From Terriglobales bacterium (GTDB lineage Bacteria; Acidobacteriota; Terriglobia; Terriglobales; Acidobacteriaceae), in contig JAOAPE010000012.1 of assembly GCA_025462725.1 (NCBI GenBank), positions 483,942 through 547,941 of the forward strand: a stretch of DNA of 64,000 nt. The letters are read 5' to 3'. Shown here one piece after another: positions 1 to 64,000 of this stretch; within the stretch, counting starts at the first letter, position 1, and each line of letters starts with the position of its first letter. The notes under the pieces are model-generated. The model did not search any database. It saw only the letters and a list, made by a program, of their open reading frames with translations, and was not told where the DNA came from. The translations under genes were made by a program, and so were the position numbers.

Positions 1-26
1 CAAATCCGGCGGGGGGAAGGCAAAGA

Positions 27-617
27 ATGCCCGCTGCTAAGAAACACAACCTTACTACGCCGGATCTGGTCTTGCTGAGTTTGCTCGCTGAACGTCCCAT
101 GCATGGCTATGAGGCAAATGCGGAGCTTGAGCGGCGAGAGGTCCGCGACTGGGCTGGGATATCGCGCCCCCAGGTCTATTACTCGCTAGAAAAGCTGGCG
201 CGCGCAGGACTGATCGGCCCCGGGGAAACGGAAGAAGCGTCGGCGGGACCGGAACGCCAGGCTTTCGCTACCAATGCAAAAGGGATCGTAGCTTTGGGCA
301 AGGCACTCGAAGCAGAGAGCTGGGCTACCCAGCGTGAGCGTCCACCGTTTCTCACTTGGATGGCATTGTCATGGCAGGCTTCGCCCGGTGTGTTCAAGAA
401 GCAACTCGCAGCACGAAGAGAATATTTGCGAGCGGAGTTTACGCGCGAAGCGGAAACCCTACGGGCGATCAAACGCGAGGTAGGTCACAAATATCATGAG
501 GCCGTGTGGATGGTCACCCTGGTGATCGAACAATTCAAGACTGAGTTGAAGTGGCTGGACAAAGTTGAGCGGGAAATGAAAAAGCGTGGTCCGGCGAAAA
601 AGCCGAGCCACGCTTGA
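27..617 (+). CDS. PadR-family transcriptional regulator
   Basis: A 196-residue protein with an N-terminal PadR winged helix at about residues 10-85 (LVLLSLLAERPMHGYE, then RPQVYYSLEKLARAGLI), which is the signature of the family. The second half is helical, fits the usual dimerisation region, and ends in a lysine-rich tail. A purine-rich ribosome site (GGGGGAAGG) lies about 8 bases before the ATG. PadR proteins are usually ligand-responsive repressors of nearby genes. The target is probably upstream of the window, because the next gene is on the other strand. Family assignment is secure; ligand and target are unknown. Confidence 0.9.
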   Translation: MPAAKKHNLTTPDLVLLSLLAERPMHGYEANAELERREVRDWAGISRPQVYYSLEKLARAGLIGPGETEEASAGPERQAFATNAKGIVALGKALEAESWATQRERPPFLTWMALSWQASPGVFKKQLAARREYLRAEFTREAETLRAIKREVGHKYHEAVWMVTLVIEQFKTELKWLDKVEREMKKRGPAKKPSHA

Positions 618-639
618 TTGTTCGTACGGAAATAACCTT

Positions 640-2085
640 CTACCGTGACGCTGGCTGGCTCTTTCCCATCGGCATCGGAAGCTTTCCATCCGCGCCTTTG
701 GTCAGTGACAGGAACTGAGGATCGCTCCGCAAAGATGCGAACACCGCATCCACGCGTGCTTCCATCATCTCTTTCGTGCGCACCGCATCGTACTGCTCAT
801 ATTCAGTGAAATGGCGCTTCAGCATCGAAAGCGCTTTGTCATGCTGTCCTGTTTGGGCGTAGATTGCGGCCAAGTTGTAAGACGCAGCCATGGAACTCAC
901 GTTCTTGTCCGCGATCTTTACGGCTTCAGCGCCCTTGCCATTGCCGGCCATGAATGCTGCGGCGAATATCTGGTTGAAAGGATCATTCGGATCTAGCGCC
1001 AGCGCCTGCTTCGTGTAGCTGTCCGCTTTCTTCACGTCGCCTTCCGAGTTCCAATACACTGCCAGGTTTCTGTAGGTCAGCGCCAGTGGATACTCTTTCG
1101 CGGACTGCTCCATAAGCGTCAATCCCTTTTTGAATTCGCCATCGTGGATGGTCATCTTGCCGAGTCCATGCAGCGCTACAGCGCGCGACATCGGATCAGC
1201 CTGCATCTTGAGAAGCTTGTTGAAGACGACGCGCGCCTTGTCCCACTCCCCAGTGTGATGACGATACACTTCGCCTAAATATCGCAGCGGCGCCGGGTCA
1301 GCAGGATCCATCGTGTGGGCTTCGGCATACAGCTTGCCTGCTTCAACGTAGTTTCCTTTTTCCTCGGCCGCCAAGCCGCTGAGCATCTTGCGTTCGATTC
1401 GCGCGCTCGCAGCCTTTTCAAAGATCGGCGGATCGGCAATCGCAGCCAGATCATTCACGCCCAACTTCTTCAATTCTTTCGCGGCATCCTTGGCTTTCTT
1501 CGGAAAGAGGCACTTCTCCTCATAGACAGAGCGCAGCATGGGGATAGCGCCATTGTTGTCGCCGGCCTTTGCTTTCTCACGCGCCTGGTTCAGCTTTTGC
1601 TCCAAACCGTTTTCGCGATTCTTCAACTCGGTCTCAAGCATCTTCTCAACGTTCTCGACCTTGAGCTTGCCGTCGTTGTTCTCGATCTTGGAAATCACGG
1701 TGCCGTCGGGAGTCGCAATCACCGCGATTGGCAGCTTTGAGTCTGCAATCTTTGGCCAAATCGGAGCTTTTGAGTCGGCGATCTCCAACGACACGCATTG
1801 GGTGGCATACATTGAGAGTTGTCGCGATTGACGCATGCTCGACTTGTTTACTTCGTCCTGCGAGGCAGGGAACCAATACAGCACCAGCCCTGTTGTGACA
1901 GGCGGCGCTGTGGGCGTGCGGAACTTCCACGGCACGCTATAAACTTGCGGCGCGTCATTGGGGCCGCTCGGCGATATTCCACCTTTTCCTCCGCCTCCTC
2001 CGCCACCGCATGTGGCAAAACTCTGCGGCACAGTTAGAAGGAAAATCAAGAAGGTGGATACGGAGCGGATCAAAGCTGTTTTCAT
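640..2085 (-). CDS. Secreted TPR protein with thioredoxin-like N-terminal region
   Basis: A 481-residue protein with a signal peptide (MKTALIRSVSTFLIFLLTVPQSFA) followed by one cysteine and a glycine run. Residues about 60-150 resemble a thioredoxin-like fold (VLYWFPASQDE, later a cis-Pro-like LPIAVIATPDG) but have no CxxC pair, so redox activity is unlikely. Residues about 160-460 are helical TPR repeats (for example NYVEAGKLYAEAHTMDPADP and GDVKKADSYTKQALALDPND). It is probably a periplasmic scaffold. It diverges from pilT, with about 160 bases between them for two promoters. Specific function is unknown. Confidence 0.75.
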   Translation of the reverse strand: MKTALIRSVSTFLIFLLTVPQSFATCGGGGGGGKGGISPSGPNDAPQVYSVPWKFRTPTAPPVTTGLVLYWFPASQDEVNKSSMRQSRQLSMYATQCVSLEIADSKAPIWPKIADSKLPIAVIATPDGTVISKIENNDGKLKVENVEKMLETELKNRENGLEQKLNQAREKAKAGDNNGAIPMLRSVYEEKCLFPKKAKDAAKELKKLGVNDLAAIADPPIFEKAASARIERKMLSGLAAEEKGNYVEAGKLYAEAHTMDPADPAPLRYLGEVYRHHTGEWDKARVVFNKLLKMQADPMSRAVALHGLGKMTIHDGEFKKGLTLMEQSAKEYPLALTYRNLAVYWNSEGDVKKADSYTKQALALDPNDPFNQIFAAAFMAGNGKGAEAVKIADKNVSSMAASYNLAAIYAQTGQHDKALSMLKRHFTEYEQYDAVRTKEMMEARVDAVFASLRSDPQFLSLTKGADGKLPMPMGKSQPASR

Positions 2086-2243
2086 GCGGAAATTATACCC
2101 CTTTCCCGCCCGATACTAAGGCCTTCGCTGCATACAACTGCGCCTCGCCGGATTCGCTTGGAGATTCCCATTCTGCCGTGCTATCTTCGCTTTCCCTTCA
2201 GGAAATCACCACCGTCATTTCAAAAATCGGAGAACGTCTGGCA

Positions 2244-3800
2244 ATGTCAGAGACCCTTGAATCGCTCTTAAACGCTGCACCCCTCGTCACCGCCGGTCAG
2301 ATCATGTTTCAGGCTGGCAAGCCGACTGTGTTCATGAACGTACAGGGTGCGGCCGAGCCGGTGGGTGCGCCGCTGGCCCAAGCCGATCTTGAAGCCTTGC
2401 TCATGCCCGTGGTTCCAGCGAATGTGAAGGCTGCCATGGCCACTCAGGCTCAGGTGGCTTTTCAAGTGAATCTCTCAAGCGCAGGCACATTTGAGGTTCG
2501 ACTCGCGCGCGAAACTACTGGCCTTCGCGCTATCCTGAAGCGACTTCCCGCAAGTGCCGCTGCTGCTGCACCTGCACCAGTCGCTCATGCGGCTGCGCCT
2601 GCGTCTCCTGCTGGCGCTGCTGCCGCACCAGCAAAGGTCGTTACCGCCGCACCCAGGAAATCAGGGCCGATTGAAATAGATAAATTGTTCAGAGTGCAGC
2701 TCGATATGAAAGCCTCTGACATGCACCTTTCATCCTGTGTGATCCCCATGGTCCGCGCAGACGGTGACATGGTGAACATGAACGGATACACCACCCAGTT
2801 GACGCCTGCAGATGCAGAACGCATCCTCTGGGAGTTGATGCCCGACAAGAACCGCGAGGAATTCAGTCGACGCAAAGACACTGACTTTGCCTACGAGTTC
2901 GGCACAGAAGCCCGCTTCCGCTGCAACGTCTTCATGGACCGCAAAGGCATGGGCGGCGTCTTCCGTCAGATCCCTAGCAAGATCCTCACCGCGGAACAAC
3001 TGAATCTCTCAAAGGACATCTTGAAACTCTGTTACCTGACCAAAGGTCTTGTCCTGGTCACCGGGCCTACGGGCAGCGGCAAGTCCACTACGCTTTGCGC
3101 CATGGTGGACCACATCAACAAGAACCGCAGCGACCATATCATTACCATCGAGGACCCGATCGAGTTCGTTCACGACAATCAGAAATGCCTGATCAATCAG
3201 CGCGAAGTTCACAATCACACGGATTCATTCAAGGACGCATTGCGCGCAGCGCTGCGTGAAGATCCCGATATCATACTGGTCGGCGAAATGCGTGATCTTG
3301 AAACCATCGCCATAGCCATCGAGATGGCTGAAACGGGGCACCTCGTCTTCGGCACGCTGCACACCTCTACCGCGCCGAGCACGATCGATCGCATCATCGA
3401 TCAGTTCCCGGCGGACCGCCAATCGCAGATTCGCGTAATGTTGTCGGAATCACTCAAAGGTGTGATCGCGCAAACCCTTTGCAAAAAGATCGGTGGAGGC
3501 CGCATCGCAGCGCTCGAAGTGTTACTGGCCGATTCAGCCATCGCCAACCTCATCCGTGAAGCGAAGACAACGCAGATACCTTCATCCATGCAGACCGGCA
3601 AATCCAAGGGCATGGTCACGCTGAATGACGCGCTGCTCAACATGGTGAAGACAAAACAGGTGGAGCCGAAAGAGGCCTACATGAAGGCCGTCGACAAAGT
3701 GAACTTCGAAAGTCTGCTCAAGCGCGAGAATATTGACGTCTCATTCATCACGCCCGCAGCCGTCGCCGGAGCACCGGCACCAGGAGCGCCGGCAAAGTAA
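2244..3800 (+). CDS. pilT: Type IV pilus retraction ATPase PilT with duplicated N-terminal domain
   Basis: Hexameric ATPase that drives pilus retraction on the cytoplasmic side of the pilus base. The Walker A motif GPTGSGKST starts at about residue 274, followed by the Asp box (TIEDPIEFVH), Walker B (DPDIILVGEMRD) and the His box (TGHLVFGTLHT). The protein has 518 residues, roughly 150 more than a usual PilT. The extra N-terminus (residues 1-105) looks like a second, diverged copy of the PAS-like N-terminal domain, joined by an Ala/Pro linker (about 107-140). I chose ATG 2244 (GGAG 12 bases upstream) over an ORF start that overlaps the divergent gene. A pilin gene lies near 42 kb and a PilZ gene near 25.6 kb. 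Confidence 0.9.
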   Translation: MSETLESLLNAAPLVTAGQIMFQAGKPTVFMNVQGAAEPVGAPLAQADLEALLMPVVPANVKAAMATQAQVAFQVNLSSAGTFEVRLARETTGLRAILKRLPASAAAAAPAPVAHAAAPASPAGAAAAPAKVVTAAPRKSGPIEIDKLFRVQLDMKASDMHLSSCVIPMVRADGDMVNMNGYTTQLTPADAERILWELMPDKNREEFSRRKDTDFAYEFGTEARFRCNVFMDRKGMGGVFRQIPSKILTAEQLNLSKDILKLCYLTKGLVLVTGPTGSGKSTTLCAMVDHINKNRSDHIITIEDPIEFVHDNQKCLINQREVHNHTDSFKDALRAALREDPDIILVGEMRDLETIAIAIEMAETGHLVFGTLHTSTAPSTIDRIIDQFPADRQSQIRVMLSESLKGVIAQTLCKKIGGGRIAALEVLLADSAIANLIREAKTTQIPSSMQTGKSKGMVTLNDALLNMVKTKQVEPKEAYMKAVDKVNFESLLKRENIDVSFITPAAVAGAPAPGAPAK

Positions 3801-3808
3801 AGTTTATT

Positions 3809-3923
3809 CACCACGGAGACACAGAGGCACAGAGAAATTTTTTTGTTGTCATCCTGAGCGAGCCGTAGGCGAGTCGAAGGATCTATGCGTTTTCTTTTCT
3901 CCGCGGCTCTGCGCCTCCGCGTT
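3809..3923. repeat. Hairpin-forming dispersed repeat (MITE-like)
   Basis: The left arm begins CACCACGGAGACACAGAGG. The right arm, read on the other strand, matches it at about 20 of 27 positions, so the element can fold into a long imperfect hairpin. Between the arms is a GTCATCCTGAGCG...CGAAGGATCT motif, and a relative of that motif occurs near 15,600. Single-arm relatives lie at 16240-16269 and, inverted, at 19301-19326. No coding sequence is visible. It probably spreads with help from another element. Confidence 0.55.
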
Positions 3924-3949
3924 GAACTCGTCTTTGGTATTCTCCCATC

Positions 3950-4552
3950 ATGATCGCTCCAGCCCCGCTGGCACTCCAATCCATCCGACTCACCGGAACC
4001 CGAGCAGAACTTGTTCCACTCGAAGTCTCCCACATTGAAGCGCTCTACGAAGCCGGACGTGACCCGCAAGCCTTCCGATACTTCCGCAATCGCATGACCA
4101 GCGTGGAAGACATGCGCACGTACATGATGGAAGGCCTGGCCACGCAGACCAAGGGCACCGATCTTCCCTGGGTCATCCTGGATCGCGAGCAGGGTAATAA
4201 AGTTGTTGGCAGCACGCGATTGTTTGATGTCCAGCTAGCGAATCGCAATGGCGAGATCGGACATACGTGGTTGAATCCCTCTGTCTGGCGCACCCGCATC
4301 AACACCGAATGTAAATACATGATCCTGCGACACTGCTTTGAGACGCTGAACTTTTTGCGCGTGCAGTTGAAGACTGACCTGCGCAATGTCCGTTCTCAGG
4401 AAGCAATCGCCCGGCTCGGCGCGGTCCGCGAAGGCGTCTGGCGCAACCACGTCATCATGCATGACGGATACATCCGTAGCTCAGTCGTATTTAGTGTCTT
4501 GGCCGAGGAATGGCCGGGAGTGAAGGGGAAGTTGGAGGAGGCGTTGGCCTGA
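3950..4552 (+). CDS. GNAT-family N-acetyltransferase (RimJ/RimL type)
   Basis: A 200-residue acetyl-CoA-dependent acetyltransferase. The order of elements fits the Acetyltransf_3 family: an N-terminal strand (LTGTRAELVPLEVSHIEALYEAG), a central PWVILDREQGNKVVGSTRL, a late NECKYMILRHCFETLN helix and the NVRSQEAIARLGAVREGV motif, which resembles the RimJ/RimL C-terminal signature. These enzymes acetylate protein N-termini or small molecules; the substrate cannot be read from sequence. It stands alone between a dispersed repeat and the convergent kdsA operon. Confidence 0.85.
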   Translation: MIAPAPLALQSIRLTGTRAELVPLEVSHIEALYEAGRDPQAFRYFRNRMTSVEDMRTYMMEGLATQTKGTDLPWVILDREQGNKVVGSTRLFDVQLANRNGEIGHTWLNPSVWRTRINTECKYMILRHCFETLNFLRVQLKTDLRNVRSQEAIARLGAVREGVWRNHVIMHDGYIRSSVVFSVLAEEWPGVKGKLEEALA

Positions 4553-4579
4553 TCCGCGGTTATCTGCGTCAATCTGCGG

Positions 4580-5404
4580 CTAAGGTTTTGAAACCGCCGC
4601 CCGCACGGCCAGCAACTGCTGCAGTGTGCTGCGCAGATTTTTCAAGTCCAGCGCATTTGCGCCGTCGGACTTTGCTTCCTTCGGATTATCGTGGACTTCC
4701 ATGAAGATTCCGTCGACGCCGGCTGCCACTGCCGCACGCGAGAGTAGCGGGATGAACTCCGGTTGTCCGCCGCTGGTGCCATTGCTTGCGGAAGGAAGCT
4801 GCACCGAGTGAGTGGCGTCGAAGACTACCGGCGCGAACTCGCGCATGATGGCCAGCCCGCGCATGTCCACTACAAGGTTGTTGTATCCGAACGATGACCC
4901 GCGCTCCGTGAGCACGACTTTGTCATTTCCAGCCTCGCGGACTTTGTTCACCGCGTGACGCATGTCCGCAGGAGATACGAACTGGCCTTTCTTCACGTTG
5001 ACCACACGCCCGGTCTTCGCGGCGGCAACGAGCAAATCCGTCTGCCGACAAAGGAACGCAGGAATCTGCAACACATCCACTGCTTCGCCGACGCGCTCGC
5101 AATCATGGGCATCATGGACATCCGTCAGCACCGGCACGCCGACCGTCTCTCTAACTTTCTTCAGGATGCGCGTGCCCTCTTCCAACCCCGGCCCGCGAAA
5201 ACTTGAGATGGATGTGCGATTCGCTTTGTCGTAGGACGCCTTGAAAATGTAAGGGACTTTCAAGTCCTTGCAGACGGCAGCTATCGCCTCTGCCATCTTC
5301 AGCGCGTGCGCTTCGCTCTCGATTACGCATGGCCCCGCGATCAGGAACAGCGAAGCTCCGCCAACGGTGATGTCAGTGTTCGGAATGTCGAAAGCTTTAC
5401 TCAG
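4580..5404 (-). CDS. kdsA: 3-deoxy-8-phosphooctulonate (KDO-8-P) synthase
   Basis: Joins phosphoenolpyruvate and arabinose 5-phosphate to make KDO-8-P for lipopolysaccharide. The IAGPCVIES motif, [16 protein letters not shown] and GSSFGYNN are typical of KdsA. The first ATG (5296) falls after IAGPC, so it would remove essential sequence. Upstream of that motif the frame closes at a stop, leaving CTG at 5402-5404 as the best start; it overlaps the TGA of the preceding gene (CTGA). That gives 274 residues, close to the family norm. It is the last gene of a pyrG - unknown - kdsA operon. Confidence 0.9.
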
Positions 5405-5835
5405 CGGCGTTCACCCGGAAATTTCTTTAACCATTCTTGCCATTTCTCTTTCAAGGCAGGCACAATCGATTCCAGATTCTTCTTCGCGTCGTCGCGAGTT
5501 CTCATCGGATGTGGAAGTGAGACGGCCCATACACCCCAACGGGACGCTTCGAAAGGCAAGACTTCTTCGAAATTCAGATTGGATCCAATGTCCCAGACGA
5601 GACCTGCGCGGCTGTCATCCGGCGCAACGACAAAAGCATCACCTTCGTTCGTTTCCTGGGCTTCAAAATTGGTGATCATGCCGAAGCGAAATCCCTCTAC
5701 TTGGACGTCTTCCAGAATTCGAAATCCGTGATAGACAGGAGTTCCTTCGGGTCGGGCAATGAATCCCGGAACTCCATCCGAAGCGCTCGCAGCGTTCGAG
5801 TCGTACGCTAACGGCCGACCAATATTTTTCGACAC
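5401..5835 (-). CDS. Conserved hypothetical protein between pyrG and kdsA
   Basis: A 144-residue soluble protein with no signal peptide or membrane segment. I do not recognise its family. It is rich in aromatic and acidic residues ([23 protein letters not shown]) and ends in a helical, lysine-rich stretch. The GTG start follows the pyrG TAA directly, and its TGA overlaps the proposed kdsA start, so the three genes are very likely translated together. The tight packing suggests a link to nucleotide-sugar or KDO metabolism, but that is inference only. Confidence 0.65.
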
Positions 5836-7596
<1,761 letters not shown>

Positions 7597-7714
7597 CTAC
7601 AACGCGGTAGGGGTGCACATCCAATTATGCCAGAAAACGGGGTTTGCTGAAACCGAAATTCGAGGCGCGCGCACTTCGCATCTAATCCGGTACAGCAGGG
7701 TTACAATTTACGCA

Positions 7715-8713
7715 GTGAAGAAGATCCTCCAACTCGGTTTGATCCTATCTCTGGCGCTCAGCACCGTCTCATTTGCCCAAGTGCAGGCGCAGACCAAGGG
7801 CAAGCGGCTCATCCTTAGAGATGGTTCGTACCAGATTGCCACAAAGTGGGAAGTTCAGGGCGACCGTGTCCGCTACTACAGCTCCGAGCGATTCATGTGG
7901 GAAGAACTGCCCATCTCTCTTGTGGACTGGCCGGCCACGAAGAAGTATGAAGCCGACCGCGAAGCCGGCAGGACAGCCGAACAGAACGAACTCCGTTTGG
8001 AAGCGGAAGCGGATCGCAAAGCTGAGGAAGCCAAGTCACCAACTGTCGCTCCCGGTCTGCGACTCCCTGAGCAAGGCGGAGTCTTCATACTCGACAGTTT
8101 CCAGTCGCATCCGCAGCTTGTAGAGCTTGTGCAAAACGGCAGCGAGATCAACAAGCAAATGGGCAAGAACATTTTGCGCTCGGTGATCAATCCCTTGCCC
8201 AGCGGCCCTAAGCAAACAGTCGAATTGAAAGGGACTCACGCCCGCATCCAATCGCACACCGGCACACCCACGATCTATGTGAACGTAAATTTCTCGCCGG
8301 ACGATGAAAGCCAAACCACTGATGCTTCCAGAGCCCCGAACAAACCCAGCGATTTACCCGCCATACAGCGCTTCAAGATTGTCCGATTAGACACAAAGAA
8401 AGACTCGCGGGTCGTCAGCAATCTGAAAGTCGCCTTAACGGGACGCATCAACGAACAACAGAACGTAGTCAACGCTGTTGCCGAATCGCTTTCAGCTGAT
8501 TGGACAAAGCTCACTCCTGCAACGCCTCTCTCACCCGGCGAGTACGCCATCGTCGAGATGCTTGGCCCCAAACAGATGAACCTTTATGTATGGGATTTCG
8601 GCGTCGATCCAAGTGCGCCCGCAAATGCTTCCGCCTGGAAGCCTGCCGCTCCTACCCACACGGAAACAGGTACGAGTCAGAGTCCGGCGCTAGAGGGAAG
8701 ACCGAAAAAATAG
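7715..8713 (+). CDS. Secreted protein of unknown function
   Basis: About 332 residues from a GTG start that precedes a clear signal peptide (KKILQLGLILSLALSTVSFAQ). The mature part starts with a short beta segment (LILRDGSYQIATKWEVQGDRVRYYS), as seen in acidobacterial proteins of the same layout, then a charged Ala/Glu helix and a mixed C-terminal domain with GEYAIVEML near the end. No catalytic motif is visible. The ORF is open further upstream but that part lacks a signal peptide. It is probably periplasmic or cell-surface; function unknown. Confidence 0.65.
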   Translation: MKKILQLGLILSLALSTVSFAQVQAQTKGKRLILRDGSYQIATKWEVQGDRVRYYSSERFMWEELPISLVDWPATKKYEADREAGRTAEQNELRLEAEADRKAEEAKSPTVAPGLRLPEQGGVFILDSFQSHPQLVELVQNGSEINKQMGKNILRSVINPLPSGPKQTVELKGTHARIQSHTGTPTIYVNVNFSPDDESQTTDASRAPNKPSDLPAIQRFKIVRLDTKKDSRVVSNLKVALTGRINEQQNVVNAVAESLSADWTKLTPATPLSPGEYAIVEMLGPKQMNLYVWDFGVDPSAPANASAWKPAAPTHTETGTSQSPALEGRPKK

Positions 8714-8718
8714 GAGGA

Positions 8719-8994
8719 TTATCGACTTGGGAACAACTTGCTCATCTGTTTTTCCAGTTCGTCCATGCCATGATTGCTCACTGGCCCATGTTCACGCCAT
8801 TGAATGGATCCGGCTCCATCCAGCAGAATCAAGTAAGCCTCTTCATCCTTTGCATGTGCCGTTAATTTCTTGAGAATCTCGGAACCCTGGTAAAGAAGTA
8901 TGAATCGAGTCTGCTCTTCAGCTGGTATGGATTTCCTTATGCCGCTCTTCACGATACCACGAAACAATCTGGGTACTTCTTCAAGTTCCAGCAC
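8719..8994 (-). pseudogene. C-terminal remnant of a thioredoxin-like (ATP10-like) protein
   Basis: About 90 residues (PRLFRGIVKSGIRKSIP ... AYLILLDGAGSIQWR) resemble the end of thioredoxin-like/ATP10-type proteins, where a 'LLD..G.I.WR..G' strand pair closes the fold. The expected N-terminal half with the active site is missing. The open frame continues to 9186, but that part overlaps the coding strand of the next gene and shows no family resemblance. Both this gene and its divergent neighbour lose their N-termini at about 8995, which points to one deletion. Family identification is tentative. Confidence 0.5.
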
Positions 8995-8998
8995 CTGG

Positions 8999-9427
8999 AC
9001 AGATATCTTGCATGAATATTTCTTGCCACGCGAAAGAGTCGGATCTTTCCTCCTGGAGGCGAAGCACATCATTCTCCGATATAAGGCAGATTTGCTGAAT
9101 GTAACTGTGCGAGAGGTCGAGTCTGACAGCGACGTATTTCTAAAGTACGCTGACCAGCGTATGTTTGCATTCGTCATGTTCTTCAATCAAGAGCGCACAT
9201 TAAACGCTGACCATCAGATGGAAGCTATGACGCGGGAACTCATTGATGCTGCTCTAAGAAATGGAGGTCGTTACTATCTTCCGTATCGTTTACATGCTTC
9301 AGCAGAGCAATTTTCCCGAGCATATCCTAATGCTGACAGGTTTTTTCGCCTCAAGAGGCAGTACGACCCTGATGAACTCTTCCAAAATAAGTTTTACTTG
9401 AAATACGGGAGAGCACGAGCGCAGTGA
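8999..9427 (+). pseudogene. C-terminal remnant of an FAD-linked oxidase (sugar-lactone oxidase type)
   Basis: Residues such as LHEYFLPRERV, DLLNVTVREVESD, MFAFVMFFNQ, YYLPYRLHAS and the final YDPDELFQNKFYLKYG match the C-terminal (ALO-type) region of FAD-binding oxidoreductases of the D-arabinono-1,4-lactone oxidase group. The whole N-terminal FAD domain is absent; the frame before 8999 is unrelated sequence. About 143 residues remain of a protein normally over 400 long, so it cannot bind FAD as the family does. It ends in an intact stop codon at 9427. Confidence 0.7.
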
Positions 9428-9446
9428 GTGCGGATGTTGCTAATTC

Positions 9447-10499
9447 CTACCGGATCATGCCTTGTTGCGCCACCGCGATGCTGTCGCGGTTGTTGTTTTT
9501 CACCATGTACATCATCTCGTCAGCTTGGCGGATGATCTCATGCGCGCTCTTGGCATCTTCGGGGAAAGTCGCCAGGCCCATGCTGGTCTTGATCGTCAGC
9601 GAGACGTTGCCTTCCATCTCAAACGGCGTGCCGCGGATCATCTCGCGCAAACGTTTTGCGACGACCAATCCTTGTTCCTTACTGGTTTGAGGAAGTAGGA
9701 CTACAAATTCGTCGCCGCCATATCGGAAGGCGTAGTCGATCAAACGCAGGCAGGCCTTGATCCGGTATCCAATGTCATTCAGCAGCCGGCTTCCAATCAA
9801 GTGTCCGTGGATGTCATTCACTTGTTTAAAGTGATCCAAGTCAAGGAACACCACGCTGAACTCATAATTGAAACGCTGCGACCGATAGACCTCAGCTTCC
9901 AGCGTCTTATAAAGGTGGCGAGCGTTGTAAAGGCCAGTGCAGTCGTCCGTGATGGTCAGTTCTTGGATTTTTTCAACAGCCCGCGCATTGTCGATCGCGA
10001 TCGCCGCGTAATCGCAGAGCGCATGCAGGAAGAACATCTCGTTCTCGCCGAAGCTCTCCAGCGGACTATTAATAAGCTGTATTACCGCCAGCACTCTGTG
10101 TTTCGATTTCAGCGGCACGCAGATCATGGAACGCGTTTGCCACTTCGTCATTTCATCGATCCGTTTTGCAAATCTCGGATCGGTATAGACATCCGGCACC
10201 AGCAGCGATTCGCCATGTTTTGCAACCCACCCGGCGATGCCTTCGCCAACTTTCAGGCGAAGCGTCTTCAGCGTGTCGGCCGCCGGACCCACTGCGATAG
10301 CGAAATAGAGTTCGTCTTTCTGCTCATCCACCATGAGCAGCGACCAAGTATCTGGCTTGAAGAATTTTGCGATGTTATCCATCACCGTCTGCAAGACGGC
10401 GTCGAGATCGAGCGAGGAAGTCAGGGCTTTCGCGACATCGTGGAAGATGCCGATCTCCTCGATGTGTCGCTTTCGTCCGGTCGGAGCGAACTCAGTCAT
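9447..10499 (-). CDS. GAF-GGDEF diguanylate cyclase
   Basis: A 350-residue cytoplasmic signalling protein. An N-terminal GAF sensor domain spans about residues 20-175 (LDLDAVLQTVMDNIAKFF, VGEGIAGWVAKHGESLLVPDV, RSMICVPLK). The C-terminal GGDEF domain (about 185-345) keeps an intact active site, YGGDEFVVLLP, so it should make cyclic di-GMP from two GTP. I chose ATG 10499 because it follows an AAGGA-like site and begins the conserved region. A PilZ c-di-GMP receptor gene and pilus genes occur elsewhere in the window, which could form one circuit. Confidence 0.88.
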   Translation of the reverse strand: MTEFAPTGRKRHIEEIGIFHDVAKALTSSLDLDAVLQTVMDNIAKFFKPDTWSLLMVDEQKDELYFAIAVGPAADTLKTLRLKVGEGIAGWVAKHGESLLVPDVYTDPRFAKRIDEMTKWQTRSMICVPLKSKHRVLAVIQLINSPLESFGENEMFFLHALCDYAAIAIDNARAVEKIQELTITDDCTGLYNARHLYKTLEAEVYRSQRFNYEFSVVFLDLDHFKQVNDIHGHLIGSRLLNDIGYRIKACLRLIDYAFRYGGDEFVVLLPQTSKEQGLVVAKRLREMIRGTPFEMEGNVSLTIKTSMGLATFPEDAKSAHEIIRQADEMMYMVKNNNRDSIAVAQQGMIR

Positions 10500-10678
10500 T
10501 AAGTGACATGTCCTTAGGATCTGGCCTCGAGGGGATGCCTGACGAGCGCCATTATATGACGGCGATTTACGATTCAGCAATAAACAAAATCACTAGGCCT
10601 TACTCATGAGTTAACTCCCCTGAAGCTCAAGTCGCTGCCAATAAGGTGTTTACTCCGCTGAGACCGCCTATTTTGGAT

Positions 10679-10707
10679 TTGACAGCACCTTAACACCAAC
10701 CTATCAT
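10679..10707 (+). promoter_or_regulatory. Candidate sigma70-type promoter of the rodZ-like gene
   Basis: TTGACA at 10679-10684 and TATCAT at 10702-10707 are separated by 17 bases, one mismatch from consensus overall. Transcription would start near 10715, giving a leader of about 45 bases before the ATG at 10759. Confidence 0.55.
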
Positions 10708-10758
10708 TGCCGTCATTTCCACCGCTTTTCCACAACCACCCCCTAACAAGGATTTGAA

Positions 10759-11691
10759 ATGGGATCTTTCGGCGAAAAGTTACAACGTGAGCGAGAGATG
10801 CGCAGCATCAGTCTCGATGAGATCGCCGAATCCACCAAGATCAGTTCCCGCATGTTGCGCGCGCTTGAAGAAGAAGAATTCAAAAAACTTCCAGGCGGAA
10901 TCTTCAACAAAGGTTTCGTCCGCGCCTACTCCCGCTATCTCGGTCTCGACGAAGAACAGGCAGTCACGGATTTTCTCGCCGCGGAATACGAGAGCGAGCG
11001 CAAAAATCGCGAGCACGCATCGGAAGATCAGGCGCATCTCTCTGATGAGATCATCGGGCGCAACGGACATCATCGCGACAACGTTTACAACATCCGCGCC
11101 AGCGCCGAAGTTACTTCCGAGGAACCAGCGCAAGCCGCCGGATTGATGACCGCAGCGATTGTCATTGTGGTTGTTTTGGGAGTCGGCGGATTCGGCTGGA
11201 AGTATCTGCGTAATTCCGCAAGCGCAGCCAATGCCGCACAGCCTGCCGCCCTAAAAGCTGCTCCGCTCGCGCAACCGGTTCAGCAACCGATTCCGCAACC
11301 GATCACGCCGGCCGTCAGCACCCCGTCCACTACTACTTCAGATGCAATATCTGCTAAGTCAGAAATTCCAACTGCCGCAGCTTCTACACCCGATGCATCC
11401 TTAACGCCCGCTACAGACGCCCCCGCAGCTTCCACCAGCAATCTCAATCTTGTGGTGCAAACGACTGACAAGTCCTGGGTCGAAGTTAAGTCCGACGGAA
11501 CTATCAAATGGCAGGGTGAACTCGGTGCCAGTTCCAAGCGCTCTTTCCACGCGGAAAAGGAACTTGTCATAAAGCTCGGCAACGCAGCTGCCGTCGAGCT
11601 TTCTTACAATGGAAAGACGCTGCCACGTTTTTCTCCTGAGACCAAAACCAAGACCCTGACCTTTACCGCCGATAACTCCTCCACCCGCTAA
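10759..11691 (+). CDS. RodZ-like membrane protein with HTH_25 and DUF4115
   Basis: A 310-residue protein with the RodZ layout: a cytoplasmic helix-turn-helix (residues 1-75, LQREREMRSISLDEIAESTKIS), a charged linker, one membrane helix at about 131-150 (AAIVIVVVLGVGGFGW), a long Ala/Pro/Thr linker, and a C-terminal DUF4115 beta domain (about 225-305, VVQTTDKSWVEVKSDG, ELVIKLGNAAAVELSYNGK). RodZ links MreB to the membrane and helps set cell shape, but many family members in this phylum are uncharacterised. An AAGGA site lies just before the ATG. Confidence 0.82.
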   Translation: MGSFGEKLQREREMRSISLDEIAESTKISSRMLRALEEEEFKKLPGGIFNKGFVRAYSRYLGLDEEQAVTDFLAAEYESERKNREHASEDQAHLSDEIIGRNGHHRDNVYNIRASAEVTSEEPAQAAGLMTAAIVIVVVLGVGGFGWKYLRNSASAANAAQPAALKAAPLAQPVQQPIPQPITPAVSTPSTTTSDAISAKSEIPTAAASTPDASLTPATDAPAASTSNLNLVVQTTDKSWVEVKSDGTIKWQGELGASSKRSFHAEKELVIKLGNAAAVELSYNGKTLPRFSPETKTKTLTFTADNSSTR

Positions 11692-11974
11692 TCCATTCAC
11701 CCTCTGAAATCACCCGATTAATGCACATACGTGCGGAAACTTGCGACATCCGCGACATTCCGCTCCAACCTCTGTAAAATTTATGCATACTAATAAGGAG
11801 AGCACCGCGTGCGCTCATTGCCCGCAGTCCTCTCGTTTGTTAATTTTGAATAAGAACTTACAAGAGATTTGTCTTCTTTTTGCTTCCGCGGTATCCCTCA
11901 AAACTCGCCTAAGTGTGCGAGCTTACCCGAAGCCTTAATTGGATCGATGTCTGACTATTAGGAGGATTGCGACC
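11692..11974. other. Intergenic leader before metK
   Basis: This 283-base stretch lies between the rodZ-like gene and metK. I looked for a SAM-type riboswitch, which would be expected here, and could not fold a convincing one. An AGGAGG ribosome site (11960-11965) decides the metK start. Nothing else is recognised. Confidence 0.4.
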
Positions 11975-13150
11975 TTGCCTTCCCGCGATAAATTTCTTTT
12001 CACTTCAGAATCGGTGACCGAAGGTCACCCTGACAAAATTGCTGACCAGATCTCTGACGCTATTCTGGACGCCTGCCTCGCCGACGATCCCACCAGCCGT
12101 GTAGCGTGCGAAACGCTGACTACTACCGGTCTGGTCGTTATCTCCGGCGAGATCACCACGAAGGCTTACGTGGATTTCCAATCCATCGTTCGCGGCACCG
12201 TAACCGCTGTCGGATATACAGACGCCGCTTACGGCTTCGACTCCAACACTTGCGCCGTAATCAGCTCCATTCACTCGCAATCGCCTGACATCGCTCAGGG
12301 TGTTGATACAGGCGGCGCCGGCGACCAGGGCATGATGTTCGGATACGCCACCAACGAGAACGAAGAGCTGATGCCGACACCTATCGCGCTGGCCCACAAG
12401 CTCACCATGCGTCTCGCTGAAGTGCGTAAGAGCGGACAACTCCACTATCTTCGTCCCGACGGCAAATCCCAGGTCACAGTCGAATACAACTCCAAGCACC
12501 AGCCTGTCCGCGTTGACGCCGTTGTTATCTCCACACAGCATGCGGAAAACATCGACAACGAAACCATTCACGCTGACATTCTGAAGCACGTCATCCAGAT
12601 CGCCATCCCGGCCAAACTGCTCGACGAAAACACCAAGTACCACATCAATCCCACCGGACGCTTCGTAGTCGGCGGCCCCATGGGTGACACCGGCCTCACC
12701 GGCCGCAAGATCATCGTTGACACCTACGGCGGTATGGGACGCCACGGCGGCGGAGCATTCAGCGGCAAGGACGCCACCAAAGTCGATCGCTCTGCCTGCT
12801 ACATGGCCCGATACATCGCCAAGAACATCGTCGCAGCCGGCCTCGCCGACCGCGCCGAAGTTCAGCTGGCGTATGCCATCGGAGTCGCCGAACCTGTCAG
12901 CGTCCTCGTCGACACATTTGGAACCGGCAAGATCGCGGAAGACAAGATCGAGCAGCTCGTCCGCGAAAACTTCCGTCTCACTCCGAAGGGCATTATTGAA
13001 ACATTGAACCTGCGCCGCCCCATCTATAAGAAGACGGCAGCGTACGGACACTTCGGCCGCAAAGATCCTGACTTCACCTGGGAAGCAACCGACAAGGCTG
13101 CCACTCTGCGTGAGAAAGCCGGATTGGCCCAAGAAAAAGCTACCAAGTAA
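11975..13150 (+). CDS. metK: S-adenosylmethionine synthetase
   Basis: Makes SAM from methionine and ATP in the cytoplasm. It has 391 residues, normal for the family. Motifs include [16 protein letters not shown] near the N-terminus, [12 protein letters not shown], and the phosphate-binding GGGAFSGKD. The start is TTG 11975, set by an AGGAGG site nine bases upstream; a further TTG at 11939 would add 12 residues without a ribosome site. It is followed by a terminator hairpin and then ahcY, so SAM formation and recycling are side by side. Confidence 0.96.
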
Positions 13151-13155
13151 AGTAA

Positions 13156-14547
<1,392 letters not shown>

Positions 14548-14581
14548 GGAACTTGTAGCGCCGGCGTCTCGCCGGCATGAA

Positions 14582-14610
14582 GAAAGGGGCGACTTCGGTC
14601 GCCCCCTTTC
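14582..14610 (+). terminator. Strong intrinsic terminator after ahcY
   Basis: A GGGGCGAC stem with a stable TTCG tetraloop and a GTCGCCCC return arm, extended by GAAA/TTTC. It sits 35 bases after the ahcY stop and just after a smaller GCCGGCG...CGCCGGC hairpin. Confidence 0.85.
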
Positions 14611-14659
14611 CTTTGCTCTCCGCAGCAATACCAGCTAAACACTGATAGCTTCTGCCTTT

Positions 14660-14697
14660 GTCCTTACTAGAAACTAAAAACTAGAAACTAGGAACTG
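14660..14697. repeat. Short tandem repeat of the CTAGAAA / CTAAAA type
   Basis: About five near-copies of a seven-base unit (ACTAGAA, ACTAAAA) overlap the 3' end of the PEP-CTERM gene. Related A/G/C/T heptamer runs occur at 49414-49440 and 53697-53757. Confidence 0.5.
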
Positions 14698-15385
14698 ACC
14701 TTTTCCTCATTCTCCCCACCAGCCCCACAACACCACTTCCCAGCAGCAACAACGAACTGGGTTCCGGGACCGGAGTCTGCGATGAACTGATCGTGATCGT
14801 CCCTGACAAGATCGGATCATCCGACTGGAAAGTCACCGGATCGAAGAATGGATTATTCACCGGATCGCCCGAAGCGAATCCCTGTCCTGCATAACTGCAA
14901 AGCCCTGCCATTGTCCCAGGAGAGCGGGCATCGCAATCATGCGCCGACACAATAGCGTACACGCCGTCAACAAACGTCGGATTCGCCAGGCTGCCGCTGA
15001 ACAACTCACTTGACGCCAACACAAATCCCAACCGGTTTAATTGCAGGTCGTCCTGGAACAATGCCAGGCCGCCGTCATGTGCCGAATTGCGGATCAAGAG
15101 GGAAGGAGGTCCCAGCGTCGAGACCAGCACTCCATTGCTGTACACCGGCAATGACGCACCGCAGAGCAGCGACGCTCCTTCGCTGCCGCCGCACACAACC
15201 GGGTTGCGGTCGATCGAGAATTGCAACGCGAAGTTCGATGTCGGACTCGGCGCCGCTCCCGTGTACTGGTAAGTTCCGTTCACCGTGATCGTGACCGTGT
15301 CGGCCATCGCGGACACGCTTAATAGCGCAACTGCGATGGCTGCAAACAGGCCTAAAAACCGTTTTGCTGATTGCCCGCACTTCAT
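14681..15385 (-). CDS. PEP-CTERM sorting-domain protein
   Basis: A 234-residue exported protein. A signal peptide (about 1-28) leads into a beta-rich body starting TVTITVNGTYQYTG with several cysteines. The C-terminus has the PEP-CTERM signal: VPEPSS, a hydrophobic helix LLLLGSGVVGLVG, then basic RMRKR. In species with this system the tail is handled by an exosortase and the protein goes to the cell surface, often with exopolysaccharide. No exosortase is in the window. A sigma54-like promoter lies 39 bases upstream. A second PEP-CTERM gene is at 20.6 kb. Confidence 0.85.
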   Translation of the reverse strand: MKCGQSAKRFLGLFAAIAVALLSVSAMADTVTITVNGTYQYTGAAPSPTSNFALQFSIDRNPVVCGGSEGASLLCGASLPVYSNGVLVSTLGPPSLLIRNSAHDGGLALFQDDLQLNRLGFVLASSELFSGSLANPTFVDGVYAIVSAHDCDARSPGTMAGLCSYAGQGFASGDPVNNPFFDPVTFQSDDPILSGTITISSSQTPVPEPSSLLLLGSGVVGLVGRMRKRSVPSF

Positions 15386-15422
15386 CAGACACCTCGCCTA
15401 TATAGATTTCCACCTTGGAAAA

Positions 15423-15439
15423 AGCACGTTCGCTTCCAA
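15423..15439 (-). promoter_or_regulatory. Candidate sigma54 (-24/-12) promoter of PEP-CTERM gene 1
   Basis: On the minus strand the sequence TTGGAAGCGAACGTGCTT keeps the GG and GC pairs with exactly 10 bases between them. Transcription would start about 27 bases before the ATG. The equivalent position of the other PEP-CTERM gene carries a similar site. Confidence 0.45.
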
Positions 15440-15838
15440 TCCGGCGACAGCATTACCCGCACTGAATCTGCAACTTGCGGGCTTTGGGGGATCGCGTTAT
15501 TTGGCCTTTGCGAATCACTTTGCATACGAAGTGCAAGAAGTTGCAGATGTGGACGGCGGATGCTTGTCTTCAACGGCGAAACCGAGAACGGTATTTGTTG
15601 TCATCCAGAGCGCCTTTCTTCTGGCGCGAAGGATCTTGCGCTTGGAGACACCAGCATAGTTACTGGTTGATACCTCGCCCTCGCCCTCCCCCTCCCCCTC
15701 CCCCCTAGCTAAGATAGCCAGAATGACGACTTTAGGAGGAAACTGCATCCCAAAATGAACGTCATTCAGTTCCGGTGTTTACGGGTTGATATCTCCCTCC
15801 CCCTCTCCCCTCCCCAGTTGTAAGCTACCTTGTTTGCC
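15440..15838. other. Non-coding stretch with dispersed repeat and C/T-rich tracts
   Basis: About 400 bases without a convincing gene. It holds a GTCATCCAGAGCG...CGAAGGATCT motif near 15,600 (relative of the one at 3,850), and C/T-rich simple sequence at about 15,672-15,707 and 15,790-15,815. The ORFs here overlap these tracts and look spurious. Confidence 0.5.
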
Positions 15839-16189
15839 TCACTTACAAAATTTCGGTCTGCAAAATATAGATTCGATTGCACTTTGGCGTAAATTCCTCA
15901 TTCTATTGGCGATACGAATTAGCTGTAAGCGATACGAGTTGGCGATGCCGAAGAGCAGCGTGCGTCCGATCTCGGAATCGATGCGATGCGAGAGCACGGC
16001 GTTCATGACTTTGTGCAGGGCGTCGAAGCGAGCGCGGTTGGAATCGAGGGCGGCGATGTTGATGTCGCGGCGTTTGAGTTTGTGGCGGCGATGCTGGTGG
16101 TGAAAATGGCAGTGAGTGGAATTGCGCAGCGCCGGGGATTGGCATCGGTGTCCGTTAACTTTGAGGTGAATGCAAGTGCGGAAGTACAT
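15839..16189 (-). CDS. Small Cys/His-rich protein, possible zinc-binding
   Basis: A 116-residue basic protein with an N-terminal Cys/His cluster (CIHLKVNGHRCQSPALRNSTHCHFHH), a pattern found in a family of small acidobacterial proteins usually written C-x6-9-C-x-S-P-A-L...C-x-F-H. The rest is helical (DSEIGRTLLFGIANSYRLQLIRIAN). The pattern suggests zinc binding. It sits in repeat-rich sequence, so it may be part of a mobile or decaying region. Function is unknown. Confidence 0.5.
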   Translation of the reverse strand: MYFRTCIHLKVNGHRCQSPALRNSTHCHFHHQHRRHKLKRRDINIAALDSNRARFDALHKVMNAVLSHRIDSEIGRTLLFGIANSYRLQLIRIANRMRNLRQSAIESIFCRPKFCK

Positions 16190-16447
16190 TTGCTGAATGA
16201 TATTGTAATTGCCGCGATGTTGTCAAATTGTTGTGTTTCCACCACGGAGATGCAGAGGAACAGAGAAGGACAATTGGTAACGGGAACAAGCGCGGTGGCT
16301 CCCGTGTCTAAATCAGACACTAAGTCCGATAAAACAACATTTCTCCTACCACAACTTGGATTCTCACAGGCGTTTGGAATTGGCGTTCCTTTGTCCCGAA
16401 ACAGTGTTAGTTTTGCTTGTCGTTGTTGTTCGCAATGGAAAGTTTCC
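16190..16447. other. Non-coding stretch with dispersed repeat copy
   Basis: Contains a copy of the CACCACGGAGA...CAGAG repeat (16240-16269) and a perfect 6-bp hairpin GTGTCT-AAATC-AGACAC (16304-16320). No gene is supported. Confidence 0.45.
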
Positions 16448-17206
16448 TTGAACAGTTCGTACACTAGGCTAGTAAAGAGCGCTGGCAGGGCGCTGGCCTG
16501 TGCCATGCTCTTGGTCTTGAGCCTCCACGGATACAACTACTATTTGCAGTTCAAAGCCGAAAGAATGGTGCGGGCGGTCATGGCCTTACGAACAGGGAAA
16601 GCAAGCCTGGACGATGCAGTAGCCGTTGCCAATGAATTTGGACTCCAGAGAACTTCTGAGAATGATCAGGCATGTGACACACATTCCGAATGCTCTTGGC
16701 GCGGGCAAATTGCCAACCCTCTGCCACTTGATTATTCCTTCGTGAGGTATTTAGGTGTGCACTATTGGAGTATTGCCGCATCAATCGCCGTAAAAGACGA
16801 TCATGTTCAAGGAACCCATACCGGCTTATTGGTCCGGTCCCCCGGCCCAGAAGGTGATCTTGTTGCGGACATAAACAGTGATACCGTGTTTCGAAACCGG
16901 CGCGCATTTCTGCCTTTCGCTCGTGTTACTTATCCTTACAATCCAGCCTTGAATTTATGCTGGCACTTTTTTGTGAATACTGGGCCTAGCCCAGCCAGCG
17001 CCGTGCAGCTACCAGAGTTGGACATCAACTTCAATTGCCTTGCAGGCCTTCGAGCATGCAAACGCATGTCTGACCTGATGCCCTCTGCTTGGGATGACTA
17101 CACGCGCATTGAGAAGAAGGAAGTGGACTGGAGCGCAATGGAAAAAGAAGTGAGATCTGATGTCCGGTGCCATTTGGGAGATAGCTCAGGGCTGCAACGC
17201 AGGTAG
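16448..17206 (+). CDS. Hypothetical membrane-anchored protein
   Basis: About 252 residues from TTG 16448, which has a GGAAAG site eight bases upstream. A single N-terminal hydrophobic helix (ALACAMLLVLSLHGYNYYL) would anchor or export it, and the soluble part carries four to six cysteines (QACDTHSECSW; LNLCWHFFV; FNCLAGLRAC), so disulfides outside the cytoplasm are plausible. The open frame extends back to 15986 over repeat sequence and another gene's strand, which I do not believe. No family recognised; start uncertain. Confidence 0.5.
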   Translation: MNSSYTRLVKSAGRALACAMLLVLSLHGYNYYLQFKAERMVRAVMALRTGKASLDDAVAVANEFGLQRTSENDQACDTHSECSWRGQIANPLPLDYSFVRYLGVHYWSIAASIAVKDDHVQGTHTGLLVRSPGPEGDLVADINSDTVFRNRRAFLPFARVTYPYNPALNLCWHFFVNTGPSPASAVQLPELDINFNCLAGLRACKRMSDLMPSAWDDYTRIEKKEVDWSAMEKEVRSDVRCHLGDSSGLQRR

Positions 17207-17273
17207 TGGGGCAGCCAATGCCGGCGATTCCAGTAGGAAGCCCGGTGTTATGGCAGTAAGATACATCACCTCC

Positions 17274-18260
17274 ATGAGATATCTTTCGTTTCTAGCGCTT
17301 CTGTGCGCGGTCCTCTCATCTGCGGCGTCTGACAAAGGCGCAGAGATTCCGAAGCGCGCGATTGAACAATCGCAGATCACTCTGCCCGGCTCTCAACCAT
17401 TTCATCTTCGCGCCAAAGTTCTGGAAGCGACGAACAAAAATAACGAGGACTATCGGGCTGAGATCGAAGAATACTGGGCGGCACCGAACAAGTGGCGTCG
17501 GACGGTGACGACACCGACGTTCTCGCAGACACTCATCGTCAACGGCGACAAAGTCAGTGAAGAGCTGAAGGGTGATTACTATCCGAATTGGCTGCACACA
17601 CTGGTAGACGCGACATTCGATCAGCAAGCTTCACTCAAAGACATTGACTTAGACCAATCAGATGACAATCCCAGAATAGGTGGAAAGCTGTCGTGTCGGC
17701 GGTTCGCTTTTCGGGCGGGCGTTCCACCACAGAACAACGTCTTCTCAACTTTTTGTTTCGATGGAACACTGCTGGAGTCCGTGGGAAAGCCGGGCTATTA
17801 CGCGCAGTATCTTTCGTACAGAAAATTTGGCGAAAAGAAAGTGGCGCACCATATCCGCGAGTACTTGGAACCGGGAACGGAATTGGAGGAGAACATCGAG
17901 GAGCTGGATTCTTGGACGCCGGATGAAGCGATGTTGAGCGTGAAAGAGGCGGGAGAGCAACTTCAAACTCTGATTCTGAATGAAGCCGTTCTGCGAAAGT
18001 TGGCACCAGATGCGCCAGAGATGAAGTGGCCGCCGATACACGGAGGAAAAGCTGCAGGCGTTTTGAGCATTTACGTGTGCTTGGATCGGGATGGAAAAAT
18101 CCGGGAGACCTATGGACTCAATTCAGATCATCCGGAGATGACGGACGCCGCTCAAAAGCAATTGAGGAGCTGGAACTTCAAGAAGGCAACAAGTCACGGA
18201 ATGCCGGTGCAGGTGAACGGGATTCTGACCTTTGCGTATGTGACGAAACTGGTGAAGTAG
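17274..18260 (+). CDS. Secreted protein with TonB-like C-terminal domain
   Basis: A 328-residue protein with a signal peptide from ATG 17274 (MRYLSFLALLCAVLSSAAS). The middle part (EIEEYWAAPNKWRRTVTTPTFSQTLIVNGDKVSEE) resembles outer-membrane lipoprotein-sorting-like domains. The last 90 residues (GVLSIYVCLDRDGKIRETYGLN ... AQKQLRSWNFKKAT) have the TonB C-terminal pattern 'V.V.ID.DG.V......S......A....V..W.F'. In this phylum the fusion is common and usually secreted. It lacks the N-terminal TonB anchor and proline spacer, so it is not a classical TonB. Confidence 0.7.
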   Translation: MRYLSFLALLCAVLSSAASDKGAEIPKRAIEQSQITLPGSQPFHLRAKVLEATNKNNEDYRAEIEEYWAAPNKWRRTVTTPTFSQTLIVNGDKVSEELKGDYYPNWLHTLVDATFDQQASLKDIDLDQSDDNPRIGGKLSCRRFAFRAGVPPQNNVFSTFCFDGTLLESVGKPGYYAQYLSYRKFGEKKVAHHIREYLEPGTELEENIEELDSWTPDEAMLSVKEAGEQLQTLILNEAVLRKLAPDAPEMKWPPIHGGKAAGVLSIYVCLDRDGKIRETYGLNSDHPEMTDAAQKQLRSWNFKKATSHGMPVQVNGILTFAYVTKLVK

Positions 18261-18283
18261 CCCTGGTCTGTCGCTGACCTCAG

Positions 18284-18372
18284 CGGCTAAAGCCGAGTCG
18301 GAGGCGGTCTGACCGGCACGGCTGAAGCCGTGCCCCTCCAAAGCCAAGTCCGAAAGCCCAGGGCTAAAGCCC
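18284..18372. repeat. Cluster of three mini-hairpins with a GGCT-(A/G)AA-AGCC core
   Basis: Three small inverted repeats share one core: CGGCTAAAGCCG at 18284-18295, GGCACGGCTGAAGCCGTGCC at 18315-18334, and GGGCTAAAGCCC at 18361-18372. They fill the gap between two genes and resemble REP-type dispersed palindromes. Confidence 0.55.
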
Positions 18373-18468
18373 GTCATTTTTCTGCGGAAGGATGAGCTGA
18401 AGCCCCGTTGTCCCGGCGAAAGAACAAAAGGAATGGTCGCCCTGCTCGAACCCGCATACAATTTCCCG

Positions 18469-19224
18469 ATGCATCGGATGAGAAGCTTGCTCTTACTGTT
18501 TGTGTGTATTGCGCCGTCTGTTTGTGTAGGAGACTCATCCGCGGACCAGCGCAAAGCCGCAATTGTTGCGAAAGCAGATAAGTTGTTCGAAGCGCGGTAC
18601 ACCCCTCCGAAGGATAAGTCCCTAAGGCTTTTCGACAAAGAGCGGGAGACTGGACCGGCAGATGAAATCATTTATCGGCACGGTGCAAGTTATGTTATCC
18701 GAATAGTCTTCGCGGATGATGGAACACTTGCACGTGTTCAATTACTCCCAAAGGCGCTTCTTCACGTCGATAATTGGAGAGACGTTCCTGCAGAAGTGCA
18801 ACTGTCGCCGTCAGAAATGAAATGGCTTCTCCAATCCACTGACAATCTGCAAAAGCTTGGCGAGCCCAAGCAGCTGACGCAACCTCCCAGCGGCTGTTTT
18901 CAGTCGGGCCAGAATCTGTACTGTACCGATTTTTACGAACATGCCAGCGTCAATCACTTCAACCTCGAAAGAATGAAACAGGATCGGTCACCTAAGGCAC
19001 TGTTGAAACAAGTCACTATCGCTTACAAGCAAGTTGTGTCCGGTATGGTCGAAGACATAAAGGTGGAAGACGATCAGCATCAAATAAGGGTCGGACGCAA
19101 TTGGTATGGGCAAAAGAGCGACATCTTCAAAGACGTGCATAAAGAATCATTCGTGCAGTTTGAAAGTCTTGGTTGCACCGCGAACGTCAAGGTATGTATC
19201 GCAAACCGTCCCGAAGTGAAATAG
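18469..19224 (+). CDS. Secreted protein of unknown function
   Basis: About 251 residues with a signal peptide (MRSLLLLFVCIAPSVCVG; ATG 18469 or 18478). The mature protein is mixed alpha/beta with an acidic DDGTLARVQLLP strand, a CFQSGQNLYCTDFYE loop that could hold a disulfide, and a C-terminal SLGCTANVKVCIA. No catalytic motif is apparent and I do not recognise the family. It sits with two other secreted unknowns in a repeat-rich area. Confidence 0.6.
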   Translation: MHRMRSLLLLFVCIAPSVCVGDSSADQRKAAIVAKADKLFEARYTPPKDKSLRLFDKERETGPADEIIYRHGASYVIRIVFADDGTLARVQLLPKALLHVDNWRDVPAEVQLSPSEMKWLLQSTDNLQKLGEPKQLTQPPSGCFQSGQNLYCTDFYEHASVNHFNLERMKQDRSPKALLKQVTIAYKQVVSGMVEDIKVEDDQHQIRVGRNWYGQKSDIFKDVHKESFVQFESLGCTANVKVCIANRPEVK

Positions 19225-19300
19225 ACCGCCGGCACAGGCTCACGATAAAGGTCGTTCCGTTTTATCCGTACCACGGGACCAAAGAGCAGAACAACAATTC

Positions 19301-19326
19301 CTCCGTGTCTCCGTGCCTCTGTGGTG
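19301..19326 (-). repeat. Inverted copy of the CACCACGGAGA dispersed repeat
   Basis: Read on the minus strand this is CACCACAGAGGCACGGAGAC and onward, the same family as the arm at 3809. It lies directly before the TPR gene. Confidence 0.5.
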
Positions 19327-19333
19327 AAATGAC

Positions 19334-19882
19334 TTGGTGAATTCGAACGCTGAAGTGAAACAACTCATCGCCCGCGCCGACGTCGCCCGACGCGAGAATC
19401 GCCCGACAGATGCGCACGCGGATCTCACTCGCGCGCTGGCGCTCAGCAGGGAATCGTGCGACAAGAATGACTTGCTGCAGTCGCTCAAGAAACTGGGACA
19501 GATCGAGAGCGACCGCAACCGCGGCGACCTCGCTCTGCCGATGTACGAAGAAGCTGTCGCGATCGCACGCGAACTCGCTCGCGGCGATGGTCAGGATGCG
19601 AGCACGGCGCTGGTGTTGGCGCACACTGTCCGCCACCTGGGGGACATTCATCTGGACGCGGGGCGTCCGCAGCTCGCCGAGCCTTGTTACATTGAAGCGC
19701 TGGAGATTTATCGCAGCAATCCGGAGTCGGACACGCTCGACCTGGCAAACGCGATTCGTCCGTTTGCGATCCTCAAAGATGAATCCGGAAATCTCGACGA
19801 AGCGAAAAAACTCTGGACTGAAGCCCGCGACCTCTACGCTGCCGTCAACGTTGAAGCCGGCGTGGAAGAATGTAGCAGATGA
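19334..19882 (+). CDS. TPR-repeat protein
   Basis: A 182-residue soluble helical protein of tetratricopeptide-like repeats: ARRENRPTDAHADLTRALALS, then RNRGDLALPMYEEAVAIARE, AGRPQLAEPCYIEALEIYRS and GNLDEAKKLWTEARDLYA. No signal peptide. Start is TTG 19334 or GTG 19337; neither has a strong ribosome site, and a dispersed repeat lies just upstream, so the true start is uncertain. It is probably a protein-interaction scaffold. Confidence 0.65.
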   Translation: MVNSNAEVKQLIARADVARRENRPTDAHADLTRALALSRESCDKNDLLQSLKKLGQIESDRNRGDLALPMYEEAVAIARELARGDGQDASTALVLAHTVRHLGDIHLDAGRPQLAEPCYIEALEIYRSNPESDTLDLANAIRPFAILKDESGNLDEAKKLWTEARDLYAAVNVEAGVEECSR

Positions 19883-20001
19883 TTGGCGAGGTTGTCGGCC
19901 GAAGCGCAGAAGCAAAAGCCTGACACGGATCACACGGAAAAAATCGGATGAACAAGGATGCAGCAAAGTAAAATTGCTTGCCTTAGAACGTGGAAAGAAG
20001 A

Positions 20002-20604
20002 ATGAAAGCACCGAAGATCATCCTAGCCATTTGGTCCGCAGCGGCACTTGCCGTCACCGCTTCTGGCATATACAACGACGTGCCTGCTCCGGCGATACAA
20101 GGCACCATCGCCGGACTCACACTGGCACTTGTCCTCTGCTGGGTGATCTCAAAACCATTCTGTGCCTGGACACTCAGCCTCAACCTGCGCGCTCTGGTGC
20201 TCTTCCAATGCTGGCGCGTGATTCCCGGCTCGATGTTCCTCTACTACTATTACGAACTGGGCAAGCTGCCGTTTCAGTTCGCTGTCGTCGGCGGAATCGG
20301 CGACATTCTTGTCGGCATCACCGCGCCGCTCGCCGCGATCCTTGCGGACGCGAGATCCACGGCGAAACTCCGCGCCTTAATGGTCTGGCAAGTGTTTGCG
20401 CTATTTGATCTGCTGATGGTGATCCGCGCCGGACTGGTAAACGGTCTTCACGATCCGCAATCGATGATGCCGCTCACGCATTTCCCGCTGTCGCTGTTGC
20501 CGACGCTGCTGGTGCCGCTCACGTTGTTTGTCCACCTGATCACGATGGCGCAGATTCGCCAGACACTGGTGGCAAAAGCGCCGGCATTGAATGGGAGGCA
20601 ATAA
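20002..20604 (+). CDS. Small integral membrane protein
   Basis: About 200 residues with six or so hydrophobic segments (IILAIWSAAALAVTASGIY, GLTLALVLCWVI, FQFAVVGGIGDILVGITAPLAAIL, FALFDLLMVIRAGLV, LSLLPTLLVPLTLFVHLI). ATG 20002 follows a GAAAGAAG purine run and is preferred to the upstream ATG 19990. No transporter signature is recognised. A terminator directly follows the stop codon. Confidence 0.65.
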   Translation: MKAPKIILAIWSAAALAVTASGIYNDVPAPAIQGTIAGLTLALVLCWVISKPFCAWTLSLNLRALVLFQCWRVIPGSMFLYYYYELGKLPFQFAVVGGIGDILVGITAPLAAILADARSTAKLRALMVWQVFALFDLLMVIRAGLVNGLHDPQSMMPLTHFPLSLLPTLLVPLTLFVHLITMAQIRQTLVAKAPALNGRQ

Positions 20605-20605
20605 A

Positions 20606-20629
20606 AATGCCGCCCCGAAAGGCGGCATT
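20606..20629. terminator. Bidirectional terminator between convergent genes
   Basis: AATGCCGCC pairs with GGCGGCATT across a six-base loop (CCGAAA), flanked by an A-run before. It lies between the membrane-protein gene and the convergent PEP-CTERM gene. Confidence 0.75.
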
Positions 20630-20647
20630 CGCACTACCCAGAAATAT

Positions 20648-21214
20648 TTAGTTGAGGAATCGTTTACGAATCGCTCCACCAAGGCCGATCATGCCGCTGC
20701 CTAGCAGGAACAAAGAGCCCGGCTCAGGAACCGGATTGTTCACGGGCACGTTTGTCCAAACGTAGTTGATAGGATCGCCATAGTAATCGCGATTCGCTGG
20801 TCCGTAGGCGTCATTGATGTACGCGGAAAAACTCGGGTTCAGCAAGTTGCCGTCATAGATGAAACAGGTGGTGTCGTTGTATCCGCCAGCGCACTGCTGC
20901 ACGAAGTCCTGGCTGAATTGGCTGCCGCCATGAGGATGCACACCGTATCCATCGTAATAGCCGGTGTAAGTGATGGTGTTCGAATCAGTCGTGTTGGAGT
21001 TGATGGAGATTGCATAGTCGGTGTAAACGCCACCGAAGAGCAAAGCCGCAGCCTGTCGCGCAGACAAAGCCTGCGGGGAACCAATGGACCACACCGGCCC
21101 ATCGCCAACATGGTATGACCCAACAAAGGTCAGCGTGTCCGCTTTGGCAGGTTGAGCGACGCTCACCAGCAGCAAGAGCAGAACAGCGGTGAAAAGATAC
21201 TTTGTAGATTTCAT
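20648..21214 (-). CDS. PEP-CTERM sorting-domain protein
   Basis: A 188-residue exported protein with a signal peptide (MKSTKYLFTAVLLLLLVSVAQPAKA) and a Tyr/Asn/Gly-rich beta body. It ends with NPVPEPGS, the hydrophobic LFLLGSGMIGLGG and the basic IRKRFLN, the canonical PEP-CTERM tail. It shares little beyond the tail with the protein at 14.7 kb. It is expected at the cell surface after exosortase processing. A good sigma54-like site lies 33 bases upstream of the start. Confidence 0.85.
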   Translation of the reverse strand: MKSTKYLFTAVLLLLLVSVAQPAKADTLTFVGSYHVGDGPVWSIGSPQALSARQAAALLFGGVYTDYAISINSNTTDSNTITYTGYYDGYGVHPHGGSQFSQDFVQQCAGGYNDTTCFIYDGNLLNPSFSAYINDAYGPANRDYYGDPINYVWTNVPVNNPVPEPGSLFLLGSGMIGLGGAIRKRFLN

Positions 21215-21244
21215 TTGCGTCTACCTAACTTCTAGCCTTATGTA

Positions 21245-21262
21245 TTGCATCCGCAATGCCAA
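21245..21262 (-). promoter_or_regulatory. Candidate sigma54 (-24/-12) promoter of PEP-CTERM gene 2
   Basis: On the minus strand TTGGCATTGCGGATGCAAT has TGGCA at -24 and TGCA at -12, with exactly 10 bases between GG and GC. Transcription would begin about 20 bases before the ATG. Confidence 0.55.
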
Positions 21263-21377
21263 TTGGAAGTTGTTGAGGTAGATAGACTTAGGTAGGTAGA
21301 CTCAGACGGAGTTGCATTTGTTTGAATTAAAACTGCAAACAATTGCACACGGATTGATTCAGCGGTAATGACTGGAT

Positions 21378-22469
21378 TTATGCCGCAATTGACTGGTTTT
21401 CAGAAAGGTCTTTTCCGTCAGCAGCACCTGTTCGTGATCCGCTTCGCGATTGCCGCCAGTTCTGCCAAGCAATCTTGATTGCCGCAGCAGCTGGGATCGA
21501 AACGAACATGCCTAATCCGCCGCCGAGTTCGCCGCCGATCAGCACCGCCATGATCACGGCAAGCGGAGGCATTTCGAGTTCCGCCTTCATCAACAGCGGA
21601 GTGTTGATGTAGTCCTGCACGATGCGGAATGCGACCAAGAAAATCAGCATGCCGATCCAATGCGAAAAGCCCGACGCGAGCACTGTTCCCATCACCAGGA
21701 TCGCAGTGATCAACGGTCCAACGATTGGGATGAGTTCCAGCACGCTTCCCACAACGGCGAGAAATGCTGCAAAGGGAACATGAAAAAATGTGAACACCGT
21801 CAAGAAGACAACGAGCGCGATTACCGACAGCAGAAATTGCGCCCACATGTAATCGCCCAGCATTTTGTCTATCTGCTGCAAGGTGCTTTGCCACAGTTTG
21901 AGGCGCGGTCCGCTCTGATAGGCGCTGACGATCTGCAGCACTGGTCGAACTTTATTTTGCGGCACGAGCATGGCGAGAAACGGAATCAGCAGCATCCAGC
22001 CTGCGTTGGAGAGATAGGCAGGAACTCTTCTTAGGATTGCGCCGGAGAAATCTGTGATTCGCTGGCGATTTTTCTGTAGGACTTGTTTCAGCTGCGCACT
22101 GGTTTGCTCTTTGAATCCCACGCGGTTGCCGATGTCTGATGCGATGTCTCCGCTTTGGAGTTTCTTGTTCAGTTCGGGCAATTGTTGCGCGGCGTTTTGA
22201 CCTTCTTGCACGGCGCGTTGTCCGGCGGTGAAGAGGAATCCGCCAACGATCGCCCAGAACACGATGTAAGTTGCAGCCACAGCTTTCCAGCGTGATCCGC
22301 GAAACCATCGCTGCACTCGTGAAACGATCGGCTCCATCAAGTACGCGAACAACACCACGAACACGAAAAGGAAAATCACTTTCCGCGAAACGAATGCAAT
22401 GCCTAAGATCGCCGCGAACACTAAAGCGGTGAAAAGCGCCCGCGCAGTGCGCGAATCCCAAATGCCCAT
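21378..22469 (-). CDS. AI-2E family (PerM/YdiK-type) membrane transporter
   Basis: A 363-residue membrane protein with about eight hydrophobic segments. The N-terminal pair (ALFTALVFAAILGIAFVSRKVIFLFVFVVLFAYLMEPIV) and the late GSVLELIPIVGPLITAILVMGTV motif are typical of the AI-2E transporter (PerM) family. Members include autoinducer-2 exporters and Na+/H+ antiporters, so the substrate cannot be named. The C-terminal tail is basic and soluble. It diverges from tldD with only 95 bases between. Confidence 0.85.
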   Translation of the reverse strand: MGIWDSRTARALFTALVFAAILGIAFVSRKVIFLFVFVVLFAYLMEPIVSRVQRWFRGSRWKAVAATYIVFWAIVGGFLFTAGQRAVQEGQNAAQQLPELNKKLQSGDIASDIGNRVGFKEQTSAQLKQVLQKNRQRITDFSGAILRRVPAYLSNAGWMLLIPFLAMLVPQNKVRPVLQIVSAYQSGPRLKLWQSTLQQIDKMLGDYMWAQFLLSVIALVVFLTVFTFFHVPFAAFLAVVGSVLELIPIVGPLITAILVMGTVLASGFSHWIGMLIFLVAFRIVQDYINTPLLMKAELEMPPLAVIMAVLIGGELGGGLGMFVSIPAAAAIKIAWQNWRQSRSGSRTGAADGKDLSENQSIAA

Positions 22470-22564
22470 GCAACTTTGGATGCGGTTTCAACTGCTCACA
22501 TGCACCATTTTCTTGGCATGGCAACGCGCATCTCGGCTTCGGTTTACAATCGTGCTTCCTGTTT

Positions 22565-24034
22565 ATGAGCATGAAAGAAATTGCTTCCTGGGCGTTGAAC
22601 ACCGCTGAGCAGCGCAGCGCAAGTTATTGCGATGTCCGCATTGTGGACGAGCGCTCTCGCGCGCTGATGACCAAGAATGGCAAGGTCGCGCACGCATCGG
22701 ATTCGGAAACGCTTGGCATCGGGATTCGTGTGATTGCGAACGGCGCTTGGGGATTCGACTCCACTGACAATCTCAGCCGCGAGTCCGTCGACGCCGCTGC
22801 GGCGAGAGCGGTGGAGATTGCGAAAGCATCCGCAACGGTGAAAAACCAAGTGCTGGTTCTTGCGCCGGAAAAAGCCGCGGTTGCGGACTGGACGACGCCA
22901 CATCAGATTGATCCGTTTACGACGTCACTGGCAGAAAATCTTGATCTGCTCGCGCGAGTGGACGAACAGTTGCGCAAAGTGGAAGGCATCACGCTGGCAG
23001 AAGTGAACATGAACTTCCGCAAATACGAGCAGTGGTTCTATTCGTCTGAAGGATCGGACATCCACCAAACGCGCTTCGTCACTGGCGCTGGCTTCGATGT
23101 GTATTCCTTTGCGGGCACGGAGATCCAGAAGCGGTCGTATCCGAATTCCTTCGGCGGACAATACCAGAACAAAGGTTATGAACTTGTCGCAGAGCTTGAT
23201 CTGCTGGGGAATGCGCGTCGAGTCGCCGAGCAGGCGGTTGCGTTGCACAAGGCGGATCAATGTCCGCAACGGAACTTCAACCTCATCTTGGATTCATCGC
23301 AGCTTGGATTGCAGATTCACGAATCGATCGGACATCCGATCGAACTCGACCGCGTCCTCGGATATGAAGCGAACTTTGCAGGGATGTCATTCCTCACCAC
23401 GGAGAAGCTGCGGAAGCTGAAATATGGAAGCGATATCGTGAATGTTGTCGCCGACGCAACGCAGCAGCACGGGCCGGGACTCGGCACGTTTGCGTATGAC
23501 GATGAAGGTGTTCCCGCGCAATCCACTCCGATCATCACCAACGGACAGTTCACTGGATATCTCACATCCCGCGAGACCGCGCATGCGATTGGTGAGAATC
23601 GCTCGAACGGAACCATGCGCGCGGAAAGTTGGAACCGCATTCCGATAATCAGGATGACGAACATATCCATTTTGCCGGGCGAGAAACCACTGACTTTCGA
23701 TCAGCTCGTTGCTGGCACTGACGACGGCATCTTCATGCAGACGAACCGCTCATGGTCGATCGACGACAAGCGATACAACTTCCAGTTCGGATGCGAGATC
23801 GCGTGGGAGATCAAAGGCGGCAAACTCGGCCGGATGCTGAAGAATCCGTCATACTCCGGCATCACTACTGAATTCTGGAATTCGATGGATGCCATCTGCT
23901 CTCGCGACCAGTGGACACTTTGGGGCACTCCGAACTGCGGCAAAGCGCAGCCTATGCAGACCATGGGCACCGGGCATGGCGCGTCTCCGGCGCGGTTCAG
24001 GAACATTAAGGTGGGGAGCGCCTTTAAGAGCTAA
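22565..24034 (+). CDS. tldD: TldD metallopeptidase subunit
   Basis: The zinc-carrying subunit of the TldD/TldE heterodimeric protease, a cytoplasmic enzyme that degrades unfolded peptides and matures some modified peptides. The HExxxH motif (HESIGH, about residue 252) holds the metal. The length of 489 is normal. Flanking motifs EGVPAQSTPIITNGQFTGYL and GTGHGA are typical. It is followed with no gap by tldE. TldD has been tied to pyrroloquinoline quinone production in Gluconobacter oxydans, and a pqq operon lies at the end of this window. Confidence 0.93.
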   Translation: MSMKEIASWALNTAEQRSASYCDVRIVDERSRALMTKNGKVAHASDSETLGIGIRVIANGAWGFDSTDNLSRESVDAAAARAVEIAKASATVKNQVLVLAPEKAAVADWTTPHQIDPFTTSLAENLDLLARVDEQLRKVEGITLAEVNMNFRKYEQWFYSSEGSDIHQTRFVTGAGFDVYSFAGTEIQKRSYPNSFGGQYQNKGYELVAELDLLGNARRVAEQAVALHKADQCPQRNFNLILDSSQLGLQIHESIGHPIELDRVLGYEANFAGMSFLTTEKLRKLKYGSDIVNVVADATQQHGPGLGTFAYDDEGVPAQSTPIITNGQFTGYLTSRETAHAIGENRSNGTMRAESWNRIPIIRMTNISILPGEKPLTFDQLVAGTDDGIFMQTNRSWSIDDKRYNFQFGCEIAWEIKGGKLGRMLKNPSYSGITTEFWNSMDAICSRDQWTLWGTPNCGKAQPMQTMGTGHGASPARFRNIKVGSAFKS

Positions 24035-25426
24035 ATGCTAACTCCTGACCAAACACAATCTATCTTCGACCGACTGAAGAAATTCTCCTCCGCTGGCGAG
24101 GTCGAACTCATCATCACTGGCGGACGCTTCGCTCTCACTCGCTTCGCCAACAATACAATCCATCAGAATGTTGCTGAAGAAACAGCAGTCGTTTCCGTGC
24201 GCACGCAGATTGATGGCAAGACTGCCCGCGCAACGACTAACAAGACTGATGACGATAGTCTGCGCCGCGCAATTCAATCCGCGGAGCAGCTAACGCAAGT
24301 TCAGGAGCCCGATCCCGACCTGCTGCCTATGGCGAAGCCGAGCGAACTTCCGGCGCGGCAAACCAACGCTCCGAGCCGACATTTCGATTCGACCGCTCGC
24401 ATTACTCCGCAAGAGCGTGCTGCCGGTGTGGGCAAGATCGTAGACATCGCAAAGAAGAACAACATCGTCACGGCTGGCATTTTCTCGACCAGCGAAAGCT
24501 TCGAAGCGATCGTTAATTCCAAGGGCGTGAATGCATTTCATAAGCAGACGCTGGCAGAAATCTCAATCACCATGCTCGCCGACGATTCCTCCGGATGGCA
24601 GAAGTTCAATTCGCCTGACGTTGCGAATCTTCGTCCCGAACTACTCGCCGACATCGCCGCCCGCAAGACGCGCGAATCGACGAAGCCGCCGCAGGAACTT
24701 GCGCCAGGCAAGTACACAGTGATTCTTGAGCCTTCAGCCGCGCTCGACCTTGTCGGATTCATGTTCTACGACTTTGGCGCGCAGGCAATGCTCGATGAGC
24801 GTTCGTTCCTGAACAAGCGCATGCAGACGCAACTTTTCGGTTCGAATATCACCATCCATGAAGATGCGTATCATCCGCTGCAATCGGGAGCGCAGTTTGA
24901 TGGTGAAGGGATTCCTCGACAGCGCGTGGCATTGGTGGAAGGTGGAGTCCCGAAGAACCTGGTTTACTCGCGCGGAAATGCGACGCGGATGAAGTCTTCA
25001 GAATTAGCGACCGGAGTTGGCAACATCGCCCCCACCGGTCACGGATTTCCGCTGCCAAATGAAATGGGGGACGCGCCTATGAACATCGTCTTCAGCGCGC
25101 CGGCGAACAGTACAAAGACTCTCGACGAAATGATCTCCAGTACGGAGCGGGGCGTCCTCGTCACACGTTGTTGGTACATCCGCGAAGTAGAGCCTTACGA
25201 CAAGATCCTCACCGGCATGACCCGCGATGGCACATTCTTGGTTGAGAACGGCAAAGTCAAAGCCGGGATTCGCAATTTCCGCTTCAACCAAAGTCTTGTG
25301 GAGATGCTTCGCAATGTGGAATTTATGGGAACGCCGGTTCGCGCGAGCGGGGAAGAGGCATTCGATATGGTCGTTCCGGCGATGAAGGTCCGCGACTTCA
25401 ATTTCACTGAGGTCACGAAGTTCTAG
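24035..25426 (+). CDS. tldE: TldE (PmbA) protease subunit
   Basis: The partner subunit of TldD, 463 residues. It has the same fold but lacks the HExxxH motif, as is usual for TldE/PmbA. Recognisable stretches are NAFHKQTLAEIS, TVILEPSAALDLVGFM, NIAPTGHGFPLPNEMGDAPMN and the C-terminal MLRNVEFMGTPVRASGEEAFD. The ATG follows the tldD TAA directly, so the pair is translationally coupled and should form the heterodimer. Confidence 0.92.
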   Translation: MLTPDQTQSIFDRLKKFSSAGEVELIITGGRFALTRFANNTIHQNVAEETAVVSVRTQIDGKTARATTNKTDDDSLRRAIQSAEQLTQVQEPDPDLLPMAKPSELPARQTNAPSRHFDSTARITPQERAAGVGKIVDIAKKNNIVTAGIFSTSESFEAIVNSKGVNAFHKQTLAEISITMLADDSSGWQKFNSPDVANLRPELLADIAARKTRESTKPPQELAPGKYTVILEPSAALDLVGFMFYDFGAQAMLDERSFLNKRMQTQLFGSNITIHEDAYHPLQSGAQFDGEGIPRQRVALVEGGVPKNLVYSRGNATRMKSSELATGVGNIAPTGHGFPLPNEMGDAPMNIVFSAPANSTKTLDEMISSTERGVLVTRCWYIREVEPYDKILTGMTRDGTFLVENGKVKAGIRNFRFNQSLVEMLRNVEFMGTPVRASGEEAFDMVVPAMKVRDFNFTEVTKF

Positions 25427-25542
25427 GGCCAGGGAAAGTAACCATCCGGTTCCCAACGGTTTCGCACTAAAGTAACCTTTTGTTTCGGCCCAAAGCGGGT
25501 GTATAAAGCTTTGGTCTGACAAATCACTTTCCGGGGTGCGCG

Positions 25543-25845
25543 GTGCAAGAACTTCGCAGTGCAGTACGATTTCCCATCAAACTGCCCATAGCCTTGAATT
25601 CTGAGCAGATTGCCCAGCAGGCTGAGACGCAAGATATCTCCGCGGGCGGCGTACTCTTTTATGTGGATTCCGATATGGCCGTCGGCTCCGTGATCACGTT
25701 CAGCATTGCCATGCCCGCGTCGGTTCTTGGAACCCCAGCGGATGTTATGGTGAATTGCGTGGGGCGTGTTATTCGATGCAGCGAAGAATCCGGACGCAGA
25801 TCCGTGGCCGCTGTGATTGACGAATATAGGTTCGAACGCTCATAG
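25543..25845 (+). CDS. PilZ-domain protein
   Basis: A 100-residue single-domain protein from a GTG start. RSAVRFPIKLP at residues 4-15 and the later ISAGGVLFYVDSDM (the D/N-x-S-x-x-G box) match the cyclic di-GMP-binding PilZ domain. The first motif keeps an R but departs from RxxxR (RSAVR fits). It probably acts as a c-di-GMP receptor for motility or surface traits. It lies directly before the LuxR-type regulator; a GGDEF enzyme is at 9.4 kb. Confidence 0.8.
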   Translation: MQELRSAVRFPIKLPIALNSEQIAQQAETQDISAGGVLFYVDSDMAVGSVITFSIAMPASVLGTPADVMVNCVGRVIRCSEESGRRSVAAVIDEYRFERS

Positions 25846-25901
25846 TTCGAGTTAGACCCGTATCAAGGTTCAAGTAGGTTGTAAGAACGCTGGACTCCCT
25901 C

Positions 25902-26690
25902 ATGGGCACCGAAGGCAGAAAACTTGTAAAGCCCGCATCATCCGAACCCCACACCACAGCGGAAAAGCCAACTCCGCTCCGCGTCATCATTGCGGATACT
26001 CAGTCCATCTACCGTGTTGGAATCCGCAAGATCTTCGCTTTGGAAGATGATGTTCGCGTAGTCGCACAGGCGGAATCGCTGGGACAGACTATTGCGGCGG
26101 CCATCAAATTCCCAACAGATGTGATCTTGCTGGAAGCGGCGATTACGCCGAATCCCGCGGAAGCCATCTCTGAACTCCTGAAGCGCGCACCTGCCTCGAA
26201 GATCGTTGTCGTGCTGGTTGAGCCAGACGAGGAAGATACGGTTGATCTTTTGCGACGCGGCGTTCGCGGCATCGTCTCACGTTCCATCTCGCCAGATTTG
26301 CTGGTGAAATGCGTGCGTAAAGTGGCGCAAGGCGAGACCTGGTTGGACAACAAGGGTGTGAACTGGGTATTGGAAGCGTATCGCTCACAAGCCGCGCAAC
26401 TGACATCACCGCGGCCGAAGACGAAGCTGTCTGACAAAGAGCTTCTCATCATCTCTTGTGTCACTCAGGGAATGCGCAACAAAGAGATTGCTACTGAGAT
26501 CGGCACTACAGAACAGGTGATAAAAAATTATTTGCGCAAAATCTACGACAAGCTCGGCGTCTCTGATCGCCTTGAGCTAGCGCTGTACTGCATCCATCAT
26601 CAACTGCTTCAGAGCAAGCAGATTCCCATCGATGAACCTGAAGCCGCCGCCATGCCGCTAACCAGTGCTGCTATGGCGAGCCCTAAATAG
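25902..26690 (+). CDS. NarL/LuxR-type regulator with degenerate receiver domain
   Basis: A 262-residue DNA-binding regulator. The N-terminal receiver fold (residues 26-140) begins RVIIADTQSIYRVGI, but the phospho-accepting Asp at the end of strand 3 is Glu (E78 in VILLEAA), the first acidic pair is AD rather than DD, and the conserved Lys after strand 5 is Arg (R127). It is therefore unlikely to be switched by phosphorylation. The C-terminal LuxR helix-turn-helix is intact (LSDKELLIISCVTQGMRNKEIA ... YLRKIYDKLGVSDRLELALY). It is the last gene before the tRNA-Ser island. Confidence 0.85.
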   Translation: MGTEGRKLVKPASSEPHTTAEKPTPLRVIIADTQSIYRVGIRKIFALEDDVRVVAQAESLGQTIAAAIKFPTDVILLEAAITPNPAEAISELLKRAPASKIVVVLVEPDEEDTVDLLRRGVRGIVSRSISPDLLVKCVRKVAQGETWLDNKGVNWVLEAYRSQAAQLTSPRPKTKLSDKELLIISCVTQGMRNKEIATEIGTTEQVIKNYLRKIYDKLGVSDRLELALYCIHHQLLQSKQIPIDEPEAAAMPLTSAAMASPK

Positions 26691-26812
26691 GTCCAAACAT
26701 CGAGCTTTGACGCGTCGCAGAGACGAATCCCAAGCCATCAGTTAGAATAAGAATGCAGCCGGATCTGCCGGAGTGAAATGTTCGGTTGCGTTTTTCTTCC
26801 TGCACTATTCCC

Positions 26813-26902
26813 GGAGAGATGGCCGAGTGGCTGAAGGCGCACGCTTGGAAAGCGTGTTTAGGGGAAACTCTAACGTGGGTTCGAATCCCACTCTCTCCGC
26901 CA
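26813..26902 (+). tRNA. tRNA-Ser (GGA anticodon)
   Basis: A complete 90-base gene with an encoded CCA end. The acceptor arm GGAGAGA pairs perfectly with TCTCTCC. The anticodon loop reads TTGGAAA in a CACGC/GCGTG stem, giving anticodon GGA. A long variable arm (about TTTAGGGGAAACTCTAA) marks a class II serine tRNA, and the T arm is TGGGTTCGAATCCCA. Its 3' end is the attachment site of the genomic island that follows. Confidence 0.96.
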
Positions 26903-26904
26903 TA
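26879..26904. other. Attachment site attL in the tRNA-Ser 3' end
   Basis: The last 24 bases of tRNA-Ser plus two more form a 26-base sequence repeated perfectly at 41718-41743, and for 21 bases at 41601-41621. It covers the T-loop and acceptor stem, the usual target of tyrosine integrases. Confidence 0.85.
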
Positions 26905-27021
26905 TCGAAATTTCCCCGAAAACAATGAATGGCTACACGTTTTGGCTACCAATAATTTTGGCTGTCCAATAATCGTGACGCGCCTTGTTTCGCAGTATTT
27001 ATGCGAAGAGGAGAAGTTCAC

Positions 27022-27447
27022 ATGTTCGGAAGGAAGTGTACTTTATACATTCGGGTAGTATTGCCGGACGGCACTCGCCGCTATTGCAAGCCGGTTTACG
27101 CCCGAAAAGGTGAATTAAAAGCCGGCTATGCTTTCATCGAAAAAAAGCGACTCACACCGGTGGCTCATACCATGCCAGATATGCAAATGATGCTGGCAAG
27201 CGCATTTGGCAAGACTTAGGCGGGGATCCCTACGTCGCTTTGGACAGATTCGACGAGATTGAACGCGAGTTGCGGGACGCTTCACGTTCAGCCGCCAGAG
27301 GGCGGCCAATTCTAGAGCGAGAGACCATTGCAGATGCCAGCCGAACGTACCTCGAGCGCGTCAAGATTAAGCATCAGCGGAACACGAAAGTCGCATACAG
27401 TCGATATCAGAGGCTTTTCCTCGAGCACATCGGTGCTTCAATCACTT
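27022..27447 (+). pseudogene. Tyrosine integrase, N-terminal part, frameshifted and truncated
   Basis: The ATG follows GAGGAGAAG. The first frame reads MFGRKCTLYIRVVLPDGTRRYCKP and continues to YAFIEKK. After a run of seven A (27140-27146) the similarity moves to another frame: THTGGSYHARYANDAGKRIW, then DPYVALDRF and a core-binding region TYLERVKIKHQRN. This matches the N-terminal half of phage-type integrases common in Acidobacteria. The frame stops at 27447, before any catalytic R/H/Y residue, so the enzyme is dead. It is the likely original integrase of the island. Confidence 0.75.
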
Positions 27448-27465
27448 AAACCAAGATACAGTCCA

Positions 27466-29201
27466 ATGCTCAATCTCGAAGGAGGAGTTAAGCCTCGGTG
27501 CGCCGTCTACGCCCGCTACTCCTGCGATATGCAACGCCCGGCGTCAGCCGAAGACCAAATTCGTCAATGCAGAGACAAAGCCGTCCTCAAAGGCTGGCCG
27601 GTGCTCGACGAACATCTATATAAGGATTGAAGCCATTACTGGCGGGACTAGATAAGCTGCTCGAAGCTGCTCAGCAATACCCACGTCCTTTCGATTGCGT
27701 ACTCATTGATGACACTTCTCGGTTAGGCCGTCACGTTCCAGGAACTCTCAGCCTTACCGAGCAACTTGCTTATGCCGGCGTGTTCTTGTACTTCGTAACG
27801 CTTGACTTAGATACACGCGCTGCAAGTGCACGAACTATTCAAACAATAAGCGCCTTGATGGACGAGCAGTACAGCAAGTCGTTGTCTGACAAAGTACATA
27901 GAGGGCAACGGGGTCGGTTCCTCGCAAAATGCAACCCGAGCGGCAGGTGCTACGGCTACACCAATGTTCCCATACTTCATCCGACGAAGATGGCTGAATA
28001 TGGGAGACCGGCGGTAATCGGGTTGAGCAGAAGATTAATGAAAGTGAAGCCGCGATCGTGCGGCACATCTTTGAAATGTACGGGGCAGGTTCCAGCTATA
28101 CAACTATCGCCAAGAAACTGAACGGTGCTGGTACTGCTTCACCTCAGCCGCCGCGTAGCAGAACCGTTCGTGGATGGCACATGTCCACTATTCGGGACCT
28201 CCTATTCAACGAACGATATCGGGGTGTGGTGATATGGAACCGACTCCAAACGTTTCGAAATCCTCACACCGGAAAAAAGAGCGGTCACTGCGCACTGAAA
28301 ACCACTGGGAGCGAATCGAAAATTCCTGCGCTGAGAATTGTTTCGGATGAGCTTTGGACAAAAGCTCACGAGCAAAACAAGCGAATGAGCGAGAAGCATG
28401 GGCCTAAGCGTCTTGGGGGAATGAATCGCGCGCAAACGGTCTATCTTTTTAGCGGGCTCCTGGAATGCGGATTGTGCGGTACCAACATGACCATTGTGGC
28501 CAACAGCGGGAAGTACGCTCGTTACGGATGTCCAAATCAGCGCTTCAAAGGGGCTGTGTGAAAACTCAAACAGAATCGTATATCACAGTCTTGAATCACA
28601 ACTGATTGACGCCATTCGCAAAAATCTAGTGAATCCGCAGATGAAAGAAAACATCTGCTGTTATTTCGAGGAACAACTGAGCAAACCATTGCAGACAGAA
28701 CAGAATTACCTACTAACTGCCGGCGGTCAACGCAGCGGACTTCTTTCCGAGCGGGCTCAACTGCTAAAACAAGCGGACAACATCACCCGTGCCATAGCCG
28801 AACACGGGCTTTCAGACCTTCTATCCGAACAGTTGAGGATGATTGAACCGAAGCTGAGGGAAATTGCGCGACGTCTAGAGGCGCCCGCACCTACGCTCCA
28901 GTTTGACTTTTCGAGGAAGGAGATTGAAGAATTCGTAGAGCGTGAGGCATGGGACTTTTCCGAGGCTCTCACAGCGGATCGCTCTGCGGCACGCCAAGAG
29001 ATACAGAAGCGAATCCGCAAACTGGTCTTAACGCCAAGTAAACAAAAAGGCGTTACCTTCGATGTGACAGGTGATGTCCAGCTCCTTGCGGCTCCAGATG
29101 ATGGAATGCTGAGCAATTCTTTGGGGAGAATTGCTCAGCATTACAACGGTAGTCGTGTGAGCCTTGAAGGTGTAGTGCTGCACTCTTCTTTTTCTTTTTG
29201 A
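27466..29201 (+). pseudogene. Large serine recombinase, decayed by frameshifts
   Basis: Four frames in series give one recognisable protein. The N-terminal resolvase domain has the catalytic serine in YARYSCDMQRPASAEDQ; after a gap near 27630, FDCVLIDDTSRLGR and MDEQYSKSLSDKVHRGQRGR continue it. A lost G near 28021 moves to the frame with RHIFEMYGAGSSYTTIAKKLN and the recombinase zinc-ribbon (LLECGLCGTNMTIV ... YGCPN). The last shift near 28555 leads to a coiled-coil C-terminus ending at 29201. At least three breaks make it non-functional. Confidence 0.8.
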
Positions 29202-29693
29202 AGTTGTAGCACCAAACGAGAACGTGAGATTTGGGTACATGGAAAGAAGGACCACCCCCAGCATGACTAGAGCTGAATGGCCTGAACGCAAGCCAGGTCA
29301 TTTGCTACTAAATGCCACGCCCGAGTTGTGATGTTGCCCAAGACAAAAAAGAGGAGCCTTTGAAGGCCCCTCAAATCGAAACGCTCGCTGTGAACTAGTT
29401 ACCGGAACAGAAGTAGTTGAAGCTGACCGTATGCGTTCCGAGATTTGGCAAAGCATAAGCTGCTATGAATGGCGAGACTGAGCGATTGCGATCTATCTAT
29501 TTCGGCGCGCTCGGCTGCCCTTTGAGATTGCACTTGAGGATAGTCTCCCGCCAGCACGGCCTGCTGCTATAGGCGGCGAAGACCCATCGTCGTGGTGGCG
29601 CACCTTGTCCGAAAACCTCAGAGCCCCTCGAGCAAACCTCTCCGCATCCCTAGTTCAGGATTCGGGTCTCAACCCGAGCCAGGAGGTTTTCCC
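29202..29693. other. Non-coding stretch between the recombinase relic and the porin
   Basis: About 490 bases with no supported gene. A weak hairpin (GAGGAGCC...GGCCCCTC) lies at about 29351-29372. On the minus strand near 29396-29460 a short frame ends YALPNLGTHTVSFNYF, possibly the tail of a lost protein. The porin promoter should be in the last 150 bases; no clear -35/-10 was found. Confidence 0.4.
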
Positions 29694-31568
29694 ATGAATG
29701 GAGCAATGAAATTATTGCTCGTTCTCCTGAGCACATTCACGCTGGCCAGCGTGGTTTTAGCCCAGCAGCAGAACGAGACAAAATCAGCACCCGACGCACT
29801 GCTTCGATTGTTGCAGTCGAAAGGAGTTTTATCCGAAGAGGAGGCCAACTCGATCAGCCACGCCTCTTCGTCGGCGGACTATCAACAGCGGCTGGCAAGA
29901 ATGCTTTTGGGCAAGGGCGTGATCACCCAAGAGGAATACAACCAGACAATGTCGGAGTCGGAGTCTGTCAGCGCGAAGGACGCCACTAGGACGACAAACG
30001 TAGCCCAGCAATCGAATTCCAAATTGGTAAGTACGGCCATGATCACGCCAGCTACTACCCAATCGATTGCGGCGACTCAGGCGCAAACATCCTCTAAGCC
30101 GCAGGAACCCACTGTGATCCCGGCAATCGCCCCTTTGCGTTTTCTCCCAATCACTGTTCCGAAAAAAGGCGGTCTATTGCCGGACATAAAATTGGGAAGC
30201 GGGGCAACTGTGCGGCCGTACGGATTCTTCAAGGCCAGCGCAGTTGAACAAACCACGCTCAATGGTGGTTCGACATTTGGCAGCAATGATTTTCCGGATG
30301 GACCATTACTTCTGGGCGACACAGGCCCCGATGCAGATCCTCAATTCCATATCCGCAACCGCATGTTGCGCCTAGGCGTAGATTTTGAGTGGCCGGATCC
30401 ATCGAAAAACCTGACGTTGACCGGAAAACTCGAATTCGATTTCGAAGGCAACTTTACGAACGTCAACAACCGCAACATCAGTGCCAACCGCTCCTCGCAG
30501 CCGTCTTTGCGATTGGGATGGGTGCGACTCGACGCAAAGCTCAAGGGATTGCCGTGGTTCGCACAATTTGGCCAGGATTGGTCAATCTTCGGATCCTCAA
30601 CTCTGATGGACATCTTCGAAACTACGGGCTTCGGCTTCGCCCAGGGCAACTTGTATGAACGCATGCCAATGTTCCGCACCGGTGTTCAGTTCGGGAAAGG
30701 TGATCTCAAGGTGCAGCCCGAAGTTGCAATAGCGTTGTCTTCATTTGGCGAGCCGGGCTTGGACGTAGATCAGCGCACTCGTTTTGGCAGCCGCGTGGGT
30801 CCTGAAAGTAATCAACCCGAAGCACAGGGCCGCATCGTCTTCCAATACCCGCTCTCGAAAGCGCCTGGGGTTCTTCCAGCTCAGATCATCTTCAGCTTTG
30901 ACCACGCACAGCGAAGGGAAATCGTGCCCGCCGCCAATCTGGCAGGATTACCGCTTGCCGTCCGTAATGCCTTCCCCACCGGCGTGGCGCTCACCTCAGA
31001 CCGCAATGCGTGGACTGCAGAAGTGCAACTCCCAATGCCTTCGGTGACGGTGGTTGGAAAATACTATCGCGGAGGCGACCTGCGCTATTTCTTCCAAGGA
31101 CAATTCAATGATGTGTTTACCGACCTTGGTGGCGCAGCGCCGATTGGTACAGCGCTCAGCTTCGCCAATCGCAGCATCCCCTTCGGATTAGTGGGAACGA
31201 CAGTTGTTGCAGGCTCAATCCAGCCAATACGCGGACAGGGAGGTTTCATTCAGATTGGAATCCCGCTTTCGCGCGTCTTTCATGCTGATCCGGCCGGCCG
31301 AGATTCTGGTTGGACCACGTACTTTACTTACGGGGTCGACTCCGCCTTCGCAAGAGATGTCGTTCGCACGGGTGGCAACGGATTGCTCCGTACAGATCAC
31401 GCTTCGGCGCAATTGCGTTACAAACTAAACAAGTGGATGAGCTTCGTGCAAGAAACCACATATCTGGATACGCGAACCGCCGATGCGGTCACGAAACTTT
31501 ATCGTGGACTTCCAGTGCACACGGTACATGCATGGAGGAATGAGTTCGGCACGATTGTCACGTTCTGA
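29694..31568 (+). CDS. Outer-membrane porin (OprP/DcaP-like)
   Basis: A 624-residue protein from ATG 29694, which has AGGAGG seven to eight bases upstream. A signal peptide (MKLLLVLLSTFTLASVVLAQ) is followed by two related helical repeats (LLQSKGVLSEEEANSIS and LLGKGVITQEEYNQTM), a Thr/Gln linker, and from about residue 165 a beta-barrel region (VRPYGFFKASAVEQT, LRLGVDFEWPD, KGLPWFAQFGQDWSIF) that ends with a terminal aromatic (GTIVTF). This fits anion or small-solute porins. Directly upstream of fdh, it may admit formate or related acids; that role is inferred. Confidence 0.8.
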   Translation: MNGAMKLLLVLLSTFTLASVVLAQQQNETKSAPDALLRLLQSKGVLSEEEANSISHASSSADYQQRLARMLLGKGVITQEEYNQTMSESESVSAKDATRTTNVAQQSNSKLVSTAMITPATTQSIAATQAQTSSKPQEPTVIPAIAPLRFLPITVPKKGGLLPDIKLGSGATVRPYGFFKASAVEQTTLNGGSTFGSNDFPDGPLLLGDTGPDADPQFHIRNRMLRLGVDFEWPDPSKNLTLTGKLEFDFEGNFTNVNNRNISANRSSQPSLRLGWVRLDAKLKGLPWFAQFGQDWSIFGSSTLMDIFETTGFGFAQGNLYERMPMFRTGVQFGKGDLKVQPEVAIALSSFGEPGLDVDQRTRFGSRVGPESNQPEAQGRIVFQYPLSKAPGVLPAQIIFSFDHAQRREIVPAANLAGLPLAVRNAFPTGVALTSDRNAWTAEVQLPMPSVTVVGKYYRGGDLRYFFQGQFNDVFTDLGGAAPIGTALSFANRSIPFGLVGTTVVAGSIQPIRGQGGFIQIGIPLSRVFHADPAGRDSGWTTYFTYGVDSAFARDVVRTGGNGLLRTDHASAQLRYKLNKWMSFVQETTYLDTRTADAVTKLYRGLPVHTVHAWRNEFGTIVTF

Positions 31569-31744
31569 ACGTTGTTTGCGACTGACCACCCCGCGTTTGA
31601 AGGCGAATGGCACGCACGCCGATGCGGCTGCGAATTAGCTCGAGAGAGGGCAACCGGCTATCAGCGTAGGCATCATAGCCGGAAAGCACACCCTTATGTT
31701 TGCTGGCATTGGGGGTGTCCAGAATCTTGCCTTGGAGAGTCACA

Positions 31745-34700
31745 ATGATCAAGGAACTTATCTCAAGCTGGCCGGTGATTCAGCAAATCAGAAATCGATC
31801 AGACGGAACTGGTTTGGAAGTAATGACCGAAAGGACCCGCCATCTCCAGCCTCGCACGGTCGACGCCCAGGTCGCGCGGTCGGTATGTCCTTACTGCGGC
31901 GTTGGCTGCGGCCAACTCGTTCATCACAAGGATGGGAAGCTGATCTCCATCGAGGGTGATCCAGATTCGCCGGTCTCACGCGGGCGTCTTTGCCCCAAGG
32001 GCTCGGATACCCACGAACTCCACACCCATCCGGGGCGCCTGAAAAAAGTGAAATATCGCCGGCCGTATTCGCGACGATGGGACGAGCTCGATCTCGAGAC
32101 TGCAATGGACATGGTCGCAGATCGGGTATGGGAATCACGCGAGCGCACGTTTGTAGAAAAAGAGAACGGCGCGACGGTGATGCATACCCTCGGCATATGC
32201 CATCTTGGCGGAGCCACGATGGACATCGAAGAAAACTACTTGATACGCAAGCTGTTCACCGGTGGGCTAGGAATGAGTTGCATCAGCAACCAGGCCCGTA
32301 TATGACATAGCTCCACTGTACCCGGTCTGGGTACATCATTCGGGCGCGGCGGCGCTACCACTGCGCAACAGGACCTTTCGAACGCCGATGCGATCCTGAT
32401 CATGGGATCGAATATGGCGGAAAACCATCCCGTAGGTTTCCAGTGGGTGATCGAGGCCCGCGAGAAGAACAAAGCGACGGTGATTCACGTTGACCCACGT
32501 TTTACGCGGACCTCTGCGATGGCGGACATCTGGGTTCCCCTACGCTGTGGGAGCGATATAGTGTTCCTCGGGGGACTGATCCACTACGTCCTCGAGAACG
32601 AAAAGTATTTTCGTGAATACGTTGTGCATTACACCAATGCGCCTACTCTCCTGCGAGAGGATTTCCGCGACACGGAGGACTTGGACGGCTTCTTCTCCGG
32701 ATGGGACGCGGAGAAAAAACTATACGATCCGACTACCTGGCTCTATGAAGGCAGTCCGGAAAAGGGAGCGCTCTTCGGAGGGCCGCTACCCAAGGTTGAA
32801 AAGGACCAGCAGCAAGCCGGACACGAAAAACGCGGGATCGTAGGTCCGGGACAGACCGCCGAAACTGCCAAGCAGGATTTCACCTTGCGGCATCCTCGTT
32901 GTGTGTTCCAGGTTTTGAAAAAGCACTTCGCGCGTTACACGCCTGAGATGGTAGAGCAGTGCTGCGGCGTGCCGAAGGAATTGTTTCAAAAAGTCGCGGA
33001 AGCCTATTGCTCAGCTTCCGGGCCGGACAAGACCGCAGCAATCTGCTATGCCCTCGGCTGGACACAACACTCCAAGGGCGTGCAGATCATCCGCGCCGCG
33101 TCCATCCTACAAATGCTGTTAGGAAACATGGGGCGTCCAGGCGGAGGCATTATGGCCCTTCGCGGCCATGCCTCGATTCAAGGCTCGACTGATGTCGCCA
33201 CGCTATACGACATTTTGCCCGGCTATCTGCCCACGCCGATCTTCAACAGAGACGCCCGCAGTCTGAAAGACTACATCACATATAACAAGGCTAAAACGGG
33301 AGTGTGGTCGGATTTCGACAAGTACATCATCAGTTTTCTCAAAGCCTATTACGGCGATTCTGCGACCGCGGAGAACGATTTTTGCTTCGACTATCTTCCG
33401 CGAGTTACCGGAGACCACTCACATTTCGGTTTTTGGTTGGACATGGCTGACGGCAAGGTGGAAGGCCTGTTTCTGATGGGACAAAACCCGGGAGTGGGCG
33501 GTCCTAATGCCCGTCTGGAACGCAAGGCATTGGCCAAACTGAAGTGGTTAGTGGTGCGCGACATGGTGGAAGTCGAACCCGCTTCCTTCTGGTACAAGTC
33601 GCCGGAGGTCGAACGCGGTGAGCTTAGTCCCGAGACCGTTGCGACCGAAGTATTTCTCTTCCCTGCTTCCGGTGTGTCAGAAAAGGCCGGCACCTTTACC
33701 AACACGCAACGCCTGTTGCAATTTCATGAAAAAGGCGGCGATCCTCCAGGTGATTCAACCAGCGATACTTGGTTCATGGTTCACTTGGGCCGTCGCCTGA
33801 AAGCGAAGGCTGCGGCTGATCCGCGGCCACGGAATGCTCCGCTTAATGCTCTCAAATGGGACTATTCGGTGGCCGGCAAGGACGCCGAGCCCAAGGTCGA
33901 AGAGGTCTTGCAAGAGATCAATGGCTGGACCACTGCCGATCATCGGCTGATCTCAGGGTCCTCAGAGCTACAGGCGGATGGTTCCACGGCGTGCGGCACC
34001 TGGATCTACTCCGGTTGCTATCCGGAGCCGGGAAGGAATCGACCGAATGAACGGCAATCACGCGACCTTTACGGACACGGATGGGGATTTGCCTGGCCAT
34101 CAGACAGGCGCATCCTCTATAACCGCGCCTCCGCGCGTCCGGACGGAAAACCTTGGAGCGAGCGAAAGAAACTGGTTTGGTGGGATGAACAACAAAGACA
34201 ATGGACTGGTCTTGATGTGCCGGACTTTTATCGCGACAAGCCTCCCGATTACAAGCCGCCGGAAGGAGCGGTTGGTGCCGCGGGAATTGGCGGTGATCAA
34301 CCGTTCATCCTCCACCCTGACGGCGTAGCCTGGCTGTTCGTCAGCGCTGGACTAAAGGATGGCCCTTTACCGACCCATTACGAACCGCTGGAATCCCCAC
34401 TTCCTAATCCTTTATATAAGGGCAGCAACTCGGATCCAGCCGCGATGAAACGAGAGCGGCCCGACAATCCCTACGCGCGCTCGCCTGGAGATCCGAGCTT
34501 CCCCTATGTCCTCTCGACTTATCGTCTCACTGAGCATCACACAGCGGGAGGCATGAGTCGAACTCTCAGTCACCTGGCGGAACTGCAGCCCGAGCTGTTC
34601 TGCGAAGTTTCACCGGAGCTGGCGTCTGAGATTGGTTTGAAGCACGGGGCTTTCGCAACCATCACTTCACCTCGCGGCATTGTAGAGGCACGAGTCATGG

Positions 34701-34945
34701 TTACAAATCGCCTGAAGCCGCTGTCGGTGGAGGGCCGTTCTATCCACCAGATTGGTATCCCATTCCACTTCGGCACCAACGGATTGGTCACGGGTGATTC
34801 AGCCAACGATTTGTTACCCATCTCCGAGGAGCCGAATGTTCGCATCATGGAAGCCAAAGCGCTGGTGTGCGACATCACTCCCGGCAGACGTCCGCGAGGA
34901 AAAGCAGCGCTGGAGTTCCTCGCTAGAAAGATGGAGGCGGCATGA
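31745..34945 (+). CDS. fdhA: Formate dehydrogenase catalytic subunit, selenocysteine-containing
   Basis: A molybdopterin enzyme oxidising formate to CO2. One reading frame covers 1,066 residues if UGA 32303-32305 is read as selenocysteine (residue 187, in NQARI-U-HSS). Without readthrough it would split in two. A [4Fe-4S] site (C48, C51, C55, C83) precedes it; HSSTVPGLGTSFGRGGATT after Sec and GSNMAENHPVGFQW fit formate dehydrogenase alpha subunits. ATG 31745 has GGAG upstream. No twin-arginine signal is visible, so the enzyme is probably cytoplasmic. Its ATGA junction couples it to fdhB. Confidence 0.92.
32303..32335 (+). promoter_or_regulatory. Selenocysteine UGA codon with SECIS hairpin
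   Basis: UGA at 32303-32305 is followed after 11 bases by a perfect 7-bp stem, TGTACCC (32317-32323) and GGGTACA (32329-32335), closing a GGTCT loop. Spacing and the GGUCU apex match the SECIS of Escherichia coli fdhF, the element SelB binds. Confidence 0.88.
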
Positions 34946-35787
34946 GCACTGCGACAAATCTCCAGGGCCACTCCGGCCAGACGACCGCGTTCTTGACCGA
35001 TTCGACATTGTGCATTGGTTGCAAGGCCTGCGAGGTAGCGTGCAAGGAGTGGAATGGCGTCAGTGCAGACGGATTCGACTGGTCGGGTTTCTCTTACGAC
35101 AACACCGGCGCGGTTGGGCACTCAACGTGGCGGCATGTGAAATTTGTAGAGGGCAATCCTCAACCGGGTTTCGGCGGAAATGCCGGCGAGGCCATTTCAT
35201 GGGAATTTTCCTCCGACGTTTGCAAGCACTGTGAAGTAGCCGGATGCTTGGAGGCATGTCCGACTGGCGCGATCACGCGCATGGAATTCGGTGCTGTGTA
35301 CGTGCAGCCGGACGTATGCAATGGCTGTTCATATTGCGTCGTAGCTTGCCCCTTTGGCGTGGTGCAGAAGAATGTTGAAGACGGCCGCGCATTCAAGTGC
35401 ACCTTCTGTTCTGATCGACAGCGAGTTGGGTTGGAACCCGCTTGCGCAAAAGCCTGTCCCACGCAATCCATTAAATTCGGAGAGATCAACCAGTTCCGCA
35501 ACGAAGCACAAGATCGCCTGCAGGAATTGAAGGCGCGCGGAATCGAGGATGCGACAGTGTATGACCCGCAAGATACCAGCGTGGGCGGGATCCATTCGAT
35601 CTTCCTCGTTCGCGGTGACCCGCGCACCTACAATCTTCCGCCCAAGCCGGAAGTGCCAACCATCTATCTCAAAGACGGATGGCGCTCAGCGGGAATCGCC
35701 GCCGGGATGATGGTAGTCGCAGGTCTGGCCGCATTCTTGAGTACTCCGGCTAAGAATGGAAAACGTCTGGAAGGAGCCGGCAGGTGA
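34942..35787 (+). CDS. fdhB: Formate dehydrogenase iron-sulfur subunit
   Basis: A 281-residue electron-transfer subunit with four [4Fe-4S] cysteine groups: CIGCKACEVAC, CKHCEVAGCLEAC, CNGCSYCVVAC and CTFCSDRQRVGLEPACAKAC. A single C-terminal membrane helix (AAGMMVVAGLAAFLS) anchors it, as in E. coli FdnH. It takes electrons from FdhA to the membrane subunit. The start overlaps the fdhA stop (ATGA) and its own stop overlaps the next gene (GTGA), so the three are translated as a unit. No Tat signal is seen. Confidence 0.93.
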   Translation: MSTATNLQGHSGQTTAFLTDSTLCIGCKACEVACKEWNGVSADGFDWSGFSYDNTGAVGHSTWRHVKFVEGNPQPGFGGNAGEAISWEFSSDVCKHCEVAGCLEACPTGAITRMEFGAVYVQPDVCNGCSYCVVACPFGVVQKNVEDGRAFKCTFCSDRQRVGLEPACAKACPTQSIKFGEINQFRNEAQDRLQELKARGIEDATVYDPQDTSVGGIHSIFLVRGDPRTYNLPPKPEVPTIYLKDGWRSAGIAAGMMVVAGLAAFLSTPAKNGKRLEGAGR

Positions 35788-36869
35788 GAGAGCCCTTAAA
35801 ACGTGAGCAAGTTCCAGACGACGCGCGTGAAGCACGGCTCGTGAGCATTCGCAAAGAAGCAGAGAAAAAGGGCCGATTGGTGGAACAAGGAGTTAGGCCT
35901 GTGGGCGCTCCGTTTCCTAAGGCATCGCCCGAAACTGGCTATTACGGCATTCCCCTATTGAAGGAGCCGCAGTGGACTTGGCAGGTTCCCATTTATTTCT
36001 TTGTTGGGGGTGCGTCTGGCGCTGCCGCGCTCATAGGCGCGTTGGCCAAAGTGATCGGCAAAGATGAGCGCCTCGCGCGCGACGCGCGTCTGGTTGCGGC
36101 TGGCGGTGGAATCATTTCGAGCGGATTGCTGATCGCAGACCTTGGCAGGCCTGAGCGTTTTCTCAACATGTTGCGCGTGTTCAAGATTCAGAGCCCGATG
36201 TCCGTCGGCGCGTGGGTGCTGGCATTCTTCAGCAGCTCTTCTGGAGCCGCAGCTTTTGCTCAGCTTGTTGAACAAAAGATCGACATCGGCCCCATCCGCG
36301 TCTTGGGGAACGTCGCCGAAGGATTCTCTGCGGCAATGGGATTGCCGCTTGCCACCTACACAGGAGTGCTCATCGGCGCGACGGCCATTCCCGCGTGGAA
36401 TCACAACATCAAATCACTTCCCATACATTTCGGAATGTCAGGACTGGGATCGGGGGTTTCCGTTCTGGAATTAATGGGGAATGACGACAGCCCGGCGCTC
36501 AACATGCTCGGGATCGGCGCGTCTGCAGTAGAAAGCTATGAGGGTTTCCATCTGGAATTTAGGCGCGATCCCCAGGTGAATCGTCCGCTGAAACATGGAC
36601 TCACGGGTTGGACGACACGATTAGGCGGCTTGCTTTCAGGACCCGTCCCTTTGGCGCTGCGCCTGATCGCCAGTGCCTCGGGATCGCGACGCTTGCGACG
36701 TGCCGCTGCTTGGTCGAGCATCGCCGGTAGCATTTTGACTCGAGTCGGCTGGATCTATGCAGGTCGCGAGTCGGCTCGAGACTGGCGCATCCCTTTGCAG
36801 ATAGAACAACCGCCATCGACGCCGGAGCTGGCATCGGAGCGAGACGTTCCGCAGATGCGAGCAGGTTGA
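35784..36869 (+). CDS. NrfD/PsrC-type membrane subunit of formate dehydrogenase
   Basis: A 361-residue polytopic protein of the NrfD (polysulfide reductase) family, with a soluble start and then about eight hydrophobic segments (QVPIYFFVGGASGAAALIGALA, GGIISSGLLIADLGRPERFLNML, PMSVGAWVLAFFSSSSGAAAF). The GRPERFLNMLRVFK stretch is characteristic. NrfD proteins exchange electrons with menaquinone or quinone, so it should replace the cytochrome b subunit of E. coli Fdh-N. Start is GTG 35784, overlapping the fdhB TGA. The membrane quinone as electron acceptor is family knowledge. Confidence 0.88.
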   Translation: MREPLKREQVPDDAREARLVSIRKEAEKKGRLVEQGVRPVGAPFPKASPETGYYGIPLLKEPQWTWQVPIYFFVGGASGAAALIGALAKVIGKDERLARDARLVAAGGGIISSGLLIADLGRPERFLNMLRVFKIQSPMSVGAWVLAFFSSSSGAAAFAQLVEQKIDIGPIRVLGNVAEGFSAAMGLPLATYTGVLIGATAIPAWNHNIKSLPIHFGMSGLGSGVSVLELMGNDDSPALNMLGIGASAVESYEGFHLEFRRDPQVNRPLKHGLTGWTTRLGGLLSGPVPLALRLIASASGSRRLRRAAAWSSIAGSILTRVGWIYAGRESARDWRIPLQIEQPPSTPELASERDVPQMRAG

Positions 36870-36932
36870 GGTGCGTACTAAGACGATGGCGGCATCGTCT
36901 GCTCGGATCACGCGTTCAAGGAGGATGATTAT

Positions 36933-38213
36933 ATGTCTTCAGCAGGCCCAGTGACAGCAAACAGGGGCAACTTGCCGAACCGCTGGGCTATTGCGGCGGG
37001 GGGCGTGCTCATGCAGATTGCGCTCGGTGCGGTATACGCCTGGAGCGTATTCCGCATTCCGCTGACGAAGGCCTTTGGCTGGACGATCACGGAAGTCACA
37101 TTCACTTTTACGGTGAGCATCCTGATGCTCGGTTTTGCCGCCTTTGCCGGCGGGCTCTGGATGCGGAAAGTGGGGCCGCGGAAGGTAGCCCTGACCGCCG
37201 CGATCTTCTACGGAGCCGGCGTCTTCCTTGCGAGCCTCTCTGCAGGCCGCCTTTGGTGGCTGTATTTCTCGTACGGCTTTCTAGGGGGAATCGGCTTGGG
37301 ACTGGGCTACATTGTTCCCGTTGCAACGCTGGTCAAGTGGTTCCCCGATAAGCGGGGCATGATCACGGGTCTCGCCGTGGCAGGGTTCGGCGCCGGAGCG
37401 CTCATTACGGCGCCAATCGCGACGAGGCTGATTGCGAGCGTCGGCGTACTGAAGACTTTCGCTATTCTTGGGATCGGGTATTTCATTGCCGTCACGTTCG
37501 GCGCGTTGTTCATGCAAGATCCACCCCCAGGATATGTCCCACCCGGGTGGACACCAACCGCGGCTGAGAAGCGAGAACGCGCGGCACAAGACTTCACCCT
37601 GAGCGAAGCATTGCACACCCGGCAGTGGTACGCATTATGGGCGCTCTTGTTTCTGAACACATCGGCGGGTATCTCAATCATTTCACAAGCGGCGCCGATG
37701 GCCCAGGAGATCACGGGAGTGAGCGCCGTGACCGCGGCGGGAATGGTAGGAATCATCTCGATTGCAAACGGATCGGGCCGCTTTTTATGGGCTTGGTTTT
37801 CTGACTTAGCCGGACGTCGCTGGGTGTTTCTGTCGATGTTTCTCATTCAGGCGGTGGTCTTTTTTGTGATGCCACGCGTGACCACCTTCGCGTTGTTTAC
37901 CACCCTCGCGTTCATTGTTCTGCTTTGTTACGGAGGTGGGTTCGGGACGATGCCGGCATTTGCTGCGGATTATTTCGGAACGAAGGACGTTGGGTCCATC
38001 TACGGGCTTATGCTGACGGCATGGGGCTTTGCCGGAGTGTTAGGGCCAGTATTGATCGCCACAATTCGGCAACGCACTGGAGCGTACAGCGGGGCTCTCA
38101 CCGTGATTGCATTCATTGTGCTGGTCTCTGCAATCATTCCGCTAATCATCCGTCCGCCTGCGAGCGGAGCTGCACCGGCAAGGACCAGGGAACCTAGCCC
38201 ACGAGCGGCTTAG
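36933..38213 (+). CDS. OFA-family MFS transporter (oxalate/formate antiporter-like)
   Basis: A 426-residue, 12-helix major facilitator. GAVYAWSVFRIPLTKAFGW, the loop GLWMRKVGPRKVAL and PVATLVKWFPDKRGMITGLA match the OxlT-like oxalate:formate antiporter family. An AGGAGG site lies 8-9 bases before ATG 36933. It follows the fdh operon in the same direction, 63 bases on. The natural inference is import of formate or exchange of formate with another acid for the cytoplasmic dehydrogenase. No oxalate-degrading genes (frc, oxc) are in the window, so the counter-ion is unknown. Confidence 0.87.
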   Translation: MSSAGPVTANRGNLPNRWAIAAGGVLMQIALGAVYAWSVFRIPLTKAFGWTITEVTFTFTVSILMLGFAAFAGGLWMRKVGPRKVALTAAIFYGAGVFLASLSAGRLWWLYFSYGFLGGIGLGLGYIVPVATLVKWFPDKRGMITGLAVAGFGAGALITAPIATRLIASVGVLKTFAILGIGYFIAVTFGALFMQDPPPGYVPPGWTPTAAEKRERAAQDFTLSEALHTRQWYALWALLFLNTSAGISIISQAAPMAQEITGVSAVTAAGMVGIISIANGSGRFLWAWFSDLAGRRWVFLSMFLIQAVVFFVMPRVTTFALFTTLAFIVLLCYGGGFGTMPAFAADYFGTKDVGSIYGLMLTAWGFAGVLGPVLIATIRQRTGAYSGALTVIAFIVLVSAIIPLIIRPPASGAAPARTREPSPRAA

Positions 38214-38217
38214 AATT

Positions 38218-38282
38218 GCGAGAGGTGGCGAGATGGCTGAGCATAAATTCAGGGTGAGAATAGGTTCGATCTACCTCCGCAA
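38218..38282 (+). pseudogene. Degenerate tRNA-Ser copy
   Basis: GAGAGGTGGCGAGATGGCTGAG resembles the 5' third of a serine tRNA (GGAGAGGTGGCCGAGTGGCTGAAG); after a deletion of the anticodon arm, CAGGGTGAGAATAGGTTCGA and TACCTCCGC match a variable arm, T loop and acceptor end. It cannot fold fully. It begins five bases after the transporter stop and marks an internal border of the island. Confidence 0.5.
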
Positions 38283-38404
38283 TAATTAGGAAACCCTGAG
38301 TTGAGAAATGTAAATAGTTCATCACGGCGCTTTGCCTTGGTGCAATAAACATCGAATGACAACGATCTTGTCGATCAAACATCGGCTGCTAGTCCACTAC
38401 TCAT

Positions 38405-38690
38405 AAAATTAAGGGAAGTCGTCCCGAGTCGCGTAATCTTTTGGCCATGCAACCCGCCTGTCGGAACTTCGAGTATTTGGTCCTTCACATGAATGCAGAT
38501 TCGCCCCTGTAGAGTCTGTATCGAAATTCTACCTTCAGCTTTGTGCTCCCCTATGCGTGTGTGTTGGCCTTCATCAAAATAAGAATGGTACGGAAATCCT
38601 GTTGCTTAACCAGGGTTTTCGAACTCCGTCCGGTTACCCGGTGCCAAGACTCTTTGGTCCGCAACTGTTCTATTTCTTTTGAAAGATCGG
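38405..38690 (-). pseudogene. Decayed cupin-domain gene
   Basis: The minus strand reads LSKEIEQLRTKESWHRVTGRSSKTLVKQQDFRTILILMKAN, hits a stop, then continues in another frame with EHKAEGRISIQTLQGRICIHV and a degraded end. This resembles the intact cupin at 39940-40353 (ILMKAN versus ICMEKG, then EHKAEGRISIQTLQG versus EHHADGTISVQVLKG). The two were probably members of one family. The break near 38560 and loss of the C-terminus make it non-functional. Confidence 0.6.
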
Positions 38691-38819
38691 ACTGCAACAC
38701 AGGGTCAGCCAAGCCGGGGAGCCGGGTTAGATGTGCATGGCTTTCAAAACAATCGGAGGCTGGGTGGTTCCATACTTGTACCTCCATCGGTAACCTAGTC
38801 GTGCGCATTGTTCTTGGTA

Positions 38820-39511
38820 TCGACGATCTTCGTCCCGATGGGATGGTTTTGGGCTTCATTGGAATAGCTGTTGTGTTGCTTTCATGGATTTTTGCACATT
38901 ACATCTCATGGTTTTTTCCTCGCGCGTTACAGCATGTACAGAAGGCAGTCACTCATCCTGTCATGCTGCTCACTCTCGACAGGCTTGCACCTCGTGAGTA
39001 CTACACCTCTGGCCAAACGGAAAGATGCCTGCTCGCGAGGACTGGAAGCAGTTAGCTGCTGACACTTCAAGGATTACAGACTCAAAGTCACTGGGTTGGT
39101 GGAGAACCCGGTAGAGCTTACTTTAGAAGATCTGCGATTGCTCGGTGTGGAAGAGAACATCACCATGCACCATTGCATCAGCTTATAGAGCACGTTAAGC
39201 CGCTCCCATCGGCGGGAGTGGTCGCATTTTATTCCTTTGGCGGCTCACTTTATGGAGACCTCTACTATGACACTCAGACCATTACGAATGTGCTCAAGCC
39301 ACAGTGTCTTCTGGCGTTCTCCATGAACGGCGCTCCGCTTCGAGAAGAATATGGTGTTCCTCTGCGATTGCGGGTAGAAAACCAGCTAGGCTACAAGATG
39401 GTGAAGTGGATTGAGCGCATCGAATTCGTTGCCTCAGAGAAAATCTTAGGCGAGGGGGAAGGCGGGATCAACGAAGATGATGAATACTTCGATCTGTTGC
39501 CCAACATCTAG
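38820..39511 (+). pseudogene. Molybdopterin oxidoreductase of the sulfite-oxidase fold, decayed
   Basis: Three frames make one protein. First a membrane segment (DGMVLGFIGIAVVLLSWIFAHYISWFF) followed by a HPVMLLTLDRLAPREYYT linker. After a shift near 39060, DYRLKVTGLVENPVELTLEDL and ITMHHCIS carry the conserved Cys that normally binds molybdenum. About 15 residues are then lost, and LIEHVKPLPSAG ... YGVPLRLRVENQLGYKMVKWIERIEFV runs to an intact stop. It matches membrane-anchored sulfite-oxidase-family enzymes. Two frame breaks and a deletion show it is dead. Confidence 0.75.
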
Positions 39512-39619
39512 TAAAAAGACCAAGGGAGGGCATGTCTTCGTGCTGGATCGGCCGCTTTCGTCTGCACTGGTTGTTAGCTCACCTGCCGCCCCCAACTCGT
39601 TTGAGCGGCTTACGTGGCG

Positions 39620-39839
39620 GTGAACAGCTTTTGGACTATAGCCTTGCTCACGCTGCTGGCTTTGCTGACACACAATCCTTTTGTGTTCCCATCACTGCGG
39701 AATCTTGACTAGACCGGCTTATCTTCCGGTCATCGAAATTGCTGTTGTGCTGCTGGCCGCTCAGGCATTCGCTATTAACATGCTCGCGGGTTTCTTCATC
39801 CCATTTGGAAAGGTAGCAGACCACAGGTCGACGAAATAA
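39620..39839 (+). pseudogene. HPP-family membrane protein, internally deleted
   Basis: The start reads VNSFWTIALLTLLALLTHNPFVFPSLR, like the N-terminus of HPP-family membrane proteins; an in-frame stop follows at about 39711. Another frame then gives TRPAYLPVIEIAVVLLAAQAFAINMLAG, like the C-terminal helix of the same family. The middle of the protein is missing. HPP proteins are poorly characterised membrane proteins, some linked to nitrite transport in plants and cyanobacteria. Confidence 0.5.
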
Positions 39840-39939
39840 ACACCAAAAATTGACATTCAGAGGACAAGAGCGCGCACTCGAGTCGCTGAGTACAAATTGA
39901 AATGCTTGAAGCCGCATCGAACACAGGAGAGGTTAGCGT

Positions 39940-40353
39940 ATGACAAAGGAAGGATTTACCGAAGGCGGCACGATGCAGCAGGACTTCGCCCAATTTGATC
40001 TTGCCCGTGAGGTGATTGATTCGGAGCGGACGAAACCTTGGCAGAACGGTCATACGGCCAAGACCCTCTTCAAGAAAGCAGACTTTAGAATGGTGCTGAT
40101 ATGCATGGAAAAAGGTTCCATTTTGAAGGAGCATCATGCTGACGGCACCATCTCCGTGCAGGTTTTGAAAGGATCGATACTCTTCATTGCCCAAGGAGAG
40201 ACGCACACTCTGCAGACAATTAGTGTTGTGGCCCTCGGCGGGTCAATAAAGCACCAAGTCGAAGGGCTAGAGGACTCCGCGTTTCTATTGACCATCTCCT
40301 GGCCAGATGAACAGAAGCTTCTGCAAATGAAGCATCGTGGTTACGGACGTTAG
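39940..40353 (+). CDS. Cupin-domain protein
   Basis: A 137-residue single-domain cupin. The barrel motifs are KGSILKEHHADGTISVQVLKG (first box, with two His) and the weaker second box TISVVALGGSIKHQVEG with one His. A GGAGAGG site lies six to eight bases before the ATG, and the frame is whole, unlike its neighbours. A metal site of three His is plausible. Small cupins of this type have varied roles, so function is unknown. It is the only intact gene in the tail of the island. Confidence 0.7.
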   Translation: MTKEGFTEGGTMQQDFAQFDLAREVIDSERTKPWQNGHTAKTLFKKADFRMVLICMEKGSILKEHHADGTISVQVLKGSILFIAQGETHTLQTISVVALGGSIKHQVEGLEDSAFLLTISWPDEQKLLQMKHRGYGR

Positions 40354-41600
40354 CAAAATAATATAAAGACTGAACCGCGGTAATCAGTTCTCACTGATTT
40401 GCTTGGTATTGAAGCAGTTGCAGGCGACTGGTTTAACACTGTTGAGGTTTATTGAAGTTGGATGCTTTCGCTGTCTTGAAATTGCCTACTCTGCGCGCAT
40501 CGAAGATGGCGTCATTGTCATTCTCCGCGGAAAAAAGATGCGGTGGCCTAAAGGCATCTTAGGTTTCGGCCCGAATGCTTTTAGATATGGATGCTCTTTG
40601 GCACAGTGAGCACGGGATAGTGAGCCCACTGAATAACGCGGTATGCGGTACGTTCCTCCTGATGCGCTACGGTCGCATCTCCTTCGTGGACTGCAAGAAC
40701 GGCGAGGTCACATTGATATTCCTTCGGCATAGCCCCGCTTTTTCTGCGGGATCGTTGGAAGCCGTCAACATGGATCGTCGTCCGAATTGGTCGAAGCGAG
40801 TTAGCCATCCCAATCGGTTTAAGCGGCATTTCAAACTATGTAGATAAATTTGTAGCTGAGAGAGCAGCCTATATCAACAACGCTTAACAAATCGAATTCA
40901 TAATGAGCTAAGGGTTTGATATCAAAGCTCTCAAAATCTTCAAAATTCAGTAGATTTCAACATCCTTGATTATGTCGGTCTTCGGAACCGAGTGTCGGGA
41001 GTTTGAGCACTCCGCAATCCCTGAACCGCTATGCGTATGTTGGGAACAATCCAATCAACGGCACTCGACTGCGGCAGGGCGAGTGGATTTCTTGGTGACG
41101 GTGGTGCTGTGTTATGCCCTTCAGGAGTGAACTGCAGCAACATTGAAAGACGGCCGATTATCTCAGGGTTCCCAACTCAGATCGAACGTACCAATTAAAA
41201 TGTGTTGGAAGAGATAGGAATAGCTATGCGTGTTCGTGGGCCACATACAGCCTCAAGTGGCTTATTGACGGGGAACAACCATACTATCTCGGTGATGCCC
41301 GGACGCAATTCATAATTGATCAGGTCTACCGTGAAGCAGGTATAGTGACCAGCGCGAAGGAAGGCAGTGGCCGGGTTCTATGCAGCCTCTTTGGGATCTC
41401 CGGACTGGCAACTCTGGTTGGGCAAGTCATACGTGAGTATGGCTACAATTTTGGCTACATTTTTCCCTTTTTTCGCTGTAGGATGCTGATGGAATCAGCT
41501 GGAAACTGCTGGTTTACCAACACTGCCGCAGAGCTGCGTAAGCAACAGATAAGTCGCCGTTTTGCCATCATTGATGGTGTTTTTTCAATACGGTTGCTGA
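40354..41600. other. Decayed, A/T-rich tail of the island
   Basis: About 1.2 kb in which no full gene is supported. Short ORFs at 40403-40609 and 40575-40847 overlap each other and match nothing I recognise. An RHS fragment lies at 41006-41065. The stretch 40851-40980 is clearly richer in A and T than the flanking chromosome. Confidence 0.5.
41006..41065 (+). pseudogene. RHS/YD-repeat core fragment
   Basis: In one frame the sequence reads STPQSLNRYAYVGNNPINGT, which is the signature (PQSLNRYAYVxNNPxN) of the RHS-repeat core before the variable toxin tail. The frame closes soon after. Only this scrap survives. Confidence 0.65.
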
Positions 41601-41621
41601 GAATCCCACTCTCTCCGCCAT
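41601..41621. other. Second partial copy of the tRNA-Ser attachment sequence
   Basis: The 21 bases GAATCCCACTCT...CGCCAT match the tRNA end exactly (26883-26903). It lies 97 bp before the 26-bp copy, suggesting two successive insertions at the tRNA, the inner one now lost or reduced. Confidence 0.75.
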
Positions 41622-41717
41622 TTTTCTTCCGCTATTTTGGTTTGGTAGAGGTCCCTCGGCTCGCTGCGCTCGCTCGGGATTTCGGCGCGCGGCTCAGACG
41701 CCGCGCAAACGCCTCAA

Positions 41718-41743
41718 GTTCGAATCCCACTCTCTCCGCCATA
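41718..41743. other. Attachment site attR
   Basis: A perfect 26-bp copy of the tRNA-Ser 3' end (26879-26904), including TTCGAATCCC and CTCTCCGCCA. The upstream bases (CAA rather than GGG) break the tRNA T stem, so it is not a tRNA. The pilin gene ends 15 bases further on. Confidence 0.88.
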
Positions 41744-41758
41744 CCCTTCTTTTTCCGT

Positions 41759-42307
41759 TTACAAGTTGCCAGCTGACGCAGCTGACGCTTTGTTTCCCGA
41801 GTTAGCCGGGAGATCGTTTGCGTTTGCTGGAACTGGCACCTGCGGGGCTGCCTCCCACATGGACGGATCGGCGTGATAAGCCAAATCACCAGTGGTGTTC
41901 AGGTCTGCCGGGGTGGCGGTAATTTCATACGACTGCACTGTTCCGTTGGGAGCCTCAACCGTGCCTGTGTAGGTGAAGTAGTATCCGCTCTTTGCTGTTT
42001 CGGGGGTCGTGGCGTCAGCCAGTGAGGAGTCGATCAAGCAAGCAGCAGATTTTGACGGAGCAGCATTGCCCATGCCGCAGGTTTGGGGACTGCCGCCTAA
42101 TGCTGCCAGCGACGAAGCAAATCCACCAAAGATTGAATGGAAGTTCACATCTGCCGTCATGATGGCGTGTATTGAGCCAACGGCCGAAGCCTGATTGGCG
42201 GCAATACGAGCTTTCATCAAGCTGGGTATCGCAATAGCCGCGAGCGTGGCGATAATTGCCACAACCACCAGCAGCTCGATCAGCGAAAAACCCTTCTGTT
42301 TGCGCAT
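41759..42307 (-). CDS. Type IV pilin (PilA-like)
   Basis: A 182-residue prepilin. From ATG 42307 it begins MRKQKG/FSLIELLVVVAIIATLAAIAIPSLMKARIAANQAS: a short basic leader, the Gly-Phe cleavage site for prepilin peptidase, and Glu at mature position 5. Two cysteines (TCGMG ... ACLIDS) fit a pilin disulfide. The frame extends to 42328, but the later start fits known leaders. Together with the PilT gene at 2.2 kb it implies twitching pili, though the pilus assembly genes are elsewhere. Confidence 0.88.
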   Translation of the reverse strand: MRKQKGFSLIELLVVVAIIATLAAIAIPSLMKARIAANQASAVGSIHAIMTADVNFHSIFGGFASSLAALGGSPQTCGMGNAAPSKSAACLIDSSLADATTPETAKSGYYFTYTGTVEAPNGTVQSYEITATPADLNTTGDLAYHADPSMWEAAPQVPVPANANDLPANSGNKASAASAGNL

Positions 42308-42342
42308 ACCACTAACTCTTTCAACCACACTTACCGAGACCT

Positions 42343-42361
42343 TGTACCTCTTTCAGGTACA
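42343..42361. promoter_or_regulatory. Perfect inverted repeat upstream of the pilin gene
   Basis: TGTACCT and AGGTACA flank a five-base spacer (CTTTC), 36 bases before the pilin start. It could be an operator or a leader hairpin. Confidence 0.45.
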
Positions 42362-42434
42362 TACAATGCGGTATTACTGACCATGTGTACAGAGCACCAA
42401 AGTAACCCGGGTCATGGGCTCTCGTAATGGTGGG

Positions 42435-43271
42435 TTATCCCCCTATGGTTTCAATCACTTGTACGGCTTCCGCGGAGATTTCCACCCTCAGGCTGTCCAA
42501 GTCTTCCTTCATGTGTTCGGGATTGCTGGTGCCCGTCAGCGGGAGCATTCCGATCTGGCGCGCGAAGGCGAAGACGACTTGCGCAGGAGTGACATTCGCG
42601 CGCGAAACCAATTCCATCACGAGCGGATGCCGCAGGACTTCAACATTTGCAGTCAGCAATGAGAAGCCTTGGTAAATAATCTTGTGCTCGTCGCAGAATT
42701 TTCTAACTGAACGGTCCCAACCGAACCGGGCATAACATCGGTTCTGCACAAACGCCGGCAGTTCATTGTGAATATCGGCCAATTGCTGAAGGTGCTCGAG
42801 TGAAACATTGCTCACGCCTAAGAAGCGAGTTCGTCCGGCGCCACGCTCCTTGATCATCGCCTCCCAAGCTTCCGCATCTTCGTCAGTCCATTTGTGATTT
42901 GAAGAAGGTCCGTGCAAGACGAAGCTATCAACATAATCGGTCCCCAGATGCTCGAGTGAACTCGCCATAGACTGGGCGACTTGAGTTGAAAGTGTCGCAG
43001 AAGGATCGTACGGCAGGCGCTCGTCTTGACCGCCCTGGCTTGTGAATTTCGTCTGCAGAAACAGATCGGGGCGCGCGACCAGACCTGAGCGATATGCTTC
43101 GGCCAGTGCCTCGCCTACTCCGGCTTCGTAATAATGACGTCTCTGGTTGGCGGTATCTATCCCGCGAAAACCCGTACGGATTGCCTGAAAGGTGAGCGCC
43201 GCAGTGCGCTCTTCTTTCCACGCGGTGCCATAGAGAAAGGAAGGTGGAGTCGAAGATTGTCTCGGTGGCAT
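42435..43271 (-). CDS. Aldo/keto reductase
   Basis: A 278-residue NADPH-dependent reductase of the AKR barrel. Motifs: GIDTANQRRHYYEAGVGEAL (catalytic Asp and Tyr region), FLQTKFT (catalytic Lys), DYVDSFVLHGPS (catalytic His), FLGVSNVSLEHLQQL, and the late MLPLTGTSNPEHMKEDL for cofactor binding. The start is slightly uncertain because the AAGGA site sits right against this ATG. Substrate unknown. Confidence 0.85.
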   Translation of the reverse strand: MPPRQSSTPPSFLYGTAWKEERTAALTFQAIRTGFRGIDTANQRRHYYEAGVGEALAEAYRSGLVARPDLFLQTKFTSQGGQDERLPYDPSATLSTQVAQSMASSLEHLGTDYVDSFVLHGPSSNHKWTDEDAEAWEAMIKERGAGRTRFLGVSNVSLEHLQQLADIHNELPAFVQNRCYARFGWDRSVRKFCDEHKIIYQGFSLLTANVEVLRHPLVMELVSRANVTPAQVVFAFARQIGMLPLTGTSNPEHMKEDLDSLRVEISAEAVQVIETIGG

Positions 43272-43352
43272 TCCTTCATTCTGCCATGTGGCGCCTAAAA
43301 CTGAAGAGGGCAGCGCGATTCAACGCACCGCCCTTCTGAATTACTGGAACCG

Positions 43353-43580
43353 TTATGCCTGCTTGCGGACTTCCTCGAAGTCCTGATCCTTCTGCTGGTC
43401 GTTATGAGAATCAGACTGGGGAGACTTCGGCTTCGCGGCTTGGTCCTGCTGCTCTCCCCGGCGATTGCCTTGATTTTCGTGCCGATTGCCATCGGCTTGG
43501 TTCTGGCCCTTCTGCTGAGCGTCGTTTTGTTTGTTCCCGAATTGCTCGTCTTTGTTGAAGTCTTTATTCTTGTCGGTCAT
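43353..43580 (-). CDS. Small, highly charged Gln/Asn/Asp/Lys-rich protein
   Basis: A 75-residue, strongly hydrophilic protein (MTDKNKDFNKDEQFGNKQND ...) almost without hydrophobic residues, so it should be intrinsically disordered. It recalls small stress- or desiccation-related hydrophilins, but I recognise no family motif. AGGATT lies before its ATG. Low complexity makes false prediction possible. Confidence 0.55.
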   Translation of the reverse strand: MTDKNKDFNKDEQFGNKQNDAQQKGQNQADGNRHENQGNRRGEQQDQAAKPKSPQSDSHNDQQKDQDFEEVRKQA

Positions 43581-43744
43581 TTTGAATCCTCCGTATTCTT
43601 GTTGGATGTTCTCTGGCCAGAGTTGAGATGTTCTGGCTGACCAGCGGCTCTCGATTTACGGGAACTCTGGATTTGCACAGCCCTAAAAAATCCGGAAAAA
43701 CTGCTGAGTCACTCGGTTTACACTGCAGCTCTCGACAGCATCAT

Positions 43745-44137
43745 ATGTTTATGGCCAGTACGGTTCTGAACACATGGAAAGACATTTCGGCGTACACGGG
43801 TAGAGGGATTCGCACCGTCCAGCGGTGGGAGACGAGCTTTGAATTTCCGATTCATCGCCCCAGCGGCAAGAGCCGCAGCGCCGTATTCGCCCTAAGCGAC
43901 GAAGTAGACAAATGGTTTCATTCGCGTCCGATGCTCGCGACGGAAGAAAAGAACAAACGTGCTCAGCAGAATCCCATCAACATCGAAGAACTCAGGGCAA
44001 GAGCTCACCAGCTTCGGGCCCGTGGTGATGCCACCCAACAACTGATGCTCGAGCTTCAAAAGAACCTGCAAGCGGCCCTGGGCAAAGCGGCAAAGTACAG
44101 GAAAACGGCTCCACTCACAGACTCAGCGGCGGCATAG
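43745..44137 (+). CDS. Helix-turn-helix protein (excisionase/MerR-like)
   Basis: A 130-residue protein from ATG 43745. Residues about 8-60 (TWKDISAYTGRGIRTVQRWE ... IHRPSGKSRSAVFALSDEVDKWF) match the short helix-turn-helix found in acidobacterial regulators, where it is often fused to TPR or kinase parts. The rest is a charged helix (NIEELRARAHQLRARG). It probably binds DNA; the target is unknown. Confidence 0.7.
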   Translation: MFMASTVLNTWKDISAYTGRGIRTVQRWETSFEFPIHRPSGKSRSAVFALSDEVDKWFHSRPMLATEEKNKRAQQNPINIEELRARAHQLRARGDATQQLMLELQKNLQAALGKAAKYRKTAPLTDSAAA

Positions 44138-44142
44138 CACTC

Positions 44143-44988
44143 TCATCGAACTTCTGCGATCGCAGCTTGCTGCAAGATGAAGCGGTCGATTGCCTTGGCG
44201 AACCCTTCTTCATCGTTTGAATCTGTGACGAACGTCGCAGCCGCTTTCACCTCTGGACTAGAATTCCCCATAGCGATGCTGATGCCGCTTTTTGCAAACA
44301 TAAATACGTCCGCTGGCATGTCGCCGATGGTGGCGATCTGTTCGGTCGGGATTTTGAGGACATCTGAGAGGTCCAGAACTGCCTGCCCCTTGTTTGCCTG
44401 AGGATGAGTCACATCAAGGTAGTACGGTTGTGACCGGCTCGCGGCTAAGCTGTTGCCACACTCTGCATGGATCGCCTTCTCGCAGCGGACGACTGCATCG
44501 AAGTCGTCACTCACGCCAACTATCTTTCCGGCTTGATCCAACACTGCATTGAAGTCGGCGACCACTGTGGCGAGAAAATTCACTGTATGTTGCTCTCGAT
44601 CAACATGCGGCCCATTCGGATCGCGCACGAACCAATCACGATCGGTAAACAGCCACGCACTCAAGCGGAAATCGGAGATAATTTTTATGACCTTGGCCGC
44701 AACATCCCCCGGAACCAATCTTTTTTTCAGGACGGTGGAATCGGGTTGCACGATCATTCCGCCATTGAAGGCGGCTATCGGTTCCGTCACATTCAACGCG
44801 GTAATTTGACTTTTCATTCCGCGTGGCGGACGGCTGCTGGTCAGCGTGAACCGGATGCCGGCGTCCTTTAGCTTCTGCACTGCCGCGATCGCGCCCGGTG
44901 TAAGCACTTTTTCGTGTGTCAGCAGTGTTCCGTCAATATCCGATATCAGCAGTCGGATTGGAGGGCGGCTCTTCACGGGCTCAGTCAT
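44143..44988 (-). CDS. HAD-superfamily phosphatase (Cof type)
   Basis: A 281-residue cytoplasmic hydrolase. Motif I is LISDIDGTLL, motif II TLTSSRPP, motif III lysine in NKGQAVLDLSDVL, and motif IV GDMPADVFMF, with the C2 cap of the Cof family between. ATG 44988 has an AAAGGA site six bases upstream, better than the earlier ATGs. Such enzymes dephosphorylate sugar phosphates, flavin or nucleotide phosphates; substrate unknown. It is convergent with the helix-turn-helix gene and ends five bases from it. Confidence 0.87.
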   Translation of the reverse strand: MTEPVKSRPPIRLLISDIDGTLLTHEKVLTPGAIAAVQKLKDAGIRFTLTSSRPPRGMKSQITALNVTEPIAAFNGGMIVQPDSTVLKKRLVPGDVAAKVIKIISDFRLSAWLFTDRDWFVRDPNGPHVDREQHTVNFLATVVADFNAVLDQAGKIVGVSDDFDAVVRCEKAIHAECGNSLAASRSQPYYLDVTHPQANKGQAVLDLSDVLKIPTEQIATIGDMPADVFMFAKSGISIAMGNSSPEVKAAATFVTDSNDEEGFAKAIDRFILQQAAIAEVR

Positions 44989-45160
44989 GGTCCTTTGCGG
45001 ATTTCGATTCATTGACCGCAGTATAGTCGCGAACACGCTGGGAGTGGCACGATTCCGACTCCTTATGCCCGCAAAAACTAAATGCGGTTCCTTTCAGGCG
45101 TGAGAGGCGTCTATTATTGCGTACGCATCCAGAGCACGATTCCAAACCTTCGGAGACCGA

Positions 45161-47929
45161 GTGACTCGTAACAATGTTGGCCCCCTGCACAAACGAACAT
45201 GGCTGTTCCGGCTGATTTGTTTAGTTCTTCTCACTGCGCAGACCATTGTGGTTCCTGCTCAGCAGCCGGCGCCACAAGCGGATTCCGGACGCCTGCCGCA
45301 GGACTCCGGCCTGCTCGGATTGCAGAACATGCTTCGCAAGCTGCACACCACTGCGCGTCTGCTGCAGACTACAGCGCATCCGGATGACGAAGATGGCGGC
45401 ATGCTCGTTTACGAATCCCGCTTCAAGGGCGCCGATGTGATGCTGATGACTCTCACACGTGGTGACGGCGGACAGAACAAAACAGGCAGCAACTTCTTTG
45501 ACGAGCTTGGAGTGCTGCGTACACTGGAACTTTTGGAGTCTGACAAATATTACGGAGTGCAGCAACGATTCTCCCGCGTCGCCGATTTCGGTTTCTCGAA
45601 GACCGCCGCCGAAACGTTTGAGAAGTGGGGCGGCAAAGATGTTCCGATGGCCGACATGGTGCGAGTGATCCGCACTTTTCGTCCCGATGTCGTCGTATCG
45701 CGCTTTTCCGGAACTCCGCGGGATGGACACGGCAATCATCAAGCTGTCGGGATACTCACGCCGGAAGCCGTCGCCGCCGCTGCCGATCCAAATCGCTTTC
45801 CCGAGCAGATCAAAGAAGGACTGCTCCCGTGGCGCGTGAAGAAACTTTATGTCGGCAATCGGGGGTCAGAAGACTACACGGTTCGCATCGACGCCGGACA
45901 AGTCTATCCGCCGCTAGGGATGTCATTCGCGCAATTCGGTATTCTCGGATACAGCCAGCAGAAGTCGCAGAACGCAAGAGTGTTTGATGTCCCGCCTGGC
46001 CCCAACTATCGCAGCTACAAGTTGGTGGAACCCGCGCCCGTGGCAGGCACGCATGAGCAGGATTTCTTTGATGGGATTGATACGACGATTCCGGGGCTGG
46101 TGGATTTCGAAAAGGTGCTCTGGGACGAGGACTACAAGGGGCAGATCACTAGAGAGTCGGTTCGGAAATCGCTGGAAGAAATTTCAGCGAAAGTGGATGA
46201 AGCCACACTGCTTGCGAAGAGTGATCCAGTGAAAGCCGCCGTTCCATTGCTCGCGGGAAAGAGAATGACCAGTACGCTACTTGCAATACTGCAGCCGCCT
46301 CTCAAAGCCCATACAGGTCTAAGTTTTGCGGCAGCCGTGAGGGTGTTGGACAGACTTCATGAGAAGGAGCAGCAGTTTCAGGATGCAGCAAATCTTGCGT
46401 TAGGACTAGCCCTCGAGGCTAGAGTTCACACGGCTCGGCAAGGCAACACCGTCATTCCCGGTGAGAATTTCGGCATAGCCCCAGTCCTGCAAAACACATC
46501 TGGAGCCGCTGTTGCACCGATAGAAGATTTCAAGATCATCGGTATGCCGACGACTGGTGAAGAAAGAATGGGTCTTGCAGTGAACTTCCCTGTAAGGGCC
46601 CCTTTGGAGTTTCCTTTGACACGCCCTTTCTGGCATCGTGAAGATCCCGAGCGGCAAAATGTGTTCACGATTGACAATTCCGCATCTGCTGCCCTAGCGA
46701 GCAAAGGCAAACAGCGTAAGGTCGATAACGCTGACCTCGTTGCATTGATGAATCCAAAATATCCGGAACCATCGAAATCTTTCGATAATCTTCCGCTTCC
46801 TCCAGATCCAGTCCATGTAATTTACCGTTACAAGTTTCAGGGCGAAGAAGGTGAAATATCAACAGTTCCCGGAACAGCCGACGGTCGCCTTAGAAAAATC
46901 GCCGTCGTCCCTGCCTTCTCAGTCCTTCTCGAACACGCCGCGCACGTGATCCAAACTTCTTCGCGTAGTCCGATTGAGGTCAAAGTCACCGTCCAGAAAA
47001 ACTTCATCGGCGCGGCGAAACCCACGGTTCGTTTGAATGTGCCTGCTGGATGGCGCGTTTCCCCGGCATCACAGCCAGCGGAATTCGCTTCCGCAGCGGG
47101 TGCTCGAACGGTCTCTTTCACCGTCACTCCCGGCTCGCTTAAAGAAGGGAACTACGACATCAGTGCCGCTGTCGATTACAACAACAAGTCGTACAAAGAA
47201 GGATTCACCGTAGTCGGTCGCGAAGACCTTGACACTTTTTATTACTACCAGCCCGCGACGCAGCGCGTCAGCGTTGTGGATGTGAAGACTCCGGCGAATC
47301 TTAAAGTCGCATACATCATGGGTGCAGGAGACGACATTCCTCCGGTGCTGCAGAATCTTGGCATCGATCTAAAACTGCTCACGCCGGATGACGTCGAGCA
47401 TACTGACCTCAGCCAGTTCGGCACTATCATTCTCGGCATTCGCGCCTATGACACTCGCGATGACGTGAAGAAGAACAACAAGCGTCTGCTCGATTACGTT
47501 TCTAACGGCGGCACTCTCATTGTGCAGAACAATTTCAGCACCGATGATTTCAATAAAGGGAACTTCACGCCGTATCCGGCGCAGTTGAGCAGGGAACGCG
47601 TCAGCGTGGAAGAGGCCCCTGTGCAGATTCTCGCGCCTGACGATCCGCTGTTCAGCTTCCCCAATAAAATCTCATCTCGCGATTTCGACGGATGGGTCCA
47701 GGAGCGTGGCGTGAATTTCATGTCCACGTGGGACGACCACTTTCAGCCGCTGCTCGCGTCTGGTGATCCCGGCGAAGCGCCGCTTAAAGGCGGCATGTTG
47801 CGCGCGAAATTCGGGAAGGGAACTTACATTTACACCGGCTACGCATTCTTCCGCCAACTGCCTTCAGGAGTTCCCGGCGCCATTCGCCTCTACGTAAACC
47901 TGATAAGCGCGGGACATGAAGCAAAATAG
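45161..47929 (+). CDS. Secreted PIG-L (LmbE)-type deacetylase with C-terminal GATase-like domain
   Basis: A 922-residue exported protein from a GTG start preceded by GGAG. A signal peptide (LFRLICLVLLTAQTIVVPA) leads to a PIG-L domain: zinc residues in AHPDDEDGG (about 72-80) and a later HGNH (about 190). This family removes acetyl groups from N-acetyl sugars. From about residue 715 there is a class I glutamine-amidotransferase-like fold (VAYIMGAGDDIPPVLQNLG ... TIILGIRAYDTRDDV) without a clear catalytic triad. Its stop overlaps the start of an APC permease gene. Confidence 0.82.
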   Translation: MTRNNVGPLHKRTWLFRLICLVLLTAQTIVVPAQQPAPQADSGRLPQDSGLLGLQNMLRKLHTTARLLQTTAHPDDEDGGMLVYESRFKGADVMLMTLTRGDGGQNKTGSNFFDELGVLRTLELLESDKYYGVQQRFSRVADFGFSKTAAETFEKWGGKDVPMADMVRVIRTFRPDVVVSRFSGTPRDGHGNHQAVGILTPEAVAAAADPNRFPEQIKEGLLPWRVKKLYVGNRGSEDYTVRIDAGQVYPPLGMSFAQFGILGYSQQKSQNARVFDVPPGPNYRSYKLVEPAPVAGTHEQDFFDGIDTTIPGLVDFEKVLWDEDYKGQITRESVRKSLEEISAKVDEATLLAKSDPVKAAVPLLAGKRMTSTLLAILQPPLKAHTGLSFAAAVRVLDRLHEKEQQFQDAANLALGLALEARVHTARQGNTVIPGENFGIAPVLQNTSGAAVAPIEDFKIIGMPTTGEERMGLAVNFPVRAPLEFPLTRPFWHREDPERQNVFTIDNSASAALASKGKQRKVDNADLVALMNPKYPEPSKSFDNLPLPPDPVHVIYRYKFQGEEGEISTVPGTADGRLRKIAVVPAFSVLLEHAAHVIQTSSRSPIEVKVTVQKNFIGAAKPTVRLNVPAGWRVSPASQPAEFASAAGARTVSFTVTPGSLKEGNYDISAAVDYNNKSYKEGFTVVGREDLDTFYYYQPATQRVSVVDVKTPANLKVAYIMGAGDDIPPVLQNLGIDLKLLTPDDVEHTDLSQFGTIILGIRAYDTRDDVKKNNKRLLDYVSNGGTLIVQNNFSTDDFNKGNFTPYPAQLSRERVSVEEAPVQILAPDDPLFSFPNKISSRDFDGWVQERGVNFMSTWDDHFQPLLASGDPGEAPLKGGMLRAKFGKGTYIYTGYAFFRQLPSGVPGAIRLYVNLISAGHEAK

Positions 47930-49400
47930 CGCGCCCACAACTCCGGTGCATATCGGGGCCGTTTCGCCGAAGCTCATCCGCGGACTCTCGCTTCGAAGCG
48001 CCACGGCGCTGAACATGATTGACATGATCGGCGTGGGCCCGTTCATCACCATCCCGCTGATCATCAGCGCCATGGGCGGACCGCAAGCGATGCTCGGCTG
48101 GATATTCGGCGCGCTGCTCGCCATCTGCGATGGACTCGTATGGGCGGAACTCGGCGCCGCCATGCCCCAGGCTGGCGGATCGTATTTCTATCTAAAGAAT
48201 ATTTACGGCGCGAACTCTCTCGGACGCCTGCTCTCATTTCTCTTCATCTGGCAATTGTCATTCAGCGCGCCGCTGTCGGTCGCTTCGGGATGCATTGGCC
48301 TCAGCCGATACGCCGCTTACATCTTTCCGCAACTCGATCATGTTTGGTCTACTCACAAATTTGCGGCTGCAATTCCGCTGCTGGGAACACTAGAGTTGAA
48401 CGTCATCGTCTCAGGCGCAACATTCCTTGCAATAGCTGCCGTTCTGCTGGCGGTCTTTCTTCTCTATCGCAAGATTGCGGACATCGGCCGCTTCTCTATC
48501 GTGCTCTGGGTCGGGGTGATCGCTACTATCGCCTGGGTGATCTTCGCCGGAGTCACACATTTCAACGCTGCCCGCGCATTCGACTTTCCTCCGAACGCGT
48601 TTCAGCTCGATCACGGATTCTTCATCGGACTCGGCGCGGCTCTGCTCGTAGCTAACTACGATTATTGGGGTTACTACAACGTCTGTTTTTTAGGGGAAGA
48701 GGTAGAAAATCCCGGACGCAACATCCCGCGTGCGCTGATGTATTCCATTCTTGCCGTCGCGACGATCTACATTGTGATGAACATCAGCATCCTCGGCGTG
48801 CTGCCCTGGCGAGAGCTGAATGATGCCGCGAAGACTGATACGCGGTTTTTCATCATGTCCACCTTCATGCAGCGGATCTACGGAGCGTGGGCCGGATACC
48901 TTATCAGCGGCCTCATCATTTGGACTGCATTCGCTTCGGTGTTCTCGCTGCTACTCGGCTACTCGCGTGTCCCATACGCCGCAGCATTGGATGGCAACTA
49001 TTTCAAGGCATTCGCAAGCGTTCATCCCGAGCACAAATTCCCGAATGTCTCATTGCTCTGGCTCGGATTCGTCGCCGCTGCCTTTTGTTTTCTGCGTCTT
49101 GCTGACGTTATCGCCGCGCTTGTCGTTATCCGGCTAACGATTCAGTTCCTCACACAGTCTATTGGTCTCATGATATTGCGCGTGCGCCAGCCCGAGCTCG
49201 AACGGCCATTCCGAATGTATTTTTATCCGATACCCGCCCTCATTGCCATTGCCGGATATCTTTTCGTTCTGTTCTCTCGTCCGAATTTTCAAAAAGAGAT
49301 CCGCTATGCAGCTCTGCTCATTTTCACCGGGACTATCATTTATATGTTTCGTTCCTGGCGAAACGGCGAATGGCCTTTCGCACCTAAACTCGCTCGCTGA
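47916..49400 (+). CDS. APC-family amino acid permease
   Basis: A 494-residue transporter with about 12 hydrophobic segments. The N-terminus has LNMIDMIGVGPFITIPLIISAMGG, the unwound helix-1 region of the family, and WAELGAAMPQAGGSYFYLK in helix 2. The late QFLTQSIGLMILRVRQPELERPFRMYFYP is also typical. It starts 14 bases inside the upstream deacetylase gene, so the two are translationally coupled; it may take up the product released by that enzyme. Substrate unknown. Confidence 0.87.
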   Translation: MKQNSAPTTPVHIGAVSPKLIRGLSLRSATALNMIDMIGVGPFITIPLIISAMGGPQAMLGWIFGALLAICDGLVWAELGAAMPQAGGSYFYLKNIYGANSLGRLLSFLFIWQLSFSAPLSVASGCIGLSRYAAYIFPQLDHVWSTHKFAAAIPLLGTLELNVIVSGATFLAIAAVLLAVFLLYRKIADIGRFSIVLWVGVIATIAWVIFAGVTHFNAARAFDFPPNAFQLDHGFFIGLGAALLVANYDYWGYYNVCFLGEEVENPGRNIPRALMYSILAVATIYIVMNISILGVLPWRELNDAAKTDTRFFIMSTFMQRIYGAWAGYLISGLIIWTAFASVFSLLLGYSRVPYAAALDGNYFKAFASVHPEHKFPNVSLLWLGFVAAAFCFLRLADVIAALVVIRLTIQFLTQSIGLMILRVRQPELERPFRMYFYPIPALIAIAGYLFVLFSRPNFQKEIRYAALLIFTGTIIYMFRSWRNGEWPFAPKLAR

Positions 49401-49445
49401 CCCAAAGGAACGCCTCAAGCTAACAGCTAAGGCTAATAGCGAAGA

Positions 49446-50713
49446 ATGTCTGAATCCGAAAGCTCGTTAGCAGTACTCGTCGCCAACGCCGCTCCAACTG
49501 TGGCGATGCCTTCTGCGTGGAGCCCATTTCGCGAGCCGCTCTTTCGCAATCTCTGGTTCGCCTCCGTCATTTCCTACACCGGAACGTGGATGCAGAACAT
49601 CGGCACCGGATGGCTGATGACCTCACTCACAACGTCGCCCATGATGATCGGCCTGGTGCAAGCGGCCATGAGCCTTCCTGTTTTTCTAGTCGTGCTTCCC
49701 GCAGGCGCGCTCGCAGACATGGTCGATCGTCGCAAGCTCCTCATCGCCGCGCAAATATGGATGATGGCCGCGGCAGCCCTTTTGGGAATTCTCACCGTGC
49801 TGCAACTGGTCACCCCGATGATCCTGCTGGTGCTCACATTCGTGCTCGGATTCGGCGCGGTGATGAATGACCCGGCATGGCAGGCGATAACGCCTGACGT
49901 GGTCTCTCCCCAACGATTCGCATCCGCAGTCGCGTTGAATTCCGCAGGATTCAACGTTGCTCGCGCGATTGGGCCGGCAATAGGGGGATTGGTGATCGCC
50001 GTCGCTGGCTCTGGTCCTGCATTCCTTTTGAATGCCGCTTCGTTTGTCGGAGTGATCGCTTTCTCTACCGATGGAAATCGCAGCCGCACCCTGAACCCGT
50101 TCCCACGGCGCGCATCATGGAATACATTCGCGCGGGAATCGCGCACATGAAGGAAGCAAAGCCGGTGCAATCAGTTTTGGTTCGCACCGGGCTCTTTAGT
50201 CTTTTTGCCAGTGCATTCTGGGCGCTCTTGCCCCTCATCGCCAGTCCACATGGGCCCATCGGATACGGCATTCTTCTCGGCAGCTTCGGGACTGGAGCTC
50301 TGGCGGGCGCTGCCATCCTTCAACCATTGCGCCATAAGACTGACATCAACGCCCTCATCGCAGGCGCAACGATTATTTTCGCTGCCGCTGTCGTGGCCTT
50401 TGCTTCGGTGTATGAAGTCAGCTTGCTCTGCGTCGTGCTCTTCGCTGCCGGCATGAGTTGGATTATCATGCTCGCAAGCCTTAACATCTCCGCGCAGCAG
50501 ATGTCGCCATCGTGGCTGCGGGCCCGCTCGCTCTCCATGTATCTGCTGGTGTTGCAAGGCGGAATGGCTGCGGGAAGCGCGTTTTGGGGAGCACTGGCCT
50601 CGAACTATGGAGTGCCGCTTGCGTTGCGCATTGCAGGGATCGGACTATTACTCGGACTCACGACCATTAAACGTCATCGGTTGAACACGGGCCTCGTTCC
50701 TATCTGCACCTAA
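49446..50713 (+). pseudogene. MFS_3 family exporter, split by one frameshift
   Basis: Two frames make a single 12-helix transporter. The first (49446-50150) runs from FREPLFRNLWFASVISYTGTWMQNIG to NAASFVGVIA. One base is missing near 50058; the other frame then reads FLYRWKSQPHPEPVP followed by IRAGIAHMKEAKPVQSVLVRTGLFSLFASAFWALLPL to the stop at 50713. The joint length of about 420 residues is near full for the family. It could be a real pseudogene or an assembly error, as there is no other damage. Confidence 0.78.
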
Positions 50714-50737
50714 GTCAATCCTGAGAGGAAAACAAAA

Positions 50738-51337
50738 ATGAATAAGCGACACGCAACATTGGCCTCAGCATTTCTGCTCTTCGCCAGCATCTCCCTCTTC
50801 GCTCAAGACGCAGCGAAGCCGGCTGCCAAACCCGCGGCAGCACCCACGGTTTCAACCGTCCTCAACCGGCAGTTTGGAAGTGTGGAAAGCGAATTTGTTC
50901 CGCTGGCCGAAGCCATGCCAGAAAACAAATATGATTTTGCTCCTACCAATGGCGAGTTCAAAGGCGTTCGCACCTTCGGAGCCATGGTGAAGCACGTTGC
51001 CGTCACCAATCATCTTCTCGCCGCCGCCATGCTTGGTGAAAAAGCGCCAGCTACGGGCGACGAAGCTGACAATGGCCCTGCGGCCATGAAAAGCAAAGCC
51101 GAAATCGTTGCTTATCTCAAAGACTCATTCGCGCATCTTCACAAAGCGGCCGCAGGCGCGACTCAAGAAAATCTGCTGTCTCCGATCGACAACGCCTTTG
51201 GCGGACCGAACAAGATGAACCGCCTTGGAGCGAGCATCTTGGCTTTCGGACACAGCTTCGACCATTACGGCCAACTCGTGGAATATCTGCGGATGAACGG
51301 GATCATTCCTCCGGCCAGCCGTCCGCCGGCAAAGTAG
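50738..51337 (+). CDS. Secreted DinB-like protein
   Basis: A 199-residue protein with a signal peptide (LASAFLLFASISLFAQ) and an Ala/Pro linker, then a four-helix DinB-like domain. Histidines that could bind metal lie in MVKHVAVTNHLL and ILAFGHSFDHYGQLVEYLRM (His about 90 and about 170-175). The family includes metal-dependent thiol transferases as well as many unknowns. AGAGGAAAAC precedes its ATG. A matching terminator and a second DinB-like gene lie on the other side of the M13 peptidase gene. Confidence 0.8.
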   Translation: MNKRHATLASAFLLFASISLFAQDAAKPAAKPAAAPTVSTVLNRQFGSVESEFVPLAEAMPENKYDFAPTNGEFKGVRTFGAMVKHVAVTNHLLAAAMLGEKAPATGDEADNGPAAMKSKAEIVAYLKDSFAHLHKAAAGATQENLLSPIDNAFGGPNKMNRLGASILAFGHSFDHYGQLVEYLRMNGIIPPASRPPAK

Positions 51338-51350
51338 TTTTGCCGAAATA

Positions 51351-51381
51351 AAAAGGCCCATCCATTTAGGATGGGCCTTTT
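51351..51381. terminator. Bidirectional terminator A
   Basis: AAAAGGCCCATCC pairs perfectly with GGATGGGCCTTTT around an ATTTA loop (13-bp stem). It lies between the convergent DinB-like and M13 genes. The same 13-base arms occur at 53626-53657. Confidence 0.9.
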
Positions 51382-51399
51382 ATTTGGCCTATTCAGGCT

Positions 51400-53556
51400 T
51401 TACCAAACCCTGCAAGCATTCTCCCGCACCATCGGCTGTCCTACTTTGCAGCCGAATGCCTTCTGGAACTCAGGCATGTTTTGCACCACACCGTTCACGC
51501 GCCATTTCCCCGGCGAATGCGGATCAGTGCGCACTGAAAGCCGCGCAATTTCAGGAGTGCGGTTCTCGCACCATACGCGCCCGAACCCCAGGAAGAACCG
51601 CTGGTCAGCGGTGTAGCCATCCACCTTGGCATTGGCATCTTTGTTCGCTTGCTCCATCAGTTTGTGCAAAGCCATGAGCGAAATGCGTGCGCCGCCGTTG
51701 TCCGCGGTGTTCTCGCCCAGCGTGAGCCTTCCGTTCAGCTTCAGGTCATCGACCGCATTAAAGCTGCTGTATTCATCGGCCACGCAGCTTGCGCGTTTCT
51801 CGAATTCTTGAGCATCCTGCGGTGTCCACCAATCTCGAAGGTTTCCTTTGGGATCGAACTTCCGACCTTGATCGTCGAAGCCGTGCGTCAGTTCGTGTCC
51901 TATCACAAGGCCTACCGCGCCCATGTTGATCGCATCATCGATGGAGCGATCAAAGAATGGCGGTTGCAAAATGCCGGCAGGGAAGACGATCTCATTGTGG
52001 CTTCCGCTGTAATACGCGTTCACCGTGGGAGGCGTCATGCCCCATTCCAGCTTGTCCACTGGCTTGCCGATCTTCTGCAATTGCCGGTTCGATTCAAACG
52101 CATTCGCGCGCTGGAAGTTGCCGACCAGATCTCCGCGGACGATCTTCAGCTTAGTGTAATCACGCCATTTGTCAGGGAACCCGATCTTGTTGCGGATGGC
52201 CGTCAGTTTGACCAAGGCTTGCTTCTTGGTCTCAGGAGTCATCCAGGGAAGATCAGAGATGTCAGAGCGCAATGCACCTTCGAGAGCGTCCACCATTTTC
52301 AACATCCGCTGCTTGCCTTCCGCGCCGAAGGTTTCATCCACGTAAGGCTGGCCGAGAGCTTCGCCCAGCGCGTTATCAGTGGAATTGATGCAGCGCTTCC
52401 AGCGCACCGGCAGTTCTTCCTGCCCGGTGAGGGCTTTGTCGAATTTAAAATTCTCGTTCACAAAATCGTCAGAAAGCCATTGGGCTGCGCCGTGCAAGAC
52501 TCTCCACGTCATATACGTCTTCCACGAATCCAGCGGAGTGTTTTCAATCACCGTATTAACAGCCTTGAAGAATTCCGGATTACCGACATTTAATTCCTTG
52601 AATGCAGGTGCGCCGGTTGCGGTGAAATAAGTATTTAGATGGAAGTTCGGCGCCATTGCCTCGACGTCCGCAATCGCCATCTTGTGATCACGGTTTTTCG
52701 GATCCCGACGTTGCGTGCGGTCCATCGACGCTTTCGCCAGCTCCGTTTCAATCTTCAAGACGGTGTCTGCATTCTGGGCAGCCTGTTGCGGCGTTTGTCC
52801 GATCATCGAAAACATCTTCGTCATGTGATCGGTGTATGCCTTGCGGATTGCGACTGTTGCAGCATCGTCCTTTAGATAGTAGTCGCGATCAGGCAAGGTC
52901 ATTCCGCTCTGGTCGATGGCGGCCAGGGTCATGTCTGCATTATGCAGGTCAGGGCCCGCGCCGAATCCGAAGATAGGATCAGGCCAAGCCAGCGCTTCTA
53001 CTCCCATCACTGCGAGCATCTGCTGCTTGTCTTTGAGGGCGGCAATGCGGTCGAATTCAGGTTTCAGCGGCGAATAGCGTTTGCTGTTTGCCGCTTTTTC
53101 GTCCATGCAGGAGGCGTAGTAATCGCCGATCTTCTGCATCACCGGGCTGCGTTTCGGATCGTTGACGCTGGCTTTCTCCAAAATGTCATGCAGCACTGCC
53201 AAGTTGTATTCCGTCACCTCATTGAAGCTGATCCAGTCAGGATAATCCGGCGGAATGGGGTTCTGCTTGATCCAATTGCCGCATGCGAACTGGTAGAAGT
53301 CCACGCAAGGATCAACACTCTTATCCAGGTTTGCCAAGTCGAACTTAGGTACCGCCGGACGCGAGATCGGTGACTCGCCGGTCTTCGCAGGATTTGCCGG
53401 CGGAGTTATGTTCCCCTTATTGGCCTTCTTTGCATTGCTAGATTTCTCAGTTGATGGCAGTCCCGGTTTCTGTGGAGCCTGAGAAGAAGTTTGACCATGA
53501 AGCACGGCAATCATCATCAACATGACAGCAGCAGAACGAGTGAAGCGGTTGCGCAT
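51400..53556 (-). CDS. M13-family metallopeptidase (neprilysin/PepO type)
   Basis: A 718-residue secreted zinc peptidase. From ATG 53556 (GAGGAGAG site) a signal peptide is followed by a Pro/Lys linker, then the M13 N-terminal domain (VDPCVDFYQFACGNWIK). The catalytic core has HELTH (about residue 552) in VIGHELTHGFDDQGRKFD and the third ligand Glu in GENTADNGG (about 613), and ends with ENACRVW, matching the family's C-x-x-W tail. The enzyme cuts peptides in the periplasm. Terminators with the same arms lie on both sides of it. Confidence 0.95.
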   Translation of the reverse strand: MRNRFTRSAAVMLMMIAVLHGQTSSQAPQKPGLPSTEKSSNAKKANKGNITPPANPAKTGESPISRPAVPKFDLANLDKSVDPCVDFYQFACGNWIKQNPIPPDYPDWISFNEVTEYNLAVLHDILEKASVNDPKRSPVMQKIGDYYASCMDEKAANSKRYSPLKPEFDRIAALKDKQQMLAVMGVEALAWPDPIFGFGAGPDLHNADMTLAAIDQSGMTLPDRDYYLKDDAATVAIRKAYTDHMTKMFSMIGQTPQQAAQNADTVLKIETELAKASMDRTQRRDPKNRDHKMAIADVEAMAPNFHLNTYFTATGAPAFKELNVGNPEFFKAVNTVIENTPLDSWKTYMTWRVLHGAAQWLSDDFVNENFKFDKALTGQEELPVRWKRCINSTDNALGEALGQPYVDETFGAEGKQRMLKMVDALEGALRSDISDLPWMTPETKKQALVKLTAIRNKIGFPDKWRDYTKLKIVRGDLVGNFQRANAFESNRQLQKIGKPVDKLEWGMTPPTVNAYYSGSHNEIVFPAGILQPPFFDRSIDDAINMGAVGLVIGHELTHGFDDQGRKFDPKGNLRDWWTPQDAQEFEKRASCVADEYSSFNAVDDLKLNGRLTLGENTADNGGARISLMALHKLMEQANKDANAKVDGYTADQRFFLGFGRVWCENRTPEIARLSVRTDPHSPGKWRVNGVVQNMPEFQKAFGCKVGQPMVRENACRVW

Positions 53557-53625
53557 AGACTCTCCTCTGAATTCCAATCGCTGAAATAGTAATCCTCGAA
53601 AGTGCCTGCCCGCAATCGGAGGCAA

Positions 53626-53657
53626 AAAAGGCCCATCCAAGTTCGGATGGGCCTTTT
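53626..53657. terminator. Bidirectional terminator B
   Basis: The same 13-base arms as terminator A (AAAAGGCCCATCC / GGATGGGCCTTTT), loop AAGTTC. It lies between the M13 gene's start and the end of the second DinB-like gene. Confidence 0.88.
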
Positions 53658-53696
53658 GTCTTCGGGGTCTTTGCCGTTGCTCGTTTCTGTTTGCTG

Positions 53697-53757
53697 TCGC
53701 TAACAGCTAAGGGCTAAAAGCTAAAAGCCAAAAGTCGAGAGCTGAAAGCCGACAGCT
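53697..53757. repeat. Tandem (A)GCTAAAA-type heptamer repeat
   Basis: About eight imperfect copies of a seven-base unit such as AGCTAAA, AGCCAAA and AGCTGAA, between terminator B and the DinB-like gene. Confidence 0.5.
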
Positions 53758-53762
53758 GCCTC

Positions 53763-54395
53763 TCACTTCTTCTCGGCAGCTGCCTTCTTCTGCGCTGCCT
53801 GTCTCTCTTCAGTCCAGGGCGGAACCACGTTGACGCTGCGTGCGTAAGCAATGGATTGTCCCAAGTGCTCTGATTGGTGCACCTGCATCAGGAACAACGC
53901 ATTGCGAACTGTGCTCTCCTTGCCGCGAACCTTTGCCGACTTTTCCAGATCAGCGTCAGAGGTCTGCATATTCATCGTTTGCCGCACATGCGCGAATGAT
54001 TGCTTCAATGTGGAAACGACCTTGGCTTTGTCGTTCGCCAGTTTCTCGAGTCCAGCCACATCAAGGTCTGCTGGGGCCTTGTTGCCGACCATCCCGCAAT
54101 ACGCATAATTTCCTTGCGCCATGTGCATGTAAACTTCGCCGATCGAGCGAACACCTTCTCCCGGACGCCACGAGTACTTCTCCTGGGGAATCGCCTCCGC
54201 CAAACTGACCGACTTTTTCTCCAGGTCATCGAGCGACTTCAACAGGTCGGCGCGGAATCCTGTAGCAGTTGCGGGCGAAGTTGTAGCAGCAGCCGGGGCC
54301 GCTGCAGGTTTGTCAGATTTCGATGGCGCAGCTTGCGCCATACAGCCGATCGCCATGATTGCCGATGCAGCGAGACACAATAATGCTTTTCTCAT
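53763..54395 (-). CDS. Secreted DinB-like protein
   Basis: A 210-residue protein from ATG 54395 (AAGGAGAAG site), with a signal peptide (KALLCLAASAIMAIGCMAQA) and an Ala/Pro/Thr linker. The four-helix DinB-like domain (ADLLKSLDDLEKKSVSLAEAIPQEKYSWRP) has metal-type His in YMHMAQGNYAY and MQVHQSEHLGQSIAYAR. It shares the plan with the protein at 50.7 kb but is clearly diverged (for example IPQEKYSWRPGEGVRS versus MPENKYDFAPTNGEFKG). Confidence 0.8.
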   Translation of the reverse strand: MRKALLCLAASAIMAIGCMAQAAPSKSDKPAAAPAAATTSPATATGFRADLLKSLDDLEKKSVSLAEAIPQEKYSWRPGEGVRSIGEVYMHMAQGNYAYCGMVGNKAPADLDVAGLEKLANDKAKVVSTLKQSFAHVRQTMNMQTSDADLEKSAKVRGKESTVRNALFLMQVHQSEHLGQSIAYARSVNVVPPWTEERQAAQKKAAAEKK

Positions 54396-54512
54396 TTGCT
54401 TCTCCTTAACAGTAGGAACGAAAGTATAGCCCAGTTTCATTCGTTGAAATCCGTGACATCCGTGCAATCCGTGGCAATTTCTTGATCTTCAATTAAACCC
54501 GAAACTGCGTCA

Positions 54513-55334
54513 CTATCCGCCCGTCGCAAATCCTGGATACAAAGTCATGCCGCCGTCCACGAACAAAGTCGTTCCTGTGACGTAGTCGGACTCATCCGAC
54601 GCCAACCACACCGCCGCGCGACCGATATCAATAGGTTCACCGACCCGCTCGTAGGGAATCAGCTTCAGGAGTTCTTTCAGAGCTTCGGGGGTGTCCCAAG
54701 CTGCTGTGTTGATGGGAGTCTTGATCGCGCCGGGCCCAATGCTGTTGACGCGGATCTTTTTTGGCGCCAGTTCCTGCGCCATGCTCTTCATCAACAGCAT
54801 GACTCCGCCTTTAGAGGCTGCGTAGTTGCAATGTCCCGCCCACGGGATCACCTCGTGCACCGAACTCATGCAGATGATCTTCCCTGCTGCCCGCGACCTT
54901 TCAGGAACCACGCCTCGTCGCAAGAACTCTTTCACAGCTTCGCGCGCGCAGAGGAATTGTCCGGTAAGGTTCACGTCAATCACAAACTTCCATTGCGCCA
55001 GCGTCATATCAACGAGCGCAGCGTCCTTCTGCAATCCCGCATTGTTAACCAGGATGTCGACCGTGCCGTAGGTTTCGATGGTCTTGGCGAACATCGCCTT
55101 CACTTCATCTTCATTGCTGACATCCGCCTTAATAACGATGCCCTTACCGCCCTCGGCGTTTATGCCGGCAATGGTTTCTTCAGCACCCGAAGGACTTCCT
55201 CCCGGATAATTCACCACCACGCTCGCGCCTTCCGCCGCCATCTGGATAGCTACAGCTTTGCCGATACCCGAACTTGAACCGGTAATGATAGCGACTTGTC
55301 CTTTTAGGCGATTTGCACATCCATCCTGCGGCAT
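54513..55334 (-). CDS. SDR dehydrogenase (glucose 1-dehydrogenase-like)
   Basis: A 273-residue short-chain dehydrogenase. The NAD(P)-binding TGSSSGIG, NNAG, the catalytic Ser region CMSSVHEVIPW and YAASK (Tyr-Lys) are intact, and the C-terminal DYVTGTTLFVDGGMTLYPGF is typical of glucose 1-dehydrogenase-like members. It lies 23 bases downstream of the GH63-like gene on the same strand, so sugar oxidation after sugar release is a sensible guess. Substrate is not proven by sequence. Confidence 0.88.
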   Translation of the reverse strand: MPQDGCANRLKGQVAIITGSSSGIGKAVAIQMAAEGASVVVNYPGGSPSGAEETIAGINAEGGKGIVIKADVSNEDEVKAMFAKTIETYGTVDILVNNAGLQKDAALVDMTLAQWKFVIDVNLTGQFLCAREAVKEFLRRGVVPERSRAAGKIICMSSVHEVIPWAGHCNYAASKGGVMLLMKSMAQELAPKKIRVNSIGPGAIKTPINTAAWDTPEALKELLKLIPYERVGEPIDIGRAAVWLASDESDYVTGTTLFVDGGMTLYPGFATGG

Positions 55335-55357
55335 GATGCTTCCTTCCTTGCTGGAAT

Positions 55358-58108
55358 CTAATTCGTGCTTCTGGTCGCGGCTTTGCGCGTGACTTTCTCC
55401 TTTTTCTCATCCTCACGCTCATGCGGATCGCCAGACTGCTGAATCAGCTTGGCGATGAGGCCTGTCCATCCGGTCTGGTGATTCGCGCCGACACCGGAGC
55501 CGAGGTCCCCGTGGAAGTACTCGTAGAACTGGATGAGGTCTTTCCAGTACGGATCTTTTTGGAATTTCTCGTTCGTGCCATTCACGGGGCGCGTTCCATC
55601 TTCTGCCTTCATGAATATCCGCGCCAGACGGTGCGATATCTGCTCCGCCACCTCGCTGAGCGACTTCATCTGCCCCGACCCCACCGGACATTCCACTTTG
55701 AAATCCTGCCCCAGGTAGAAATCAAATTTCTGGAGCGACTCGATCAGCAGGAAGTTCACGGGGAACCATATCGGCCCGCGCCAATTCGAATTGCCACCGA
55801 ACAATCCTGATGTCGATTCTCCCGGCTCGTAATCAACACTGTGCTCCACTCCCGCAATCTTCAGAGAGAACGGATGGTCCTTATGCACGCGCGACAGCGC
55901 CCGTATGCCGTAGTCTGAAAAGAATTCTTTTTCATCCAGCATGATCTGCAGAATGCGTCGCAACTTCGCAGCATCCACGATGGACAACAATCGCCGCTCG
56001 CCTTGGCCACGCCGATGCATGGATGCAATCCCGGAAGTCAGCTCTGGACGATTCTGTATGAACCACTCGAGCCGACGCTTAAATCCCGGCAGCCGCTCCA
56101 ATATCTCCGGCTCAAGCGTCTCGACCGCGAACAACGGAATCAATCCCACCATCGACCGCACTCGCATCGGCTGATGCCCAGCTTCCGGTGTATGCAAAAC
56201 GTCGTAAAAGAATCCGTCGGTCTCATCCCACATGCCGACGGAATCATCATCACCCGCCTCGCCCTCGTGCCCGCGATGGTTCATTGCATATGCGATATAT
56301 AAGAAGTGTTCCCAGAACTTGCTCGCAACATCCTCATATACGGGATCTTCATCCGCCAGCTCCAGTGCGATAGCTAGCAGATTCAGCGTGTACATCGCCA
56401 TCCAGCTGGTGCCGTCAGATTGCTCGATGAATCCGCCACTCGGCAGCGGAGCGCTGCGGTCGAAGACGCCGATGTTGTCGAGCCCGAGGAATCCGCCCTG
56501 AAAAATGTTGTTGCCTTCGGCATCTTTGCGATTCACCCACCACGTGAAATTCAGCATGAGTTTGTGAAAGACGCGCTCGAGGAAAACCCGGTCGCCCACT
56601 CCGCGACGCTTCTTCTCGATCTTGTAAACGCGCCAGGCCGCCCACGCATGCACCGGCGGATTCACATCTCCGAACGCCCACTCGTACGCAGGCAACTGCC
56701 CGTTCGGATGCATATACCATTCGCGCAGCATCAGCACGAGTTGCTCTTTCGCAAAATCAGAATCCACTAGCGCCAGCGTGATGCAGTGGAATGCCAGGTC
56801 CCACGCCGCATACCACGGATATTCCCACTTATCCGGCATCGACAGCACATCCGAGTTATACAAATGTTTCCACTCGTGATTGCGTCCCTGCTTGCGCTCC
56901 GGCGGAGGCGTCGGCTGTCCCGGATCGCCATCCAGCCAACGCTTCACTTCATAATGATAGAACTGTTTCGACCACAACATTCCCGCCATTGACTGCCGCA
57001 TGACGTTTTTTGCGTCGTCTGAAAGCTGCGGGGGGATTACCGTCGCATAAAAATCGTCCGCCTCTTTCTTGCGCAACGTGAATTTTTTGCCGAATTCCGC
57101 GCCAAACGGATCGCCCGCCGCTGCCGGATTCGCATCCGTCAATCGCAATCGGACAGTCGCACTCGCACCGGCAGCGACTTTCAATTCGTACAACGCTGCG
57201 GCTTTCGTTCCCACCTGCGCGGGATTCACCGCCGCCCTATTTCCGTTCACTACATATTCGTGGAATGCGTCCTTCACATATGGAGACGCATTCGCCGCAT
57301 TGAACAAGCGTTGGGCATTCGTCTCATTCTCCGTGAACAGCAGTTCCGGATTCTCCTCGCAATACAAATACCGCTCGCGATAGTAAGTATGCTTTGCCGA
57401 TATCACTCCGCACTGGCTCTTCTTCCCGCCCGCCTTCTTCATCGACGGCTTCGCAATCGCCGGTTCCCACGTCCACTCATTGCGGAACCACAACGTTGGC
57501 AACAGCGATAAAGACGCCTCTTCCGGTCCGCGATTCGCGACCGTGATCTCGATCAAGATGTCTTCCGAACTCGCCTTCGCATATTCCACGAACACATCGA
57601 AGTAGCGGTTGTCATCGAATACGCCCGTATCCATCAATTCAAATTCCGGGTCTTGCTTGCCGCGCTTCTGGTTTTCCTCAAGCAACTGCGCATAGGGGTA
57701 CTCCGCTTGGGGATACTTGTACAGATACTTCATGTACGAGTGCGTCGGAGTGCTGTCGAGGTAGAAGTAATATTCCTTTACGTCTTCGCCGTGATTGCCC
57801 TGGTTGCCCGTGAGCCCGAAGAGGCGTTCCTTCAGGATGGGATCGCGACCATTCCACATGGCCAGCGCAAAACAGATGTATTGATGGCGATCGCATATCC
57901 CGCCAATGCCATCTTCATTCCATCTGTACGCTCGTGACCGCGCTTGTTCGTGAGGAAAGTATTCCCAGGCTGTGCCGTTGTTGCTGTAGTCCTCGCGCAC
58001 TGTTCCCCATGCGCGCTCGCTAAGGTAGGGCCCCCATCGTTTCCAGTGAGTACTGCGGTCTTCAGATTGGCGAAGACGCTGTTCTTCTACCGTCAGAGTG
58101 GGCTTCAT
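55358..58108 (-). CDS. GH63/MGH1-like glucosidase
   Basis: A 916-residue protein with the (alpha/alpha)6 barrel of GH63 and mannosylglycerate-hydrolase-like enzymes. Diagnostic regions are [38 protein letters not shown] near the N-terminus, [18 protein letters not shown], and [21 protein letters not shown] with the likely catalytic acids in WD and the late acidic loop [10 protein letters not shown]. It has no signal peptide, so it acts inside the cell. It probably releases glucose from an alpha-glucoside and is the first gene of an operon with the SDR. Confidence 0.8.
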
Positions 58109-58174
58109 GATGGCGCAGGACCTTGCGCATTGTTATAGGGGTGCGCCGAGGGAAAGTAAAGCCGCTTATCATTA

Positions 58175-59485
58175 TTACTGCCCTCTCACCACCAACTCCA
58201 CCGGATTCGACATGTGATTCAGCATTGAGGCCCGCCCAATCGCCTTCACGAAGATGCTCCATTTTCCTGGTTGCGGAAGCAGGGAAGCTACATCGATGGA
58301 GTGGGTCCCCGCGGGCACGTCAGCGACTGGTATCAACTTCTTTCCATCCCGCGAGATGAACACACGATAGTGGTCCAGCGTATTTTCCTTGCCTTGGATG
58401 TCCCAGCTCAGCTTCGTTCCCGCAACACTCGCATTTATTGAAACGCAATTGTCGATACCCGTTTCTATCTCCGTGCCTTCTTCGTAGTCGTTCCACGTTA
58501 CAAGCAGCAACATAGGAAGCTGGTTCCTGCGGGAGTAATACTTCCCGGCAACAGCGAGGGAATTCATCCAAGTTTGCCCGCACTCTTGGCTCACTCTCCT
58601 GTGCTTTCCCCAATCCGCCAGGGAATCGTCGAATCCTTTGTATCCTGACCCCAACACCAGCTTGCCGTTGGCATTCTGCGTTTTCCCATAGAAGTCGTTC
58701 AGGTACGCAATTCCTGCGGGATCGCTGGGCTTCGCGGCATTCGGGTCAAGCCACGCATACGCGCCGTTGCTTTCCGGGTAGTCGACACCGCGCGCATTTC
58801 GGAACAGCAGCATCGGTTGCGGACGAATTTGCGACCGCACCCGCTTCCAATCGATGTCGTACTTGGTCAGGTCAAAAACAAAGAACAGCGGACGCCCGTC
58901 CACCCGAACGTATGCCGACGACTGCATGTAATTTTCTTTGGCGAAATTAATCTCTGAAACGATGGCTTTAGTCACGTCGCATCCCGGTTGCTTCGCGCAC
59001 GGGTCGAGTGTTCCGGAAAACGACAGCGCAAATTGGAAGCCGACTCGTTCTGCCTCGCGCATGAACATAGTGCTTACGCGGTCTTTGAACTTGTCTTCCT
59101 TCCCATACCACGCAATGAATGCGCCTTGGATTCCGCGGCTCGCCATGTCCGCGATCTGACGGCTAACTTGGGCCTGATCGTCTGACCGATATCCCGGTGG
59201 CTCATGTTTCTGGTCACCAAACCATGGCATGAATCGAACGTAGATTTTTGTCGTCGCACCCGGATACAGCAGTGAAGAAATTGGAATCTTGCTTACGTTA
59301 CCTGCCGCAGCATTGCCGTTTGGCTGCCCTTTGAACTTCGGGCTGGCACTGGTGTTAAAACCGCTCTCGGCGTCGAGCGTCGTTTCACCAGATAGCTGCG
59401 TAACAGGTGCTGGATTCTGTGGCAACGCATGACTCGAAAGTATTACGGCGGCAACGAGCCCGGACATCAAGCGCGCCAAAAACAT
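58175..59485 (-). CDS. Secreted GH99/GH71-like carbohydrate-active protein
   Basis: A 436-residue exported protein from ATG 59485 (signal peptide ARLMSGLVAAVILSSHALPQ). The catalytic-like barrel spans about residues 80-340: KIYVRFMPWFGDQKHEP, QIADMASRGIQGAFIAWYG, ENYMQSSAYVRVDGRPLFFVFD and MLLLVTWNDYEEGTEIETG. The FMPWFG and WNDYEEG(T)E motifs resemble GH71/GH99 enzymes, where the Glu residues act in catalysis. The last 90 residues form a beta module. A paralogue diverges from it at 59798. Confidence 0.68.
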   Translation of the reverse strand: MFLARLMSGLVAAVILSSHALPQNPAPVTQLSGETTLDAESGFNTSASPKFKGQPNGNAAAGNVSKIPISSLLYPGATTKIYVRFMPWFGDQKHEPPGYRSDDQAQVSRQIADMASRGIQGAFIAWYGKEDKFKDRVSTMFMREAERVGFQFALSFSGTLDPCAKQPGCDVTKAIVSEINFAKENYMQSSAYVRVDGRPLFFVFDLTKYDIDWKRVRSQIRPQPMLLFRNARGVDYPESNGAYAWLDPNAAKPSDPAGIAYLNDFYGKTQNANGKLVLGSGYKGFDDSLADWGKHRRVSQECGQTWMNSLAVAGKYYSRRNQLPMLLLVTWNDYEEGTEIETGIDNCVSINASVAGTKLSWDIQGKENTLDHYRVFISRDGKKLIPVADVPAGTHSIDVASLLPQPGKWSIFVKAIGRASMLNHMSNPVELVVRGQ

Positions 59486-59797
59486 GCTCCGGATTGAGGC
59501 GTGAAATCTCTGATGTGACAAATAAAGTCCCACTCGTATCTGTCTGAAATGAATGTGTCTACTCTCGATTTAGATGCAAGTTGTTCTTGCCAGAAACGTC
59601 CGTTTCTTCTCAGGTGCTCCCTAGTAGGTACTAAGTATTATTCTTAACCCTTTGTGGAGTCTTCTCTGGACTGACTCCATAAAAATCCAAACCTACACTC
59701 CCTCCAGTTCACAACAGATTTCTTTGCGTCTTCGATCGTTCCTCGTCGCGCAAAGTTTGCGTTCCCCTAAACCGCAAAACAGAACCTGGAGGAAACA
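59486..59797. other. Intergenic region between divergent GH99-like paralogues
   Basis: A 312-base region that must hold both promoters. A TAGTA-GG-TACTA near-palindrome lies near 59622-59633, and a T/A-rich stretch TAAGTATTATTCTTAA follows. A GGAGG site near 59788 serves the plus-strand gene. No other feature recognised. Confidence 0.4.
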
Positions 59798-61372
59798 TTG
59801 AACTCACGCCGTCCGATCTTGGCCCTTATCTTCGCACTCTTTTCTATTCATTCATTCGCTGGCACGATTACCATCACGCCAACCACAACCCTGGCTGCCG
59901 AGATCGCCAAGAACAGCAGCGCGGCAGATTCTTTTATCGGGCTTCCTAACGGAAATCCGGCTCCCGGCAACGTAAGCAAATTGCCGGTTCGCAATCTTCT
60001 TCCCGGATACACCGGCAAGGTCCTCGCTCACTACATGCCTTGGTGGGGAAAAGCAGGACACATCGATATCGGACAGTCCTCACATGATGCCGTTCAGTCC
60101 GAGCGCATCGTCATTGACATGATCAGCCGAGGATACGACGGCCTGATGGTCAGCGAAGCCAATTCCAACACCTATAACCGAGACGGAGCACTGACGATGT
60201 TCGCCGCTGTCCAAAACCATCCCGGATTTCTTTTCTCTGTCAGTGAGAACAAGGGCGCATTCTCCGGCATCACCAACACCACCGCGAAGATGATCGCGGA
60301 CATGACTTTCAACAATGATCATTACTTCCAGTCGCCAAATTATCTGCGGGTGAACGGACGTCCGGTCGTCTTCATTTTCGATCAGGACATAACCGGCATT
60401 GACTGGGCTGCAGCACAGGCTGGCTCGCAGGGCAATCCTCTGTTCATCTTCCGCAATCGCAGCGGCTTAAGCCCGTCGTACTCGAACGGCGGATTTTCCT
60501 GGATCGGTTTCCCCAGCGCCACTGACACCACCGGGCTCGGCTATCTGGATTCTTTTTACCAATCCGGTGTCGATTACCCCAGTAAAGCTTTGGTCGGCTC
60601 GGCATGGAAGGGTTTCAATGACACCGTTGCCTCGTGGACCAAGAACCGGATCATCTCGCAGACCTGCGGCACTCTCTGGCTTGATTCAATGGCTCGCAGT
60701 ATCAGCAATAACCAACTGAGCACTTCAGCGATCTTGAAAGTTGCAACATGGAATGACTACGAAGAGGGCACTGAACTCGAGACCGGAATAGACAACTGCG
60801 CAACCATGAGTGCATCCGTCTCAGGAACTTCGCTTAACTTCGCGCCGGTCTTCTCGTCAACGGAAGGCGATGAGCGAACCATCGACGACTACCAAGTATT
60901 CATCTCCACTGACGGGCAGAACCTGATGAAGCTCACGCAGCTTCCCGCAGGCAGCCGTTCGCTGAATCTTGGGAGCTACACTCTTGCGCCGGGCACCTAC
61001 ACGCTCTACGTGAAGATGGTAGGTCAACCCGGCATTCTGAATCGGATGTCCGGCCCTGCGACATACACTGTTGCTCCGCCGCCACCACCACCGCCGCCTC
61101 CGGCTCCCACAGTGACCATCACCTGGCCGACCAACAACTACGCCAAAGCGTCACACTGGATCGAAGTTCGTGCCAACGCGACCTCAAGCAAAGCTGTTAC
61201 CACAATGCAGATCTTGGTGGATGGAAAATTGGCAGCCGCCGTTAACAATGTAAAAACTGTAGACAAGTGGGTCTACGGCAGCATCGGCAAGTGGCACACC
61301 GTCCAAGTGCAAGCGTGGACGAATGGCGCTTGGGTCAAATCGAGCACCATCAAGGTGTACGTGATCAATTAA
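59798..61372 (+). CDS. Secreted GH99/GH71-like protein with C-terminal Ig-like domain
   Basis: A 524-residue paralogue of the protein at 58175. It starts at TTG 59798 after GGAGGAAAC; the signal peptide is ILALIFALFSIHSFAG. The same barrel motifs occur: LAHYMPWWGKAGH, MISRGYDGLMVSEAN, DHYFQSPNYLRVNGRPVVFIFD and ATWNDYEEGTELETGIDNC. After the beta module, a run of prolines near residue 430 leads to an Ig-like domain (about 440-524, TVTITWPTNNYAKASHWIEV) that the paralogue lacks, probably a carbohydrate- or surface-binding unit. Confidence 0.7.
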   Translation: MNSRRPILALIFALFSIHSFAGTITITPTTTLAAEIAKNSSAADSFIGLPNGNPAPGNVSKLPVRNLLPGYTGKVLAHYMPWWGKAGHIDIGQSSHDAVQSERIVIDMISRGYDGLMVSEANSNTYNRDGALTMFAAVQNHPGFLFSVSENKGAFSGITNTTAKMIADMTFNNDHYFQSPNYLRVNGRPVVFIFDQDITGIDWAAAQAGSQGNPLFIFRNRSGLSPSYSNGGFSWIGFPSATDTTGLGYLDSFYQSGVDYPSKALVGSAWKGFNDTVASWTKNRIISQTCGTLWLDSMARSISNNQLSTSAILKVATWNDYEEGTELETGIDNCATMSASVSGTSLNFAPVFSSTEGDERTIDDYQVFISTDGQNLMKLTQLPAGSRSLNLGSYTLAPGTYTLYVKMVGQPGILNRMSGPATYTVAPPPPPPPPPAPTVTITWPTNNYAKASHWIEVRANATSSKAVTTMQILVDGKLAAAVNNVKTVDKWVYGSIGKWHTVQVQAWTNGAWVKSSTIKVYVIN

Positions 61373-62479
61373 CTATGAAGGATTGCTGCGATAAATAAGC
61401 GGCAATGTACGGGGGAGATGCGGTGGAGGAGATTCCTTCACCGCATTTGTTATTTGCAGAACTGAATCCACGAGCGGACGTTTGTTCGAGAGCGTGCACA
61501 CGGGATCAGCCGCACTCGCATCTCCTGCGAGCAACAACGCCTGGCATCTGCATCCGCCAAAATCATGCTCCTGCTTGGGACAGGTCTTGCACGGCTCCTG
61601 CATCCACTCCGTGCCTCGAAACATCTGGAACGCCGCCGACTCTGCCCACATCCACCGCAACTGTTTGTCGCGCACGTTGTCGAATGTGATATTTGGGATC
61701 ACCGCTGCCGCATGACAAGGCATGGCCCTCCCCGCAGGATCAATGAGCATCAACCTGCGCCCCCACCCGCCCATGCATGGCTTCGGATACTTTCCGTAAT
61801 AATCGGGGGTAACAAAATCAATGGCGATGTTTTTATGTGGGGCGAGCTTCCGACGATTTAAGACCTCAACAGATCTCTCAACCTGCTCTCGAGTCGGCAA
61901 GAGCGAAGAGCGGTTTTCCATCGCCCATCCGTAATACTGCACGTTCGCGATCTCGATCCGTTGCGGGCCCAGCCCTTCGGCAAAGGCGATCAGCTCTTCC
62001 AAGCGGTCGAGGTTCTTGCGGTGCACAACGAGATTGACAGTGAATGCGAGATTGGTTTGTCGGATCAAACGGGCGGCTTCTCGCTTCTTCGCCAAAACGC
62101 GAACACCGGATATTTCCGCAGCAGCTTCTTCGTCGAAATCCTGAAAACTTAATTGAATGTGGTCGAGACCCGCATGAACCAGCTTTGAAAGTTTTCCCTC
62201 ACTCAAGCCCACGCCAGAGGTGATCAGATTGACGTAGAGGCCGGACTTGCGCGCTGCACTGACCAACTCCACAACATCGTCACGAAGCAACGGCTCTCCG
62301 CCGGTGAAATGCGCGTGCATAATCCCCATTGCCGCCGCTTGCTCGAAGATTGAGACCCACTCTGCAGTCGATAGCTCTTGCTTGCGCCCCGCCAACTCCA
62401 GTGGATTCGAGCAGTAGACACACCGTAACGGACATCGGTGCGTCAGCTCAGCAATCAGCGCTAGTGGTTTATCAGTCAT
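61373..62479 (-). CDS. pqqE: PQQ biosynthesis radical SAM enzyme PqqE
   Basis: Joins the Glu and Tyr side chains of the PqqA peptide, the first step to pyrroloquinoline quinone. The radical SAM cluster is C16-x3-C20-x2-C23 (CPLRCVYC), with the SAM-binding HFTGGEPLLR. The C-terminal SPASM-type cysteines follow (CMGGWGRR, MPCHAA, CKTCPKQEHDFGGCRCQ), which hold auxiliary Fe-S clusters. The length of 368 is typical. It is the last gene of the operon, six bases after pqqD. Its stop abuts that of the GH99-like gene with no gap. Confidence 0.95.
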   Translation of the reverse strand: MTDKPLALIAELTHRCPLRCVYCSNPLELAGRKQELSTAEWVSIFEQAAAMGIMHAHFTGGEPLLRDDVVELVSAARKSGLYVNLITSGVGLSEGKLSKLVHAGLDHIQLSFQDFDEEAAAEISGVRVLAKKREAARLIRQTNLAFTVNLVVHRKNLDRLEELIAFAEGLGPQRIEIANVQYYGWAMENRSSLLPTREQVERSVEVLNRRKLAPHKNIAIDFVTPDYYGKYPKPCMGGWGRRLMLIDPAGRAMPCHAAAVIPNITFDNVRDKQLRWMWAESAAFQMFRGTEWMQEPCKTCPKQEHDFGGCRCQALLLAGDASAADPVCTLSNKRPLVDSVLQITNAVKESPPPHLPRTLPLIYRSNPS

Positions 62480-62485
62480 TTGGTT

Positions 62486-62737
62486 TCACCACTCCACCAC
62501 TCCCCGCTCGTTCAATTTCCGCAAAAACTCCTCAACATCGCTCTCCACCATCCCGACAAACTGTTCGCGCATCTCCCCAACAATTTCGCCAAGCGTTCGG
62601 GTTCCATCACACCGTTTCAATATTTCCGCGCCTGTTCCTTTCAGTCGCAGCACGCCTTCAGGGACAAGTAACGTGTCATCCGCGCCAAAGCGACATCCTC
62701 TCGCCAGTCTTGGTTGCGCTCCATCTGTAATGATCAT
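62486..62737 (-). CDS. pqqD: PqqA-binding chaperone PqqD
   Basis: An 83-residue peptide chaperone of the RRE fold that presents PqqA to PqqE. PRLARGCRFGADDTLLVPEGVLRLKGTGAEILKRCDGTRTLGEIVGEM is a close match to PqqD. I chose ATG 62737, which overlaps the pqqC stop (ATGA), over the longer frame; the extra 28 residues there have no family resemblance. Confidence 0.93.
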   Translation of the reverse strand: MIITDGAQPRLARGCRFGADDTLLVPEGVLRLKGTGAEILKRCDGTRTLGEIVGEMREQFVGMVESDVEEFLRKLNERGVVEW

Positions 62738-63495
62738 GGTCGAAAGGCTCCCAGTGGCGGCCACCCGGGCTGCACATACGCGTAGTAGATTGCGTCCAAC
62801 TGCGCCCACAACAGTTCGCACTTTGACACCAATGCTGCCAGCGCCGATTCCTGCTGCTCGCGCGTAGTCGCGTGGGTGTAGACGTAATCGAAAGCGAACT
62901 CTGCATCCCGCGGCGCCTGCGTCACGCGGTTTTCAAAATATCCAAGTCCGCTCACCAGCCACGGATAATGTTTACGCATCCGGTCCATTCGCAACGCGAT
63001 CAATTTCCCCGCAAATGTCTCCGTGAGCGATGAGGCCACAGCCTCCAGCAATGTTCGCTGCGAGACCAGTTGAACGTATGCGTCCACCGCATACCGCACT
63101 CCGAGCAGAACTTCTTTGCAGTCGATCACCCGCTGCCGTTCGAGCCCAGTAGCCTCAGCCAGTCGCAGCCACCGCTCGATTCCCGCCGAATTTAGATCAA
63201 TGCCATCTCCATCGTGGTCGATAATCCTCTGTCGCCACGCCCGACGGAACTCCACGTCATCACTGCGCGACAAGATGATGGCGTCCTTGATCGGGATCTT
63301 TGATTGGTAGTAGTAGCGGTTCAGCGCCCAGGCCTGTAGCTGTCCGGCATTCAATTCGCCTTCATGCATCAACTGATGAAATGGATGCAGATGGTGATAA
63401 CGCTCCGCACCGATTTGCATGATGCGCTCGCGCAATTCCTCACGGCTTAGCCGGTCGCCGCTTTCCACTTCGTATTCCTGTAAGAGTTCTTTCAT
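62734..63495 (-). CDS. pqqC: PQQ synthase PqqC
   Basis: Carries out the last ring closure and eight-electron oxidation to PQQ, without a metal. The 253-residue length matches the family. MHEGELNAGQLQAWALNRYYYQSKIPIKDAIILSR is the PqqC signature, and YPWLVSGLGYFENRV follows. ATG 63495 is chosen; it overlaps the pqqB stop (ATGA), and its own stop overlaps pqqD, so pqqB-C-D are translationally coupled. Confidence 0.96.
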   Translation of the reverse strand: MKELLQEYEVESGDRLSREELRERIMQIGAERYHHLHPFHQLMHEGELNAGQLQAWALNRYYYQSKIPIKDAIILSRSDDVEFRRAWRQRIIDHDGDGIDLNSAGIERWLRLAEATGLERQRVIDCKEVLLGVRYAVDAYVQLVSQRTLLEAVASSLTETFAGKLIALRMDRMRKHYPWLVSGLGYFENRVTQAPRDAEFAFDYVYTHATTREQQESALAALVSKCELLWAQLDAIYYAYVQPGWPPLGAFRP

Positions 63496-64000
63496 GATGT
63501 CGCTCGTGATATCTGGTGCGGGAGCACGAACTCCGTTCCGTCCTCCGCAATTTCCCAACCCGCATCCCTGACCTGGCGGTACTCTTTGCTCTCTTCATTG
63601 AGCATCGGGTTGGTGTTGTTCATATGGATGAATATCTTTCGAGGGCGGCGCAGTCCGCGCAATCGCTCGATGCTGCCTGTCGCGCCCGAGACCGGCAAAT
63701 GTCCCATCTCGCGCGCCGTACGACCGCCACCCTGTATTCGTATGAGTTCGTCATCGCTCCAGAATGTTCCGTCGATCAGCAACAGGTCGCATGAATCGAG
63801 ACGCTCAGTGATTTCATGTGTGATCTCGCGCACCCCTGGCACAAACGCAAACTTTGAGTTGCCTCTTTCGATGACGAGCCCCATCACCGCGCCATCATTT
63901 GCCGAACTGCTTTTCCTTCCCTTACCGGCGTAGTAGGGGAGATCGCTACCAGTTGTAAAGGTGTGACAAACGATGCTGCCGATGCCGCTTTGAGAGCCAA
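63492..64000 (-). CDS. pqqB: PqqB, partial (N-terminus beyond the window)
   Basis: The C-terminal 169 residues or so of PqqB, a metallo-beta-lactamase-fold hydroxylase of the PQQ pathway. LLLIDGTFWSDDELI, REMGHLPVSG and KIFIHMNNTNPML are typical. The frame stays open to the window edge, so the metal-binding HxHxDH part and start are outside. The order pqqB-C-D-E on the minus strand is standard; pqqA, if present, should lie further upstream. Confidence 0.93.
   Translation of the reverse strand, partial: GSQSGIGSIVCHTFTTGSDLPYYAGKGRKSSSANDGAVMGLVIERGNSKFAFVPGVREITHEITERLDSCDLLLIDGTFWSDDELIRIQGGGRTAREMGHLPVSGATGSIERLRGLRRPRKIFIHMNNTNPMLNEESKEYRQVRDAGWEIAEDGTEFVLPHQISRATS

What the first reader, a model, noticed from the sequence alone, without database searches (positions are those of the whole stretch)
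29694..38213. Portable formate-oxidation module: porin, Sec-Fdh, NrfD subunit and OFA transporter
Four functions stand in line in one direction inside a tRNA-bound island: an outer-membrane pore, a three-subunit dehydrogenase and an oxalate/formate-family transporter. FdhA and FdhB lack a visible Tat signal, so the active site should be in the cytoplasm, where imported formate is needed; the neighbouring transporter fits. This would give the host formate as an electron source through the quinone pool. The combination within a mobile element is the most unusual system in the window.
Basis: partly seen in the sequence, partly recalled or inferred. Interest (0 to 1): 0.8.

Follow-up and report, generated by a model that had tools for sequence, protein, structure and literature searches.

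The report
Mobile formate-respiration gene cassette
A soil acidobacterium carries, between repeats of a tRNA gene, a set of genes that should let it take up a small organic acid, most likely formate, and feed its electrons to respiration; the enzyme is of a known kind, but the four-gene core has moved between places in related species and its transporter belongs to a group that recurs beside several unrelated formate-oxidising enzymes.

Summary
Between a tRNA-Ser gene and a 26-nt copy of its 3' end lie a DcaP-like outer-membrane porin, a selenocysteine formate dehydrogenase (fdhA, in-frame UGA with a covarying SECIS hairpin), fdhB, an 8-helix NrfD/PsrC subunit and an MFS transporter. The mobile unit is fdhABC-MFS (about 31650-38222) without the porin: same-genus species carry it at two other sites, one of them empty in a sister species. 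The island's own recombinase is broken. The transporter fails both oxalate/formate models, passes the SfMCT monocarboxylate model and lacks OxlT's second cation (Lys355 is Trp), so it is not an oxalate antiporter. Formate remains the best substrate guess, because its clade recurs beside three unrelated FDH types, and twice beside acetate-CoA ligase. No Tat signal occurs on FdhA or in 80 homologues, but FdhB's Arg-rich tail leaves sidedness unproven. The Sec machinery (SelB, tRNA-Sec) is encoded elsewhere, and the host already has another FDH. The FDH complex type is known (Rhodococcus equi). New points: a selenoprotein respiratory cassette that moves within a genus, and a testable MFS formate-importer clade.

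The parts
26813..26902 (+). tRNA-Ser(GGA), integration target
   Evidence: ARAGORN and Rfam
26879..26904 (.). attL-like repeat, 26 nt (3' end of the tRNA)
   Evidence: exact repeat
27328..29201 (+). large serine recombinase broken into four ORFs in frames 1/0/2/0 (27328-27630, 27627-28121, 28058-28561, 28494-29201)
   Evidence: Resolvase, Recombinase and Zn-ribbon domains split across frames
29694..31568 (+). DcaP-like outer-membrane porin; not part of the cassette that moves in the genus
   Evidence: signal peptide and C-terminal Phe; profile match to DcaP 6eus E=0.003; homologues beside ActP-AcsA, CstA, glcE/F-like genes
31650..38222 (+). conserved cassette (left edge approximate) shared with two other species of the genus at other sites
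   Evidence: DNA alignment 31726-38222 to G001, right edge just past the MFS stop in all three; patchy similarity left to about 31650 read by eye
31745..34945 (+). fdhA, formate dehydrogenase alpha, 1066 aa, Sec at 32303-32305
   Evidence: NF041513 and TIGR01553 above cut-off; TGA=U frame open
32317..32335 (+). SECIS hairpin, 7 bp, GGUCU loop
   Evidence: covariation in 43 sequences
34942..35787 (+). fdhB, 4Fe-4S subunit with one C-terminal TM helix
   Evidence: Pfam Fer4_11; best PDB match FdnH 1kqf_B
35784..36869 (+). fdhC, NrfD/PsrC-type quinone-reacting membrane subunit, 8 TM
   Evidence: PF03916; AF2 pLDDT 88.7; Foldseek best match PsrC 2vpw_C
36933..38213 (+). SfMCT-type MFS monocarboxylate (probably formate) transporter
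   Evidence: NF049980 441.6/320 bits; Arg kept, OxlT Lys355 replaced by Trp
38543..39511 (+). gene remnants (weak MFS fragment; PF00174 molybdopterin-oxidoreductase fragment)
39940..40353 (+). small cupin-like ORF
   Evidence: ORF only, no Pfam hit
41601..41621 (.). extra 21-nt partial copy of the att repeat
41718..41743 (.). attR-like repeat, 26 nt

Best explanation
A formate-respiration cassette. Shown by sequence: four co-directional genes for a UGA/Sec molybdo-(or tungsto-)FDH alpha subunit, an iron-sulfur subunit with a tail helix, an NrfD/PsrC subunit and an MFS carrier with a monocarboxylate-type site; the unit has occupied different sites in the genus and here sits in a tRNA-Ser island behind a carboxylate-type porin. 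Inferred: the porin lets small carboxylates cross the outer membrane; the MFS carries formate in (probably with H+); FdhA oxidises it to CO2, probably in the cytoplasm; electrons pass FeS(FdhA) to FdhB to FdhC and reduce (mena)quinone, feeding the aerobic chain. Sec is inserted by the host's own SelB and tRNA-Sec, so the cassette works only in hosts with that machinery.
For: FDH family, UGA and SECIS covariation. Sec machinery on other contigs. NrfD fold. No RRxF[LIV] in 80 homologues, and none in the window's N-terminus, which has no strong hydrophobic core. Relocation: 86% DNA-identical cassette beside the his operon in G001, elsewhere in G003, with the G003 his site empty. Lower synonymous divergence than backbone (pS 0.37-0.51 against median 0.61, n=14, Mann-Whitney p=0.004). 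MFS: Tyr119, Asn276, Arg280, Tyr331 and Phe335 of SfMCT kept, Lys355 of OxlT replaced by Trp (PMC6573034, PMC10070484). MFS near this FDH in five loci of Acidobacteriota, Verrucomicrobiota, Actinomycetota and Myxococcota, and, in loci picked by the MFS alone, beside FdhF/YdeP enzymes (4), one with FdhD and one with oxalate decarboxylase, and beside a TIGR01591 FDH plus DUF1641 pair (1). MFS-FDH co-occurrence in 61 relatives: Fisher p=8e-6, 2e-4 with the genus collapsed. Chthoniobacterales locus L050 has MFS, a Porin_O_P porin, fdhABC and selBAD-like genes together.
Against: NCBIfam names the transporter family after an L-lactate transporter. In two loci the clade adjoins acetate-CoA ligase, and about half or more of its loci have no FDH neighbour. 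In a 396-genome phylum sample the genomes with the closest MFS lack this FDH. The porin is beside the cassette in this genome only. FdhB's tail is Arg-rich in nearly all homologues, which by the positive-inside rule argues for the opposite orientation. Nothing has been tested experimentally.
Confidence: 0.68

Rival explanations
1. The MFS carries L-lactate (or another C2-C3 monocarboxylate) and is only a genetic neighbour of the FDH.
For: Passes the NF049980 SfMCT 'L-lactate' cut-off and keeps the SfMCT carboxylate site; sister loci lie beside acetate-CoA ligase.
Against: No lactate-oxidising gene recognised beside any inspected member; repeated adjacency to three FDH classes across phyla.
Confidence: 0.18
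2. The FDH complex faces the periplasm (cryptic Tat route or hitch-hiking), as in E. coli FDH-N; the transporter would then not supply its substrate.
For: Arg-rich FdhB C-tail; a degenerate Tat-like motif and one positive signal-peptide prediction reported for the R. equi homologue (PMC13332983).
Against: No RRxFL in 80 homologues and none in the window; SignalP negative for R. equi (PMC13332983); the long, cation-rich loops of FdhC are on the same side as its termini (indirect).
Confidence: 0.22
3. Oxalate-linked unit: oxalate decarboxylase elsewhere in the genome makes formate in the cell and the MFS exports formate or exchanges acids, while FDH burns the formate.
For: OxdC is over cut-off in this genome, G001 and G003, not found in G002 and G004 (draft genomes); it co-occurs with the MFS (p=2e-4; 6e-3 with the genus collapsed) and lies beside an FDH-like gene and the MFS in G008.
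Against: OxdC is not in the island; this genome's OxdC shows no signal peptide by eye; the transporter lacks the second cation needed for oxalate.
Confidence: 0.15
4. No transfer: an ancestral locus that was merely rearranged; the island repeats are incidental.
For: FDH orthologues (66-75% aa) occur in other genera of the family; the G001-G003 cassette identity is close to their backbone identity.
Against: Exact 26-nt repeats, recombinase remnant, empty his site in G003, lower pS than the backbone between G000 and G001.
Confidence: 0.2

Closest known systems
Rhodococcus equi 103S membrane-bound FDH (FDH-alpha with UGA, FDH-beta, NrfD; PMC13332983)
   Same: Same three subunits, Sec, beta with one TM helix, NrfD instead of cytochrome b gamma, no clear signal peptide
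   Different: There sel genes and tRNA-Sec adjoin it; here they are on other contigs, and an MFS transporter and porin adjoin instead; island setting
E. coli FDH-N (FdnGHI, 1kqf)
   Same: FdhA passes TIGR01553; FdhB is closest to FdnH
   Different: No Tat signal; NrfD in place of the cytochrome b gamma subunit
Desulfovibrio FdhAB (1h0h, 6sdr)
   Same: 1h0h alpha is the best PDB match of FdhA
   Different: Soluble periplasmic pair without NrfD
Polysulfide reductase PsrC (2vpw_C)
   Same: NrfD fold, 8 TM model
   Different: 20% identity, different partner enzyme
SfMCT L-lactate transporter (6g9x)
   Same: Above NF049980 cut-off, same carboxylate residues
   Different: Leu28 to Val, Leu145 to Phe, Trp at the Cys/Lys355 position; FDH neighbours
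OxlT oxalate:formate antiporter (8hpj)
   Same: Family-level kinship, Arg272 and Asn268 kept
   Different: Lys355 is Trp; OxlT groups in another clade (100/100); below TIGR04259 cut-off
DcaP porin (6eus)
   Same: Only PDB profile match of the porin family, E=0.003
   Different: Very remote; below the Pfam DcaP threshold

Membership tests
NF041513 / FDH-N-type selenocysteine formate dehydrogenase | full-length profile match above curated cut-off | tested here: met
   1598 against 1400 bits; TIGR01553 968 against 814
NF041513 / FDH-N-type selenocysteine formate dehydrogenase | in-frame UGA with SECIS and host Sec machinery | tested here: met
   UGA 32303, covarying GGUCU hairpin, SelB, tRNA-Sec(TCA)
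E. coli-type FDH-N | Tat signal on the alpha subunit | tested here: not met
   no RRxF[LIV] in 80 homologues or the window N-terminus; SignalP/TatP not available
E. coli-type FDH-N | cytochrome b gamma subunit (FdnI) | tested here: not met
   third gene is NrfD/PsrC fold
NrfD/PsrC family | 8 TM NrfD fold | tested here: met
   PF03916 60.7/25.8 bits; Foldseek 2vpw_C E=2.6e-6
OxlT / oxalate:formate antiporter | TIGR04259 and TIGR00890 cut-offs | tested here: not met
   170.7 against 335 and 247.5 against 374.9
OxlT / oxalate:formate antiporter | Arg272 and Lys355 for the two carboxylates | tested here: not met
   Arg kept, Lys355 is Trp (PMC10070484)
SfMCT monocarboxylate transporter | NF049980 cut-off and Tyr119/Asn276/Arg280 site | tested here: met
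   441.6 against 320; residues kept
SfMCT monocarboxylate transporter | L-lactate as substrate | not testable with these tools
   needs uptake assays
tRNA-site genomic island | tRNA 3' end repeated at the far end | tested here: met
   26 nt, 26879-26904 and 41718-41743
tRNA-site genomic island | intact integrase | tested here: not met
   recombinase split over four ORFs in different frames
tRNA-site genomic island | simple empty site in relatives | tested here: inconclusive
   sequence after this tRNA differs from G000 in all four relatives, none shows the G000 right flank directly
DcaP porin | Pfam PF19577 | tested here: inconclusive
   one of eight homologues at E=0.16; 6eus E=0.003 by profile

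The most novel reading that the evidence does not exclude
The MFS subfamily around this protein (SfMCT-like site with Trp at the OxlT Lys355 position) is an unrecognised formate importer that has been recruited repeatedly to unrelated formate dehydrogenases (NrfD-anchored Sec-FDH, FdhF/YdeP type, NuoG-like FDH with DUF1641) across at least four phyla, and here travels with a selenoprotein respiratory complex as a self-contained outer-membrane-to-quinone formate-scavenging kit usable only by Sec-competent hosts.
Probability: 0.42. Interest if true: 0.6.

Novelty: new variant of a known kind. Interest (0 to 1): 0.42.

Why it matters
Formate is a common soil intermediate, and how aerobic soil bacteria take it up and respire it is poorly described. 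The locus predicts a specific MFS formate importer that databases name 'L-lactate' or 'oxalate/formate', and shows a respiratory selenoprotein complex moving within a genus, which limits transfer to hosts that keep the Sec machinery. It also makes the unsettled sidedness of the NrfD-anchored FDH directly testable.

Tried and rejected
Oxalate:formate antiport by the MFS: rejected on cut-offs and Lys355. Porin as part of the travelling unit: rejected, absent from all four same-genus relatives. Regulation by the sigma-54 activator beside the G001 copy: dropped, since the activator stays at the his locus in G003, where the cassette is missing. MFS-FDH coupling as a phylum rule: not supported. Positive-inside analysis of FdhC: charge higher on the terminus side, but loop lengths differ, so only indirect. 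PDB sequence search with FdhC alone or its profile found nothing; only fold comparison worked. Porin structure was not predicted: no permitted homologue set. Promoter scan: no more sigma-70-like sites than shuffles.

Full report
Observation. The porin-like gene runs 29694-31568, fdhA 31745-34945 with an in-frame TGA at 32303, fdhB 34942-35787, fdhC 35784-36869 and the transporter 36933-38213, all on +. tRNA-Ser(GGA) lies at 26813-26902, and 26 nt of its 3' end recur at 41718-41743, with a 21-nt copy at 41601, so the stretch is about 14.8 kb between att-like repeats.

The enzyme. FdhA passes NF041513 (1598 bits, cut-off 1400) and TIGR01553 and is closest among solved structures to D. gigas and E. 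coli FDH. The UGA is read as Sec: the following hairpin has the GGUCU loop in 67 of 79 distinct sites found, and in a 43-row alignment the third-codon-position pair covaries through all four Watson-Crick types, with 0 of 500 shuffles reaching the observed covariation score. SelB and tRNA-Sec(TCA) are on other contigs of this genome. FdhB resembles FdnH with one tail helix. FdhC is an NrfD: the model (pLDDT 88.7) has eight TM helices and its best fold match is PsrC. The same kind of complex has been described in silico in Rhodococcus equi (PMC13332983), so the enzyme itself is not new.

Sidedness. None of 80 homologues has RRxF[LIV] before the first cluster motif, and the window protein has no strong hydrophobic core there. 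This favours the cytoplasm. Two facts keep it open: the FdhB tail is Arg-rich in nearly all homologues, and the R. equi authors discuss a degenerate Tat-like motif and got conflicting predictions. The loop-charge pattern of FdhC is only indirect support.

The transporter. By curated models it fails TIGR00890 and TIGR04259 (oxalate/formate) and passes NF049980, SfMCT. It keeps the SfMCT residues Tyr119, Asn276, Arg280, Tyr331 and Phe335 but has Trp where OxlT has Lys355, the residue that binds the second carboxylate of oxalate; members of the OxlT clade in related bacteria keep Lys (PMC6573034, PMC10070484). So it should carry a monocarboxylate. The substrate is best judged from neighbours. With the same FDH type, relatives lie near fdh genes in a Sulfotelmatobacter, a Chthoniobacterales, two Actinomycetota and an Anaeromyxobacter locus. 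In loci picked by the transporter alone, it lies beside FdhF/YdeP-type enzymes in four (one with FdhD, one with oxalate decarboxylase), beside a TIGR01591 FDH with a DUF1641 protein in one, and beside acetate-CoA ligase in two; the others show no such link. The DUF1641 pair resembles the ForCE menaquinone-linked FDH of PMC8808070. An oxalate/formate antiporter gene close to an fdh has been mentioned before for a syntroph (PMC11201294). I conclude formate, with other short monocarboxylates not excluded.

Mobility. In G001 (same genus) fdhABC and the MFS (86% DNA identity) sit between hisA and a sigma-54 activator gene; in G003 these two genes are neighbours without the cassette, and the four genes lie elsewhere. 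The homology ends just after the MFS stop in all three genomes; on the left it is firm from 31726 and patchy to about 31650. The porin is outside it and absent from G001-G004. Between G000 and G001 the cassette's synonymous differences (0.37-0.51) are lower than those of 14 backbone genes (median 0.61; p=0.004), which suggests exchange after the species split; codon bias and the single backbone contig limit this. In G000 the cassette is in the tRNA-Ser island, whose recombinase is split over four ORFs in shifting frames. The sequence after this tRNA differs from G000 in all four relatives, with no simple empty site.

The porin. It has a signal peptide and ends in Phe. Its family profile finds only DcaP (6eus, E=0.003). 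Homologues in other genera adjoin a DUF485-like ORF, an ActP-type SSF symporter and AcsA (L203), CstA (L202) and glcE/glcF-like genes (L201), all carboxylate uptake or oxidation. A porin of another family (PF07396) stands directly before fdhA in the Chthoniobacterales locus, together with the MFS and selBAD-like genes, so the porin-FDH-transporter grouping has arisen at least twice. It is nevertheless rare: among 95 fetched FDH loci only L050 has one of the two porin types, besides the window itself.

Host context. The genome also has an oxalate decarboxylase (C56:277587) and a second FDH with a NuoG-like N-terminus next to an OxdC remnant. Formate oxidation is thus not new to the host; a quinone-linked Sec enzyme with its own importer is. 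In 61 relatives the MFS clade co-occurs with this FDH (p=8e-6; 2e-4 with the genus collapsed) and with OxdC (2e-4; 6e-3), but in a 396-genome phylum sample the closest MFS genomes lack this FDH.

Verdict. Real and partly as read. It is a known enzyme type in an unusual mobile package with a transporter whose likely function is misnamed in databases. Relatives are draft genomes (G001 83% and G003 78% complete), so absences there are soft; positive placements are not.

Noticed in passing
G000:C51:377773-381224 (L236 7773-11224): Second formate dehydrogenase (TIGR01591 839 bits, NuoG-like N-terminus) directly after a truncated oxalate decarboxylase; a degenerate-looking OxdC also lies at G000:C70:166511-167633.
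   Followed up: partly
L223, L224, L228, L230, L200: The MFS clade stands next to FdhF/YdeP-type FDHs, or to a TIGR01591 FDH plus DUF1641 protein, in other Acidobacteriota; in L200 also near an oxalate decarboxylase with a Tat-like signal.
   Followed up: yes
L050:6916-20706: Chthoniobacterales locus with MFS, Porin_O_P, fdhABC, an extra 271-aa gene, selB, selA-like and selD-like genes together: the full functional kit in another phylum.
   Followed up: partly
window 38543-39511: Remnants: weak MFS fragment and a PF00174 molybdopterin-oxidoreductase fragment, apparently decayed cargo.
   Followed up: no
window 41601-41743: Two partial tRNA-Ser 3' repeats 121 bp apart, suggesting more than one integration event at this site.
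   Followed up: no
L138:4878-7061: GAF-GAF-sigma-54 activator divergent from the cassette in G001; it stays at the his locus in G003 where the cassette is absent.
   Followed up: partly

What the first reader, a model, noticed from the sequence alone, without database searches (positions are those of the whole stretch)
31745..34945. Selenocysteine formate dehydrogenase hidden as two ORFs
The frame before UGA 32303-32305 and the frame after it are the same, and the context NQARI-U-HSS is the known Sec position of formate dehydrogenases. A SECIS hairpin with the E. coli fdhF-type GGUCU loop starts 11 bases later. Automatic annotation would report a truncated gene. Seen: frame continuity, hairpin, motifs. 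Known: SelB-dependent decoding in fdhF. Inferred: decoding happens in this host.
Basis: partly seen in the sequence, partly recalled or inferred. Interest (0 to 1): 0.8.

Follow-up and report, generated by a model that had tools for sequence, protein, structure and literature searches.

The report
Ordinary selenocysteine formate dehydrogenase gene
This acidobacterium encodes a normal selenium-containing formate dehydrogenase whose gene is interrupted by a UGA codon read as selenocysteine; the genome holds the whole decoding machinery, so the finding is correct but of a well-known kind.

Summary
One reading frame runs 31745-34945 with a single internal in-frame UGA at 32303-32305 (residue 187). 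It is followed after 11 bases by a perfect 7-bp hairpin (32317-32335) with a GGUCU loop, at the same offset as in E. coli fdhF. The protein aligns with E. coli FDH-N, UGA on its Sec. All 110 sequences compared carry a stop codon there (107 UGA, 3 UAG). The hairpin is under selection: the Val192/Gly196 silent-site pair is complementary in 97 of 97 non-redundant sequences, through six pair types, and ranks first of 6,820 control pairs. The same genome has selA, selB, a tRNA-Sec (UCA) and selD, itself with an in-frame UGA. In 150 genomes of the order, UGA-containing FDH tracks SelB (39/41 against 20/109). The gene heads an alpha-beta-NrfD operon, a non-Tat relative of FDH-N (NCBI model NF041513), probably quinone-linked. 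Selenoprotein FDHs are the commonest bacterial selenoproteins and selenoproteins were counted in Acidobacteria by 2006. So: real, ordinary. One side result is less ordinary: no fdhD gene was found here or in most FDH-bearing relatives (30 of 41 lack it).

The parts
31745..34945 (+). fdh alpha (catalytic) subunit, 1066 aa read with Sec at residue 187
   Evidence: single internal in-frame UGA; NF041513 1598 bits against cutoff 1400 and TIGR01553 968 bits against 814
32303..32305 (+). UGA codon read as selenocysteine (Sec187)
   Evidence: aligned with the Sec of 1KQF and 1H0H; a stop codon in all 110 sequences compared, never a sense codon
32317..32335 (+). bacterial SECIS hairpin, UGUACCC-GGUCU-GGGUACA
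   Evidence: fold; covarying silent sites, 97/97 paired
34942..35787 (+). fdh beta subunit (4Fe-4S), start overlapping the alpha stop (ATGA)
   Evidence: TIGR01582 199 bits, below its cutoff of 334.7; PF13247 84 bits; neighbour conserved
35784..36869 (+). NrfD-type membrane subunit (gamma)
   Evidence: PF03916 60.7 bits, PF14589 52 bits; neighbour conserved

Best explanation
A selenocysteine-containing, membrane-linked formate dehydrogenase. SelA and SelD make Sec-tRNA(UCA); SelB carries it and binds the hairpin just after UGA 32303, so that UGA is read as Sec187, the ligand of the Mo/W-bis-pterin cofactor. Without SelB the product is a 186-residue stump. The full subunit oxidises formate and passes electrons through the Fe-S beta subunit to the NrfD-type membrane subunit and, by inference, to quinone. 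Shown here: frame, hairpin and its conservation, machinery genes, operon. Inferred: that decoding occurs, the reaction, the electron route, the cytoplasmic side (no Tat motif).
For: Frame and UGA; hairpin; silent-site pair V192/G196 complementary in 97/97 (42 expected; most in 5,000 shuffles 62), MI 1.44 bits, first of 6,820 pairs, next 0.30; CCC at P193 in 97/97; stop codon in 110/110 sequences; selA, selB, selC, selD in genome; SelB over cutoff in 39/41 genomes with UGA-FDH and 20/109 others, Fisher p 1e-18; alignment to FDH-N; alpha-beta-NrfD order conserved.
Against: No expression or protein data. SelB was not found in two relatives with UGA-FDH (G117, G125), although both have selA and tRNA-Sec; probably assembly gaps. 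No fdhD found in the genome, a factor that E. coli FDH needs.
Confidence: 0.97

Rival explanations
1. A pseudogene or sequencing error: UGA is a premature stop in a dead or wrongly read gene.
For: Degenerate recombinase-like ORFs lie about 3 kb upstream, so pseudogenes exist nearby.
Against: All 110 sequences compared carry a stop codon at the same place; about 880 further codons without another stop; covarying silent sites.
Confidence: 0.005
2. UGA terminates translation and a second protein starts at ATG 32402, giving a split enzyme.
For: Open frame from 32402.
Against: Solved homologues are one chain through this point; the residue is the metal ligand; the segment 32306-32401, conserved as protein, would be lost; the SECIS would have no role.
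Confidence: 0.01
3. UGA is read by a near-cognate or suppressor tRNA as Trp, Cys or another residue.
For: None found.
Against: Complete Sec machinery and tRNA-Sec(UCA) in the genome; SelB co-occurrence.
Confidence: 0.01

Closest known systems
E. coli FDH-N (FdnG, PDB 1KQF) and FDH family TIGR01553
   Same: Aligned over nearly the whole length, UGA on its Sec, following His, Fe4S4 and molybdopterin domains.
   Different: No Tat motif in the N-terminus and an NrfD-type gamma subunit in place of cytochrome b FdnI.
NF041513 formate_DH_Act (NCBI model for formate dehydrogenase)
   Same: 1598 bits over cutoff 1400, nearly full length; actinobacterial relatives 55-58% identical, most with the same alpha-beta-NrfD order.
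   Different: Host is an acidobacterium.
E. coli fdhF SECIS
   Different: Perfect 7-bp stem here, no bulged U.
D. gigas / Desulfovibrio W/Sec-FDH (1H0H, 6SDR)
   Same: Best sequence match in PDB, Sec aligned.
   Different: Those are periplasmic enzymes (established knowledge, not tested here).

Membership tests
Bacterial selenoprotein | in-frame UGA with homology on both sides | tested here: met
Bacterial selenoprotein | SECIS hairpin just downstream, under selection | tested here: met
Bacterial selenoprotein | selA, selB, selC, selD in the genome | tested here: met
Bacterial selenoprotein | Sec present in the protein | not testable with these tools
   needs mass spectrometry or 75Se labelling
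Formate dehydrogenase alpha (TIGR01553 / NF041513) | score above curated cutoff | tested here: met
   968 against 814 and 1598 against 1400 bits
Formate dehydrogenase alpha (TIGR01553 / NF041513) | Sec/Cys-His active site and N-terminal Fe4S4 cysteines | tested here: met
   NQARI-U-HSS; PF04879
FDH-N respiratory complex (FdnGHI) | Tat signal on alpha | tested here: not met
   no twin-arginine motif in the first 60 residues, by pattern
FDH-N respiratory complex (FdnGHI) | cytochrome b gamma subunit FdnI | tested here: not met
   third gene is of the NrfD family

The most novel reading that the evidence does not exclude
In this order most Sec-formate dehydrogenases mature without FdhD, the sulfurtransferase thought to add the essential sulfido ligand: fdhD was found in 11 of 41 genomes with UGA-FDH and 34 of 109 without, and not in this genome. 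Some other protein may then sulfurate the cofactor. That some FDH-expressing organisms lack fdhD is already noted in PMC10609526.
Probability: 0.25. Interest if true: 0.4.

Novelty: new member of a known kind. Interest (0 to 1): 0.13.

Why it matters
It gives a correct reading of a gene that a standard pipeline splits, and a clean example of silent-site covariation supporting a SECIS. Otherwise it adds one more selenoprotein FDH. The missing fdhD, if real, bears on how FDH cofactors mature.

Tried and rejected
Hairpin energy z-scores proved uninformative; covariation replaced them. A second RF01852 hit over cutoff (L011) is an ordinary tRNA-Ser by ARAGORN. G117 and G125 looked like Sec genomes without SelB; a search with the window genome's own SelB found only weaker matches that look like other elongation factors, so absence and assembly gap cannot be told apart. 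A call to the count of structure pairs failed for lack of an alignment id; the same count was done by script. Conserved neighbours that might replace FdhD were sought: apart from beta and NrfD the widely shared clusters are mostly out-of-frame ORFs of the same genes, and an FdhD-like gene, named by eye, appears in only 3 loci (L042, L047, L048). A search for literature on UAG as Sec codon in Geodermatophilaceae found no held paper on it.

Full report
What is there. The frame 31745-34945 translates into 1066 residues with one internal stop, UGA at 32303-32305, residue 187, and a terminal UGA that overlaps the next start codon (ATGA at 34942-34945). Under the standard code it appears as two ORFs. 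Eleven bases after the UGA begins a perfect 7-bp hairpin with loop GGUCU (32317-32335, -10.5 kcal/mol). It is the only TGA of 2,198 in the window with such a stem at that offset.

Is the hairpin more than chance? Folding energy alone is not convincing: in a 50-base stretch another fold wins. Comparison is convincing. Of 110 sequences (window and relatives), 107 have UGA and 3 UAG at this place (the search pattern allowed Cys or a stop, and no Cys was found); the UAG cases are Geodermatophilus and Blastococcus. In 97 non-redundant sequences of the clade the third codon positions of Val192 and Gly196, which face each other in the stem, are always complementary: G-C 42, C-G 34, T-A 17, T-G 2, A-T 1, G-T 1; 42 would pair by chance and no shuffle exceeded 62. 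Their mutual information (1.44 bits) ranks first of 6,820 pairs of conserved fourfold sites, the next being 0.30. Pro193 is CCC in all 97 and Gly194 is GGT in 84. Shuffles do not remove relatedness, but the 6,820 other pairs of the same gene do serve as a control for it.

Machinery. The genome (4.33 Mb, 91 contigs, 100% complete by estimate) has SelB (400 bits), SelA (536 bits), a tRNA-Sec with anticodon UCA (65.6 bits) and SelD (363 bits). SelD itself has an in-frame UGA in AGUASK, the UxxK motif that a review lists for Sec-SelD (PMC13188914), so it is a second probable selenoprotein. In 150 genomes of the order, SelB over cutoff occurs in 39 of 41 with a UGA-FDH and 20 of 109 without.

What it does. 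The protein passes the cutoffs of NF041513 and TIGR01553 and aligns with E. coli FDH-N (1KQF) and the D. gigas enzyme (1H0H), UGA on their modified Sec residue (printed X). The operon continues with an Fe-S beta subunit and an NrfD-type membrane subunit, an order seen in most relatives. No twin-arginine motif was found. I infer a formate:quinone oxidoreductase with the active site on the cytoplasmic side; this step is not tested.

Known or new. FDH alpha is the most widely distributed bacterial selenoprotein (PMC13188914). A 2006 survey already lists 4 selenoproteins of 3 families in Acidobacteria (PMC1794560), and a 2025 paper counts 3 in Occallatibacter riparius, an acidobacterium (PMC12013277). 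The finding is right and ordinary.

A loose end. FdhD is essential for FDH activity in E. [quoted passage not shown] No fdhD was found in this genome by two models, and it is lacking in 30 of 41 genomes with UGA-FDH (this one included), while the same search found it strongly in 45 genomes. An FdhD-like gene was seen next to FDH in 3 of the loci compared (named by eye). Assembly gaps could explain one genome but hardly thirty; a diverged FdhD or another sulfurtransferase remains open.

Noticed in passing
whole genome G000; relatives in the same order: No fdhD found although a Sec-FDH operon is present; the same in 30 of 41 genomes of the order with UGA-FDH, this one included.
   Followed up: partly
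L018:1531-1533: selD carries an in-frame UGA in the active-site motif AGUASK, with a hairpin downstream: a second probable selenoprotein.
   Followed up: partly
L076, L077, L091: Geodermatophilus and Blastococcus FDH genes have UAG instead of UGA at the Sec position, hairpin kept; recalled as reported UAG-Sec recoding, no paper found here.
   Followed up: partly
27328-29201: A serine recombinase split over four overlapping ORFs in different frames, probably a decayed element, about 430 bases downstream of a tRNA-Ser (26813-26902).
   Followed up: no
36933-38213: MFS transporter of the lactate / oxalate-formate family directly after the fdh operon; similar genes near FDH in only 5 related loci.
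   Followed up: partly
genomes G117 and G125: selA, tRNA-Sec and UGA-FDH present but no SelB found; assembly gap or real absence not resolved.
   Followed up: partly
41759-42328: Type IV pilin-like protein with the KGFSLIELLVVVAIIATLAAIAIP start on the minus strand.
   Followed up: no
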